46,276 bases of DNA from Deltaproteobacteria bacterium (GCA_028713995.1 JAQTNF010000023.1:1-46276), one strand, 5' to 3'; positions 1 through 46,276 are shown, counted from the stretch's first letter. Notes: a model not told the origin generated them from the sequence alone. Numbers and translations: made by a program.

Positions 1-69
1 GGGCAGGCGCGCATGGAGCCCTCGCCCCTGCGCGTGATGCGTCCGGGGCGATCTTATTAAAGATACCGT

Positions 70-1674
70 TCACGGCGTGGGGCGGGTGCTCGGATCGTCG
101 GGGACGGGCTCGCCCGTGACCGAGAGCGTCGCAAGCTGCCGGATGGTTTGTTCGGCGAGCTGCGCCGCGAGCAGTGTGTCGGAGTCGAGGCCGTCCGTGG
201 ACGGGTGGAGCCCGGTCCGCGAGACGACCGACATCGTCGCGAGCCCGTAGCCCACGGGGTAGGTGGCGTGGACGCCGTCGCTCAAGAGCTGCACCGACGG
301 CCGCGTGGTCTTGAGCCTCGCGAACATGAGGTGGTAGGGGACGAGCGCGGAGCCGTAGAGCTTGGCCTGATCGTAAACCGTCGTGGACATGAACTCCAAC
401 ATCTCGATGGCGACGATACCGTCCGACGGATCCGAGTCGGCGTGGCGATCCCACACCTGGACCTGGAGGTCGGTCTGCGCGCCGGCGGCCGCGATCGCCG
501 CGGCGTCGAGGTCATACTTCCTCGCGAACAGGATCCGGTACTGCTGGCCCTCAAAGTACGGCAGCGCGTTGTCGAGGCAGGCCGCGTCGAACGACTTCTG
601 CGGGTTCGTGTAGCCGATCTGCGTGCCGCGGGGCGCGAGGCCGGCCCGGGGCAGGATCTCGTTCATCCGATCGTACCAGATCTGCTCGGAGCTCGTGCCC
701 GAATCCATGAACCAGAAGTCGCCGCCCGGAGCCAGGGTCCTTGTCTCCACCGTCCCATGGTAGGCGCCCTGGTAATGCACCTTCCCGGCCTCGGATACGA
801 CGCTGTCGCGCGCGATCGCGGCGAGCTCAATCGCCTGGTCCTCGGGGATCCCCGCCGGACGGTAGCTCGTGGCGCCCGCGTCCCTTCCGGTCAACGTGCT
901 GTAAAGCATCGCTGCCGCGAGGTAGCCCCCATGCAGCTCCCAATCCAGCGATCCGAGGGCCTGCGCCTGCTGCCAGGCGTAGCCTGTCGGGACCACGACG
1001 GACTTGGTCCCGTTCGCCACGCGGTAGGTGACCTCGCCGGTGGACGCCGGGTCGGCATCCCAGGGCATGAGGACGACCGGCTTCGCGCCCGCGGCCCGCG
1101 CCTTGCACGCGAGCACGCGCACGCCCTCGAAATGGAGCTCGGGATACCGGATCGCAAACGAGCCCCCCGCCTCGAGAAGGACCACATAGGACCACGGCTC
1201 GGCCAGGGGGGCCAGGCGCTCGTCGCGTCCCTCGGGCTGGTAGAAGAAGTTCATGAGGGAGACGCCACCCAGAATGTCCGTGGGATCAGTCGGATCGGAT
1301 GCGATCGCCATTCCGGTCACCACGGGCGCCGTGAAGCTCGAATCCGAAGCCAGAATGCCCTGGAGATGCACGGCGATCGTAGTGCTTGGGCCCATGATCA
1401 GGATGCGCGGAGAATCGGCAGGCACCAAGGACGGCGAGGCGGACGGGCAGTCGATCCCGTAGGACCATCCCGAGTCGGGTCCGCCGTCCCCCGCGTCCCC
1501 GGCGGTCGCCGCGTCCTCGACGTTCGCGTCGGGCATCGCGGCGTCGAACGTCGAGGCGTCCCACGGCGCCCCGTCCGCCCGGCCGTGCTCCGAGCCGCCG
1601 GCGCACGCGGCCGTGCCGGAGCAGGCGAGAAGCGCCGCGAGACGCGCGAGACGGATGTGGATGCGTTGCTCCAT
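70..1674 (-). CDS. Secreted SGNH-hydrolase-like lipoprotein
   Basis: This 534-residue protein starts with a basic N-terminus, a hydrophobic stretch and a TAAC-type lipobox, then an Asp/Ala/Gly-rich linker to about residue 68, as in other lipoproteins of this window. The body has a beta-strand with PRILIMGPSTT, where SGNH/GDSL hydrolases carry their first block. A middle block YVVLLEAGGSF and a strand KPVVLMPWDAD follow. Near the C-terminus comes SDGVHATYPVGYGLA, which resembles the terminal D-x-x-H block. A typical GDSL nucleophile motif is not evident, because the first block reads GPST. Substrate unknown; a carbohydrate or lipid esterase role is a guess. The gene reads toward the window edge and is separated by about 70 bp from engB, so it may follow murJ-engB in the same transcript. 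Confidence 0.55.
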   Translation of the reverse strand: MEQRIHIRLARLAALLACSGTAACAGGSEHGRADGAPWDASTFDAAMPDANVEDAATAGDAGDGGPDSGWSYGIDCPSASPSLVPADSPRILIMGPSTTIAVHLQGILASDSSFTAPVVTGMAIASDPTDPTDILGGVSLMNFFYQPEGRDERLAPLAEPWSYVVLLEAGGSFAIRYPELHFEGVRVLACKARAAGAKPVVLMPWDADPASTGEVTYRVANGTKSVVVPTGYAWQQAQALGSLDWELHGGYLAAAMLYSTLTGRDAGATSYRPAGIPEDQAIELAAIARDSVVSEAGKVHYQGAYHGTVETRTLAPGGDFWFMDSGTSSEQIWYDRMNEILPRAGLAPRGTQIGYTNPQKSFDAACLDNALPYFEGQQYRILFARKYDLDAAAIAAAGAQTDLQVQVWDRHADSDPSDGIVAIEMLEFMSTTVYDQAKLYGSALVPYHLMFARLKTTRPSVQLLSDGVHATYPVGYGLATMSVVSRTGLHPSTDGLDSDTLLAAQLAEQTIRQLATLSVTGEPVPDDPSTRPTP

Positions 1675-1746
1675 CGCCCGAGTATATCCTCGCGCACAAG
1701 GACCGTGGAAAGGAATCGCGGCGCGGGCGCGCGAGCAGAGTGCGAG

Positions 1747-2355
1747 TCAGGGATGCAGCGGCTCGCCGTACCCGCAGGCCTTGGCCACGCGGCGCGCGAG
1801 CTCCTCGATGCCGTCCTTGGTCTCGGCGCTGGTGCCGATCACGTCGACGCCGGTCTCGCGGGCGATGGCAGCGAGCGCGGAAGCCCTGCGGCTCTTCACG
1901 AGCTTGTCGATCTTGGTGGCCGCGAGCAGCACCGGACGCCCGACGGCGGCGAGGAACTCGACGAGCGCCAGCTCCTCGGCCTCGAGCCCGCGCCGGATGT
2001 CGACGAGCAGCACGACCATGTGCAAGGTGCCGCGCTCCTCGATGTACCCCTCGACCAGCCTGCCCCACGTCCGGCGCTCCTTCTTCGACACCTTGGCGTA
2101 CCCGTAGCCCGGCAGGTCGACCAGGAAGATGCGCGCGTCGCCCGAAAGCCGCGCCTCCACGTGGACGATGGTGCGCGTGCGGCCCGGGGTCTGGCTCACC
2201 TTGAACAGGGCGCGCCGCCCGCACAGTGCGTTGAGCAGGCTCGACTTGCCCACGTTCGAGCGCCCGGCAAAGGCCACCTCGGGCAGGCTCGGCTCGGGCA
2301 GGCTCTCGGCCGAGCCGGCCGAGCCCACGAAGCTCGCGTCCAGGATGCGGATCAT
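1747..2355 (-). CDS. engB: Ribosome-biogenesis GTPase EngB/YsxC
   Basis: A 202-residue TRAFAC-class GTPase, the usual length for EngB/YsxC, which assists 50S ribosomal subunit assembly in the cytosol. Visible motifs are the P-loop AGRSNVGKSSLLN, the G2 region TPGRTRT, the G3 motif DLPGYGYAKVSK that is highly characteristic of EngB, the G4 motif TKIDK, and a GTSAETKDGI G5-like block. The start ATG at 2355 overlaps the murJ stop by 4 bp (ATGA on the minus strand), so translational coupling is likely and fixes the start. The reading frame stays open far upstream inside murJ, but that extension is out of frame with murJ and has no family similarity. Confidence 0.95.
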   Translation of the reverse strand: MIRILDASFVGSAGSAESLPEPSLPEVAFAGRSNVGKSSLLNALCGRRALFKVSQTPGRTRTIVHVEARLSGDARIFLVDLPGYGYAKVSKKERRTWGRLVEGYIEERGTLHMVVLLVDIRRGLEAEELALVEFLAAVGRPVLLAATKIDKLVKSRRASALAAIARETGVDVIGTSAETKDGIEELARRVAKACGYGEPLHP

Positions 2356-3944
2356 GCGCGCCTCCTTGCGAGCCGCCGCTCCACGGCTCCGGTGATGTCG
2401 CGCATCTCGGGGATGCGCAGGGCGTACGCGACCGTCGCGTAGACAGCGACGCCCACCACCACGGCGAGCGCGAGCGCGGCGAGGTTGCGCGGCGAGTTCC
2501 CGCCTCGTTCCCATCGGCCGAGGAGCGAGACGCCCCACGCGGCCGCGGCCATGGGCGCGCACGCGAGGAGCATGCGCAGCCACGCGAAGGCGAGCGACCT
2601 GCCGCCGAGCCGGCCCAACCTGCCGCGCAGGAGCGCGAACAGGCCGAGCCCCTGGGCCGTGGCGGCGATGCTGAGAGCCATGCACAGGCCGCGCTGGCCG
2701 AACGGCCCCATGAGGGGCAGGGCCGCGGCCACGTAGATCACGATGTTGGCCACGGTCATGAGCACCGGGGTGCGCGTGTTCTCGATGGCGTAGAACACGG
2801 GCACGGTCTGGCGTACGAGCGCCACCGAGCAGGTGCCGACGGCCATCCACGACAACGCGCCCGCGGTCTCGATCACGTCCGCGTGCGTGAACAGGCCGCG
2901 CTGGTAGAGCACGGTCATGATGGGCTCCGAGAGCACGACGAGCGCCACCATGGCCGGCGTGGACACGAACAGGGCCAGCCGCAGCGAGTGGCCGTAGGTG
3001 CGCTTGAGATCGTCCATGCGTCCCTCGCCGCGCATGGCCGCGAGGCTCGGCAGGGCCGCGGTGGAGATGGCCATGACGAGCACCGCGAGCGGCAGCTCCA
3101 TGAGGCGCGTGGCGAACTGGATGTACGTCACCGAGCCCGGGCCCAGGCTCGACGCGAGGGTCGACGAGATGAAGAGCCCCACCTGGTACGCCGCCGCGCC
3201 GAAGACCATGGGCAGGGTGAGCGTGAGCACCTTGCGCAGGCCCGCGTGCCCGAAGTCGATGGCCGGCCGCACGAGGAGCTTGAGGGCTCGCAGCGACGGG
3301 ATCTGCAGCGCGAGCTGGGCCGCGCCGCCGACCACCGTGCCGATGGCCAGGCTGTACACCGGGTGCAGGCCCATGCCGTGCAACGTGCCGCCGAGCCCGA
3401 AGGCGCACGCGATGGTGGCCACGTTCAAGAGCACGGGCGCGAACGCGGGCGAGAAGAAGCGGCCGGCCGAGTTGAGCAGGCCCATGGCGAGCGCGGTCAG
3501 GCTGATGAGGAGCATGTACGGGAACATGGAGCGCGTGAGCGACACGGCCAGGGAGAACTTCACCGGATCGTCGGAGAAGCCCTGCCCCGCGAGCCAGGTG
3601 AGGCCCTGCGCGCCGAGCATGCCCGCGGCCGTCAGTGCGCCCAGCACCAGGATCGAGAAGCCGCTCGTGACCGCCACGAAGCGCCGGGCCTCCTCCAGGT
3701 CGCCCTTGGCCCAGGTCTTCGAGAACACCGACACCACCGAGATCGAGAAGGCGCCCTCGGCCGTGAGCCTGCGGAACGAGTTGGGGATGACGAACGCGAC
3801 CCAGAACGCGTCGGTGGCCTGCTTGTCGAACAGGGCCGCGATGACCGAGTCGCGCACGAGCCCCAGGATCCGGGACGCGAGCGTCCCCAGGCCCACGATC
3901 CCGGCCCGCCTCGTGACCGCCCTTTCGGTCTCGCCCATGGCCAC
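2352..3944 (-). CDS. murJ: Lipid II flippase MurJ (MviN)
   Basis: A 530-residue multi-pass inner-membrane protein of the MOP superfamily. MurJ flips lipid II for peptidoglycan synthesis. The N-terminus is typical of the family: a short cytoplasmic segment, then SRILGLVRDSVIAALF and the loop FVIPNSFRRLTAEGAF, close to the canonical MurJ signature with its conserved arginines. About fourteen hydrophobic segments are visible, and length matches the family. An alternative start lies two codons in (ATG after ATGGCC). It is the first gene of a murJ-engB pair and is divergent from the PAD gene across about 140 bp. Confidence 0.93.
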   Translation of the reverse strand: MAMGETERAVTRRAGIVGLGTLASRILGLVRDSVIAALFDKQATDAFWVAFVIPNSFRRLTAEGAFSISVVSVFSKTWAKGDLEEARRFVAVTSGFSILVLGALTAAGMLGAQGLTWLAGQGFSDDPVKFSLAVSLTRSMFPYMLLISLTALAMGLLNSAGRFFSPAFAPVLLNVATIACAFGLGGTLHGMGLHPVYSLAIGTVVGGAAQLALQIPSLRALKLLVRPAIDFGHAGLRKVLTLTLPMVFGAAAYQVGLFISSTLASSLGPGSVTYIQFATRLMELPLAVLVMAISTAALPSLAAMRGEGRMDDLKRTYGHSLRLALFVSTPAMVALVVLSEPIMTVLYQRGLFTHADVIETAGALSWMAVGTCSVALVRQTVPVFYAIENTRTPVLMTVANIVIYVAAALPLMGPFGQRGLCMALSIAATAQGLGLFALLRGRLGRLGGRSLAFAWLRMLLACAPMAAAAWGVSLLGRWERGGNSPRNLAALALAVVVGVAVYATVAYALRIPEMRDITGAVERRLARRRA

Positions 3945-4083
3945 TACCTACCAGAAGAGCGCTGGATTTCTAAGGAAGTGGCGGGATGAAGATGAGATCT
4001 CTCAACCAGATCCTTTGACATCGATGAAGATTGACGGACACCCCCGAAACGGCCCACATTAAGCGGACGGCTTCGGAAGAAAG

Positions 4084-5916
4084 GTGGATATCTTGCGTGC
4101 GACATCGACGCTCTTGTGCACAGCGCTCGTCTGCGCGGGGCTTTGGGGGTGCAGCGGCTCGTCCGGCGGGGACGATGACACCGACACAGACGTGCCGATC
4201 ATCGATCTGCGCGCCGACGCCAACCGCGACGGCGTGGTCGATCTGGAGGATCCGGCGGACGACGAGGGCGAGGACGTGTGGGATGCGAGCCATGGGGCCA
4301 TTTTCATGGCCAACATCGACGACGACCTCGGGGCGTGCTCCAAGGACGCGAGCCAGACCGACGAGCAGCTCGCCGCCTGCAACGACGCCGCCGACGAGGT
4401 GGTGAACGGAACAGACGACCTCGCCGACATGGCTCGGCTCCTCGTCGCACCCTGGCCCGGCGCGCCGGAGGACGCCTCGGCCAAGCTGGTGCTCTCCACG
4501 CCCGGCGCGAGCTACGTGCGCCTCTTCATCGACAACGCGGGCAGCTTCGAGCTGTTTCCGCCGAGCCGCGCGATCACCGCCGCCGAGCTTCGCGAGGGCG
4601 TCGAGCTCGCGCTTGAGGGCAAGGACGTGGTGCGCGACGACACGGTGTGGGACGGCTACATCGACGTCACGCTCGAGGTCGATGCGGGAACAGCCTCGGA
4701 CGGGACCGCCTATCCCGACGGCAGCGACACGGTGCGGCTGCGCATCGCGCCCATCCTCACGACCCACCACCTGCAGCCCGCGCAGACCCTGTTCGTTTCC
4801 AAGCTCGATTACCCCGAGTACTACGTCTACCGCGACTCGATTCAGGCCGCGGTCAGCGCCGCCGACATACCGAACGGCCTCGTCGAGCTCGACGTGATCG
4901 GCGAAGACGTGTGGACGCAGGACTTCTTCGAGGCCGGCTACATGACCATGCCGGCCGCGGGCGGGCAGCAGCACGTCATCTCGGTGTTCATGCGCTCGGC
5001 GAGCAACTGGGGCGCTCCCGCGGGCCAGCTGCGCCCTTCCGGCAAGCTCGTCTTCACCTACTTCCGCGGCAAGGACGCGGCCGGCCTGATGCAGCGGGGA
5101 TCCGGTGACGGCAACGGCCTCGACGACGGCGGCAACCTCGAGACGATTCCTCCTTACGAATACAACGGCCAATCGTACCCGTTCGGACGGATCGTGCGCG
5201 GCTCGACGCCGGCCTACCACCCGACCGAGAGCTTCGACCGGATGCTCGCCTCGCAGAAGATCCAGACGCCTGTGGCGGTCGACACGAGCTGGCTCGCGGT
5301 GGGACACATCGACGAGACCATGACCTACCTCAAGACCGACTCGCCGCGCGGCTGGATCCTCCTCGCGAACGACCCCAATATGGCCATTCAGATGCTGCAG
5401 GACGCGTCGGATGAGGGGCACGGCGCCGTGGAGCTGTTCGTCGGCATGTCCTGGTCAGACGACGCCACCGGCGACTACATCCCCGCGAACATCAGCATCG
5501 ACGCGATCCTCGCCGACCCCGACCTCATGGCGGAAAACGCGCAGGCGGCCATCGATGTCGCGGATCAGGTCGACACCATCAAGGCGGAGACCGGCATCAC
5601 CGACGCGGAGATCGTTCCCGTGCCGTTCCTCCACTGGGAGCAGTACGGTGCTTCCGCGGCATACCAGCCCGGCACCACCAACGGCATCGCCTTGTCGGAC
5701 ACGGACTATGGAGCGCCCGAGCCCCACGGCCCGGTCATCGACGGGCACGACGTTTTCAAGGTCCAACTGGAGGACGCGCTCGCGCCCCACGGTATCGAGG
5801 TGCGGTTCATAGAGGACTGGGAGGAGCTCCACATGTGGACGGGCGAGGTGCACTGCGGCAGCAACACCATTCGCGCCGTCCCGGCCGATGTGCGCTGGTG
5901 GGAGAGTGGACGATGA
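4084..5916 (+). CDS. Lipoprotein peptidylarginine deiminase (PAD family)
   Basis: A 610-residue exported protein of the animal-type PAD family, which converts peptidyl-arginine to citrulline. All the catalytic landmarks known from PAD4 are recognisable: VWTQDF with Asp280 (PAD4 WIQDE, D350), SWLAVGHIDETMTY with His408 and Asp410 (PAD4 VGHVDE, H471/D473), and TGEVHCGSN with Cys591 (PAD4 GEVHCGTN, C645). An EF-hand-like DANRDGVVDLEDPADD segment sits at about residue 45, as in the PAD middle domain. The N-terminus is a lipoprotein signal (lipobox GLWGC) followed by a short Asp-rich linker, so the enzyme should be lipid-anchored outside the cytosol. The GTG start at 4084 was chosen; TTG at 4093, behind AGGTGG, is an alternative. 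The stop overlaps the next gene by 4 bp. Physiological target unknown. Confidence 0.88.
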   Translation: MDILRATSTLLCTALVCAGLWGCSGSSGGDDDTDTDVPIIDLRADANRDGVVDLEDPADDEGEDVWDASHGAIFMANIDDDLGACSKDASQTDEQLAACNDAADEVVNGTDDLADMARLLVAPWPGAPEDASAKLVLSTPGASYVRLFIDNAGSFELFPPSRAITAAELREGVELALEGKDVVRDDTVWDGYIDVTLEVDAGTASDGTAYPDGSDTVRLRIAPILTTHHLQPAQTLFVSKLDYPEYYVYRDSIQAAVSAADIPNGLVELDVIGEDVWTQDFFEAGYMTMPAAGGQQHVISVFMRSASNWGAPAGQLRPSGKLVFTYFRGKDAAGLMQRGSGDGNGLDDGGNLETIPPYEYNGQSYPFGRIVRGSTPAYHPTESFDRMLASQKIQTPVAVDTSWLAVGHIDETMTYLKTDSPRGWILLANDPNMAIQMLQDASDEGHGAVELFVGMSWSDDATGDYIPANISIDAILADPDLMAENAQAAIDVADQVDTIKAETGITDAEIVPVPFLHWEQYGASAAYQPGTTNGIALSDTDYGAPEPHGPVIDGHDVFKVQLEDALAPHGIEVRFIEDWEELHMWTGEVHCGSNTIRAVPADVRWWESGR

Positions 5917-6860
5917 AACACAGCACCACGAAGGCGATTTTCCTCACGGCAGCCCTGACCCTGGGATTCGCGGGCCGCGAGGCCCTGGCCGGTCCGGGCG
6001 TCGTCATCGACTCCTCGCGCCTGCCGGAGCAGGCACGCGCCTCGCTCAAGAGGTGCATCGCGAAGGTGCGCGCCTCTCACCCCGAGGCGTTCGATCGGGT
6101 TGCGGCGGCGCCCGCCATGGCCGCGAGCTTCGACCGGACCAAGCGCGGCCCGCTCGCGAGCATCACGCTGCCGCTCAAGGCCTTGGGCCGCGAGGCGCTG
6201 TTCCCCATGCTCAACATGGTGGCGGTCGAAGGCCCGAATCGCGGCGAGCTCAGCGACACGGCATGGCTGGCGCTTCGGGTGAGCCTGCTCGAGGCGATCG
6301 GCATCCTGCGGGATCGGCGGGCGGAGCCCGTGCTCGAGGCCATCCTCGACGGCGGCCCGCCGGAGTACGAGATCGACCGCGCCGCGGCGCAGGCGCTCGC
6401 GCGCATCGGCTCGGACGAGGCTGCGGGAAAGCTCATCGCCATGGCCCGCGCGCCCGGGCCCAAGCGGCTCGCCGCGCTGACCGGCATCGGCGATTGCCGG
6501 CGCGCGGCGGTGGCCGAGGCGCTCGCCAATCTCCTGGCCCGGCACCCCGCCCCCGAGGTGGCGGGCGTCATCGCGCGATCACTCGGCGACGTCGGCAACT
6601 CCTGGGCCTGGAGGACCGCCGTGGTGGCCGCCTCTGGCGAGGAGGAGGCGACCCGCGCCACGGCGGCCCGCGCTCTCGTCTCGGCCTTCGCCGTCTACGA
6701 CGGCCAAGCGCGCCGGCTCATCGGCAAGGCCGTCCTCGTGGTCGACCATCCCTCGACCCCCGCGCTCATCGAGGCGGCCCGGGCCGGCGCCCCGGCCGAC
6801 GCCGCAGCGGAACTCGACCGCCTGGCGGAGCGCTTCGCCCGCAACCCGATCAGGCGCTAG
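5913..6860 (+). CDS. Exported HEAT-repeat-like protein
   Basis: A 315-residue protein with a clear Sec signal peptide (about residues 1-26, ending near EALA) and an Ala/Leu/Arg-rich helical body. Recurrent blocks such as LEAIGILRDRRAEPVLEAIL, AAAQALARIGSDEAAGKLI and VAGVIARSLGDVG look like HEAT/PBS-lyase repeats, a protein-protein interaction scaffold. The start ATG overlaps the PAD stop codon (ATGA at 5913-5916). The two are therefore very likely co-translated, and this protein may help or anchor the deiminase outside the cytosol; that partnership is inference. The frame is open further upstream inside the PAD gene, but without signal peptide or RBS logic. Confidence 0.7.
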   Translation: MKHSTTKAIFLTAALTLGFAGREALAGPGVVIDSSRLPEQARASLKRCIAKVRASHPEAFDRVAAAPAMAASFDRTKRGPLASITLPLKALGREALFPMLNMVAVEGPNRGELSDTAWLALRVSLLEAIGILRDRRAEPVLEAILDGGPPEYEIDRAAAQALARIGSDEAAGKLIAMARAPGPKRLAALTGIGDCRRAAVAEALANLLARHPAPEVAGVIARSLGDVGNSWAWRTAVVAASGEEEATRATAARALVSAFAVYDGQARRLIGKAVLVVDHPSTPALIEAARAGAPADAAAELDRLAERFARNPIRR

Positions 6861-6918
6861 TCCGCCCATGTGTCATGTGGCGGGTCTTGACCCCATATGC
6901 CGTGGCGCGGGTTCGCCC

Positions 6919-8433
6919 TCACATCTCCACCTTGGATCGCATGGAGCGCGCGAGGCGCTCGCGGACCGGGTCCATCCTGCCCGCGATGCGCGCCGCTCCC
7001 CACCCCGCGAGCAGCTCCCCCTCGGCGCCGAGCCCGCGCACGACCTGCGCTCCCGCAAGGAGCAGGCCCGCGACGCCCGTGCGGTGCGGCAGCCCCTCGA
7101 TGCCCAGGATGCCATCCGGCAACGGCGGATGCAGGAAGCACGCGGGCACCTCCTCGGGATGCGGAACGGACGGCGACTCGCCCGTGGCGCGGCCCGTGAG
7201 GTCGACGGGGCCGAAGCCGTCGAACGGCGAGTGGAGCACGCGCAGGTGGTTGTCGAGGTACGGGACGAGCCAGCGCATGCGGTCGAGCATGGCGTCCCGA
7301 AGCGCGCCGCTCGCGATTGTGCCCTCGGCCCCGGTCGGCACCACGCACGACACGTTGAGCGCGGCCTTGCCCTCCTCCGCCTGCGGCAGCGCCTCGATCC
7401 GCAGGAGCTCGTCGCCGAGCCCGGGACCGAAGCGCGCGAAGCACGTGTGGCCGAGGCCCGCCGGGAGGGCCAGCGCGTCGAACCCCAGGTTCACGGCGTA
7501 ACCCAACACCGGCGGCCCCGCGTCCTCGACCATGGCGCGGAAGCGCTTGGTCCACGCGGACGGTGTGATGAGCGCCGCGAGCTCGTCGGGCACGAGCCCC
7601 GTGACGATCGTCCGCACCGCAATGGAGTCCTCGCGGCCGGCCAGGCGCACGCCGGTCACGCGCCCCTTGGCCACGGCGATGTCGGCCACCCGATGCCTGG
7701 GAAGGACGTCGCCGCCCTGGGCCACGATGCGATCGCAAAGCAGCTTGCGCAGCCCGTCGCGGCCGCCCTGCACGTTCTGGCACCCGAAGAGCCAGCCGCC
7801 GAGCTGGCGCACGAGAACGAGCGGGTGCAGCATCGAGGCCCCGCAGGTCTCGAACCGCGCCGGCGCCTCGAGGAACTCCCGCAGGCCCGCGACCGCCTCG
7901 GTCCCCTCAAGCACGTCGTACGAGCGGGCGAGCCGGAAGGGGTTCTGCACCTCGGCCCGCGCGAGCTCGCGCTTCTCGAAGAAGGTCTCGGGCGGCAGCA
8001 CCATGTCGACCGAGAGGAGCTTGTCGATCTCGCAGCTCAGGCGTCCGATGCCCTCGAGCAACCCCGGGACCGCGCCGCCCGCCGGCGGGAACTCCCTTCC
8101 GATCTCGGCCTCGGTCGCGAGCCTGTCCTTGAACACGTCGAGCCGCGCCCGCGGAAGCACCACCTGGAAACGCCGCTCCGGCTCGGATGCGATTCTCTGG
8201 AAGATCTGCCCGGCGCCGAGCTCGGCCATGACGCGGCGCACGACCGGCGAGTCGGCCGCGGTGAGCAGAAAGGGACGACGGGCGAAGTCGAAGCCGAGGC
8301 AACGATAATGGTCGAAAGCCGAACCTTGGCCTACGACCAGCACGCGGAAACCCCGCTTGGCGAGGAGCGCGCCCGCCGCGAGCGGCCCGAGCTCCATGCC
8401 GAGCACGAGCACGTCATAGGTGCCGGGCGTCAA
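6919..8433 (-). CDS. FAD-dependent oxidoreductase, phytoene-desaturase-like
   Basis: A 504-residue protein with an N-terminal Rossmann strand and a glycine-rich dinucleotide-binding turn (VLVLGMELGPLAAGALLAKRG, read in two parts), then an acidic/aromatic segment. The general layout is that of the NAD(P)/FAD-dependent phytoene-desaturase/carotenoid-isomerase-like family. A second FAD-family hallmark is GGRDGLRKLLCDRIVAQGG, the region that builds a second substrate/FAD strand in these enzymes. No membrane anchor is evident. The TTG at 8433 was chosen because GGAGAG lies just upstream; a TTG at 8466 would add 11 residues. Substrate cannot be told. It converges with the HEAT-like gene and is divergent from the protease gene. 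Confidence 0.65.
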   Translation of the reverse strand: MTPGTYDVLVLGMELGPLAAGALLAKRGFRVLVVGQGSAFDHYRCLGFDFARRPFLLTAADSPVVRRVMAELGAGQIFQRIASEPERRFQVVLPRARLDVFKDRLATEAEIGREFPPAGGAVPGLLEGIGRLSCEIDKLLSVDMVLPPETFFEKRELARAEVQNPFRLARSYDVLEGTEAVAGLREFLEAPARFETCGASMLHPLVLVRQLGGWLFGCQNVQGGRDGLRKLLCDRIVAQGGDVLPRHRVADIAVAKGRVTGVRLAGREDSIAVRTIVTGLVPDELAALITPSAWTKRFRAMVEDAGPPVLGYAVNLGFDALALPAGLGHTCFARFGPGLGDELLRIEALPQAEEGKAALNVSCVVPTGAEGTIASGALRDAMLDRMRWLVPYLDNHLRVLHSPFDGFGPVDLTGRATGESPSVPHPEEVPACFLHPPLPDGILGIEGLPHRTGVAGLLLAGAQVVRGLGAEGELLAGWGAARIAGRMDPVRERLARSMRSKVEM

Positions 8434-8629
8434 CCTTTCTCTCCGAAGCGCGCGCCGGCCGGACAATGCAGGACGTTGTCCATGGCCCGCAAAAGCTAGT
8501 GCAGCGCTCTTCCCGGTGTCAACGCGACACTTGACGAATCCGGCGATTTGATGTGACTTTATTCATATGGGCGCAAATAATCACAGATCGCGATGCTGGC
8601 GCATTTGCGCCAAGCAGGAGAGGTCACCC

Positions 8630-10156
8630 ATGAATCGACGCATGAAGACGGACTTGGGGGTTCGATCCTTCGGCCGGATCCTTGTTGTGACCGCATCTTT
8701 GGTTCTGGCGGGCCCGCTCTTCGCGGAGACGCGCGCCGAGCATCTTGCCAGGGTGCAAAGAGAGATCGCGGAGCAGAACCTGGGATGGACCGCGGGTGAA
8801 ACGTCGGTTTCGACCCTTACGGACGAGCAGTTCCATTCCATGCTCATTCCCCTCGGCGCGGAGCCGAGCCCGTTCGAGAGGTTCGGCGAGCCGGTCTCGA
8901 AGCCGTTGCCGCCGCTCCCCGCGTGGGTGCCCTTTCCCGCGCCCGAAGATCCCGAGTTCACCTGGCAGAACGTGGACGGCAAGGACTGGACGAGCCCGGT
9001 CAAGGATCAGGGGCAGTGCGGCTCGTGCATCGTGTTCGCCGCGGTGTCGGCCATGGAGGGCGCGCTCAATCTGGCCTTCGGCAACCCCGACCTCGATTTC
9101 GATCTGTCCGAACAGAACCTGCTCGACTGCACCTCGGTCAGCTGTGAGAACGGCGGCTTCTCTCCCAACGGGTGCTTCGCGCGCGGAAAGCAGGCGGGTG
9201 TCCCGGACGAGGCGTGCCAGCCCTACCTGGCCGCGGACGCGACCTGCAACGGAGCCCCGTGCGCGGACTTCGCGAACCGGGTCCGCAAGGTCGTCGCGTC
9301 GGGCCACGCGGCGGGCACCCAGTGGAAAACGGCGTCCGTGGCGCAGGTCAAGGAGGCGTTGAGCCACGGTCCGGTCACGACGTCCCTCACGATCTATGAC
9401 GACTTCATGCTGTACAAGAGCGGCGTGTATAAGAAGACGGCGACCGCCAAGGAGCAGGGCGGCCACGAGGTCGTCATCGTCGGCTGGAACGACGCCAACA
9501 ACAGCTGGTACGGCAAGAACAGCTGGAGCACCTTCTGGGGCCAGCAGGGCTACTTCGAGATCGAGCGGGGACAGGTCGACTTCGGCGAGCGCGACGTCAT
9601 GTGGGTGCAGATGGATGCGACCGGCGTCCTGGGCGCGTTCTGCCTCGGCACCAACTCCGTGTTCGCCACCCTGGTCAAGGGCTCGGGCGTCACGGCCAAG
9701 CGCCCCGTCAAGCTCACCCACTGCGCGGGAGACCAGCCCTTGTCGTGGAAGGTCGAAGGCGACACGTTCGACTGGCTGTCCATCGATCCGGCGGAGGGCA
9801 CGCTGCAGCCCGGCGACGCGGTCAACATCACGGTGCTGTTCGATGAGAAGGGCTGGACCGGGAATGCCGGCTCCGGAGCCGCGGACCTCTTCGTCATCGG
9901 GCCGGGCGGTCTGTCGCGCACCCTGTCGGTCCGACTGGGCATCAGCGAAAAGAAGCCGGAGGACACGGATACGGGCAGCGGCTCGGATACGAGCGGCGAC
10001 ACGGGTGGCGACACGGACGGCGACACGGACACGAATGCCGACGGCGGCAGCGCGGCGGACGGCGGCGGCTCGGGCTGCGGCTGTTCCACGCCGGGCAACG
10101 CTCCCGCGGCGGGCGCGGATCTCCTCGCCCTGCTCGCGTCCCTCGTCGACCTGTAG
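8630..10156 (+). CDS. Secreted papain-family (C1A) cysteine protease with MYXO-CTERM-like tail
   Basis: A 508-residue exported protease. After a signal peptide (to about residue 33) comes a short propeptide with the WTAGETSVSTLTDEQF block seen in some C1A propeptides. The catalytic domain has KDQGQCGSC with nucleophile Cys133, GGHEVVIVGW with His279 and GKNSWSTFWG with Asn297. It is followed by a beta-rich, BACON/Ig-like domain (about residues 340-440), an Asp/Thr/Gly linker, and a tail GSGCGCSTPG plus a short hydrophobic segment ending in LVDL. The tail looks like a MYXO-CTERM sorting signal, but the expected Arg cluster is cut off by the stop codon. The ATG at 8630 has AGGAGAGG in front. 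A TTGACG box at 8531-8536 could be part of its promoter, but no convincing -10 follows. Confidence 0.87.
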   Translation: MNRRMKTDLGVRSFGRILVVTASLVLAGPLFAETRAEHLARVQREIAEQNLGWTAGETSVSTLTDEQFHSMLIPLGAEPSPFERFGEPVSKPLPPLPAWVPFPAPEDPEFTWQNVDGKDWTSPVKDQGQCGSCIVFAAVSAMEGALNLAFGNPDLDFDLSEQNLLDCTSVSCENGGFSPNGCFARGKQAGVPDEACQPYLAADATCNGAPCADFANRVRKVVASGHAAGTQWKTASVAQVKEALSHGPVTTSLTIYDDFMLYKSGVYKKTATAKEQGGHEVVIVGWNDANNSWYGKNSWSTFWGQQGYFEIERGQVDFGERDVMWVQMDATGVLGAFCLGTNSVFATLVKGSGVTAKRPVKLTHCAGDQPLSWKVEGDTFDWLSIDPAEGTLQPGDAVNITVLFDEKGWTGNAGSGAADLFVIGPGGLSRTLSVRLGISEKKPEDTDTGSGSDTSGDTGGDTDGDTDTNADGGSAADGGGSGCGCSTPGNAPAAGADLLALLASLVDL

Positions 10157-10308
10157 GCCCGACGCCGGCTATGGGATGGGAAGCCGGCCGCTGAAACCGA
10201 CTCGCGCCAACGAGACGCCGTTGACGGGCGTTGACAGGCCCTTCCCATCAACCGCCCCGATGAGGTAGTCTTCGCCCGACCCTTTTTCGACCCAAGGATG
10301 GAGCACCC

Positions 10309-11961
10309 ATGGCTTCGAGAGACTTCACCGAGCAGGTCAAGGTCGGCCTCGCGGCCGGCGCCATGCTCGCCGCCGTCGCCGGGTTCGCGCTCGCGCGCCT
10401 TCGCGCCCGCGCCGAGAAGAACGAGGCCGCCCGGGAGTTCATCGACAGGGAGCCCCTGCTGAAGTGGGGCCGGCTGCGCCTGAACGCGCGCCAGACGTTC
10501 TCGGCCGGCCTGCTCATCTTCTGCATCGCCGGCACGTTCAACTATTTCCGCTACGACACCAGGACCCTTGTCAGGGACTACGACCAGTATGATCTGCTGC
10601 ACTACTACCTGAACTCCAAGTACTTCGACGAGCTGCGCTACTACCGCCTGCTCCCTTCGCTCATCGTGGCCGACGACGAGGCCGGCCGGCGCTGGGAGCC
10701 GCCGCCCATCTACCTGGCGCAGGACGACAAGGACTACTTCATGCGCCCGATCCAGTGGGCGCTCGACCACCGGGAGGAGATCAAGGGCCGCTTCTCCAAG
10801 GAGCGCTGGGCACAGTTCTCGCACGACGCGGTCTACATCCAGCGCAACCTGGGGCGCATGGGAGGCAAGCTGTGGGGCCAGCTGCTCGTGGACCATGGCT
10901 TCAACGGAACGCCCACGTGGGTGCTCATCGCGCGGCCCATCGCCTCGATCGTGCCGGTGGAGTGGGTCAAGGTGTGCGCCTGCCTCGACCTGTTGTGGAT
11001 CATGGGCATGCTGGCCGCGGTCGTCTGGGCGTTCGGCGCCGAGGCGTTCTTCCTGTCGTGGGTGTTCGTCATCGTCAGCTACTCGTTCCGCTGGCCCTCG
11101 ATCACGTGGGGCTTCCTGCGCTACGACTGGTTCGCCTGCATGGCCATCGGCGTGTGCATGATCCGCAAGGAGAAGCCCGTCGCGGCCGGCGCGTTCTTCG
11201 CCTACGCCACGCTCATGCGCTACTTCCCGGTGCTGTGGCTGTTCGGCATCGTGGCCAAGGGCGTGCACGCCCTCGTCACGCGGCGCGACATCCCGCTCAC
11301 GCGCTTCTGGCTGCGCATTCCGAGGCGCTACTGGCTCATGGCCGCCGGGTTCGCGGTGACGATCGCGCTCTTGGGCGGGGCGTCCGTCGCGCGCGACGGG
11401 CTCGAGTCGCACAAGCAGAACCTCATCAAGATGGCGGCGCACGTGGAGCCGCACAACCTGTCGTCCATGCGGCAGGGGCTCGCCGTGACGCTCACCTACC
11501 GCGGCGAGACCGACATGAAGCGCCTGTCGGACGAGAAGCGCCTCTTCGTGCAGAACAACGAGAGGTGGCTGCGGCTCGGCGGGCTCGTCATGATGATTGC
11601 GCTCGGCCTGTTCATGACGCGCGCCAAGGACTGGGAGGTGGTGGGCCTGGGCTTCATACCCTACTTCTGGGTCATGACGTCGTCGTACTACTACTATTCC
11701 ATGCGCATCACGGCGGTCATCATCCACGCCGCGGATCTGGGGAAGCCGCGCAACGTGGTGGGCCTCCTCTTCCTGTTCGGCACCGAGCTCTTCTGCAACG
11801 CCTCGGAGCACCTGAAGCCCGAGAACCGCTACTTCCTCATCAGCTGGATGGGCATCCTGCTCACCGCCTACTCGATCCTGATGATGGCGTTTCTGGCCCA
11901 CGAGTGGTGGACCGCGCGCAAGGCCGAGAAGGCCGGCGGCGCGCCCCCGGTCGACGGGTAG
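10309..11961 (+). CDS. Polytopic membrane protein, GT-C glycosyltransferase-like
   Basis: A 550-residue integral membrane protein with about nine to eleven hydrophobic segments. The first is at residues 12-30; one at about 65 precedes a large loop carrying RDYDQYDLLHYYLNSKYF, an acidic/aromatic motif in the position where GT-C enzymes keep catalytic Asp residues; the rest lie in the C-terminal half (for example LLWIMGMLAAVVWAF and YWLMAAGFAVTIALL). The layout resembles the lipid-linked sugar transferases of the GT87/DUF2029 type, but no defining motif settles it. It lies 9 bp upstream of the exonuclease gene, so the two are likely one transcript. No function is claimed beyond membrane glycosyltransferase-like. 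Confidence 0.5.
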   Translation: MASRDFTEQVKVGLAAGAMLAAVAGFALARLRARAEKNEAAREFIDREPLLKWGRLRLNARQTFSAGLLIFCIAGTFNYFRYDTRTLVRDYDQYDLLHYYLNSKYFDELRYYRLLPSLIVADDEAGRRWEPPPIYLAQDDKDYFMRPIQWALDHREEIKGRFSKERWAQFSHDAVYIQRNLGRMGGKLWGQLLVDHGFNGTPTWVLIARPIASIVPVEWVKVCACLDLLWIMGMLAAVVWAFGAEAFFLSWVFVIVSYSFRWPSITWGFLRYDWFACMAIGVCMIRKEKPVAAGAFFAYATLMRYFPVLWLFGIVAKGVHALVTRRDIPLTRFWLRIPRRYWLMAAGFAVTIALLGGASVARDGLESHKQNLIKMAAHVEPHNLSSMRQGLAVTLTYRGETDMKRLSDEKRLFVQNNERWLRLGGLVMMIALGLFMTRAKDWEVVGLGFIPYFWVMTSSYYYYSMRITAVIIHAADLGKPRNVVGLLFLFGTELFCNASEHLKPENRYFLISWMGILLTAYSILMMAFLAHEWWTARKAEKAGGAPPVDG

Positions 11962-11970
11962 CACGCGGCC

Positions 11971-12762
11971 ATGCGCCTCAAGCTCGAAAGGCCGCTGGTC
12001 ATGTTCGACGTGGAGACGACCGGGCTCGACGCGGCCACGGACCGCATCGTGGAGCTGGCCGCGGTCAAGCTGTGGCCTGACGGGCGCGTGGAGGAGAAGT
12101 GCCGCAGGTTCAACCCGCTCGTGCCCATCCCCAAGGAGGCCACCGCCGTCCACGGCATCAGGGACGAGGACGTGAAGGACGAGCCGCCGTTCCTCAAGGT
12201 GGCCCACGGGGACAAGGGCGTCGCGGCGTTCTTCGCGGGCTGCGACCTCGCGGGCTACAACGTGGCGGACTACGACATCCCCATCCTCAAGGCCGAGCTC
12301 GAGCGCGCGGGCGAACGCCTCGACCTGTCCGACGCGGCCGTAGTGGACGCCTACAAGATCTTCGTGGGCAGGGAGCCGCGGCACCTCACGGCGGCCCTCC
12401 GGTTCTACTGCGGGAAGGAGCACGACAAGGCGCACAGCGCAATGGGCGACGTGCGCGCCACGCTCGAGGTCCTTGCGGCCGAGCTCGAGCGCTACCCGGA
12501 CCTGCCCGACACGCCCGCGGCCATCGACAAGTCGATGCGCAACCCGGAGCACGTGGACCGCCGAGGCAAGCTCAGGTGGCAGGACGGCGAGATCGCGGTC
12601 GCGTTCGGGCGCCACAAGGGCCGCACCTTGAAGTACCTGGCGAGCGAGGAGCCGGATTACATCCGCTGGATGATCGACAGCGGCGTGGCTCCCGACGCGG
12701 AGAAGATCCTGCACGACGCCCTCATCGGCGCGTTCGAGCAAAAGGACGGCGGGAATTCCTAG
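11971..12762 (+). CDS. DnaQ-like 3'-5' exonuclease with ExoX-like C-terminal domain
   Basis: A 263-residue DEDD-superfamily exonuclease. Exo I is FDVETTGLDAATDRIVELA with the paired acidic residues, Exo II is DLAGYNVADYDIPIL, and Exo III is AHSAMGDVRATLEVL with His and Asp in the DEDDh arrangement. The C-terminal 60 residues (WQDGEIAVAFGRHKGRTLKY and YIRWMI) form the small domain attached to exodeoxyribonuclease X-like proteins. It is probably a nucleotide- or repair-associated exonuclease rather than the replicative epsilon subunit. Its stop overlaps the stop of the convergent ychF-like gene by 4 bp. Confidence 0.85.
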   Translation: MRLKLERPLVMFDVETTGLDAATDRIVELAAVKLWPDGRVEEKCRRFNPLVPIPKEATAVHGIRDEDVKDEPPFLKVAHGDKGVAAFFAGCDLAGYNVADYDIPILKAELERAGERLDLSDAAVVDAYKIFVGREPRHLTAALRFYCGKEHDKAHSAMGDVRATLEVLAAELERYPDLPDTPAAIDKSMRNPEHVDRRGKLRWQDGEIAVAFGRHKGRTLKYLASEEPDYIRWMIDSGVAPDAEKILHDALIGAFEQKDGGNS

Positions 12763-13790
12763 ACGTTGAACCTGTAGTGGCAGATGTCCCCGTCCTGCAC
12801 CACGTAGTCGCGCCCCTCGATGCGCAGCTTGCCCGCCTCGCGGCACGCCGCCTCTGTCTCAAGCTTGTCGTAGTCCTCGAAGCGGATGACCTCGGCGCGG
12901 ATGAAGCCGCGAGCGATGTCGCTGTGGATCACGCGCGCCGCCTGCACGGCCGTGGAGCCGCGGCGCACGGGCCACGCGCGGCACTCGTCCGGGCCATGGG
13001 TGAGGAACGTGATGAGGTCGAGCATGCCGAACGCGGCGCGAATGAAGCGGGCCGCGGCCGGTTCCGCAAGGCCCATGTCGGCCAGGAACTCGGCCTGCAA
13101 GGCGGGCTCGAGGGCCGCGATCTCGGCCTCCACCGGGCCCGAGAGCGGCATGACCGCGAGGCGATGCTGCGCGGCGAGGCGCTCGAGGCGCTCCGGCGTG
13201 GGCGCGCGCGTGTCCTTCTCGGCGATGCTGTGGACCACCATGAGGGGCTTTTGGCTCAGGAAGGCGAAGCCCGCGATCGAGGCGCGCTCGTCATCGTTCA
13301 AGTCCATCTCGCGCAGGGGGCGCTCGGCGTTGAGCTGCGTAAGGCAGCGCGCGAGCAGGTCGAGCTGGCGCTGGTCGGAGCGGTCCTTCTGCAGCCGCTC
13401 CACGCGCTTCTCCGCGATCTGCATGTCGGACAGGATGAGCTCCGCGAAGAAGGACGCCGCCTCACCGGCGGGATCCGGTTCGCCGGTCCCGTCGTCGAAG
13501 CCGCGCACCACCGCCACGAGCGCGTCCATCTCGCGGATGCGGTTCAGGGTCTGGGGCTCGAGGCTGCCCGCGCCGCGTCCGCCCGGCACGTCGGCGAACG
13601 TGATCTCCGCGTACACCTTGCGCTCGGGGTCGTCGATCTCGGCGAGCCGATCGACGCGTTTGTCCGGCACCTTGATGCTGCCCAGGTTGACCTTGCCGGC
13701 GCTGTAGCCCGTGGGGGCGTTCTGGCCCGTCAGGGCGTTGAAGAGCGTCGTCTTGCCCGATCCGGGAAAGCCCACGATGCCGATTTTCAT
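12759..13790 (-). CDS. YchF/OLA1-family P-loop ATPase/GTPase, divergent
   Basis: A 343-residue protein slightly shorter than canonical YchF (about 363). It has the P-loop GFPGSGKTTLFNAL, a G3-like block ITFADVPGG, a coiled-coil middle (MQIAEKRVERLQKD), and a C-terminal TGS domain ending GDICHYRFNV, nearly the family's standard ending. YchF normally has GLPNVGKS as its P-loop and N-x-x-E as the base-specificity motif. Here the P-loop is GSGKTT and the G4 region reads VVHSIAEKD, so nucleotide specificity may differ. It is possibly a lineage-specific paralogue rather than the housekeeping YchF. The ATG at 13790 starts exactly at the P-loop strand; the open frame upstream is not family-like. Confidence 0.85.
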   Translation of the reverse strand: MKIGIVGFPGSGKTTLFNALTGQNAPTGYSAGKVNLGSIKVPDKRVDRLAEIDDPERKVYAEITFADVPGGRGAGSLEPQTLNRIREMDALVAVVRGFDDGTGEPDPAGEAASFFAELILSDMQIAEKRVERLQKDRSDQRQLDLLARCLTQLNAERPLREMDLNDDERASIAGFAFLSQKPLMVVHSIAEKDTRAPTPERLERLAAQHRLAVMPLSGPVEAEIAALEPALQAEFLADMGLAEPAAARFIRAAFGMLDLITFLTHGPDECRAWPVRRGSTAVQAARVIHSDIARGFIRAEVIRFEDYDKLETEAACREAGKLRIEGRDYVVQDGDICHYRFNV

Positions 13791-13936
13791 GGCCGAACCT
13801 CCAAACGTTTGAAGAACGCGACCGAGGAGTGGATAGCAGAAGGGAGCGAGAATTGCCAAACCGGTCCCAAACATGGTAAATAATCAATAAGAGTCACGGG
13901 GTCGGCAATCGTATTGAGCCGGCTCGAATGAAATTC

Positions 13937-13976
13937 GGAGTCCCGCCATTATTCCGCGTTAGAGGTCCGGGACTCC
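13937..13976. promoter_or_regulatory. Perfect 9-bp inverted repeat before lipoprotein gene
   Basis: GGAGTCCCG at 13937-13945 and its exact reverse complement CGGGACTCC at 13968-13976 flank a 22-base, AT-richer loop. The element ends 15 bp before the ATG of the next gene. It could be an operator or a leader hairpin that hides the ribosome-binding region. There is no U-tract, so it is not an obvious terminator. Confidence 0.4.
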
Positions 13977-13991
13977 CTGTGCGTGAGGATT

Positions 13992-15623
13992 ATGAAGGAT
14001 TTACGACATCCGGGATCGGGCCTTTTTCATCTCCTCATCGTCGTCACAACCGCAGTGTCCGCGTGCGCCGGCTCGTCGGGTGGAGTCACGGCGGACGGAG
14101 GCATGGTGGAGGCGGGGATTACGGTCGCGCCATCCGGTCCGGTCACCATGGGATACCTCGAGCAGCGGGACTTCGTGGTCACGCTCGCGGACGCCGACGG
14201 GCATCCGGTGGCCGGCGAACCGATCCAGGTGGGGCTCGTGGGGCGCGCCGACAACGGCTCGCTCGAGCCGGTGGAGCTCACGACCGACGGGAAAGGGCGG
14301 GGCAAGGTGTCGTTCGTCGCGCCCGACAAGCCGCTCGCGTTCCAGATCAGGTTCACGAGCCCGGCCGCGGACGAGCCCGCGTTCGTGCGGATCGAGACCG
14401 ATCCCGGGCGGTTCTCGATCTCGGCGGCCGTCGCGTACGGCGGGAAGAGGACCTTCGCGGAGATCCGGGCTTCCATCTACGAAAACATCCCGTGCGCGCA
14501 GCTCGTTTCCGACAGCCCCGCGCTCGAATCCCAGACCGCCGACGCCCTGCCGGCCTCGTTCTCGTTCGCGGGCCTCAAGGCGGGCGTCGCGTATACCGTC
14601 TCGGTCGCGGCCGGGAACGTGAGCGGTGCGGTCCGCGCCGGCGCGTGCGCGGACGGTCTCGCGCCTTCGGCCACGCCCGTGGCGTTCGATCTCACGGACA
14701 TCCCGCTCGATCCCGCCAGCGTCTTCGACCTCACGAGCTCGATTCACGCGGGCGACGCGCTCGGCCCGGCCGTGGATTACGTCGCGGCCTCGTTCGGCTC
14801 CGCGTGGTTCGACGGGTTCGCGAGCGACGTTCCCGGCGCGATTCTCGACACGATGCGGGCGATCATCACGAGCGAAGAGCCGCTCTCGGGGGAGAGCTTC
14901 GACTCGGCGCGCGAGGACGACGGCCTCGACGCGCTCCTGGCCTCGGATCTCGCGCAGCGGGACGTGGACCCGGCGGCGAGCATGTCGGACCTCTGGCAGC
15001 GGGTCAGGACCGCCCTGTCCGAGGTCACTGAGACGGGCGTCCTCGAGATCGGGAACCCGGCGGGCGGCGAGATCGCGATCTACCACCGGATCACGGAGCT
15101 CGGGTTCGAGGGCATCGCCACGGCGTTCGTCGTGGACGATCCTCCGCCCGACGTGGGCGAAGGCACGGCCGCGTTCGACGAGCTCGATCCGGATGTCCTC
15201 CTCTTCGGCGAGCACCGGATGGCCCTCGGGATCGGGCGACCGCTCGAGCACATCGCGTCGAGCGTCCTCGCGGCCGAAGGTGCGGACGACCTTTCGTCCT
15301 ACCTGGTCGGCGTCGTGGGGTGCGAGACCGTGGCGGCCGTCCTCGACCCGGCCCTGAGCGGCATCACCGACGTCGAGACCATACAGCTGGGCTGTGAGGA
15401 CGCCATGGCGGCCGCGGCCTTGAACCTTGCGGACGCGTTCTTCGAGGTCAACGCGGCGTTCGGCGAGATCTCGTTCGCGGGGAGCTGTCGCCTCGACGAT
15501 CCCGGGACGGGCGACAAGGTCACCGGCCTGTCGGACGGCGCCTTCGAGGTGATCTGGGAAGGAGTTTCTCCCCTCGGGCCCATGGACGCCGACTTCACCG
15601 GCCAGGTTGCCGATTCCCTGTGA
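13992..15623 (+). CDS. Large lipoprotein with Ig-like N-terminal domain, function unknown
   Basis: A 543-residue protein with a lipoprotein signal (hydrophobic LLIVVTTAVSAC) and a Gly/Ser linker. A beta-rich domain follows (about residues 30-120, with VAGEPIQVGL and FVAPDKPLAFQIRFTSP), typical of bacterial Ig-like/big domains. A second beta-rich segment and an acidic alpha/beta C-terminal part contain paired Cys (VGCETV, LGCEDA, GSCRLDD). Not recognised as a known family. The ATG at 13992, behind GTGAGG, was preferred over the in-frame GTG at 13983. Its stop overlaps the start of the coiled-coil gene, so the two are translationally coupled. Confidence 0.6.
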   Translation: MKDLRHPGSGLFHLLIVVTTAVSACAGSSGGVTADGGMVEAGITVAPSGPVTMGYLEQRDFVVTLADADGHPVAGEPIQVGLVGRADNGSLEPVELTTDGKGRGKVSFVAPDKPLAFQIRFTSPAADEPAFVRIETDPGRFSISAAVAYGGKRTFAEIRASIYENIPCAQLVSDSPALESQTADALPASFSFAGLKAGVAYTVSVAAGNVSGAVRAGACADGLAPSATPVAFDLTDIPLDPASVFDLTSSIHAGDALGPAVDYVAASFGSAWFDGFASDVPGAILDTMRAIITSEEPLSGESFDSAREDDGLDALLASDLAQRDVDPAASMSDLWQRVRTALSEVTETGVLEIGNPAGGEIAIYHRITELGFEGIATAFVVDDPPPDVGEGTAAFDELDPDVLLFGEHRMALGIGRPLEHIASSVLAAEGADDLSSYLVGVVGCETVAAVLDPALSGITDVETIQLGCEDAMAAAALNLADAFFEVNAAFGEISFAGSCRLDDPGTGDKVTGLSDGAFEVIWEGVSPLGPMDADFTGQVADSL

Positions 15624-16021
15624 CGACGTACGCCCGTCTCGAAGCCCTGCGCGCCCTTCGCAGAAACGAGCTCGAAGGGGCGCTCGCGAAGCTCGAGCAG
15701 GCCCGGACCGGGCTCGCGCACGCCGAACGGCGCCTGCAGGAGGTGCGGGCCGAGGCAAAGATTCTCGCCGCGGCGGGCCCGGGATTGCCGCGCGATCCCA
15801 TGCCGGCCGCCTGGCTCGCGTGCGGATCCGCACTCCACGCGCTCGGGGTCGAAAGGGCCACGCATTTCGCCGCCCTGGAGGAAGAAGGACTGCGCAGGAT
15901 CGAGGCGGCCCGCGAGACCTGCGGCCGGGCAGGGGAGGCGGCGGCTCGCGCGACATACGCGCTCAGGGCGATCGAGCGGGGGATGGCGGCGGCGCGCCGC
16001 GCGGGTTCGCACCGATCTTAG
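15620..16021 (+). CDS. Small coiled-coil protein, FliJ/YscO-like in character
   Basis: A 133-residue, highly charged Ala/Arg/Glu-rich protein predicted by eye to be almost entirely helical with heptad-like spacing (for example LEGALAKLEQARTGLAHAER). The GTG start overlaps the upstream lipoprotein stop (GTGA at 15620-15623). Size and composition resemble FliJ/YscO stalk proteins of type III systems, but no other secretion gene is nearby, so this is only a resemblance. No function can be assigned. Confidence 0.5.
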   Translation: MTTYARLEALRALRRNELEGALAKLEQARTGLAHAERRLQEVRAEAKILAAAGPGLPRDPMPAAWLACGSALHALGVERATHFAALEEEGLRRIEAARETCGRAGEAAARATYALRAIERGMAAARRAGSHRS

Positions 16022-16129
16022 CAGCCGGGGATCAACAAAAACAAACGGAGCCGATGGTTCTCTTTTTGCGTTTGCAGACCGAGGCCGATCTCCATTAAGA
16101 AGGGCCTGCCCAAACGGGAAGGAGGAGAG

Positions 16130-17182
16130 GTGATCCAGCGCAACGACAGCATGGCGTCCATGATCGTCGGGGTCGGCTCGTACCTGCCGGAGCAGGTCGT
16201 GACCAACGACGATCTGGCGGACATGATGGACACCTCCGACGAGTGGATCCGCACGCGCACCGGCGTCGGCCTGCGCCGCAGGGCCGCGCCGCACGAGACC
16301 ACCGCGTCCCTCGCGGTCGAGGCCGCGTCGCGAGCCGTGATCGACGCGGGACTTTCGGGCGGCGACATCGACCTCATCGTGATGGGGACCATGTTCCCGG
16401 ATTTCACGTACCCCGGGCCGGGCATGGTGGTGCAGCGCGCGCTGTGCGGCGACAAGCCGGTGCCCGTGATCGACATCCGCGTCCAGTGCGCGGGGTTCAT
16501 CTACGCGCTCTCCATGGCCGATCTCTTCATCCGCTCCGGCCAAGCGCGCCGCGTGCTGTGCGTCTTCGCCGAGAAGGAGTTCGACCACTTCAAGGTCGAC
16601 CGGCAGATCGGGGTCATCTTCGGCGACGGCGCGGGCGCCGCGGTCATCGGCCCGGCGCAAGACGGGCGCGGCCTCGTCGTCACCGACTTGAAGGGAGACG
16701 GGGCGGGCGTGCCGGATCTGATCATGACGTCCGACAACCTCGTGGGGCTGCGCGAGGGTGATGCAATATGGCCAGCGGAGCTCTCGAAGGCGCGGCAGTA
16801 TTGGCAGGAGCGCGGCTTCATCCCGGGCCACACCAAGTACCCGTTCTGGATCGGCCAGGAGGTCTTCCGCAACGCGGTCAAGCGCCTCGCGAAGAGCGTG
16901 CGCGACGTGCTCGAGACGGCCGGATGCCGCACCGAGGACGTGGATCTCTTCTTCCTCCACCAGGCCAACGCGCGCATCAACGGCAAGATCAAGGAGATGC
17001 TGCACCTGCCGGACGAGAAGGTGCCCGAGAACATCGAGCGCATCGGCAACACGGGCGCCGCCTCGATCATCATCCTGATGGACGAGACCAGGCGCGACGG
17101 GCGCCTGAAGCCCGGGGATCTGTGCCTCCTGTCGGCCTTCGGTGCCGGGTACCTGTGGGGCTCGGCGCTCCTGCGGTTCTGA
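16130..17182 (+). CDS. fabH: 3-oxoacyl-ACP synthase III (KAS III/FabH-like)
   Basis: A 350-residue thiolase-fold condensing enzyme. The N-terminus IVGVGSYLPEQVVTNDDL and DTSDEWIRTRTGV are standard KAS III blocks. The catalytic triad is visible as Cys120 (VQCAGFIYAL), His277 (FLHQANARI) and Asn307 (RIGNTGAAS), and the C-terminus LSAFGAGYLWGSALL is also typical. It condenses an acyl-CoA starter with malonyl-ACP, or acts in a specialised acyl pathway; no fab or acpP gene is adjacent, so the housekeeping role is not assured. The GTG at 16130 follows GGAGGAGAG; an ATG at 16151 would also retain the whole fold. Confidence 0.88.
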   Translation: MIQRNDSMASMIVGVGSYLPEQVVTNDDLADMMDTSDEWIRTRTGVGLRRRAAPHETTASLAVEAASRAVIDAGLSGGDIDLIVMGTMFPDFTYPGPGMVVQRALCGDKPVPVIDIRVQCAGFIYALSMADLFIRSGQARRVLCVFAEKEFDHFKVDRQIGVIFGDGAGAAVIGPAQDGRGLVVTDLKGDGAGVPDLIMTSDNLVGLREGDAIWPAELSKARQYWQERGFIPGHTKYPFWIGQEVFRNAVKRLAKSVRDVLETAGCRTEDVDLFFLHQANARINGKIKEMLHLPDEKVPENIERIGNTGAASIIILMDETRRDGRLKPGDLCLLSAFGAGYLWGSALLRF

Positions 17183-17262
17183 AGCGGCTTCCGTTGCCGG
17201 AATATGCCGTTGCCGAAATATGCTTGACAGAACGCGCGGTTGGCAGGCACCCTGAAGAATAC

Positions 17263-17904
17263 GTGCGCAAGTGTATTCCAGCGATTCTCGTTTCCGTGGC
17301 CCTGGTGGCCGCCGGGGCCCACGAGACCCGGGCCGCCGGGCACAGGCGCGTCAAACGGCACGCGGCCATCGGCAAGCTGGCCGAAACCCTGGGCATGGGC
17401 ACGCGCCTCGCGGCCACGCTCCTGCTCAACGGCGGGTTCCCGGATGACTGGCTCGCGGCCGCGGGAGGCACGCAGACGCCCGACCATCTGGCCTGGCCCG
17501 TGCCCGGACACCGCCTGGGCCGGGGGTTCGGCTCGAACAACGGCGAGCACCTGGCCGTGGACGTCACGGCGCCCCGCGGTACGCCCGTGCTGTGCATGGC
17601 GCACGGTATCGTGGGCTACGCCGGCAACGAGATCAACGGGTACGGCAACACGGTGCTCGTGCTGCACCCGGGCGGGTGGGTCACCCTTTACGCCCATCTC
17701 GACACGTTCCGGGTCGAGGCCGGGGAAAAGGTCTCGGAGCGGCAGGTCCTCGGCGCCGTCGGGAAAACCGGCATCACCCGGGGCTTTCATCTGCACTTCT
17801 CTCTCCACGTTCGCGGCAAGGCCGTGGATCCCATGCGCTACATGTTGAGCGCGCCCGAACGGAACGCCGCTTTGTCCATGCTTCTGGTGCATCGCTCTTC
17901 CTGA
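17263..17904 (+). CDS. Secreted M23 (LytM-like) metallopeptidase
   Basis: A 213-residue exported protein. After a signal peptide (about residues 1-25) and a basic segment comes a LytM domain with GEHLAVDVTAPRGTPV (the H-x-x-x-D zinc ligands), YAHLDTF, and FHLHFSLHVRG (the H-x-H block), plus VDPMRYM at the end. All usual zinc ligands are present, so it should be an active peptidoglycan endopeptidase in the periplasm. The GTG at 17263 gives a proper signal peptide; TTG at 17224 would add 13 residues and lies inside a TTGACA box. The RBS is weak. Confidence 0.8.
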   Translation: MRKCIPAILVSVALVAAGAHETRAAGHRRVKRHAAIGKLAETLGMGTRLAATLLLNGGFPDDWLAAAGGTQTPDHLAWPVPGHRLGRGFGSNNGEHLAVDVTAPRGTPVLCMAHGIVGYAGNEINGYGNTVLVLHPGGWVTLYAHLDTFRVEAGEKVSERQVLGAVGKTGITRGFHLHFSLHVRGKAVDPMRYMLSAPERNAALSMLLVHRSS

Positions 17905-17977
17905 ATCCGTGAAATCGGAGTAGTCTACATTTCTGGACACCGTCCACGAACGTAGATCGCCCTTTCCGGAGGATTCG

Positions 17978-20900
17978 GTGAACGAACGATATATATCCGT
18001 TCGACCTTTGGGGCGCGGCGGCCAGTCCGACGTGCTCCTGGTGCGCGACCTCAAACGGCAGGGCCGCCTCCTGGCGCTCAAGCGCGTCCCTTCGACCGAA
18101 GCGGATCTGTCCGACCTGACCCTGGAGTTCACGCGCCTCGCCCGGCTGCGGCATCCGAACCTGGCGCGCGCCTACGATTTCGGTTTCGACGAAGAAGGCG
18201 CGTACTTCACGTCGGAGTTCGTGGACGGCCCGAACGTGATCTCCTGGGCGAAAACCGCGGGGGAGGCCGAAATCTGTCGGGCCATGGCCGCGGTGCTGCG
18301 CGCCCTGTCCATGATCCATGACCGGGGGCTGGTGCACGGAGACGTGAGCGCGGGCAACATCCTCGTAGCCAAAGGGCAGGACGGGTCGGTGCCCAAGCTC
18401 CTCGACCTGGGAGCCGCCCGGCGTCCCGGGCAGCCCGGCGGCGGCACGGCCGGCTTCGCGGCTCCGGAGGCCATCTCGGGCCGCGGCCTTCTGCCAGCTT
18501 CGGATCTCTACTCGTTCGGCGCGGTCCTGGCCCACGCCCTCTTCGGCCGTTCGGCCTTCGGTCACGGCGACGCCTCGGCCGTGACCATGCGCCAGCTCAA
18601 CCGGCAGATCGATCTGCCTGACGCGTCGGGCTCGCCCGTGGCCGGACTGTGCCGCGACCTGCTCGATCCGGATCCGTCGCGCCGCTGCCGCTCGGCCGCC
18701 GAGACCCTGGAGCGCCTGGCCGCTGCCACGGGCCTCGACCTGGCCGTGGGCCTCGGGGATCTGCGCGGCGGCGATCTGCCACCTCCGCTGGTCGTGGGTC
18801 GCGACGCGGAGATCGCGGCGCTGGCCGGCCTGGTCGACAGGCTCGACGATCCGGACGCGGAGCGCGTGGTGTGGATCGACGGCCCGCCGGGCAGCGGCCG
18901 AAGCGTGCTGCTCGAGGAGCTGTGGCGCGCGGGTCAGGTCGCGGGGCTGCGCGTGATCGGTCGGACCGGAGAGCCGCCGCGCCTCGGCGAGCTCGTTTCA
19001 GGCATGGTCCGCGAGTCGCCGGGCTCGTCGCTCGCTCCCGCGGCGCGCGCCGTCCTGTCTCCGTGGACGGGCGAGGCAACGGCGGAACCGGGCCGCGATG
19101 CTCCGTCTCCGTCGGCCGTGGGTTTCGCCGCAACCGAGGCCCTGGCCGCGACCTGCGCGACGAGGCCGATGATCGTCGTGATCGACGATTTCGAATCGGC
19201 CGATCCCCTGGCACAAGAGGTGGGCAGGAGCCTCGCGCGCGCCCTGGAGCGCGGGCGTTTCGGCCGCCCGCGGGCCCTCCTGGCTTTTTCCGGACGCCCC
19301 GGCGAGGGAGGCGCCGGACGCGATCTGCCCGGCGCGACGATCCGCATCGGTCCGCTCCCGCCCGCGGACACGACCAGGCTGGTGGGCTCCATGCTGTCGT
19401 GCGTCTCGTTTCCCGCGGACCTGGCCGAGGCCGTGCACCTGGGGTCCGGCGGTCTGCCCAAGGTGGCGCAGGAGCTGGTCCGCGGAGCCGCGGGCCCGGG
19501 CCACGGGGAAACAATCGCCGCGCGCGCCCGCGCGCTCGTGGCGGCGCAGGGTGAGCCGGCCCGCACGACGCTCGCGCTCCTCGCTCTCGCGCAGGACGGC
19601 GTTCCGGCGGCTCTGCTCGCGGAGGCGGCCGGGCTGACATCCGCGGAGGCCGAAGACATTGTCCGCTGCGGGCTCCTCACCGAGCTTGGCGAGCCGGGCG
19701 CGGAGAGGCTCAAGGTCGCGGCCGTGGCCGGCAAAGTGGCGCTCGACCTCGTTCCGTCGGAGACACTTGCTGCCGCGGCCGAACGCCTCGAGGTTCTGCT
19801 CGAGTCGCGCGGACATCTGGCCGCCGCCGCAGCTCTCCTCGCGCGCACCGGGAAGGTGGAGGCCGCGGGCCGCGTTTACGTCGAGCTGGCGCGCGCCTCG
19901 GCCGCTCGCGGAGACCTGGCCGGCGCGGCCGAGTGGTTCACGCGGGCCCTCGAGCCCCCGTCGTCGGAGGACGGCGGACGGGGACCGGTGGCTGCGCAGG
20001 CCGCTCGGGTATTCCGCGCTCTGGGCCGTTACGACCAGGCCCTTGCCGCGCTCGCCGCGGCCGGCGGGGACGAACGGGAGAGCGCGCTGCTGCGCGCCGA
20101 GATCCTGCTGGAGAGCGGTCGCCACCGGGAGGCGCACGACCTGGCGCGCGGGTCGTGGAAGGAGCGACCGTCGGACACGTCGTTCGCCGCGGTGGCCGCC
20201 GCGGCCGCGCTGCAGCTCGGCCAGCACGAGACGGCGCTTTCGTACGCGCGCGAGGCGCTCGAGGTCGCGGGGGCCGCGGGTGAGGCCTCGCCGAGGCTGG
20301 CCCACGTGGGCGGCCTGGCGTGCGTGTACCTGGGCCGGCTCGAAGAGTCGGCCTCGCTGTTCGCGCGTGCGGCGCGTGGGTTCGAGAAGGCGCACGATCG
20401 CCTGGGGCAGCTCAAGGTGGCGGCCGGGATGGGCATGCTGGCCACGCGGCAGGGCGCTCTCAACGAGGCCCGCTCCGCCTATGATCGGGCCGTGGCGCTC
20501 AGCCGCGAGTTGGGCGACCGCTCGCGCGAGGGCCTGCACCTCATGAACCGCGGCGCGGTGGCCCACTCGGCTGCGGACTTCGCCGCCGCGCTCGACGACT
20601 ATTCGGCCGCGCTCGATATTGCGACCGTGCTCGGCAACGCGTTCGGCCGCGCGCAGGCCGAGATCAGCCTGGCCGACCTGCTCTCCGACCTGGGCGACCA
20701 GCCCGCATCGTTGCGCCTCGCGACCATGGCCATGGAGCGCTGTCGCGCGCTCGGCCAGGAGCGCCTCGAGGTGCGCGGGCTGCTCACGGCCGGCGTGGCG
20801 GCCTTGCGGGCCGGCGATCCGGTGCGCGCGGAAGGGCGCCTCAAGGAAGCGCGCCGCAGGTTCGCGGCGGCCGGGGACGACATGGGCCGCGTGGGAGCCG

Positions 20901-22903
20901 AGCTGCGCCTCGCGGAGCTCGCCTTCGTCCGCGGGGATCTTGCGGGCGCGGCGCAGCGCGCGGTCGTCATCCGTCGCGAGGCCGAGGGCAAGGAGCTGAC
21001 GCGCGTGGCGGCGTCGGCCGCGATCCTCGGGGCGCGCGCCCTATCCGAAGGCGCGGACGACCACGCTGCGGCGCTCGCATTGCTCGACGACGCGGCGTCC
21101 CTGCCCGGTCGCGAGGGCTCGCCCGACGACGCGTGGCGGTTCGAGCTCGCCCGTTCGCAGGTTCTCGGCCGCGCCGGGCGCAGGACCGAGTCCGAGGCCG
21201 CGCGCGCCGAGGCCGAGAGGGGCTTTGCGGCCGTGCTCGCCAAGGTGCCTGGGCGCTTTCTCGAGGCGTTCTGCCGGCAAGAGGAGGCGGCAGACCTTCC
21301 TTGCGTGGCCTCTCGCGGCGAGACGTCGCCCGACGCCGACCGCCGCGCCCGCGACCTCGAGCTGCTCGTGGAGATCAACCGCGAGCTGACGCGCGAGCTC
21401 GATCCCAAGCGCCTGCTCTCCCTCATCATGGAGCGCGCGGTGGAGCTCACGGGCGCGGAGCGCGGCATGGTGGTGCTCCCGCGCGAGGGTTCTCTCGTGC
21501 CCGCCGTGTGCCACCGCCTCTCCGACGAAATCGAGCTCGGCTTCAGCCGCTCCGTGGCCGAGCAGGTGGTCTCCGAGGGCCGGGCGCTTTTGGCCGTGGA
21601 CGCGCTCGATGACGACCGCTTTCGCTCCTTTAAGAGCGTGAGCGCCCACGGGCTGCGGTCGATCCTGTGCGTGCCGCTCTCCATCCGGCGCAAGGTGGTG
21701 GGCGCCGTGTACCTGGACAGCCGCCTGCGCTCGGGCGTGTTCACCGATGCGGACCGCAGGCTCCTCGAGGCCTTCGGCTCGCAGGCGGCCATCGCGCTCG
21801 AGACCGCGCGCCTCGTGTCCGAGAACTCGCGCCGCTGCGAGGATCTCGAGCGGGCCAACGCCGAGATCCGCGCCCTCACGACCAAGCTCGAGCGGCGCCT
21901 CGAGACCAACGAGGCGGCCCTGCGCCGCGTGGGCGCCCTGCTCACGCGCGCCCAGGCCGAGCAGGCGCGCGACCTGCTCAGCCGCGGCATCGTGGGCACG
22001 TCGCCGGCCATGGCGAGGGTCCTTTCTCTCGTGGACCGCATCGCGCTCGCCGACGTGCCGGTGCACGTGTTCGGCGAGTCGGGCACGGGCAAGGACCTCG
22101 TGGCGCGAGCCATCCACGCGCGCTCCGAGCGGTTCGAAAAGCCGTTCGTGGCGGTCAACTGCGGCGCCCTGCCGCAACACCTGCTCGCGAGCGAGCTGTT
22201 CGGTCACTTGAGGGGCTCGTTCACGGGCGCGTTCCAGGACCGCCCGGGCCTGTTCCGGCTCGCCGACGGGGGGACGTTGTTCCTCGACGAGGTTGCGGAC
22301 ATGGGCCCCGAGATGCAGGCGGCCCTGCTCCGCGTGCTCCAGGACGGCACGTTCCGGCCCGTGGGCGGCGGCGACGAGGAGTCGGCCGACGTGCGCGTCG
22401 TGTCGGCGGCGAACCGCCAGCTCGCCCTGGAGGTCAAGGCCGGCCGCTTCCGCGAGGATCTCTTCTACCGGCTGCACGTGGTGGGCATCGAGGTGCCGCC
22501 CTTGCGCGACCGCCGCGAGGACATCCCGCTCCTCGCCGAGTTCTTCGCCGCGCGCCACGCCCAGGGCGACCCGCCGTCGTTCTCCAGGGAGGCCCTTGAG
22601 GTTCTCTCGGCCGCGCCGTGGCCCGGAAACGTGCGCGAGCTCGAGAACGAGGTGCAACGGGCCATCGCGATGCGCGTCCCCGGCAGCTCCATCATGCCCG
22701 CGGACCTCTCGCCGCGATTGCGCGAATGCGCGGGCGACGGCGCGGGCCCCGAGCCCGGGGCGCTCAAGGAGCGCGTGGCGGCTTTCGAGCTCTCGGCCAT
22801 CCGCCGGGTGCTCTCCGAGTGCGGCGGCAACACCACCAGGGCCGCCAAGCAGCTCGGCATGAGCCGCGCCGGGCTCTACAAGAAGCTCGGCCGCCGCGAG
22901 TGA
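17978..22903 (+). CDS. Ser/Thr kinase-AAA-TPR-GAF-sigma54 activator fusion
   Basis: A 1641-residue multidomain regulator. Residues 1-270 are a Hanks-type kinase: glycine loop LGRGGQSDV, Lys35, a catalytic loop reading HGDVSAGN (His120, Asp122, Asn127) and a DLG in place of DFG (Asp143). An STAND-like ATPase follows with WIDGPPGSGRS near residue 302, then TPR-like helices to about 1050. A GAF domain covers about 1140-1290. The AAA+ sigma-54 interaction module has GESGTGKD near 1367, LFGHLRGSFTGAFQ and TLFLDEVADMGPEMQ. A Fis-type HTH (GGNTTRAAKQLGMSRAGLY) ends the protein. Such fusions are typical of myxobacteria-like genomes and would activate sigma-54 promoters in response to signals bound by GAF/TPR. 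The GAFTGA loop reads GSFTGA. GTG start after CCGGAGGA. Confidence 0.92.
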   Translation: MNERYISVRPLGRGGQSDVLLVRDLKRQGRLLALKRVPSTEADLSDLTLEFTRLARLRHPNLARAYDFGFDEEGAYFTSEFVDGPNVISWAKTAGEAEICRAMAAVLRALSMIHDRGLVHGDVSAGNILVAKGQDGSVPKLLDLGAARRPGQPGGGTAGFAAPEAISGRGLLPASDLYSFGAVLAHALFGRSAFGHGDASAVTMRQLNRQIDLPDASGSPVAGLCRDLLDPDPSRRCRSAAETLERLAAATGLDLAVGLGDLRGGDLPPPLVVGRDAEIAALAGLVDRLDDPDAERVVWIDGPPGSGRSVLLEELWRAGQVAGLRVIGRTGEPPRLGELVSGMVRESPGSSLAPAARAVLSPWTGEATAEPGRDAPSPSAVGFAATEALAATCATRPMIVVIDDFESADPLAQEVGRSLARALERGRFGRPRALLAFSGRPGEGGAGRDLPGATIRIGPLPPADTTRLVGSMLSCVSFPADLAEAVHLGSGGLPKVAQELVRGAAGPGHGETIAARARALVAAQGEPARTTLALLALAQDGVPAALLAEAAGLTSAEAEDIVRCGLLTELGEPGAERLKVAAVAGKVALDLVPSETLAAAAERLEVLLESRGHLAAAAALLARTGKVEAAGRVYVELARASAARGDLAGAAEWFTRALEPPSSEDGGRGPVAAQAARVFRALGRYDQALAALAAAGGDERESALLRAEILLESGRHREAHDLARGSWKERPSDTSFAAVAAAAALQLGQHETALSYAREALEVAGAAGEASPRLAHVGGLACVYLGRLEESASLFARAARGFEKAHDRLGQLKVAAGMGMLATRQGALNEARSAYDRAVALSRELGDRSREGLHLMNRGAVAHSAADFAAALDDYSAALDIATVLGNAFGRAQAEISLADLLSDLGDQPASLRLATMAMERCRALGQERLEVRGLLTAGVAALRAGDPVRAEGRLKEARRRFAAAGDDMGRVGAELRLAELAFVRGDLAGAAQRAVVIRREAEGKELTRVAASAAILGARALSEGADDHAAALALLDDAASLPGREGSPDDAWRFELARSQVLGRAGRRTESEAARAEAERGFAAVLAKVPGRFLEAFCRQEEAADLPCVASRGETSPDADRRARDLELLVEINRELTRELDPKRLLSLIMERAVELTGAERGMVVLPREGSLVPAVCHRLSDEIELGFSRSVAEQVVSEGRALLAVDALDDDRFRSFKSVSAHGLRSILCVPLSIRRKVVGAVYLDSRLRSGVFTDADRRLLEAFGSQAAIALETARLVSENSRRCEDLERANAEIRALTTKLERRLETNEAALRRVGALLTRAQAEQARDLLSRGIVGTSPAMARVLSLVDRIALADVPVHVFGESGTGKDLVARAIHARSERFEKPFVAVNCGALPQHLLASELFGHLRGSFTGAFQDRPGLFRLADGGTLFLDEVADMGPEMQAALLRVLQDGTFRPVGGGDEESADVRVVSAANRQLALEVKAGRFREDLFYRLHVVGIEVPPLRDRREDIPLLAEFFAARHAQGDPPSFSREALEVLSAAPWPGNVRELENEVQRAIAMRVPGSSIMPADLSPRLRECAGDGAGPEPGALKERVAAFELSAIRRVLSECGGNTTRAAKQLGMSRAGLYKKLGRRE

Positions 22904-22984
22904 GCGTTCGTGTGTTGTGCACCACGTCCTTGGTGACTATATTTGCGAAAATTCGAACCTGATCCCGAAGAGGAGGAGCGCGCA

Positions 22985-23398
22985 ATGGTCGTATCGGACA
23001 GGCCGAGGGCTCCCGTCGCCCGCGGGAGGATCCTGGTGGTGGACGACGAGGAGCTCATCCGCAGGACCATGGTGCGCCTGTTCGGACGGGAGCACGAGGT
23101 GATCTGCGCGGACTCGGGGCAGGCGGGCCGGGCCATCCTGGAACAGGATCCGTCATTCGATGTCATCTTGTGCGACCTGATGATGCCGGAGATGACCGGC
23201 ATGGATCTGCATGCGTGGCTGGCAAAGTACGACCCGGCGCTCGCCGCACGGATCGTGTTCATGACAGGAGGCGCTTTCACGCCCCGGGCGTCCGCGTACC
23301 TGGCAGGTTCGAGCAACCCCAAGATCGGGAAGCCGTTCGATCCCGCCGACGTCAAGAAGCTCGTGTCGAAGCTGATCGCTCCGAAGAGCAGGTCGTAG
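22985..23398 (+). CDS. Stand-alone response-regulator receiver protein
   Basis: A 137-residue protein consisting of a CheY-like receiver domain. The acidic pocket VVDDEE, the phospho-acceptor in ILCDLMMPEMTGM, the Thr in FMTGG and the Lys in IGKPFD are all present, so it should be phosphorylated by a histidine kinase. There is no output domain. It lies about 80 bp after the kinase/sigma-54 activator on the same strand and may form part of that signalling path; no histidine kinase is in the window. ATG at 22985 follows GAGGAGGAG. Its stop is 1 bp from the stop of the convergent transporter gene. Confidence 0.88.
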   Translation: MVVSDRPRAPVARGRILVVDDEELIRRTMVRLFGREHEVICADSGQAGRAILEQDPSFDVILCDLMMPEMTGMDLHAWLAKYDPALAARIVFMTGGAFTPRASAYLAGSSNPKIGKPFDPADVKKLVSKLIAPKSRS

Positions 23399-23399
23399 A

Positions 23400-24278
23400 T
23401 CACCGCCTCTGCGCGCGGGCCGCGTCCAGCACGAGCAGCGCCACCGATCCCGAGATGAGCGCGTAGCCGACGATCGTGTTCGGGGTCACGCGCTCGCCCC
23501 ACGCGAAAAAGGCAACGGTCCCGGCGAAGAGCGGCTCTGACAGGGTGGCGACCGAGATGCGGCTCGCGTCCATGTGGCGCAGGGCGTTGTTGAAGGACGT
23601 GTGCCCGATCACGGTCGGGAGCACGGCCATGAGCGAAAAGCACACCCAGGTCTGCGCGCCGTAACCCGCGAAGGGCAGGCCGAGGACCGCCATGCACGCG
23701 AAGCTCGCGAGCGCCGCCACGCCGTAGACGCCCGTGACGTACACGGACGTGTCGAGCATGCCGCGCAGCCTCTTGCCGATGAGGAAGTAGACCGTGAACA
23801 GGGCCGAGCACACGAGCGCGAGGAGGTCGCCGGGCACATGGTCCGGCCGCAGGCTGAGGTCCCCGCCGCCGATGACGGCCACGCCCACGAGCCCCAACCC
23901 GATGGAGGCGAAAATCTTGCGGGAGAGGCGCTCGCCGTAGATGAACCAGGCCGCCGTGGCCGTGATGATGGGGTTCACCGCGTAGAACGTGGAGGCGTTG
24001 GCCACGGTGGTGAGCTGCACCGCGGCGGTCCAGGCCACGAGGTGCGCGGCGAGCGCCATGCCCGCGAGCACGAGCAGCACGAGATCCTTGGCTCTGAGCG
24101 CGGCCAGGGCAACGAGGTCGCGACCGGCGAGCGGCGCGAGGATGAGCGTGGCGAGGCCGAGCCTGAAGGCCACGATGGCGACCGGATGCGCGTCGCCCAG
24201 GCGGATGATGTTTCCGGACTGGCTCGCGGCCACGAGGCCCACGGCGAGGAACAGGTACACCTGGCGCGGAACGGGCAT
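23400..24278 (-). CDS. EamA/DMT-family transporter
   Basis: A 292-residue inner-membrane protein with ten hydrophobic segments in two EamA repeats (for example LFLAVGLVAASQSGNIIR and STFYAVNPIITATAAWFIYGE, then SRISVATLSEPLFAGTVAFFA). This is the drug/metabolite transporter superfamily, and the conserved short helix ending with a Glu in each repeat (YGERL, WGERV) is visible. Substrate unknown. It is divergent from the RiPP-like operon, with about 185 bp between the starts, so it could export that product; this is only positional inference. Confidence 0.85.
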   Translation of the reverse strand: MPVPRQVYLFLAVGLVAASQSGNIIRLGDAHPVAIVAFRLGLATLILAPLAGRDLVALAALRAKDLVLLVLAGMALAAHLVAWTAAVQLTTVANASTFYAVNPIITATAAWFIYGERLSRKIFASIGLGLVGVAVIGGGDLSLRPDHVPGDLLALVCSALFTVYFLIGKRLRGMLDTSVYVTGVYGVAALASFACMAVLGLPFAGYGAQTWVCFSLMAVLPTVIGHTSFNNALRHMDASRISVATLSEPLFAGTVAFFAWGERVTPNTIVGYALISGSVALLVLDAARAQRR

Positions 24279-24358
24279 GGGCTCTTCGACCGCACCCGAA
24301 GGGGCCTGTCAAGCCCATGACCCCCGATACCGCCCCGGCTGGAATGTGAGGGAACAAA

Positions 24359-24379
24359 TGTGACAAAAAACAAGTCACA
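24359..24379. promoter_or_regulatory. Inverted repeat upstream of RiPP-like operon
   Basis: TGTGAC at 24359-24364 and GTCACA at 24374-24379 form a 6-bp perfect inverted repeat with an A-rich 9-base centre. It lies 25 bp upstream of the TATAAT box, an operator-like position. The half-sites resemble CRP sites but the spacing (TGTGA-N11-TCACA) is wider than the CRP standard N6, so the regulator is unknown. Confidence 0.35.
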
Positions 24380-24403
24380 ATCCTTCCAGGGGCACAATTG
24401 AGT

Positions 24404-24409
24404 TATAAT
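24404..24409 (+). promoter_or_regulatory. Consensus -10 box (TATAAT) for RiPP-like operon
   Basis: A perfect TATAAT in an AT-rich island inside high-GC DNA, about 55 bp before the GTG start of the PqqD-like gene. The -35 position at the usual 17-bp spacing reads TCCTTC, a poor match, which suggests dependence on an activator, possibly at the inverted repeat just upstream. Confidence 0.5.
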
Positions 24410-24419
24410 GTTTTAATAG

Positions 24420-24437
24420 GGGTGCAAACCCGCACCC
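24420..24437 (+). other. Leader hairpin of RiPP-like operon
   Basis: GGGTGC at 24420-24425 pairs with GCACCC at 24432-24437 around a 6-base loop. If transcription starts about 7 bp after the TATAAT, this hairpin would form right at the 5' end of the mRNA, where it could protect the message. No U-tract follows. Confidence 0.3.
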
Positions 24438-24464
24438 TTATGATGGCGATTTTCGAGGTGGTGA

Positions 24465-24770
24465 GTGGCCTCTGTCCGCACACAAGGGGTGCGATACGCG
24501 AAGGAGACCTCCGTCGCCTGGCGTCGCATCGCCGACGAGGTCGTGATCGTGCCGATCGGCCGGCCGGCAAACCGCCTCGACAGCATCTACGTCCTCAATG
24601 AGGTGGCGGCGCGCGCGTGGGAGCTCCTCGAGCGCGGGACCTCGATATCGGGTCTGGCGAGCGCCATCTGCGAGGAGTTCGAGGTCGAGCCCGACGAGGC
24701 CGAGGCCGACCTCGCCGATTTGCTCGCGGAGCTGGAGCAGGTCGGCGCGGTCACGAAGGCCGCGCCATGA
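24465..24770 (+). CDS. PqqD-like RiPP recognition element protein
   Basis: A 101-residue protein with the PqqD fold: a beta-hairpin region (VAWRRIADEVVIVPI), the strongly conserved YVLNEVAARAWELLERG helix, SISGLASAICEEFEVEP and a final helix DLADLLAELEQVGAV. PqqD proteins bind the leader peptide of a ribosomal precursor and present it to a radical SAM enzyme, as PqqD does for PqqA and PqqE. The GTG at 24465 follows GAGGTGG. The stop overlaps the radical SAM start by 4 bp, so it is the first gene of the four-gene operon. Confidence 0.87.
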   Translation: MASVRTQGVRYAKETSVAWRRIADEVVIVPIGRPANRLDSIYVLNEVAARAWELLERGTSISGLASAICEEFEVEPDEAEADLADLLAELEQVGAVTKAAP

Positions 24771-25864
24771 GCTGCATCGCGCAGGACGCCGACTACGGCG
24801 CGGTGAGCGAGCGCCTGCGCGCCAAGGCCACGGCCGGCCGCATCCCGGTGAGCGGCTCGTTCGAGCTGACCGAGCGCTGCAACCTCTCGTGCGCGCACTG
24901 CTACATCAACCGGCCCGTGGACGACGCAACGGCCCTCGCCGAGGAGATGACGCGCGACGAGGTCTTCGCGATCTTCGACAAGCTCGCCCATGCGGGCTGC
25001 CTGTGGCTCGCGTTCACGGGCGGCGAGCCCATGGTCCGGCCCGACTTCGCCGATATCTACTCCAGGGCCCGCGAGCTCGGCTTCCTCGTCTCGGTCTTCA
25101 CGAACGCCACGCTCGTGACGCCCCGGATCGTCGCGCTCTTCACGCGCATGCCGCCCTTCACCGTGGAGGTCACGGTGTACGGCATCACGCGAGCGACTTG
25201 CGAGCGCGTGACCGGCGCGCCGGGGTCTTTCGACCGCTGCATGGACGGCGTCCGGCGGCTCGCGGACGCGGGCGTGCGGCTCGAGCTCAAGACCACGGTG
25301 TCCGTCCTCAACCAGGGGGATCTCGGTGCGATCCGACAGCTCGCCGCGGATCTGGGCGCGCTCTTCAGGTTCGAGCTGCTCCTCAACAACCGGCTCGACG
25401 GGACGCGGCAGGGCGGGCGGGTCGCGCTTTCCCCGCGCGAGATCGCCGAGATCGACCTCGCGGACGGGCGGGTGCGCGAGATCCGGCTCGCCGCCGCAAA
25501 TCGGCCGAGGGACACGGGACCGGGCAGCAACCTGTATACGTGCAGCGCCGGGATCCGCGCGTTCCACGTGGACGCACGGGGCAGGCTCATGCCGTGCATC
25601 ATGGTGCGCAGGCCCGCGTTCGACCTGCTCGCGGGCTCGTTCGCGGACGGCTTCGACGGTCCGATCCGCGATGCGGTGCGCGCCGTGCGAACGGCCCAAG
25701 CCCCGTGCGCCGGGTGCGAAGTGGCGTCCGTGTGCGACGCGTGTCCGGGGTGGGGGCTCATCGAGAAGGGCGATCCCGAGGCGGCCGTGGATTTCCTGTG
25801 TGAGGTGGCGCGCGAGCGCGGGCGCATGCTCGGCCTTGCCGGGAGCGACCGGAGGGTCCCGTGA
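24767..25864 (+). CDS. Radical SAM/SPASM peptide maturase
   Basis: A 365-residue radical SAM enzyme. The 4Fe-4S/SAM motif CNLSCAHC (Cys38, 42, 45) is followed by the SAM-binding GGEPM block. The C-terminal SPASM-type region carries further cysteines (YTCSAG, MPCIM, CAGCEVASVCDACPGW) that would bind auxiliary Fe-S clusters. This architecture is that of PqqE/AlbA-type enzymes that install C-C or C-S bonds in ribosomal peptides. The start ATG lies in the PqqD-like stop (ATGA, 24767-24770), which rejects a longer in-frame start. The stop overlaps the GTG of the precursor gene by 4 bp. The reaction on this precursor is unknown; a thioether is plausible because the peptide has cysteines. Confidence 0.92.
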   Translation: MSCIAQDADYGAVSERLRAKATAGRIPVSGSFELTERCNLSCAHCYINRPVDDATALAEEMTRDEVFAIFDKLAHAGCLWLAFTGGEPMVRPDFADIYSRARELGFLVSVFTNATLVTPRIVALFTRMPPFTVEVTVYGITRATCERVTGAPGSFDRCMDGVRRLADAGVRLELKTTVSVLNQGDLGAIRQLAADLGALFRFELLLNNRLDGTRQGGRVALSPREIAEIDLADGRVREIRLAAANRPRDTGPGSNLYTCSAGIRAFHVDARGRLMPCIMVRRPAFDLLAGSFADGFDGPIRDAVRAVRTAQAPCAGCEVASVCDACPGWGLIEKGDPEAAVDFLCEVARERGRMLGLAGSDRRVP

Positions 25865-26028
25865 CGGCGCAGCGGCGGGAAAGGGCGAAGCCCGCGGCCC
25901 GGCGTCCCTATGCGAAGCCGCGCGTGGAGCGCGTGCCCATCAAACCGGACGAGGCCCTGCTCGCGTGCGAGTGCAAGAACGTCCCTCACATTTGCGAGGG
26001 CGGCCCCGGTCGCAGGCCCCGATCATGA
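25861..26028 (+). CDS. Putative RiPP precursor peptide (55 aa, Cys-containing)
   Basis: A small GTG-start gene between the radical SAM and kinase genes, overlapping both by 4 bp (GTGA at 25861-25864, ATGA at 26025-26028). It encodes 55 residues. A basic leader (MTAQRRERAKPAARR) is followed by PYAKPRVERVPIKPDEALLA, with Tyr17 and Pro20 in a Y-x-x-P arrangement of the kind used by RRE proteins to bind leaders. The C-terminal core is CECKNVPHICEGGPGRRPRS, with Cys36, Cys38 and Cys45. The tail has several Gly, Pro and Arg residues and one terminal Ser. Size, position and composition fit a radical-SAM-modified precursor. There is no GG cleavage site directly before the first Cys, so the leader cleavage point is unknown. 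Gene reality rests on context. Confidence 0.75.
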   Translation: MTAQRRERAKPAARRPYAKPRVERVPIKPDEALLACECKNVPHICEGGPGRRPRS

Positions 26029-27011
26029 CGGACACGGCGCCGGGCGACGCGATGCGCTCCGTCGCGTCCATGCGCCTTGAGATCGCCGGTTTGGCGATCG
26101 ACGTGGAGGTCGATCGGCCGACCGCCGACATCGGCTTCGATCCCGCGCACCGGCGTTTTCTCGCACCGGCGTCCGGCGTCGCGGCCCCGGATCTCGTCCT
26201 GCGCTGCACCTTCGGCGCGCTGCCGATTGATCTGATCGGCAACGGCGAGCTCGTCTTCGACTCGGGAGGGCTGTGGACGCTGCGCCGCGTGGATGGCCGG
26301 CTGGTGTTCGTGCTGCGCGCTCCCGAGCGCAGGAACGCGCCGTACCGGGTCGCGATCCTCGATGAGGATCTCTCGCAAGGGCAGATCGCGAGCACGACGG
26401 GCGGGCGCATGGACGCGCCGTCCGCTCTCCTGCCCGATCCGCTCGAGTACCCGCTCGGCGAGGCCATCCTGGTGTGCCTGCTCGCGCGCGGCTTCGGGCT
26501 CATGATCCACGGCTGCGGCGTGGACGACGGCGGGCGCGGTTACCTGTTCGCCGGTCAGTCCGGCCACGGCAAGACGACCATGGCCCGGCTGTGGCAGGGC
26601 GAGGCGCGCGTGCTCAACGACGACCGCATCGTGCTGCGCGCAAGGGACGAACGGCTCGTCATGTACGGCACCCCGTGGCATGGGGATCACCCGGAGGTGG
26701 ACTCCGGCGGCGTCCCTTTGGAGCGGATCTTCCTGCTCTCCCACGCACCTTCGAACGGGATGGTCGCCGTGCGTCCGTCCGACGCGGCGTCGCGCCTGCT
26801 CGCGCGCAGCTTCCCGCCCCTGTGGTCCGCCCAAGGCATGTCGCGCACCCTCGAATTCCTGGCGGAGGTCACGAGCCTTGCGCCGTGCGCTTCGCTCGGC
26901 TTCGCGCCCACGAAGGACGTGGTGGGGTTCGTCAGGGATTCGGGCCGGGCGCGGCCGGCTTGTGGGCCGCGATGGAGCGGAAGCGCGCGCGGTTTCCCGA
27001 CAGCTCGATGA
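26025..27011 (+). CDS. HPr-kinase-like P-loop protein of the RiPP-like operon
   Basis: A 328-residue protein with an N-terminal alpha/beta region of unknown role. The C-terminal HPrK/PCK-type half has the P-loop GQSGHGKTT at residues 177-185, then VLNDDRIVL (the acidic block after the P-loop) and YGTPWHGD. HPrK-like proteins occur in RiPP loci; in some lasso-peptide clusters such a kinase phosphorylates the peptide on Ser. The start overlaps the precursor stop by 4 bp. The last 80 bp overlap the convergent lipoprotein gene, and the final 25 or so residues look non-conserved. A role in phosphorylating the precursor (for example its C-terminal Ser55) is inference. Confidence 0.82.
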   Translation: MTDTAPGDAMRSVASMRLEIAGLAIDVEVDRPTADIGFDPAHRRFLAPASGVAAPDLVLRCTFGALPIDLIGNGELVFDSGGLWTLRRVDGRLVFVLRAPERRNAPYRVAILDEDLSQGQIASTTGGRMDAPSALLPDPLEYPLGEAILVCLLARGFGLMIHGCGVDDGGRGYLFAGQSGHGKTTMARLWQGEARVLNDDRIVLRARDERLVMYGTPWHGDHPEVDSGGVPLERIFLLSHAPSNGMVAVRPSDAASRLLARSFPPLWSAQGMSRTLEFLAEVTSLAPCASLGFAPTKDVVGFVRDSGRARPACGPRWSGSARGFPTAR

Positions 27012-27942
27012 CGTGCGCCATGCCGACGGACCTGCCGCCGCCCACGAGCGACACGGGCACCGCGTCAGCGGCCCCGGCCTGCAAGTAAAGGGAGTCCTGC
27101 CATACGCCGGACGCGACGGGCGTGGCGCCGTCCGCGAGCGTGGCGTGCCCGCCAGACTCGAAGACGTGGCCGTAGAGGCCGAAGCGGATGCCTGCCTTCC
27201 GGAGCGCCTCCGCCAGGGCCGGATCGCCGATGTTGGCGTTGCCACGGCCCCGGTCCACGGCCGAATCTCCCGCGCCGCGCGGCGGGGACGCGGCCAGGAT
27301 CACGTTCGTGCGGCCCTTCTCCGCGAGCGACACCATGTCCGAGAGGTCGCCCGCGCCGTAGGAGCAGCCGCGCTCGCCGGCCTCCAGGTAGAAGGCGCGG
27401 TAGTAGCCCGGCAGGGAGAGGACCGTTGCGCTGCCGAGCCGCACCCGGCGCACGCGCGTCATGTCCAGGATCTGCGGGTGGCGCTTGCGCGCGTCCTCGA
27501 TGGCCGAGGAGAGCACGTCGTAGCTTTCCTGCGCGCCGGGCGAGACGAGGATGGGGACCGGCGCCGCGGCCAGGGCCGCAAGGATGCCGGAAACGTCCTT
27601 CACCGCAAGGCCCACGCCGCCCGGAACCAGGATGGCCTGCACGCCCGCGTCCTTGAACCGGCCGAGGAACCACGCCACGTTGGCCAGGTTCTCGGGGCTC
27701 GCCTCGGTGATGCCCGCGATGAGGCCGAGCATGACCACGCCGCGCTCGAGGCCCCTCACGTCGACGTCCGCGCCGTCGCGCTCCACCACGAGCGGCGGAA
27801 GCTTGATGGTCTCTCGTCCGGTCTCGAGGTGGGATCTCGCGCAGCTCAGATAGGGCTCATCGCCCTGCTCGGCCGACGACGGCGCAGCGGGCCTCCCGCA
27901 GGACGCGAGAACCGCGAGCGCAACTGACATGACGAGGCGCAT
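26932..27942 (-). CDS. Lipoprotein with degenerate metallophosphoesterase-like fold
   Basis: A 336-residue lipoprotein (signal plus lipobox LASC, Cys at about residue 15) with a short Ser/Asp linker. The order of blocks resembles calcineurin-like phosphoesterases: a GVVMLGLIAG strand, VQAILVPGGVGL, PVPILVSPGAQESY, VILAASPPRG and FGLYGHVFESGG. At the positions where metal ligands are expected (D-x-H, GD, GNHD/E, GH-x-H) the residues are mostly replaced (GLIAG, PGGVG, SPGAQE, YGHVFE). Either it has lost metal catalysis or the resemblance is to a different fold; the assignment is tentative. Its 3' end overlaps the HPrK-like gene by 80 bp in convergent orientation. Confidence 0.5.
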   Translation of the reverse strand: MRLVMSVALAVLASCGRPAAPSSAEQGDEPYLSCARSHLETGRETIKLPPLVVERDGADVDVRGLERGVVMLGLIAGITEASPENLANVAWFLGRFKDAGVQAILVPGGVGLAVKDVSGILAALAAAPVPILVSPGAQESYDVLSSAIEDARKRHPQILDMTRVRRVRLGSATVLSLPGYYRAFYLEAGERGCSYGAGDLSDMVSLAEKGRTNVILAASPPRGAGDSAVDRGRGNANIGDPALAEALRKAGIRFGLYGHVFESGGHATLADGATPVASGVWQDSLYLQAGAADAVPVSLVGGGRSVGMAHVIELSGNRARFRSIAAHKPAAPGPNP

Positions 27943-27998
27943 GGACGCAGTGTACGTGCGGCGGCGCGCGCTGTAAACGGCGCGTGCGAGGAGAGGCG

Positions 27999-28721
27999 TC
28001 ACGCGCCGCGCGCCACTTCCACGTCGAAAACGGCGTGCTTGTCCTCGCGGCCCGCGGGCGTGAACCTGAGGACGGTGAGGCCGAGCTGCACCACGCGACC
28101 GTCGGGCTTGCGCAAGGACACGTGCTCGTCGTCGATCTTGACCACGGTGCAGCGGCCGAACTGGCGATGGTTCACCACGTCGCCGCGTTCGGGGCGCGCG
28201 CCTTCGTCGACCTCGAGGGAGGCCAGCCGCTCGGCGCGTCTTGACTCCGCGAGGGCCGCGGCCCAGCGTTCGTCGATGGCGGGAGGCTGCGGGACGGGCA
28301 ATGGCAGGTCGCGCGGCGGGCGAGGAGCCTGGACCTCGGCGCGGGCAGCGCAGGCCGGCTCGACCGCGGCGAGCTCGAGCGGGGTGAGGCTGAGCTCCAC
28401 GAACTCGACCTCGGCCCGGGCGAGCCCGCCGCCGAGGACCTCCACGCCGTTGTCGGTAAGGCGCGCCAGTGTGCACACGTAGTCCGCGAGCCGTGCGTCG
28501 CCGGCGCGGCGGATCCGGGCCTTGAGGTCGAGGAGCTCGAGCGGGCCCTTGATGCGCACGGGGGTTCGTCCGTCGCCGAACGTGAGCTCGACCCAGCGCA
28601 GCCGGCCGAACCCGATCGCGTCGCCGAAGGCCATGCCGAGCGCGTCCGCGGCCCGCTCCACCGCGTCCGGGAGCATGGCGCCGGCCTCGAGTCGCATGGC
28701 GCGTGGTGTCGCGTCGTTCAT
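27999..28721 (-). CDS. PPC (DUF296)-like domain protein with C-terminal small beta domain
   Basis: A 240-residue cytosolic protein. The first 130 residues contain helices and strands in the order of plants-and-prokaryotes-conserved (PPC/DUF296) domains, with LPDAVERAADALGMAFGDAI near the start and GVEVLGGGLARAEVEFVEL near its end, the region where PPC proteins have VLGGHL. A Pro-rich linker follows, then a basic beta-barrel-like segment (RGDVVNHRQFGRCTVVKIDD) resembling KOW/CarD-like small barrels. A DNA- or RNA-binding role is possible but not demonstrated by any motif. It lies 57 bp upstream of the lipoprotein gene on the same strand. Confidence 0.5.
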   Translation of the reverse strand: MNDATPRAMRLEAGAMLPDAVERAADALGMAFGDAIGFGRLRWVELTFGDGRTPVRIKGPLELLDLKARIRRAGDARLADYVCTLARLTDNGVEVLGGGLARAEVEFVELSLTPLELAAVEPACAARAEVQAPRPPRDLPLPVPQPPAIDERWAAALAESRRAERLASLEVDEGARPERGDVVNHRQFGRCTVVKIDDEHVSLRKPDGRVVQLGLTVLRFTPAGREDKHAVFDVEVARGA

Positions 28722-28799
28722 CGGCGACGGACCTTAGCCGATGGCGCGACTGGGCGCAACAGCGACGGGATTTCGACGGGATTTCGAGGTCGCCGGGGC

Positions 28800-29630
28800 T
28801 CAGCGCGCGTAGCGCTTGAGCAGGCCCGCGTAGTCCGCGTCCGTGGCGGGCTTGATCGAGGAGATGGTGAGGGTCTGGCACAGCTCCTTGCCGTCCGAAC
28901 GATCGCACATGCCGAGCAGCACGTCCGCGACGGCCCTAGCCTGCTTGGCGCCCTCGCCCATGACGACCACGGCCGGCGCCGAGACCGGCGGCGAGGTGTA
29001 GATGACGCGCAAGCTCCCCGCGAAGTCGAGCTCCTTCATGTGGTCGATCACGGACTGGTCCACGATGGCCGCGTCGGCCTTGCCGCGCGCCACGCTGCGC
29101 AGGGCCGACAGGGGCTTGTTCTCCTGCACCAGCTTGAGATCGGCCTCCTTGAGCTTGGCGTCGAGCAGCACGTTCGCGACGTACCTTGGGTCGCTCAGCA
29201 CCGCGCCTACGATCGTCTTGCCGGCGAGCTCCGCCAGGGTCGTGGGGCCATTCGCGGCCGTCACGACCGAGTACGTGTCCTCGCCGCGGCCGTTCACCTC
29301 GACGCGCGCCACGACCTTCATGCCGTGCTTCTTGTGCAGGCTCGCGTACACGGACGGTCCGATGAGCGCCAGCCCCGGCTTGTCGCTCGCGAGCCGCGCC
29401 GCGCCCGCGCTCCCGTCCGGCAGGTAGACGCCCTTCATGGCGCCCGCCTCCCAGCCGAGCTTGCCCTCCAGGTAGCGCAGGACCTTGTCCACGTACGGCT
29501 GGGCCTGGGCCGGGGTGCCCGGGAACCCGGGCAGGCACAACAGGAGGGCGCGCGGGCCGCCGAACGCCGTGCCCGCCAGGGTCAGGACCAGGATCGAAGC
29601 CGCGATTGCCTTTCGAACTCCCTTTTTCAC
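28800..29630 (-). CDS. PhnD-type periplasmic substrate-binding protein
   Basis: A 276-residue exported protein of the phosphate/phosphonate-binding PhnD superfamily. It has a signal peptide, a first-lobe block YVDKVLRYLEGKLGWEAGAMKGVY, DKPGLALIGPSVYASLHK, then LAELAGKTIVGAVLSDPRYVANVL and ARGKADAAIVDQSVIDHM, which is the usual PhnD ordering. The GTG start at 29630 is preceded by an excellent GGAGGTGACC. No ABC permease or ATPase is adjacent, so it may be a stand-alone sensor or binding protein. Ligand unknown. Confidence 0.72.
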   Translation of the reverse strand: MKKGVRKAIAASILVLTLAGTAFGGPRALLLCLPGFPGTPAQAQPYVDKVLRYLEGKLGWEAGAMKGVYLPDGSAGAARLASDKPGLALIGPSVYASLHKKHGMKVVARVEVNGRGEDTYSVVTAANGPTTLAELAGKTIVGAVLSDPRYVANVLLDAKLKEADLKLVQENKPLSALRSVARGKADAAIVDQSVIDHMKELDFAGSLRVIYTSPPVSAPAVVVMGEGAKQARAVADVLLGMCDRSDGKELCQTLTISSIKPATDADYAGLLKRYAR

Positions 29631-29836
29631 GGTCACCTCCGTCTTCAGGCACACCCTATTCCTTGAAGGAATGGACGCGCGCGCGGCCACGGGTATTCAC
29701 CTTGGGGTCGGCGGGCGCCGCGGGTGAAAAACGGGCGCCACCGGAGGATGCGGGGGGGACATCCGTTGCCGGGGCGCCCAACCTTTGTATGGCCTCGAAG
29801 TCGGGGAGAGTCAAGGACCGGACTGCGAAGGGGTTT

Positions 29837-30580
29837 TCAGTCGGCGCGCAGGATGGCGCGCTTGGTGAAGGCATCGTCGGAAAGCCCGGTGTTGACCGTG
29901 GCGCCCGTGAACACGATCTCGGAGCGCGAGCCCGTGCGCAGGTCCGTCACCACGATCCGGGCCGGGATGGTGACTGCGCCGAAGTTCTTCCATCCTTCGC
30001 GGATCTGCGTCTTGACGGCCTTTCCCTGGCCATCGAAGTACGTGATGCTCGCGACCGACGTGACCTTTTTGAGCACCTCCACCCGCATCTTCGAGCAGGT
30101 CGTCTCGGTGCCCGGCTTGGGGGTCAGGTCGAGCACCCACTTGTCGTTGTCCTGACTGACCATCTTGGCGTTCCAGCCCACGGACAGGGCGGCCGAGCCG
30201 AGCTCCTCGGGCGAGAAGTCCGTACCCATGAAGCCCGCGTTGCGCACGTGCGCGGCCACGCGCCGCACGCGCTGGAAGCTCGGGATGTACACGTACATGG
30301 CGTCGTCGACCGTGGTGAGCACGGTCATGTCCTTCACGTCGCCCGGGGCCGTGAAGCGCACGAGCTTCATGTGCAGACCCTTGAGCTTGGCCGTGAAGTT
30401 CATGGACTTGACGACCTTGCCGTCCTTGAGGACCTTGAGCTCGGCCTGATACGTCTGGTCCTTGACCTTGGTCAGGGTGGCGTCGGTCTTGACGAGGATG
30501 TCCTGCGCCTCGTCGGCCAGGGCGCCCGCCGCGAACGCGAGCACCGTCAGCGCGGCCGCCAGGATGATTTGCGCTCTCAT
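29837..30580 (-). CDS. LolA-like outer-membrane lipoprotein-sorting protein
   Basis: A 247-residue periplasmic protein with a signal peptide ending ALA, then the strand-rich LolA/LolB-like fold: SMNFTAKLKGLHMKLVRFTAPGDVKDM is recognisable (in two parts), then MYVYIPSFQRVRRVAAHVRN, followed by FMGTDFSPEEL and YFDGQGKAVKTQ. This set of motifs matches the COG2834-type outer membrane lipoprotein-sorting family, which often works with an RND/MMPL exporter; none is next to it. The ATG at 30580 is preceded by GGAAAGGACGATC. Confidence 0.8.
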   Translation of the reverse strand: MRAQIILAAALTVLAFAAGALADEAQDILVKTDATLTKVKDQTYQAELKVLKDGKVVKSMNFTAKLKGLHMKLVRFTAPGDVKDMTVLTTVDDAMYVYIPSFQRVRRVAAHVRNAGFMGTDFSPEELGSAALSVGWNAKMVSQDNDKWVLDLTPKPGTETTCSKMRVEVLKKVTSVASITYFDGQGKAVKTQIREGWKNFGAVTIPARIVVTDLRTGSRSEIVFTGATVNTGLSDDAFTKRAILRAD

Positions 30581-30742
30581 GATCGTCCTTTCCTCCTTGT
30601 CCGCCGGCCCGCGCCGGCCCCGGGTCACTCTCGTTGTACCGGGCACCGCATGTCAACTGACAAAACACAACCGAATGGATGCGGGCCTCATCGTTGTTCG
30701 ACGCAAGTCGGCCCACTTGTATTCACCCGGCCGGGACCCGCC

Positions 30743-30771
30743 TTGACAGCCGTGCGGTGCTCTCCTAGCCT
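30743..30771 (+). promoter_or_regulatory. Candidate promoter for leaderless MBL-like gene
   Basis: A perfect TTGACA at 30743-30748 is followed after exactly 17 bp by TAGCCT at 30766-30771, a weak -10. The ATG of the next gene is only 7 bp further on, so a transcript from here would be essentially leaderless, which agrees with the lack of any RBS before that ATG. Confidence 0.35.
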
Positions 30772-30777
30772 CTTTTC

Positions 30778-31794
30778 ATGGCCCGTTCGAGAAGGACCGC
30801 CGCAGGGAGCGCGCCCGGCCGCTCCCTCGCCATCGATCGATGGCCGCGCGGCATCACCTGCGACAAGGGATTCCGGCTCATGGGCACGCACCTGGGGTTC
30901 GGCGCGTCCGAGGGCGCGGGCCTGCACTTCCTGCCGCACGTGGACTCCGTGCTCCCGGCGCGCGGCTCGCGCATCCTGGCCACGCCCCTGTGCGCCGCGG
31001 CCATCGACGCGGAGCGTCGCGGGCTCGACACGCTCGGCCTGGGTTTCGGCCGCAAGATCCGGCTCGGCCGCATGGACCTGTGCCTGTATCCGGCCGGGCT
31101 CGGTCCGGGCTCGGCCTTGCTCGAGGTCGTGTTCCAGGACCGCCGCATCGCGTTCTGCGGCGGCGCGCGCCTGGCCCAACCTCTCAACGCTCCGTCCATC
31201 GACGTGCCCAGGTGCGACCTCTTGCTCGTGGACGTGGGCGCGGCCGATCCCCGCCCGCCCTCGCCGCGCCGTGCGTCGACGGCGCTCGCCGAGTGGGTGG
31301 TTGCGCGCACCTCGGCGGGCCAGGTGCCGGTGGTGGCGTGCGGAACGTTCGCGGCGGCCCTCGACGCGGCGTGGACGGTCGCGCACCTCGGCGTGCCGGC
31401 GCGCGCCTGTCGCACCCTGTTCGAGATGCTGCGTCGTGTGGAGCCGCACTCCCGGGTCATCGAGGATCCGCGCCGGCTCGAACAGGAGTGGCCGTCCGAG
31501 GGCGTTGTCTTGCACATGGCGCACATGTGGCCCGCGTCACAGTTCGCGCTCGACGTGCGCCTCGAGGTGTCCTACGTGGGACCCGGGCGCGACGTGCCGC
31601 CGTGGGCGTCGGCCTCGTTCCGTCTCGGCGAGAGCGAGGACAGACCCGGCCTGCTCGAGCTCGCCAAGGCCACGGGCGCGGCCGAGGTGGCGCTGGGCCC
31701 GCGATGCGACGATGATCTTGCGGAGTTCCTCGCCAAGGCCGGGCTCGCGGTCTACAAGATCCACAAGCTCACCCAGATGCCGCTGCCGCTGTGA
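30778..31794 (+). CDS. Degenerate metallo-beta-lactamase/beta-CASP-like protein
   Basis: A 338-residue protein whose block order resembles COG1236-type exonucleases (ligase-associated or mRNA 3'-end-processing-like). An N-terminal strand-rich half has RIAFCGGARLAQP where the active enzymes have a metal-binding GDF block, followed by CDLLLVDVGAAD. A helical VVARTSAGQVPVVACGTFAAALD block corresponds to the beta-CASP-like region. The H-x-H-x-D-H metal motif is missing (GFGASEGAG in the likely place), so it is probably not an active hydrolase. Its last 277 bp are repeated twice downstream (33233-33349 and 34859-35135). It starts 7 bp after a candidate -10. Confidence 0.55.
   Translation: MARSRRTAAGSAPGRSLAIDRWPRGITCDKGFRLMGTHLGFGASEGAGLHFLPHVDSVLPARGSRILATPLCAAAIDAERRGLDTLGLGFGRKIRLGRMDLCLYPAGLGPGSALLEVVFQDRRIAFCGGARLAQPLNAPSIDVPRCDLLLVDVGAADPRPPSPRRASTALAEWVVARTSAGQVPVVACGTFAAALDAAWTVAHLGVPARACRTLFEMLRRVEPHSRVIEDPRRLEQEWPSEGVVLHMAHMWPASQFALDVRLEVSYVGPGRDVPPWASASFRLGESEDRPGLLELAKATGAAEVALGPRCDDDLAEFLAKAGLAVYKIHKLTQMPLPL
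31518..31794 (+). repeat. Parent copy of the repeated gene 3' end
   Basis: The last 277 bp of the MBL-like gene, including its stop codon, are the source-like copy of a direct repeat. They recur at 34859-35135 with 3 mismatches. The last 115 bp or so (31680 to just past the stop) also recur at 33233-33349 with one mismatch. The repeat stops sharply at or just after the stop codon in each case. Confidence 0.9.
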
Positions 31795-31914
31795 GCCACA
31801 ACGGGGGCAAGTCCCCGATGTCCCTTCTCCAAATTAAATCCCCATGCGGAAAGGCTGAGTTTCGGGCATACTTTAACCAGCAGCCGCGCCGAATAAGCGC
31901 GAAGAGGTGTCACC

Positions 31915-32151
31915 ATGCGAGTCGTGGAAGGACTGTATGACGGCAAGAGCGTTCACCCCATGGAACAGGTCAACGCCAAGCCGAACACGCGGGTGAAGAT
32001 CACGTTCCCGGACGACGGGAACGCGAGCGCTACGACGCGGAAGGCCGCGCTCGACGCCGTAGCGGGATGTCTGAAGTGGGACGGCCCCGCGAAGACGCTC
32101 GAAGAAATGGATGAGGCCGTCGCGCGCGGCGCTAAGGAGCGGCCGTCGTGA
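31915..32151 (+). CDS. Type II antitoxin, AF2212/DUF104-like
   Basis: A 78-residue protein with the block GLYDGKSVHPMEQVNAKPNT followed by a basic/hydrophobic strand RVKITF, matching the small AF2212-like (DUF104) antitoxins, and a C-terminal acidic helix (LEEMDEAVARG) that would wrap the toxin. ATG at 31915 is preceded by GAAGAGG. The stop is overlapped by the GTG of the PIN-domain toxin (GTGA at 32148-32151), as is usual for toxin-antitoxin operons. It normally neutralises the toxin and represses its own promoter; no clear operator was seen. Confidence 0.82.
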   Translation: MRVVEGLYDGKSVHPMEQVNAKPNTRVKITFPDDGNASATTRKAALDAVAGCLKWDGPAKTLEEMDEAVARGAKERPS

Positions 32152-32537
32152 TCGCCTTTGATACCAACGTCGTTGTGCGGTTCCTGACGCGCGACGACGA
32201 AGCGCAGTTCCAGAAGGCGTATGCGCTCTTTTCGAGCCGGGACGTGTTCCTCTGCGAGACGGTGCTCCTCGAAACGGAGTGGGTGCTCAGGCATGCCTAC
32301 ACGTTTCCCCCGGCTGCGATCCGCGACGCATTGAGGAACCTGACCGCGCTTCCCAACGTCCGCGTCTCCGATCCGACGCGCGTCGCGCTCGCGATCGACT
32401 GGCACGAAAAAGGGCTCGACTTCGCCGACGCGCTGCACCTCGCCGGGAGCCAGCACGCCGAAAGCATGGCGACGTTCGACAGGAAGTTCATCGAACGCGC
32501 TTCCGGCCTTGGCACGTGCCCCGCCGTTACACCGTGA
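32148..32537 (+). CDS. vapC: PIN-domain ribonuclease toxin, VapC family
   Basis: A 129-residue PIN domain. Acidic active-site residues are visible as FDTNVVVRFL (Asp5), ETVLLETEWVLR (Glu), DFADALHLA (Asp) and ATFDRKFI (Asp), the four expected in VapC-type RNases. The GTG start overlaps the antitoxin stop. VapC toxins cleave RNA, often initiator tRNA or rRNA, when the antitoxin is degraded. The pair sits 120 bp behind the MBL-like gene and in front of repeat copies of that gene's 3' end. Confidence 0.92.
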   Translation: MIAFDTNVVVRFLTRDDEAQFQKAYALFSSRDVFLCETVLLETEWVLRHAYTFPPAAIRDALRNLTALPNVRVSDPTRVALAIDWHEKGLDFADALHLAGSQHAESMATFDRKFIERASGLGTCPAVTP

Positions 32538-32664
32538 GTTGTCGGTCACATTCAATTCATGGTTGTACGCATCATGCAAAAAACCGCTGCAGAAAGCAGT
32601 CCATGCACATTGACCCATATGAACCGCCTGTCAGCGCGAGCGCAGGTGAGAGAGGAAGATGCCG

Positions 32665-33192
32665 ATGGGAAGGTCGATTTTCGCGGGGTTCGTGGTCGTG
32701 ATGCTGGGCATCTCGGCCGGGTGCGGCAGTGGCGGCGGCGGCGGCGATGACGACTCGGACACGGGAACAGGAACCACGGAAGACACGGAAACGGGCTCGG
32801 ATGCGGGGACCGACACGGATGCCGACACCGATGCGGACGGCGACTCGGACGGCGATACGGACGGCGACTCCGACGGGGATACCGATTCGGGCACGGGCGG
32901 CGTGCCGGGCGATCCCGACGGTCCGTACGGGGACTGCTCGGGCGGGGCTGCGGGGTGCGCGGTCGCGGACAGCATCTGTCCAGAGGACTCGACGGGCAAG
33001 GTCTGTGCGCCGTCCTGCGCGGATGCGCTCATGTGCCCGGAGCTGCCCGGGGCGAAGAACGATCCGGTCTGTGCGGACCACGGTGCGGGCCTGGGCTTGG
33101 CGTGCATCGTGCCGTGCTCGAATGCAGGAGAATGCCCGTTGGGGATGAACTGCCTGTTCCTCGCGACCGAGCCGCAGTGCGCGTGGGAATAG
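32665..33192 (+). CDS. Asp-rich-linker lipoprotein with Cys-rich C-terminal domain
   Basis: A 175-residue lipoprotein with a signal and lipobox ISAGC. A long low-complexity linker of Asp, Thr, Gly and Ser follows (to about residue 85). The C-terminal domain has about ten Cys (YGDCSGG, GCAVADSIC, VCAPSCADALMC, ACIVPCSNAGEC, CLFLATEPQCAWE), an arrangement common in small secreted domains of this lineage. The ATG at 32665 was chosen because AGGAAG lies 6 bp before it; an in-frame ATG at 32659 is an alternative. Function unknown, probably surface exposed. Confidence 0.78.
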   Translation: MGRSIFAGFVVVMLGISAGCGSGGGGGDDDSDTGTGTTEDTETGSDAGTDTDADTDADGDSDGDTDGDSDGDTDSGTGGVPGDPDGPYGDCSGGAAGCAVADSICPEDSTGKVCAPSCADALMCPELPGAKNDPVCADHGAGLGLACIVPCSNAGECPLGMNCLFLATEPQCAWE

Positions 33193-33232
33193 TCTCGGTC
33201 TTGGGTCTATAGGTCAACGAGGGATGCGAGCA

Positions 33233-33349
33233 GGCCGAGGTGGCGCTGGGCCCGCAATGCGACGATGATCTTGCGGAGTTCCTCGCCAAGGCCGGGCTCG
33301 CGGTCTACAAGATCCACAAGCTCACCCAGATGCCGCTGCCGCTGTGAGC
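33233..33349 (+). repeat. First downstream copy of MBL-like gene 3' end (117 bp)
   Basis: This segment is the final 115 bp of the MBL-like gene plus GC after its stop, with one mismatch (A at 33256 for G). It begins 40 bp after the Asp-rich lipoprotein stop and ends 44 bp before the start of the SUMF1 lipoprotein gene. It has no start codon of its own in the parental frame and is a gene fragment. Confidence 0.92.
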
Positions 33350-33393
33350 GTGAAATTGTGGTACCATCGGTTCAAATCAACAGGGAGGTCGCG

Positions 33394-34626
33394 ATGACGC
33401 TCGCAATACGTGGACTTGGAATCCTTGCCCTGCTCGCGGTGCTCGCCGCGCTCGGGTGCGGCGGCTCAGGGTCGGACGACGACACGGGCACGGACACCGG
33501 GACCGGAACCGCGGACAGCGACGCGGACGGTGATGCGGACGGCGATGCGGACGGTGACACGGACGCAGACGCCGATGGGGACACCGACGGCGATTCCGAT
33601 ACGGACACCGACACAGACACGGACGGCGACACGGACACCGATTCGGACTCCGACAGCGACACGGATACGGACACGGATTCCGACTCCGATTCGGACAGCG
33701 ACACCGACACGGACATGGGCTGGGCGACGATCCCGGCCGGGAGCTTCTGGATGGGATCTCCGGACGGGAGTTGCCCGAGCGACTACCCGGGCGGCGCAGC
33801 GTGCACGTCGGAGCTTGGAAGGTGGGACGACGAGGACTTGCACTACGTGACGCTGACGCACTCGTTCAAGATGTTGAAAACCGAGGTGACGCAGGGGGAC
33901 TTCGAGGCGCTCATGGGCTGGAACCCGAGCTACTTTACTTCCTGCGGGACCAACTGCCCGGTGGAGACCGTGAACTGGTACGATTCGGTGGCGTACGCGA
34001 ACGCGCTGTCTTCGAGCGAGAGCCTGACGCCGTGCTACGTGCTCTCGGACATCGTATGCGAGGATTCGACGAACGTTGGGACGAACGCGCTGGGGTGCAT
34101 GAACGACACGCAAGGCGGGATCTCCTCGGCGACGGTGGCGCTGAACGGGGTCGCGACGCCGTACCTGTGCACGGGGTACCGGCTGCCGACGGAGAGCGAG
34201 TGGGAGTATGCGATCCGCGCCGGGAGCCAGACCGCGTTCTACCCGAGCGCCGGGAACGACGGTGGCATCACGCAGACGGACTGCTCGGTGGATCCGAATC
34301 TGACGCAGATCGGGTGGTACTGCGGGAACGCGTCGGACACGACGCACCCGGCGGGAGGGAAGGAGGCGAACGCGTGGGGGCTGTACGACATGAGCGGGAA
34401 CGTGGGGGAGTGGGTATGGGACTGGTACGATACGTATCCGAGCGGGAGCACGACGACGCCGTTGGTGGATCCGACGGGCGCGGCATTGGCCTCCTTCCGT
34501 GTCGTCCGGGGCGGCGACTGGTACATCTACGCGTACTATTGCCGTTCCGGCAGTCGCTTCTACAGCGGCTCGCCAGGCGGCCGCGGCAACGGCTTCGGTC
34601 TTCGCCTTGCCAGGTCGGTACCCTAG
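33394..34626 (+). CDS. SUMF1/FGE-fold lipoprotein, candidate DGR target
   Basis: A 410-residue lipoprotein: signal with lipobox ALGC, then an Asp/Thr/Ser/Gly linker of roughly 85 residues. A SUMF1/formylglycine-generating-enzyme-type C-lectin domain follows (ATIPAGSFWMGS, FKMLKTEVTQGDFEALMG, PVETVNWYDSVAYAN, GYRLPTESEWEYAIRAG, GLYDMSGNVGEWVWDWY). The C-terminus FRVVRGGDWYIYAYYCRSGS continues to GFGLRLARS. Proteins ending this way are standard targets of diversity-generating retroelements, and the variable codons fit such an origin (see the separate entry). Catalytic cysteines of FGE are not expected in such ligand-binding versions. ATG after GGGAGGTCGCG. It lies between two copies of the MBL-like gene 3' end. 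Confidence 0.88.
   Translation: MTLAIRGLGILALLAVLAALGCGGSGSDDDTGTDTGTGTADSDADGDADGDADGDTDADADGDTDGDSDTDTDTDTDGDTDTDSDSDSDTDTDTDSDSDSDSDTDTDMGWATIPAGSFWMGSPDGSCPSDYPGGAACTSELGRWDDEDLHYVTLTHSFKMLKTEVTQGDFEALMGWNPSYFTSCGTNCPVETVNWYDSVAYANALSSSESLTPCYVLSDIVCEDSTNVGTNALGCMNDTQGGISSATVALNGVATPYLCTGYRLPTESEWEYAIRAGSQTAFYPSAGNDGGITQTDCSVDPNLTQIGWYCGNASDTTHPAGGKEANAWGLYDMSGNVGEWVWDWYDTYPSGSTTTPLVDPTGAALASFRVVRGGDWYIYAYYCRSGSRFYSGSPGGRGNGFGLRLARSVP
34498..34623 (+). other. Candidate DGR variable region
   Basis: The 3' end of the SUMF1 lipoprotein gene has the layout of a DGR variable region: R-G-G-D-W, a run of replaced positions, C-R-S-G-S-R, another run, then GFGLRLARS and the stop. The codons at the replaced positions are TAC, ATC, TAC, TAC, TAT, AGT, TTC, TAC, AGC and GGC (34522-34569). 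Every one can be derived from AAY (Asn) by changing only adenines, which is how DGRs act. No template repeat or reverse transcriptase was found in the window. Confidence 0.6.
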
Positions 34627-34793
34627 ATCCTTGACCCCTCGGTTCCCTTGATCCTGCCGTTTTTGAATACTTCGAGATCCGCAAGCGTCAGCTGTGAGTG
34701 GCCGGAGTCTTTGGCCAGGGCGGCCCAGGGCCCCTCCGGGAAGGGCCGGCCGGACAAAGATGCAGGGCACGAGGCTGTGGACGGTACTCAAAA

Positions 34794-34844
34794 ATGAAGC
34801 TCAAGATCTTCACGCTCAAGCTGGACCTCGTTCAATGCCCGTGA
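34794..34844 (+). pseudogene. Stub resembling DGR accessory (HRDC-type) gene start
   Basis: An ATG-start frame of 16 codons begins MKLKIFTLKLD and then breaks into LVQCP and a stop. The first 11 residues resemble, from memory of the family, the N-terminus of the HRDC-domain accessory proteins found between DGR target and reverse transcriptase. It lies 167 bp after the SUMF1 target gene, the expected place, and ends just before the MBL-gene repeat copy at 34859, as if the rest had been deleted. Confidence 0.4.
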
Positions 34845-34855
34845 GCCATTGAACG
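34829..34855. other. 9-bp perfect stem, 9-base loop hairpin at repeat junction
   Basis: CGTTCAATG at 34829-34837 and CATTGAACG at 34847-34855 are perfect reverse complements. The hairpin ends 4 bp before the repeat copy begins and includes the end of the accessory-gene stub. Hairpins of similar size are known just downstream of DGR variable regions, but they sit closer to the VR. Here it could equally mark a recombination junction. Confidence 0.5.
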
Positions 34856-34858
34856 GGG

Positions 34859-35135
34859 GGCGCACCTGTGGCCCGCGTCACAGTTCGCGCTCGACGTGCG
34901 CCTCGAGGTGTCCTACGTGGGACCCGGGCGCGACGTGCCGCCGTGGGCGTCGGCCTCGTTCCGTCTCGGCGAGAGCGAGGACAGGCCCGGCCTGCTCGAG
35001 CTCGCCAAGGCCACGGACGCGGCCGAGGTGGCGCTGGGCCCGCGATGCGACGATGATCTTGCGGAGTTCCTCGCCAAGGCCGGGCTCGCGGTCTACAAGA
35101 TCCACAAGCTCACCCAGATGCCGCTGCCGCTGTGA
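34859..35135 (+). repeat. Second downstream copy of MBL-like gene 3' end (277 bp)
   Basis: This segment repeats 31518-31794 with 3 mismatches and the same stop codon. The ATG present in the parent at 31525 is CTG here, so the copy has no good start; it encodes only the last 90 or so residues and is a gene fragment. It closes the block that contains the toxin-antitoxin pair, the two lipoproteins and the DGR-like pieces. Confidence 0.92.
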
Positions 35136-35260
35136 AAATCGACGAATAATATTCTTCCCGCTTGCGCACCGGACCCGCCCGTGTCAAATTATGTTCGGTC
35201 TGAAGAAAAGGACACAAACGTGATTGCGACCGCTCGAAGCTCCTTCATGATAATGCCCAG

Positions 35261-35273
35261 GCCCCGTCGGGGC
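35261..35273. terminator. Weak terminator-like hairpin
   Basis: GCCCC and GGGGC form a tight stem around GTC in the 250-bp gap before the homocysteine operon. There is no U-tract, so intrinsic termination is doubtful. Apart from this, the gap 35136-35386 holds no gene that can be supported. Confidence 0.2.
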
Positions 35274-35386
35274 TTCCCGGGCTGATCCGCGCCACATCCC
35301 GCGAGACGGCCCCGGAGCCTTGGCACGGGGCGTGACCGCCGTCAGGCTCGAAACACCGTTGGGTCCGTTGGAAGCGGGAGCGAGGC

Positions 35387-36109
35387 ATGTACGAGAGGAG
35401 ATTCTACAGGGAGTGGGCGAAGCGCGCGGATCTCGCGCGCTTCGAGGTCAAGATCCGCGAGAGCGACCTGCTCTTCCTGTGCGACAGGGATCTGCGCGAA
35501 GAGGCGCGGCGCGAGGTGGCGCGCGTGCGCGACGAGCTCGAGGCCTACGTCGCGCGGGACCCCGTGTTCCTCACCACGCTTGAGCCGCACCGGGTCCTGC
35601 CCGGCGCCCCGGCCGTGGCCGCGTGGATGGCCGAGGTTTGCGAGCCGTGGGGCGTGGGTCCCATGGCCGCGGTGGCGGGCGCCGTGGCCGAGATTGCGGG
35701 ACGGAAGCTGCTTGAGAGCGCCACGACCGTGATCGCGGAGAACGGCGGGGATGTGTTCGCGCGCTCGGACGAGCCCGTGCGCTTCGCCCTGTACGCGGGC
35801 GAGGATTCTCCGTTCTCGGACACGTTGGCCTTCGAGGTCGACGCCGGGGAGGGGGTGGGCGTGTGCACGTCGAGCGGCGTGGTCGGCCCGTCGCTCTCGT
35901 TCGGAAAGGCCGACGCGGTCGTGACCGTGGCGAGCGACGCGGCCTTCGCGGACGCGGCCGCCACCGCGATCGCCAACCGCATCAAGACCGCGGCCGACGT
36001 GGAGCGCGTCGTGGCGCAGGAGAAGGAACGCGGCGCGCTCGAAGCGCTCATCGCATGCGCCGGGGACCGCATCGGGTTCTTCGGCGAGATCGAAATCGGA
36101 AGGAAATGA
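35387..36109 (+). CDS. UPF0280/COG2122 protein of anaerobic homocysteine synthesis
   Basis: A 240-residue cytosolic protein with the family blocks MYERRFYREWAKRADL at the start, VGPMAAVAGAVAEIAGRKLL in the middle, IAENGGDVFARSDEP and GVCTSSGVVGPSLSFGKADA near the C-terminus, which are characteristic of UPF0280 (an ApbE-like fold). In Methanosarcina a COG2122 member was shown to support use of sulfide for cysteine and homocysteine formation. Here it is the first gene of an operon with the other two parts of that pathway. ATG at 35387 after GGGAGCGAGGC; the next gene is 22 bp downstream. Confidence 0.88.
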   Translation: MYERRFYREWAKRADLARFEVKIRESDLLFLCDRDLREEARREVARVRDELEAYVARDPVFLTTLEPHRVLPGAPAVAAWMAEVCEPWGVGPMAAVAGAVAEIAGRKLLESATTVIAENGGDVFARSDEPVRFALYAGEDSPFSDTLAFEVDAGEGVGVCTSSGVVGPSLSFGKADAVVTVASDAAFADAAATAIANRIKTAADVERVVAQEKERGALEALIACAGDRIGFFGEIEIGRK

Positions 36110-36131
36110 AGGGGGGGGGAACGGAGGAACC

Positions 36132-36569
36132 ATGATCCAGAAGAGCGTCATCCTGAATTTCCCGAGGAAGCTCGTGGACGAGCCGCTCGTGAGCCGCGTC
36201 ATCCGCGACTGCGACGTGGAGGTCAACATCCTGCAGGCGTCGGTGACGCCCGAGGAGGACGGCCACATGTTCGTCATCTTCAAGGGCGAGCCGGCGAACA
36301 TCGGCAGGGCCCTCGACTTCCTCAAGGAGCGCGGCGTGCGGGCGATCCTGCCGGTCAAGAACCTGGTCAGGGACGAGGAGCGCTGCGTGCACTGCGGCGC
36401 GTGCGTGGGCCAGTGCGCCTCCGCCGCGTTCACGATCGACAAGGACACGTGCCAGGTGGTGTTCGACCCGGACAGGTGCATCGCGTGCGAGCTGTGCATC
36501 CCGGCGTGCGGGTACGGCGCGGTGGAGTCGGTGAGCGACCACCTGAAGAGGACGGGAGAGGCGTCATGA
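36132..36569 (+). CDS. NIL-domain ferredoxin-like protein
   Basis: A 145-residue protein with an N-terminal NIL domain (KSVILNFPRKLVDEPLVSRV and VNILQASVTPEEDGHMFVIF) and a C-terminal 2x[4Fe-4S] ferredoxin domain with CVHCGACVGQC and CIACELCIPAC. NIL-ferredoxins next to COG1900 proteins take part in making homocysteine from aspartate semialdehyde with sulfide in anaerobes. The start is preceded by GGAGGAACC. Its stop overlaps the next start (ATGA at 36566-36569). Confidence 0.93.
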   Translation: MIQKSVILNFPRKLVDEPLVSRVIRDCDVEVNILQASVTPEEDGHMFVIFKGEPANIGRALDFLKERGVRAILPVKNLVRDEERCVHCGACVGQCASAAFTIDKDTCQVVFDPDRCIACELCIPACGYGAVESVSDHLKRTGEAS

Positions 36570-37762
36570 GCAAGACATTCGAGGAGATCAACGAGAGGAT
36601 ACGCAAGGGGGAGGCGGTGGTGGTGACCGCGCAGGAGATGAAGGACATCGTGGCCGACAAGGGCGCGAAGGAGGCCGCGCGCCGGGTGGACGTGGTGACG
36701 ACCGCCACGTTCGGGCCCATGTGCTCGAGCGGCGCGCTCATCAACGTCGGGCACCCTTCCCCGCGCATCAAGATGAGCCGCGCCACATTGAACGGGGTGC
36801 CGGCGTACGCGGGCCTCGCGGCCGTGGACGTCTACCTGGGCGCCACGGCGTTGCCCGAGGACGATCCGCGCAACGCGGTCTTCCCGGGCGCGTTCACTTA
36901 CGGCGGCGGGCACGTCATCGAGGACTTGGTGAGCGGCAAGGAGGTGATCCTCAAGGCGAGCGGGTACGGCACCGACTGCTACCCGCGCCGCGAGATCGAG
37001 ACCGCGGTGAGCCTCAAGACGGTGAACAGCGCCACGCTCATGAACCCGCGCAACGGCTACCAGAACTACAACGTGGCCGTGAACACCGGCGCCGAGCGGC
37101 CCATCTACACGTACCTGGGGCTCCTGCGGCCGCGCATGGCGAACGCCAACTATTGCAGCGCGGGCCAGCTCTCGCCGCTGCTCAACGACCCGCATTACCG
37201 CACCATCGGCATCGGCACGCGCATCTTCCTGGGCGGCGGCGTGGGGTACGTGTTCTTCCCCGGCACCCAGCACGCGCCGTGCGGACCGCGCGCAGAGAAC
37301 GGCGTGCCCAGGGGCGGAGCGGCCACCATGGCGCTCGTGGGGGATCTGCGCGGCATGAGCCCGCGCTACCTGCGCGGCGTGTCCATCGCGGGCTACGGCG
37401 TGTCCCTGGCCGTGGGCGTCGGCATCCCCATCCCGATCCTCGACGAGGAGATGGCGGTCTTCACGTCCGTGCGCGACGGCGACATCTTCGCGCCGGTGGT
37501 CGACTACGGAAAGGCCTACCCCGAGAACACGGGCGAGATCATCGGCCACGTGAGCTACGCGGAGCTGCGCTCGGGCGCCATCGAGATCGCCGGGCGGCGC
37601 GTGCGGACCGCTGGCCTGTCGAGCTACGCCCGCGCGAGAGAGATCGCGGCCGAGCTCAAGACGTGGATCGCGCGAGGCCGGTTCCTGCTCGGGCAACCCG
37701 TGGAGCGGCTGCCGGGCGCGGAGTCGGGCGTGGTCCTTCGCAAGCTCGAGGTGCGGCGATGA
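36566..37762 (+). CDS. COG1900/DUF39 homocysteine biosynthesis protein
   Basis: A 398-residue protein with the DUF39 hallmarks TTATFGPMCSSGALINVGH (conserved Cys), AYAGLAAVDVYLGATAL, KASGYGTDCYPRREIET and FFPGTQHAPCGPR. Members of this family convert aspartate semialdehyde and a sulfur donor to homocysteine, together with the NIL-ferredoxin. The C-terminal CBS pair found in some versions is absent. The start ATG lies in the upstream stop, and its own stop overlaps the lysC start by 4 bp, so the four genes are tightly coupled. This supplies methionine precursors without homoserine acylation. Confidence 0.92.
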   Translation: MSKTFEEINERIRKGEAVVVTAQEMKDIVADKGAKEAARRVDVVTTATFGPMCSSGALINVGHPSPRIKMSRATLNGVPAYAGLAAVDVYLGATALPEDDPRNAVFPGAFTYGGGHVIEDLVSGKEVILKASGYGTDCYPRREIETAVSLKTVNSATLMNPRNGYQNYNVAVNTGAERPIYTYLGLLRPRMANANYCSAGQLSPLLNDPHYRTIGIGTRIFLGGGVGYVFFPGTQHAPCGPRAENGVPRGGAATMALVGDLRGMSPRYLRGVSIAGYGVSLAVGVGIPIPILDEEMAVFTSVRDGDIFAPVVDYGKAYPENTGEIIGHVSYAELRSGAIEIAGRRVRTAGLSSYARAREIAAELKTWIARGRFLLGQPVERLPGAESGVVLRKLEVRR

Positions 37763-39084
37763 TCGTGATGAAGTTCGGGGGAAGCTCGCTCGCGAGCGCG
37801 GACAAGGTGCGGCGCTGCGTAGGGCTCGTGCGGCGCGAGCTCGCTCGACGGCCGGTGGTGGTGGTCTCGGCCCACGGCAGGACCACGAACCTCCTCATCG
37901 AGGCCGCGAGGCGCGCGCTCGACGGGAAGGTGGATCTCAGCGCGGTGGAGAGGATCCACGCGGACCTGTGCCGCGATCTCGGCGTCGACTTCAAGGTCGC
38001 GGAGCCGCTCCTCGCCCAGCTCTCGGCCGTGCTGCACGGGGTGAGCCTGCTCAAGGAGCTCACGCCGCGCACGCTCGATCAGGTCATGTCGTTCGGCGAG
38101 CGCATGTCCACGCGCATCGTGGCCTCGGCCATGGAGGCCGGGGGCGTGGCCGCGGCGGCCGTGAACGCCTACGACGCGGGCCTGCTCACCGACTCGAACC
38201 ACGGGCACGCCGCGCCCCTTCCGGGCATCGACGACGCCATCGGCCGCGCGCTTTGCGGCATGGCGCTCGTGCCGGTCGTGACCGGCTTCCTCGGCAAGGA
38301 CAAAAAGGGCGACATCACCACGCTCGGCCGCAGCGGCTCGGACTTCTCGGCGTCCATCGTAGGCGCCGCCATCGGGGCCGAGGAGATCCAGATCTGGACC
38401 GACGTGAACGGCGTCATGACCGCGGACCCGTCGGTGGATCCGCAGGCGCGCAACCTGCCCGTGCTGTCGTTCACCGAGGCGAGCGAGCTGGCCTACTACG
38501 GCGCCGAGGTGCTGCACCCCAACACGCTCGTGCCGGCCATCCGCAAGAAGATCCCGGTACGCGTCCTCAATACGTTGCGCCCGGAGGACGAGGGCACGGT
38601 CATCCTGGCCGAGCCCGCGCTCGGGAACCGCATCGCCAAGTCGGTGGTCTACAAGGAGGACGTGTGCCTCATCAACGTGACCACCGAGCGGCTCATGTCC
38701 GCGGCCAAGGTCCTCGCCGCGGCCATCGGCATCCTGGACGCGCGCGGCGTGGGCGTGCACCTCGCGGCCACGTCCGAGGCGACCGTGTCCATGGTGACGG
38801 ACCGCGCCTACGGCGACGAGGAGCTCGGGCCGGCGCTCGAGGAGCTCGGCCGGCACGGCGCGGTGGCCGTCGAGCGCGACCTCGCGATCCTGTGCGTGGT
38901 GGGCGAGGAGATGCGGGGGCGAGCGGGCGCCGCGGGGAAGATCCTCACGGTGCTCGGAGAGACGGGCGTCAACGCGCGCATGATCTCGCAGAGCGCGTCC
39001 GAGCTGAACGTGGCCGTGCTCGTGGACAACGCGGCCATCGAGCCCGCGGTCAAGGCCCTGCACCGCATGCTGCTCGGGTCCTGA
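37759..39084 (+). CDS. lysC: Aspartokinase
   Basis: A 441-residue aspartate kinase. It has the N-terminal MKFGGSSLASADKVRR, the SFGERMSTRIVA block, the TLGRSGSDFSASIVGAA nucleotide/aspartate site and DVNGVMTADPSVDP, and two C-terminal ACT domains (about residues 295-441) for feedback control, for example MISQSASELNVAVLVD near the end. It makes aspartyl phosphate, the precursor of aspartate semialdehyde. Together with the COG1900 protein it would feed the homocysteine route, lysine and threonine. The ATG at 37759 is inside the upstream stop. Its last 39 bp, with the stop and 3 following bases, recur at 39912-39953. Confidence 0.95.
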   Translation: MIVMKFGGSSLASADKVRRCVGLVRRELARRPVVVVSAHGRTTNLLIEAARRALDGKVDLSAVERIHADLCRDLGVDFKVAEPLLAQLSAVLHGVSLLKELTPRTLDQVMSFGERMSTRIVASAMEAGGVAAAAVNAYDAGLLTDSNHGHAAPLPGIDDAIGRALCGMALVPVVTGFLGKDKKGDITTLGRSGSDFSASIVGAAIGAEEIQIWTDVNGVMTADPSVDPQARNLPVLSFTEASELAYYGAEVLHPNTLVPAIRKKIPVRVLNTLRPEDEGTVILAEPALGNRIAKSVVYKEDVCLINVTTERLMSAAKVLAAAIGILDARGVGVHLAATSEATVSMVTDRAYGDEELGPALEELGRHGAVAVERDLAILCVVGEEMRGRAGAAGKILTVLGETGVNARMISQSASELNVAVLVDNAAIEPAVKALHRMLLGS

Positions 39085-39087
39085 GCG
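39046..39087 (+). repeat. lysC 3'-end direct repeat, left copy
   Basis: The last 39 bp of lysC including the stop, plus GCG, are 40/42 identical to 39912-39953. The left copy is the functional lysC end. Together with the right copy it brackets the AbrB/Doc toxin-antitoxin pair like a pair of attachment-site repeats. Confidence 0.85.
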
Positions 39088-39169
39088 TGGATAGCTGCGA
39101 GGGAGGACGGACGGCCTTGGTGATGCCGCTCCGGGTGTAGGACCCCTCTTGTAGGCTAGCCATCCGACA

Positions 39170-39188
39170 GTTATACTATTGTTATAAC
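39170..39188. promoter_or_regulatory. Operator/promoter of AbrB-Doc toxin-antitoxin pair
   Basis: GTTATA (39170-39175), a 7-base centre and TATAAC (39183-39188) form a perfect inverted repeat. It covers a TATACT -10-like box at 39172-39177, with a poor -35 (TTGTAG) 17 bp upstream. An AbrB-like antitoxin bound here would block transcription, the usual autoregulation of such pairs. Confidence 0.5.
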
Positions 39189-39211
39189 GTACCCCACGAG
39201 GAGGCACGAAG

Positions 39212-39436
39212 ATGGTCAAGACACTCACGGCAATCGGCAACAGCCTGGGGCTCATCATCGACAAGCCGATTCTGGACCTGCTCCACATCGACAGGGACAC
39301 GCGGCTCGAAATCGACACCGATGGCGAGGCGCTCGTCATCCGTCCGGTCCGCGAAAAACACGGACGACGCGTCCGGGGCGCCGCCAAGCGGATGATGGAC
39401 GCCCACGATACGGCGCTGCGCAAGCTCGCCCGATGA
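39212..39436 (+). CDS. AbrB/MazE-type antitoxin
   Basis: A 74-residue protein with the swapped-hairpin AbrB fold: TAIGNSLGLIIDKPILDLLH and LEIDTDGEALVIRPV. The basic C-terminal tail would bind the toxin. It is preceded by GAGGAGGCACGAAG, and its stop overlaps the Doc start (ATGA at 39433-39436). It should repress its own promoter through the palindrome at 39170-39188. Confidence 0.88.
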   Translation: MVKTLTAIGNSLGLIIDKPILDLLHIDRDTRLEIDTDGEALVIRPVREKHGRRVRGAAKRMMDAHDTALRKLAR

Positions 39437-39819
39437 ACCCCGAGTTCCTGTCCGTCGACGACGTGATCGACATCCACACCGACCAGCTCGCCCGATATGG
39501 CGGCGAGCCGGGGCTCCGAGACGCCGGGCTCCTGGAATCGGCCGTGGCACAGCCCATGGCAACATTCGACGGAGAGCCCGTTCATCACGACCTGTTCGAG
39601 ATGGCCGCCGCGTACCTGTTCCACATCGTGGCCAACCATCCGTTCGTGGACGGCAACAAACGGACGGGGCTGCTCGCTGCGCTCGTATTCCTGGATCTGA
39701 ACGGCATCACGGTCTCGCACGGCTCGGACGAGCTTTACGAGCTGACCATGGCCGTCGCCGAGGGCCGCTCCGGCAAGCGGGAAGTCTCCACCTGTCTGCG
39801 ACGCATCTGCGCTTCCTGA
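39433..39819 (+). CDS. doc: Doc-family (Fic-fold) toxin
   Basis: A 128-residue death-on-curing-type toxin. It has LSVDDVIDIHTDQLARYGG, LRDAGLLESAVAQP and the active-site motif HPFVDGNKRTGLLAALVFL (His69), as in Doc, which phosphorylates EF-Tu and halts translation. It is coupled to the AbrB-like antitoxin by a 4-bp overlap. The pair lies 128 bp behind lysC, and a relic of an aspartokinase 3' end follows directly. Confidence 0.93.
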   Translation: MNPEFLSVDDVIDIHTDQLARYGGEPGLRDAGLLESAVAQPMATFDGEPVHHDLFEMAAAYLFHIVANHPFVDGNKRTGLLAALVFLDLNGITVSHGSDELYELTMAVAEGRSGKREVSTCLRRICAS

Positions 39820-39833
39820 GCGGCCTCGCTCCG

Positions 39834-39950
39834 ATCAACCTCAGGTTCACCAAGGCCGATTCCGACACCGACGAGCTGCTGTTCATCTCGTCGGACGAGG
39901 CCGCGGTGTCGGCGGTCAAGGCCCTGCACCGCATGCTGCTCGGATCGTGA
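39834..39950 (+). pseudogene. Remnant of an aspartokinase C-terminus
   Basis: A frame of 38 codons plus stop reads INLRFTKADS and goes on to DEAAVSAVKALHRMLLGS. The final VKALHRMLLGS is identical to the end of the lysC product upstream, and the part before it is a diverged ACT-domain tail of the same layout. It has no start. It sits directly after the Doc gene, so the toxin-antitoxin pair lies between lysC and this relic. Confidence 0.75.
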
Positions 39951-39953
39951 GCG
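39912..39953 (+). repeat. lysC 3'-end direct repeat, right copy
   Basis: 40 of 42 bases match 39046-39087; the two changes lie in the last codons before the stop. Upstream of it the sequence still codes for a diverged aspartokinase tail, so homology at protein level reaches further left than the near-identical DNA repeat. Confidence 0.85.
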
Positions 39954-40001
39954 CTCCCGCAGAAAGGATTCACATCTCCGGCAGAAAGATGCCTCCTTGA
40001 A

Positions 40002-40021
40002 TACTGAACAAAGGAGCAGTA
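40002..40021. promoter_or_regulatory. LexA-box-like palindrome upstream of imuA
   Basis: TACTG at 40002-40006 and CAGTA at 40017-40021 with a 10-base centre give the 20-bp size and outer half-sites of the E. coli SOS box (TACTG-N10-CAGTA). The inner T and A of the consensus are not kept (CTGA...GCAG). It overlaps a TATATA stretch and lies 60 bp before imuA, where LexA control of this cassette is usual. Confidence 0.6.
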
Positions 40022-40080
40022 TATAGAAAGAGGAGCGGGAAGCCCATGAGCACGGGGCAGCGCTCCGGAAGGGGCTCGCG

Positions 40081-40761
40081 TTGCCTGTTGTCGCCACCAA
40101 GCTCGAGGATCTCGTCGCGGCCCGCTATCTGCGTCCGGGAGCCGCGCCCTGCCCCTCGGCCCAGGGACGCTGGTGCCGGAACGAGCTCTCCGGTCGCCTG
40201 GTGGAGCTGTGCGGTTCGCGCGCTTCGGCCCAGCTCACGGCGGCGTTCGGCTTGGTGCTCGACGCTCAGCGCTCCGGAGAGACCGCGGCCTGGGTGACGA
40301 CCACGGCGAGCAGCTTCTTCCCGCCGGACGCGGCCGAAGGTGGCATCGACCTCGACACGCTGGCCGTGGTGCGCGTGCCACGACAAAGCGACGTGGCTCG
40401 TGCCGCGGACAAGCTGATCCGCTCCGGGGCGTTCGGGCTGGTCGTGCTCGATCTGACGAGCGCCGCGGCCGACCCGCGACAGCAGGGCCCTCGCGAGCGC
40501 GCGGTCCCCGACCCGCTCCTGGCCCGCCTGCTCGGCTTGGCCCGGCAGCACGACACCGCCGTGGTCTTGCTCGCCGTGAAGGACCGCCCTCTCGGCTCGT
40601 TGGTCTCTTTGCGCGTCGAGGCGCGACGCCGCGTCCTCGGCTCCGAGGAAGGCGGGCGTGCCTTTAAGTATGAGGTTGGCGTGTGCGCGCTCAAGGACAA
40701 GCGCCGCGAGCCCGGCTGGACCCACGCGGAGGTGTGCCATGGACCGGCTGGCCTGCGTTGA
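40081..40761 (+). CDS. imuA: ImuA, RecA-like mutasome protein
   Basis: A 226-residue RecA-related protein lacking a normal Walker A. It has LEDLVAARYLRPG at the start, ELSGRLVELCGSRASAQLT, AAWVTTTASSFFPPDAAE and AADKLIRSGAFGLVVLDL, the block order of ImuA in imuA-imuB-dnaE2 cassettes. ImuA helps assemble the error-prone polymerase at damaged DNA. TTG at 40081 was chosen because the protein-like part starts there and GGAAGGGG precedes it. An ATG at 40046 with a better RBS is in another frame, so a sequencing frameshift at the 5' end should be considered. Overlaps imuB by 23 bp. Confidence 0.82.
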   Translation: MPVVATKLEDLVAARYLRPGAAPCPSAQGRWCRNELSGRLVELCGSRASAQLTAAFGLVLDAQRSGETAAWVTTTASSFFPPDAAEGGIDLDTLAVVRVPRQSDVARAADKLIRSGAFGLVVLDLTSAAADPRQQGPRERAVPDPLLARLLGLARQHDTAVVLLAVKDRPLGSLVSLRVEARRRVLGSEEGGRAFKYEVGVCALKDKRREPGWTHAEVCHGPAGLR

Positions 40762-42016
40762 TGTTGCGGCCCCGCGCCCGGACTCGCTCGCCGGCGTCTT
40801 CGAGCTGCTCGTGCGCTTCACTCCGGAAGTGGAGCCGTGCGCGGACGAGCCCGGCGTGTTCTGGCTCAACCCCACGGGCCTCGGGCGCTTGTACCGTTCG
40901 CCGAAGAGCTGGGCCGACGCCGTGCGCGACGCGCTCGCGCGGGCCGGTTTTGCGTCCACCCTGGCGGTCGGCTTCACCCGCTTCGGCGTCTACGCCCTGG
41001 CGCGCACAGGTTGCGGCGTGGTCGTGTTGCGCGACCCGGGCGAGGAGCAACGCCTTCTGCGCGAAGTGCCCCTGGCGCGGCTCGGCCTGCCCCCGGCCGT
41101 GCGGGAAGGTCTCGGCAAGCTCGGCGTCCGGACAATCGCAGACCTGCTTTGCCTGCCCGCCGCCGACCTCCTCGAGCGGTTCGGTGAGGATGCGCACCAC
41201 CTGTGGCGGATGGCCTGCGGAGATCTCTGCGCCCCGCTTCAGCCGCAAGCCGTGGAGGAGCCCATCGTCGAAAGGAGCGAGCTTGAGGCTCCGGAAGACA
41301 ACGCGATGCGGCTCACCTTCGCGGCCAAGCATCTGCTGTCCCGGCTTTTGCGCCGGGTGGCCGCGCACGGCGAGGCGGTCCTCGCGATCGATCTTTCCCT
41401 GACCCTCGATCAGGGCGACGATTTGATCGAAGAGATCCGCCCGGCCGCTTTGACCCTCGATGAGGTCCAGCTCGTCGACCTCGTCCGTCTGCGGCTCGAG
41501 GCGCTCGGTCTCAAAGGCGGCGTGGTCGGGCTTACGCTCGCGGCCCGCACGGCAAGGGCGGAGCCGGCGCAGCTTGAGCTTTTCGCCACCGGACATCGCC
41601 GGAACCTCGAGGCCGCGGATCGGGCGTTCGCCAGGTTGCGCGCCGAGCTCGGTCCGGACGCGGTGGTGCGCGCCCGCCCGAGGGAAGGGCATTTGCCCGA
41701 GGCCTGCTATTGCTGGGAACCGCTCGAGCACATGCCTTCTCCTTGCGCCCCGAGGCACGAGCCCGACCATGGTCTTCGGACGCTGGTCCGCCGGATCCAC
41801 GCCAGGCCCTTGTGCGGCCCGGTCGGCGTGTCCCTGCGCGACATGGAAGAGGAGCCGATGTCCCGGCCGGCCGGGACGTACACGGTTTCCGGAGGGTGGT
41901 GGCGCCACGAGGTCCACCGCGAATACCACTTCGCCGAGACGAGCGCCGGCCACATCCTGTGGGCCTACTACGACCGTTGTCGGCGGCGCTGGTTCATCCA
42001 GGGGAGCGTGGAGTAG
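40739..42016 (+). CDS. imuB: ImuB, Y-family-like mutasome protein
   Basis: A 425-residue catalytically incomplete Y-family polymerase relative: MDRLACVDVAAPRPDSL at the N-terminus lacks the acidic metal ligands. The helix-hairpin block VREGLGKLGVRTIADLLCLP and little-finger-like segments (GLTLAARTARAEPAQLELF) are present. The final HEVHREYHFAETSAGHILWA is typical of ImuB ends. It bridges DnaE2 with the sliding clamp in translesion synthesis. ATG at 40739 follows GGAGGTGTGCC; the longer frame is not family-like. The dnaE2 start follows directly after its stop. Confidence 0.88.
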   Translation: MDRLACVDVAAPRPDSLAGVFELLVRFTPEVEPCADEPGVFWLNPTGLGRLYRSPKSWADAVRDALARAGFASTLAVGFTRFGVYALARTGCGVVVLRDPGEEQRLLREVPLARLGLPPAVREGLGKLGVRTIADLLCLPAADLLERFGEDAHHLWRMACGDLCAPLQPQAVEEPIVERSELEAPEDNAMRLTFAAKHLLSRLLRRVAAHGEAVLAIDLSLTLDQGDDLIEEIRPAALTLDEVQLVDLVRLRLEALGLKGGVVGLTLAARTARAEPAQLELFATGHRRNLEAADRAFARLRAELGPDAVVRARPREGHLPEACYCWEPLEHMPSPCAPRHEPDHGLRTLVRRIHARPLCGPVGVSLRDMEEEPMSRPAGTYTVSGGWWRHEVHREYHFAETSAGHILWAYYDRCRRRWFIQGSVE

Positions 42017-45124
<3,108 letters not shown>

Positions 45125-45725
45125 AGACCGACCGGATTAAAAGGAAACAATGGCTTGGGCCGATTCTTGAAACGTGTGCCCTGGTCATCCGCCCTGGTGG
45201 GATTCTTGCATCGTCGCTGCAATGCCTGTCACAAATGTTTCCAATTTTCTGTCACATTTATTATCTTGCGATAATTGTTCTCAACCACCACACCATTTTG
45301 ATTGACATCGAACGCCCGTGGTTTTTTTTATTCTCAAGCAGAGCGAATTTCAGTAAGGACGCGGACAACAGAAACGGGTGGGCTGTTGGAGCATTGGCGT
45401 CTTGGGGGCTTGGGGGGAACAACGGCTTTCGCTGCGTGCGAAGGCGTATGTTCCAAGCCTTTTGGGAAGGCGGGTCGTTACGGGAGCTCTTTATTCTTCT
45501 TATGTTTTTTAACGAATATTAGCTGGGCAGCCTTCGGTTGCAGTGACTCTGGAGGACGAACAGAAGGGTGTCAGGACACCTCACATGTCATATGGCGCAA
45601 CACCAAGGGCAAGGACGGCCATCTCGCGACATGGCGAGGCCGGAGACCGAGCCTCATGGTTCGGCGTCCTTCAAGGATCCTGCGATCTTCTCTTTGTCTA
45701 TATGACAACTGACGAGTCCTGACCC
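45125..45725. other. Gene-poor, AT-richer stretch
   Basis: No complete gene can be supported in this 600-bp stretch. It contains the DGR-like relic at 45340-45444 and, in another frame at about 45450-45560, a short hydrophobic segment followed by a Cys (LFFLCFLTNISWAAFGC) that looks like a lipoprotein signal but lacks a credible start or continuation. Base composition is clearly lower in GC than the neighbouring genes, suggesting imported or decayed DNA. Confidence 0.5.
45340..45444 (+). pseudogene. DGR variable/template-region-like relic
   Basis: One frame reads RANFSKDADNRNGWAV, a short Gly/Ala/Trp stretch, then GGNNGFRCVRR. This closely resembles the Asn-rich tails (NRN..., NNGFR) at the 3' ends of DGR target genes and their templates. 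There is no start, no preceding lectin-type domain and no reverse transcriptase nearby. The frame continues to a stop at 45522. Confidence 0.4.
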
Positions 45726-45890
45726 CTATGCTTTCCTATGGGACATGGAGGTCTCTCCTGAGAGAGATCCTCCCGTCGTCGCTTCCCAATACAAAAGTTT
45801 GTACGTCTTGCGCAGCGCGTGCGCGTTCTGCGGCATGGCGAGCCCAATCGACACGAACGCCGCGATCGCGAGAACGAGGTTCCGTTTCAC
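45726..45890 (-). CDS. Small secreted protein (54 aa)
   Basis: A 54-residue product with a clean Sec signal peptide (KRNLVLAIAAFVSIGLAMPQ, cleavage near AHA) and a short mature part beginning LRKTYKLLYWEATTGG. The GTG at 45890 has GGGAGGACAG before it, a strong ribosome-binding site, and overlaps the stop of the Cys-rich frame upstream (45887-45889), so the two are coupled. Function unknown. Confidence 0.65.
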   Translation of the reverse strand: MKRNLVLAIAAFVSIGLAMPQNAHALRKTYKLLYWEATTGGSLSGETSMSHRKA

Positions 45891-46149
45891 CTGTCCTCCC
45901 CTTTCGTTCGCTGGTCTGGTTGAGAAAGCTTGCTGGTCACGCACACACCGAGCGTATGCGGTTCCACGTACTCCCAATACGGATCCGGAGGCTCGCATGT
46001 GCCATCCTGGCAGTCGGCTTGGCTGCAACAGAACCTGTGGCAGGTTCCCTGGTAGCAGGTCATCCCGCCGGCGCACCAAGGGCCCATTTCCTCATTGCAC
46101 ACAGCACCAAGAAGTTCGGTTGCATATCCGCAGAAGAATCCGTAAGGTC
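45887..46149 (-). pseudogene. Cys-rich secreted protein, 5' end lost at IS boundary
   Basis: The minus-strand frame encodes YGFFCGYATELLGAVCNEE, then WCAGGMTCYQGTCHRFCCSQ and ADCQDGTCEPP, a Cys-rich domain like those at the ends of secreted proteins in this lineage. Upstream (higher coordinates) the frame runs straight into the repeated GGGTCAT-CTCGTGAGAA sequence, and no native start or signal peptide is visible. An ATG inside that repeat (46168) could by chance give a 93-residue product. Confidence 0.55.
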
Positions 46150-46276
46150 TGTCATTTCTCACGAGCATGACCCACCCGTTCTCACGAGGATGACCCACCC
46201 CGTCGGGTGAGATTCTCACGAGGATGACCCACCCCCCGTGGGGCGGAATTCTCACGAGCATGACCCACCCCGAGGC
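46150..46276. mobile_element. Insertion-sequence end with iterated terminal repeats (partial)
   Basis: Four copies of TTCTCACGAG(C/G)ATGACCCACCC occur at 46156-46177, 46179-46200, 46213-46234 and 46249-46270, starting just inside a TGTCA at 46150. Arrays of terminal repeats of about 20 bp are a trademark of IS21-family ends, which begin with TG. The rest of the element would lie beyond the window. The family assignment is inference. Confidence 0.5.

Follow-up and report, generated by a model that had tools for sequence, protein, structure and literature searches.

What product, if any, do four overlapping genes for a PqqD-like protein, a radical SAM/SPASM enzyme, a 55-residue peptide and an HprK-like protein make together? 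The question is posed by a locus in the window, which here means the whole 46,276-nucleotide stretch of deltaproteobacterial DNA that was analysed. The original prediction was a radical-SAM-modified and possibly phosphorylated RiPP. Conserved gene order, conservation of the small gene and the terminal serine of its peptide now support this proposal; no modification has been shown experimentally. We regard it as virtually certain that the locus is a RiPP cassette. It is also likely that the cassette specifies a radical-SAM-modified (probably Cys thioether) and C-terminally phosphorylated RiPP, with the proviso that chemistry and role are inferred and biochemical data are lacking. A published description of the cassette was not found in the literature searched, although most subscription journals lay outside its scope.

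Gene layout and conservation of the cassette

All four genes lie on the + strand. The first (24465–24770, GTG start) encodes a stand-alone PqqD-like RiPP recognition element (RRE) of 101 residues (Pfam PqqD, 1.7e-16) and the second (24767–25864) a radical SAM/SPASM maturase (rSAM) of 365 residues (Pfam Radical_SAM, 2.7e-19). The 55-residue precursor peptide (25861–26028) consists of the leader PYAKPRVERVPIKPDEALL and the core ACECKNVPHICEGGPGRRPRS, with Ser at its end. It is followed by an HprK-like kinase of 328 residues (26025–27011), assigned from its motifs, its alignment with HprK/P and a fold search of the PDB with an AlphaFold (AF2) model. The four open reading frames are thus present at the coordinates originally claimed for them, and the three 4-bp overlaps said to link them are all found in the sequence: ATGA (24767–24770), GTGA (25861–25864) and ATGA (26025–26028). 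The “one TATAAT promoter” fared less well. The hexamer exists 5′ of the operon (24404–24409, + strand) but only as a −10-like element without a matching −35; a promoter scan returned no sigma-70-like promoter with a −35 for the operon, and no terminator for the operon was predicted in the scan.

The neighbouring genes in the window encode a sigma-54 regulator with a kinase domain, a response regulator, a divergent EamA protein, and phosphonate-binding and LolA-like proteins; none is a RiPP enzyme. EamA was considered as the peptide exporter and rejected as a conserved part of the system, because it does not recur beside the cassettes of relatives.

The original prediction had called for a search for the same four-gene order in other genomes, and would have been refuted had either the order or the small gene not been conserved in relatives. 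Both are strongly conserved. Within the window's class, about 17 further loci carry the PqqD–rSAM–precursor–HprK cassette. With alignment A6 as query, it was located at about 28 loci in named records, which by record title belong to at least 11 bacterial groups: Deltaproteobacteria/Myxococcales, Aerophobetes, Aminicenantes, Omnitrophota, Nitrospinae, Nitrospirae, Acidobacteria, Chloroflexota, Planctomycetota, WOR-3 and Kiritimatiellia/Verrucomicrobia. The named-record contigs yielded no relatives when searched with the window rSAM sequence alone; it was alignment A6 that found them. The cassette is mostly known from uncultured bacteria.

As a query in related genomes, the window rSAM gave some match in 95 of 96, and the close matches (E < 1e-44) coincide with the group having the whole cassette in common. 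An HprK profile run against 318 genomes of the class identified about 17 full-length members (E < 1e-70), followed by a gap and then by many distant HprK-like proteins that match in the kinase core only. Wherever a full-length member sits on enough contig, the order PqqD–rSAM–precursor–HprK is kept, and the radical SAM gene is present throughout the strict locus set. A different gene order, HprK–PqqD–rSAM with the precursor at either end, is seen in distant clusters. Single open reading frames in which rSAM and HprK are fused occur in Acidobacteria (L154, 721 residues) and Aminicenantes (L163, about 670 residues). Distances between rSAM sequences correlate with those between HprK sequences (r = 0.72, 51 loci) and with those of a peptidase, SpI, described below (0.58). 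The correlation of rSAM with HprK is expected of genes that travel together; shared host ancestry also contributes.

The C-terminal serine and the kinase

The proposal that the 55-residue reading frame is a real gene is borne out. In relatives it is flanked by rSAM and HprK, and purifying selection is evident in two close pairs of their copies, L039/L040 (Ks 0.59, Ka 0.015, Ka/Ks 0.025) and L037/L038 (Ks 0.50, Ka 0.10, Ka/Ks 0.2). Together with the conserved position, this argues for a gene and against a chance reading frame. No NCBIfam model covers the precursor. The leader consensus, K-x-Y-x-K-P-x(4)-V-x-L-x-P-E-E-A-V-L-G, includes a YxxP motif. Of the 43 dereplicated precursors, 39 have CK at the start of the core and 34 have exactly three Cys in it; apart from these cysteines the core is variable, with G/A-S as its typical end, and aromatic residues are missing near the end in 16 of the 43. 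The window core, CECKNVPHICEGGPGRRPRS, is divergent. It is short, has the pattern CECK...C and carries Arg as the penultimate residue instead of Gly/Ala.

Ser55, the last residue of the window precursor and the proposed phosphorylation site, is encoded by TCA (26023–26025, + strand); the residue is conserved and its codons vary. The 43 dereplicated precursors of the strict set end with Ser in 40 cases, Thr in two and Gln in one. A terminal Ser frequency of about 93% corresponds to a binomial probability of 1e-39, although P values here are nominal, as the loci are phylogenetically non-independent. Serine accounts for 9.6% of the remaining core residues. A general excess of terminal Ser in these genomes was rejected, since only 7–10% of the other four cassette proteins at the same loci end in Ser (rSAM 12/145, HprK 8/112, PqqD 7/97, SpI 7/69). 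Bias from a precursor model that contains the final Ser was also ruled out: with a leader-only model, free of core residues, 59 distinct precursors were collected near HprK genes, and 52 of these end in Ser, two in Thr and five in other residues. Finally, the ATGA overlap does not dictate the last codon. Relatives use TCA, TCC, TCG, AGT and AGC, which represent the TCN as well as the AGY set, and Ser is kept also at loci without gene overlap; it is therefore the residue itself that is retained. Terminal Ser is found in the distant clusters with the order HprK–PqqD–rSAM as well. We also looked at 20 PqqD loci without HprK. These contain almost no YxxP precursors, too few for a negative control; one lasso-like precursor (L217) has Gly at its end.

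By sequence models the fourth protein is only distantly related to HprK. The Pfam Hpr_kinase_C match (E 0.0078) is below the cut-off, and the HPr kinase/phosphorylase model TIGR00679 gives 16.6 of the 240 bits needed. The AlphaFold model (pLDDT 88) has an HPrK/PEPCK fold over its whole length, and the fold search gave Z ~13 to PEPCK as well as matches to the HprK/P structures 1knx and 1kkl, in support of the HPrK-like identity originally assigned to this gene. Invariant in the family are H162, the P-loop GQSGHGKT (G177–T184), D199, R201 and a GTPW motif. In a profile alignment to L. casei HprK/P the His and the DDR line up.

In the literature searched, a single paper was found to bring together radical SAM, HPr kinase and RiPPs, a mining study of 2014 that mentions HPr kinase in lasso clusters. 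In paeninodin-type lasso clusters, the HprK-like kinases place phosphate on precisely the last residue of the linear precursor, a Ser, and the remaining sequence matters little to them (PMC8498205). The near-invariant C-terminal Ser, being the residue used by these kinases, lends independent support to the possible phosphorylation of the peptide raised in the original prediction. Conservation strongly suggests that the HprK-like kinase acts on the C-terminal Ser of the precursor, a step for which the evidence is strong but indirect; pending biochemical data, we consider this probable. Perhaps the kinase does so more than once.

The kinase could instead phosphorylate another site, either an internal Ser/Thr of the core or an HPr-like protein, with the terminal Ser serving, for example, in recognition by rSAM, an exporter or a C-terminal protease. 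There is precedent, as BsfK (PMC10368454) and LppK (PMC13381572) both place phosphate on the internal Ser3 of the core and not on the last residue, and many cores contain further Ser/Thr. Against this, no other Ser column is conserved in the cores, and in the window precursor the last residue is the sole Ser/Thr after the YxxP leader. A further observation comes from two well-matching kinases in which the D199/R201 motif is altered, to EDQ and DEC. The precursors beside them are the two that do not end in Ser/Thr (L139, Gln; L149, Pro, the latter a weak precursor assignment), such that in these two strict-set cases loss of DxR accompanies a non-hydroxyl end. Across all loci the association of altered motif and non-hydroxyl end has a Fisher P of ~0.001, post hoc and from few cases, and many distant kinases lack the Arg of DxR yet adjoin Ser-ended precursors. 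Overall, we judge phosphorylation of another site improbable.

It has also to be considered that the HprK-like protein is inactive as a kinase on the peptide and serves rSAM as a peptide-binding or ATP-dependent chaperone or scaffold. The fusions to rSAM in L154 and L163 would fit such a role too, as would the low similarity to HprK proper. We nevertheless think it very improbable, because the family has an invariant His, P-loop Lys, D199 and R201, which align with HprK/P, and because activity is known for homologous kinases from RiPP clusters. If phosphorylation of the terminal Ser is correct, a last residue of Ser/Thr becomes a simple predictor of the substrate residue for many uncharacterised HprK-like kinases.

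Proposed radical SAM step, inferred leader removal and the window copy

A profile of the RRE family was compared with solved structures. The best match is the lasso RRE TbiB1 (5v1u, 9.7e-14), ahead of PqqD proper. This accords with the YxxP motif, the leader element recognised by lasso and linear polyphosphorylated peptide (LPP) RREs (PMC10368454, PMC13381572). By inference from those RREs, the PqqD-like protein would bind the precursor at its YxxP leader and present the peptide.

The maturase has a CxxxCxxC motif (C38/C42/C45), and its SPASM cysteines C259, C277, C314, C317, C323 and C326 are invariant among 18 aligned relatives. The closest structural neighbours of its AF2 model (pLDDT 90.8) are SkfB, SuiB and PqqE. 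The enzyme is envisaged to cross-link the Cys-containing core, most likely by a thioether (sactionine or ranthionine). The thioether is inferred from the fact that the conserved core residues are Cys and that aromatic residues are absent near the end of many cores; these links are the weakest step of our interpretation. That rSAM acts on the core cysteines is, again by inference, reasonably likely. An epimerisation, a C–C or ether cross-link, or formation of a small redox cofactor as by PqqE/MftC would be the alternative. The structural neighbours include PqqE and SuiB, and by sequence models the enzyme falls about as near to AhbD, NirJ and PqqE as to sactipeptide enzymes. Conversely, aromatic residues are often missing from the cores whereas Cys is conserved, and the thioether-forming SkfB tops the search by sequence as well as that by structure. 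We consider the alternative chemistries unlikely, but they remain a serious possibility. Kinase action on the C-terminal Ser combined with rSAM action on the core cysteines is the reading that we favour, by some distance short of confidence.

Of 18 relatives of the class, 13 carry a small serine-peptidase gene, SpI, 3′ of HprK. The 13 proteins all match the archaeal signal peptidase I model TIGR02228, and their Ser, His and Asp are invariant. In the relatives this archaeal-type enzyme is inferred to remove the leader. At the window locus SpI is absent from the position where relatives carry it. The original remark that there is no dedicated protease holds for the window locus, but most relatives do carry one. 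A single SpI copy was found in the window genome, near a second cassette (HprK–PqqD–rSAM, C2:103438) whose candidate precursor ends in Thr; it could act in trans on the window peptide.

The end of the window HprK is also unusual. Homology stops at 26939, and the last 24 residues (26940–27011, + strand) have no counterpart in the alignment with relatives and overlap the 3′ end of a convergent gene (stop ~26932). Judged from the sequence, the arrangement looks as if a deletion had joined HprK and the convergent gene. Given the atypical core and the absent peptidase gene, the window copy could be decaying while its counterparts in relatives work; in that case the peptidase gene would have been deleted and HprK would have come to read into its neighbour. 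The non-homologous tail and the unusual, short core would both be explained. We find decay doubtful, as the four reading frames, the catalytic residues and the tight overlaps are all intact and an SpI is encoded near the other cassette of this genome.

Genes for PF14907 nucleotidyltransferases follow the cassettes at L128 and L130 and are present in two further sampled neighbours; the enzyme may sometimes decorate the phosphate. Capsule-type genes occur in the flanks of relatives' cassettes.

Comparison with known systems

LPPs were described in 2026 (Nat Commun); their leader peptidase, LppS, is an archaeal-type signal peptidase I (PMC13381572). The cassette resembles LPP clusters in its discrete lasso-like RRE, YxxP leader and HprK-like kinase, in the lack of a lasso cyclase, in the archaeal-type signal peptidase I of most relatives, in the PF14907-type nucleotidyltransferase near some clusters and in the proximity of some clusters to capsule genes. 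It differs in several respects. No radical SAM enzyme figures in the published description of LPP clusters (PMC13381572), whereas here rSAM is universal. LPP uses the internal Ser3, whereas here the conserved Ser is the last residue and position 3 of the window core is not Ser. The LPP leader consensus, YxxPxVLxHQxIxFETxxS, is unlike that of this cassette, and LPP is reported to be restricted to Bacillota while the present cassette is found in other groups.

Paeninodin-type systems (PadeK, ThcoK, SyanK) likewise combine an HprK-like kinase, a discrete RRE and a YxxP-type leader, and PF14907 nucleotidyltransferases partner the HprK-like kinases in paeninodin clusters too. Neither a lasso cyclase (Asn-synthetase-like) nor a B2 cysteine protease adjoins the window cassette, which has a radical SAM/SPASM enzyme instead, and its relatives use a signal-peptidase-type protease. 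Membership of the lasso peptides was rejected on the absence of cyclase and B2 protease among the window neighbours.

The SynChlorMet (Scm) models TIGR04248–TIGR04251 comprise the same classes of protein, namely PqqD-like ScmD, HprK-like ScmC and the radical SAM enzymes ScmE and ScmF, and show that these classes have met together before. Membership was rejected, the scores being 18 of 125 (ScmC), 17 of 100 (ScmD), 71 of 400 (ScmE) and 79 of 400 bits (ScmF); moreover, Scm has two radical SAM enzymes and our cassette one. No paper on Scm was present in the literature searched. With the sactipeptide and ranthipeptide systems of SkfB, StsB and PapB the cassette has in common a radical SAM/SPASM maturase and a Cys-containing core, and SkfB is the nearest solved structure. 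The scores are far below the curated cut-offs (StsB 87 of 625, SkfB 66 of 300, PapB 62 of 340 bits), none of which is reached, and the named families were rejected. To our knowledge, these systems include neither a kinase nor a lasso-type discrete RRE with an archaeal-type signal peptidase.

The cassette is real and conserved, and for a case that rests on computation alone the inference of phosphorylation is unusually strong. A broader generalisation has only slightly better than even support in our view: that the cassette defines a widespread RiPP class, in at least 11 groups, with rSAM cross-links and C-terminal (poly)phosphoserine, sometimes modified by a nucleotidyltransferase, and that HprK-like kinases of rSAM clusters generally act on C-terminal Ser/Thr. 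If the favoured reading is right, one compact and very widespread cassette unites radical SAM maturation with HprK-type C-terminal phosphorylation, so far met in separate RiPP families. Under the same reading, the group would be linked with phosphorylated lasso peptides and LPPs by its RRE, its kinase, the motif in the leader and the peptidase that removes it. We propose that the cassette works like those pathways with rSAM, whose chemistry is inferred, in place of the lasso cyclase, while by the features tested it is a member of neither; this would suggest that the ring-forming enzyme has been swapped between RiPP families.

Genes flanking the cassette

A 1641-residue regulator is encoded at 17978-22903 of the window and combines Ser/Thr kinase, AAA, GAF and sigma-54 activator domains with TPRs and a Fis HTH. 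Convergent to the HprK-like kinase gene lies another gene (26932-28026, minus strand), whose 3′ end shares about 80 bp with it; Pfam gave no match for this gene, and its product looks like a lipoprotein.

A second cassette in the same genome

A second, distant HprK-PqqD-radical SAM cassette sits on contig C2 of this genome (about 100399-103767); it corresponds to locus L055 (6028-9768), and also to L002 and L036. Its precursor candidate ends in ...GVRVPKST, and its archaeal-type signal peptidase (SpI)-like gene is the only one found in the genome.

Variation among related cassettes

Cys-rich tails (e.g. SCGSGGCGSCG) follow the SPASM domain in the radical SAM enzymes of related loci L039-L042, L044 and L052; the window enzyme has no tail of this type. 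In the Chloroflexota cassette L139 (4878-5768), EDQ replaces the kinase DDR motif and the precursor ends in Gln, possibly a natural loss of the kinase step. The Nitrospira clusters L155 and L159 each place three radical SAM genes around one Cys-rich, Ser-ended precursor and an HprK-like gene. Single ORFs in Acidobacteria (L154:811-2973) and Aminicenantes (L163:947-2965) encode radical SAM/SPASM followed by an HprK-like domain; the adjacent genes code for PqqD, SpI and two additional radical SAM enzymes.
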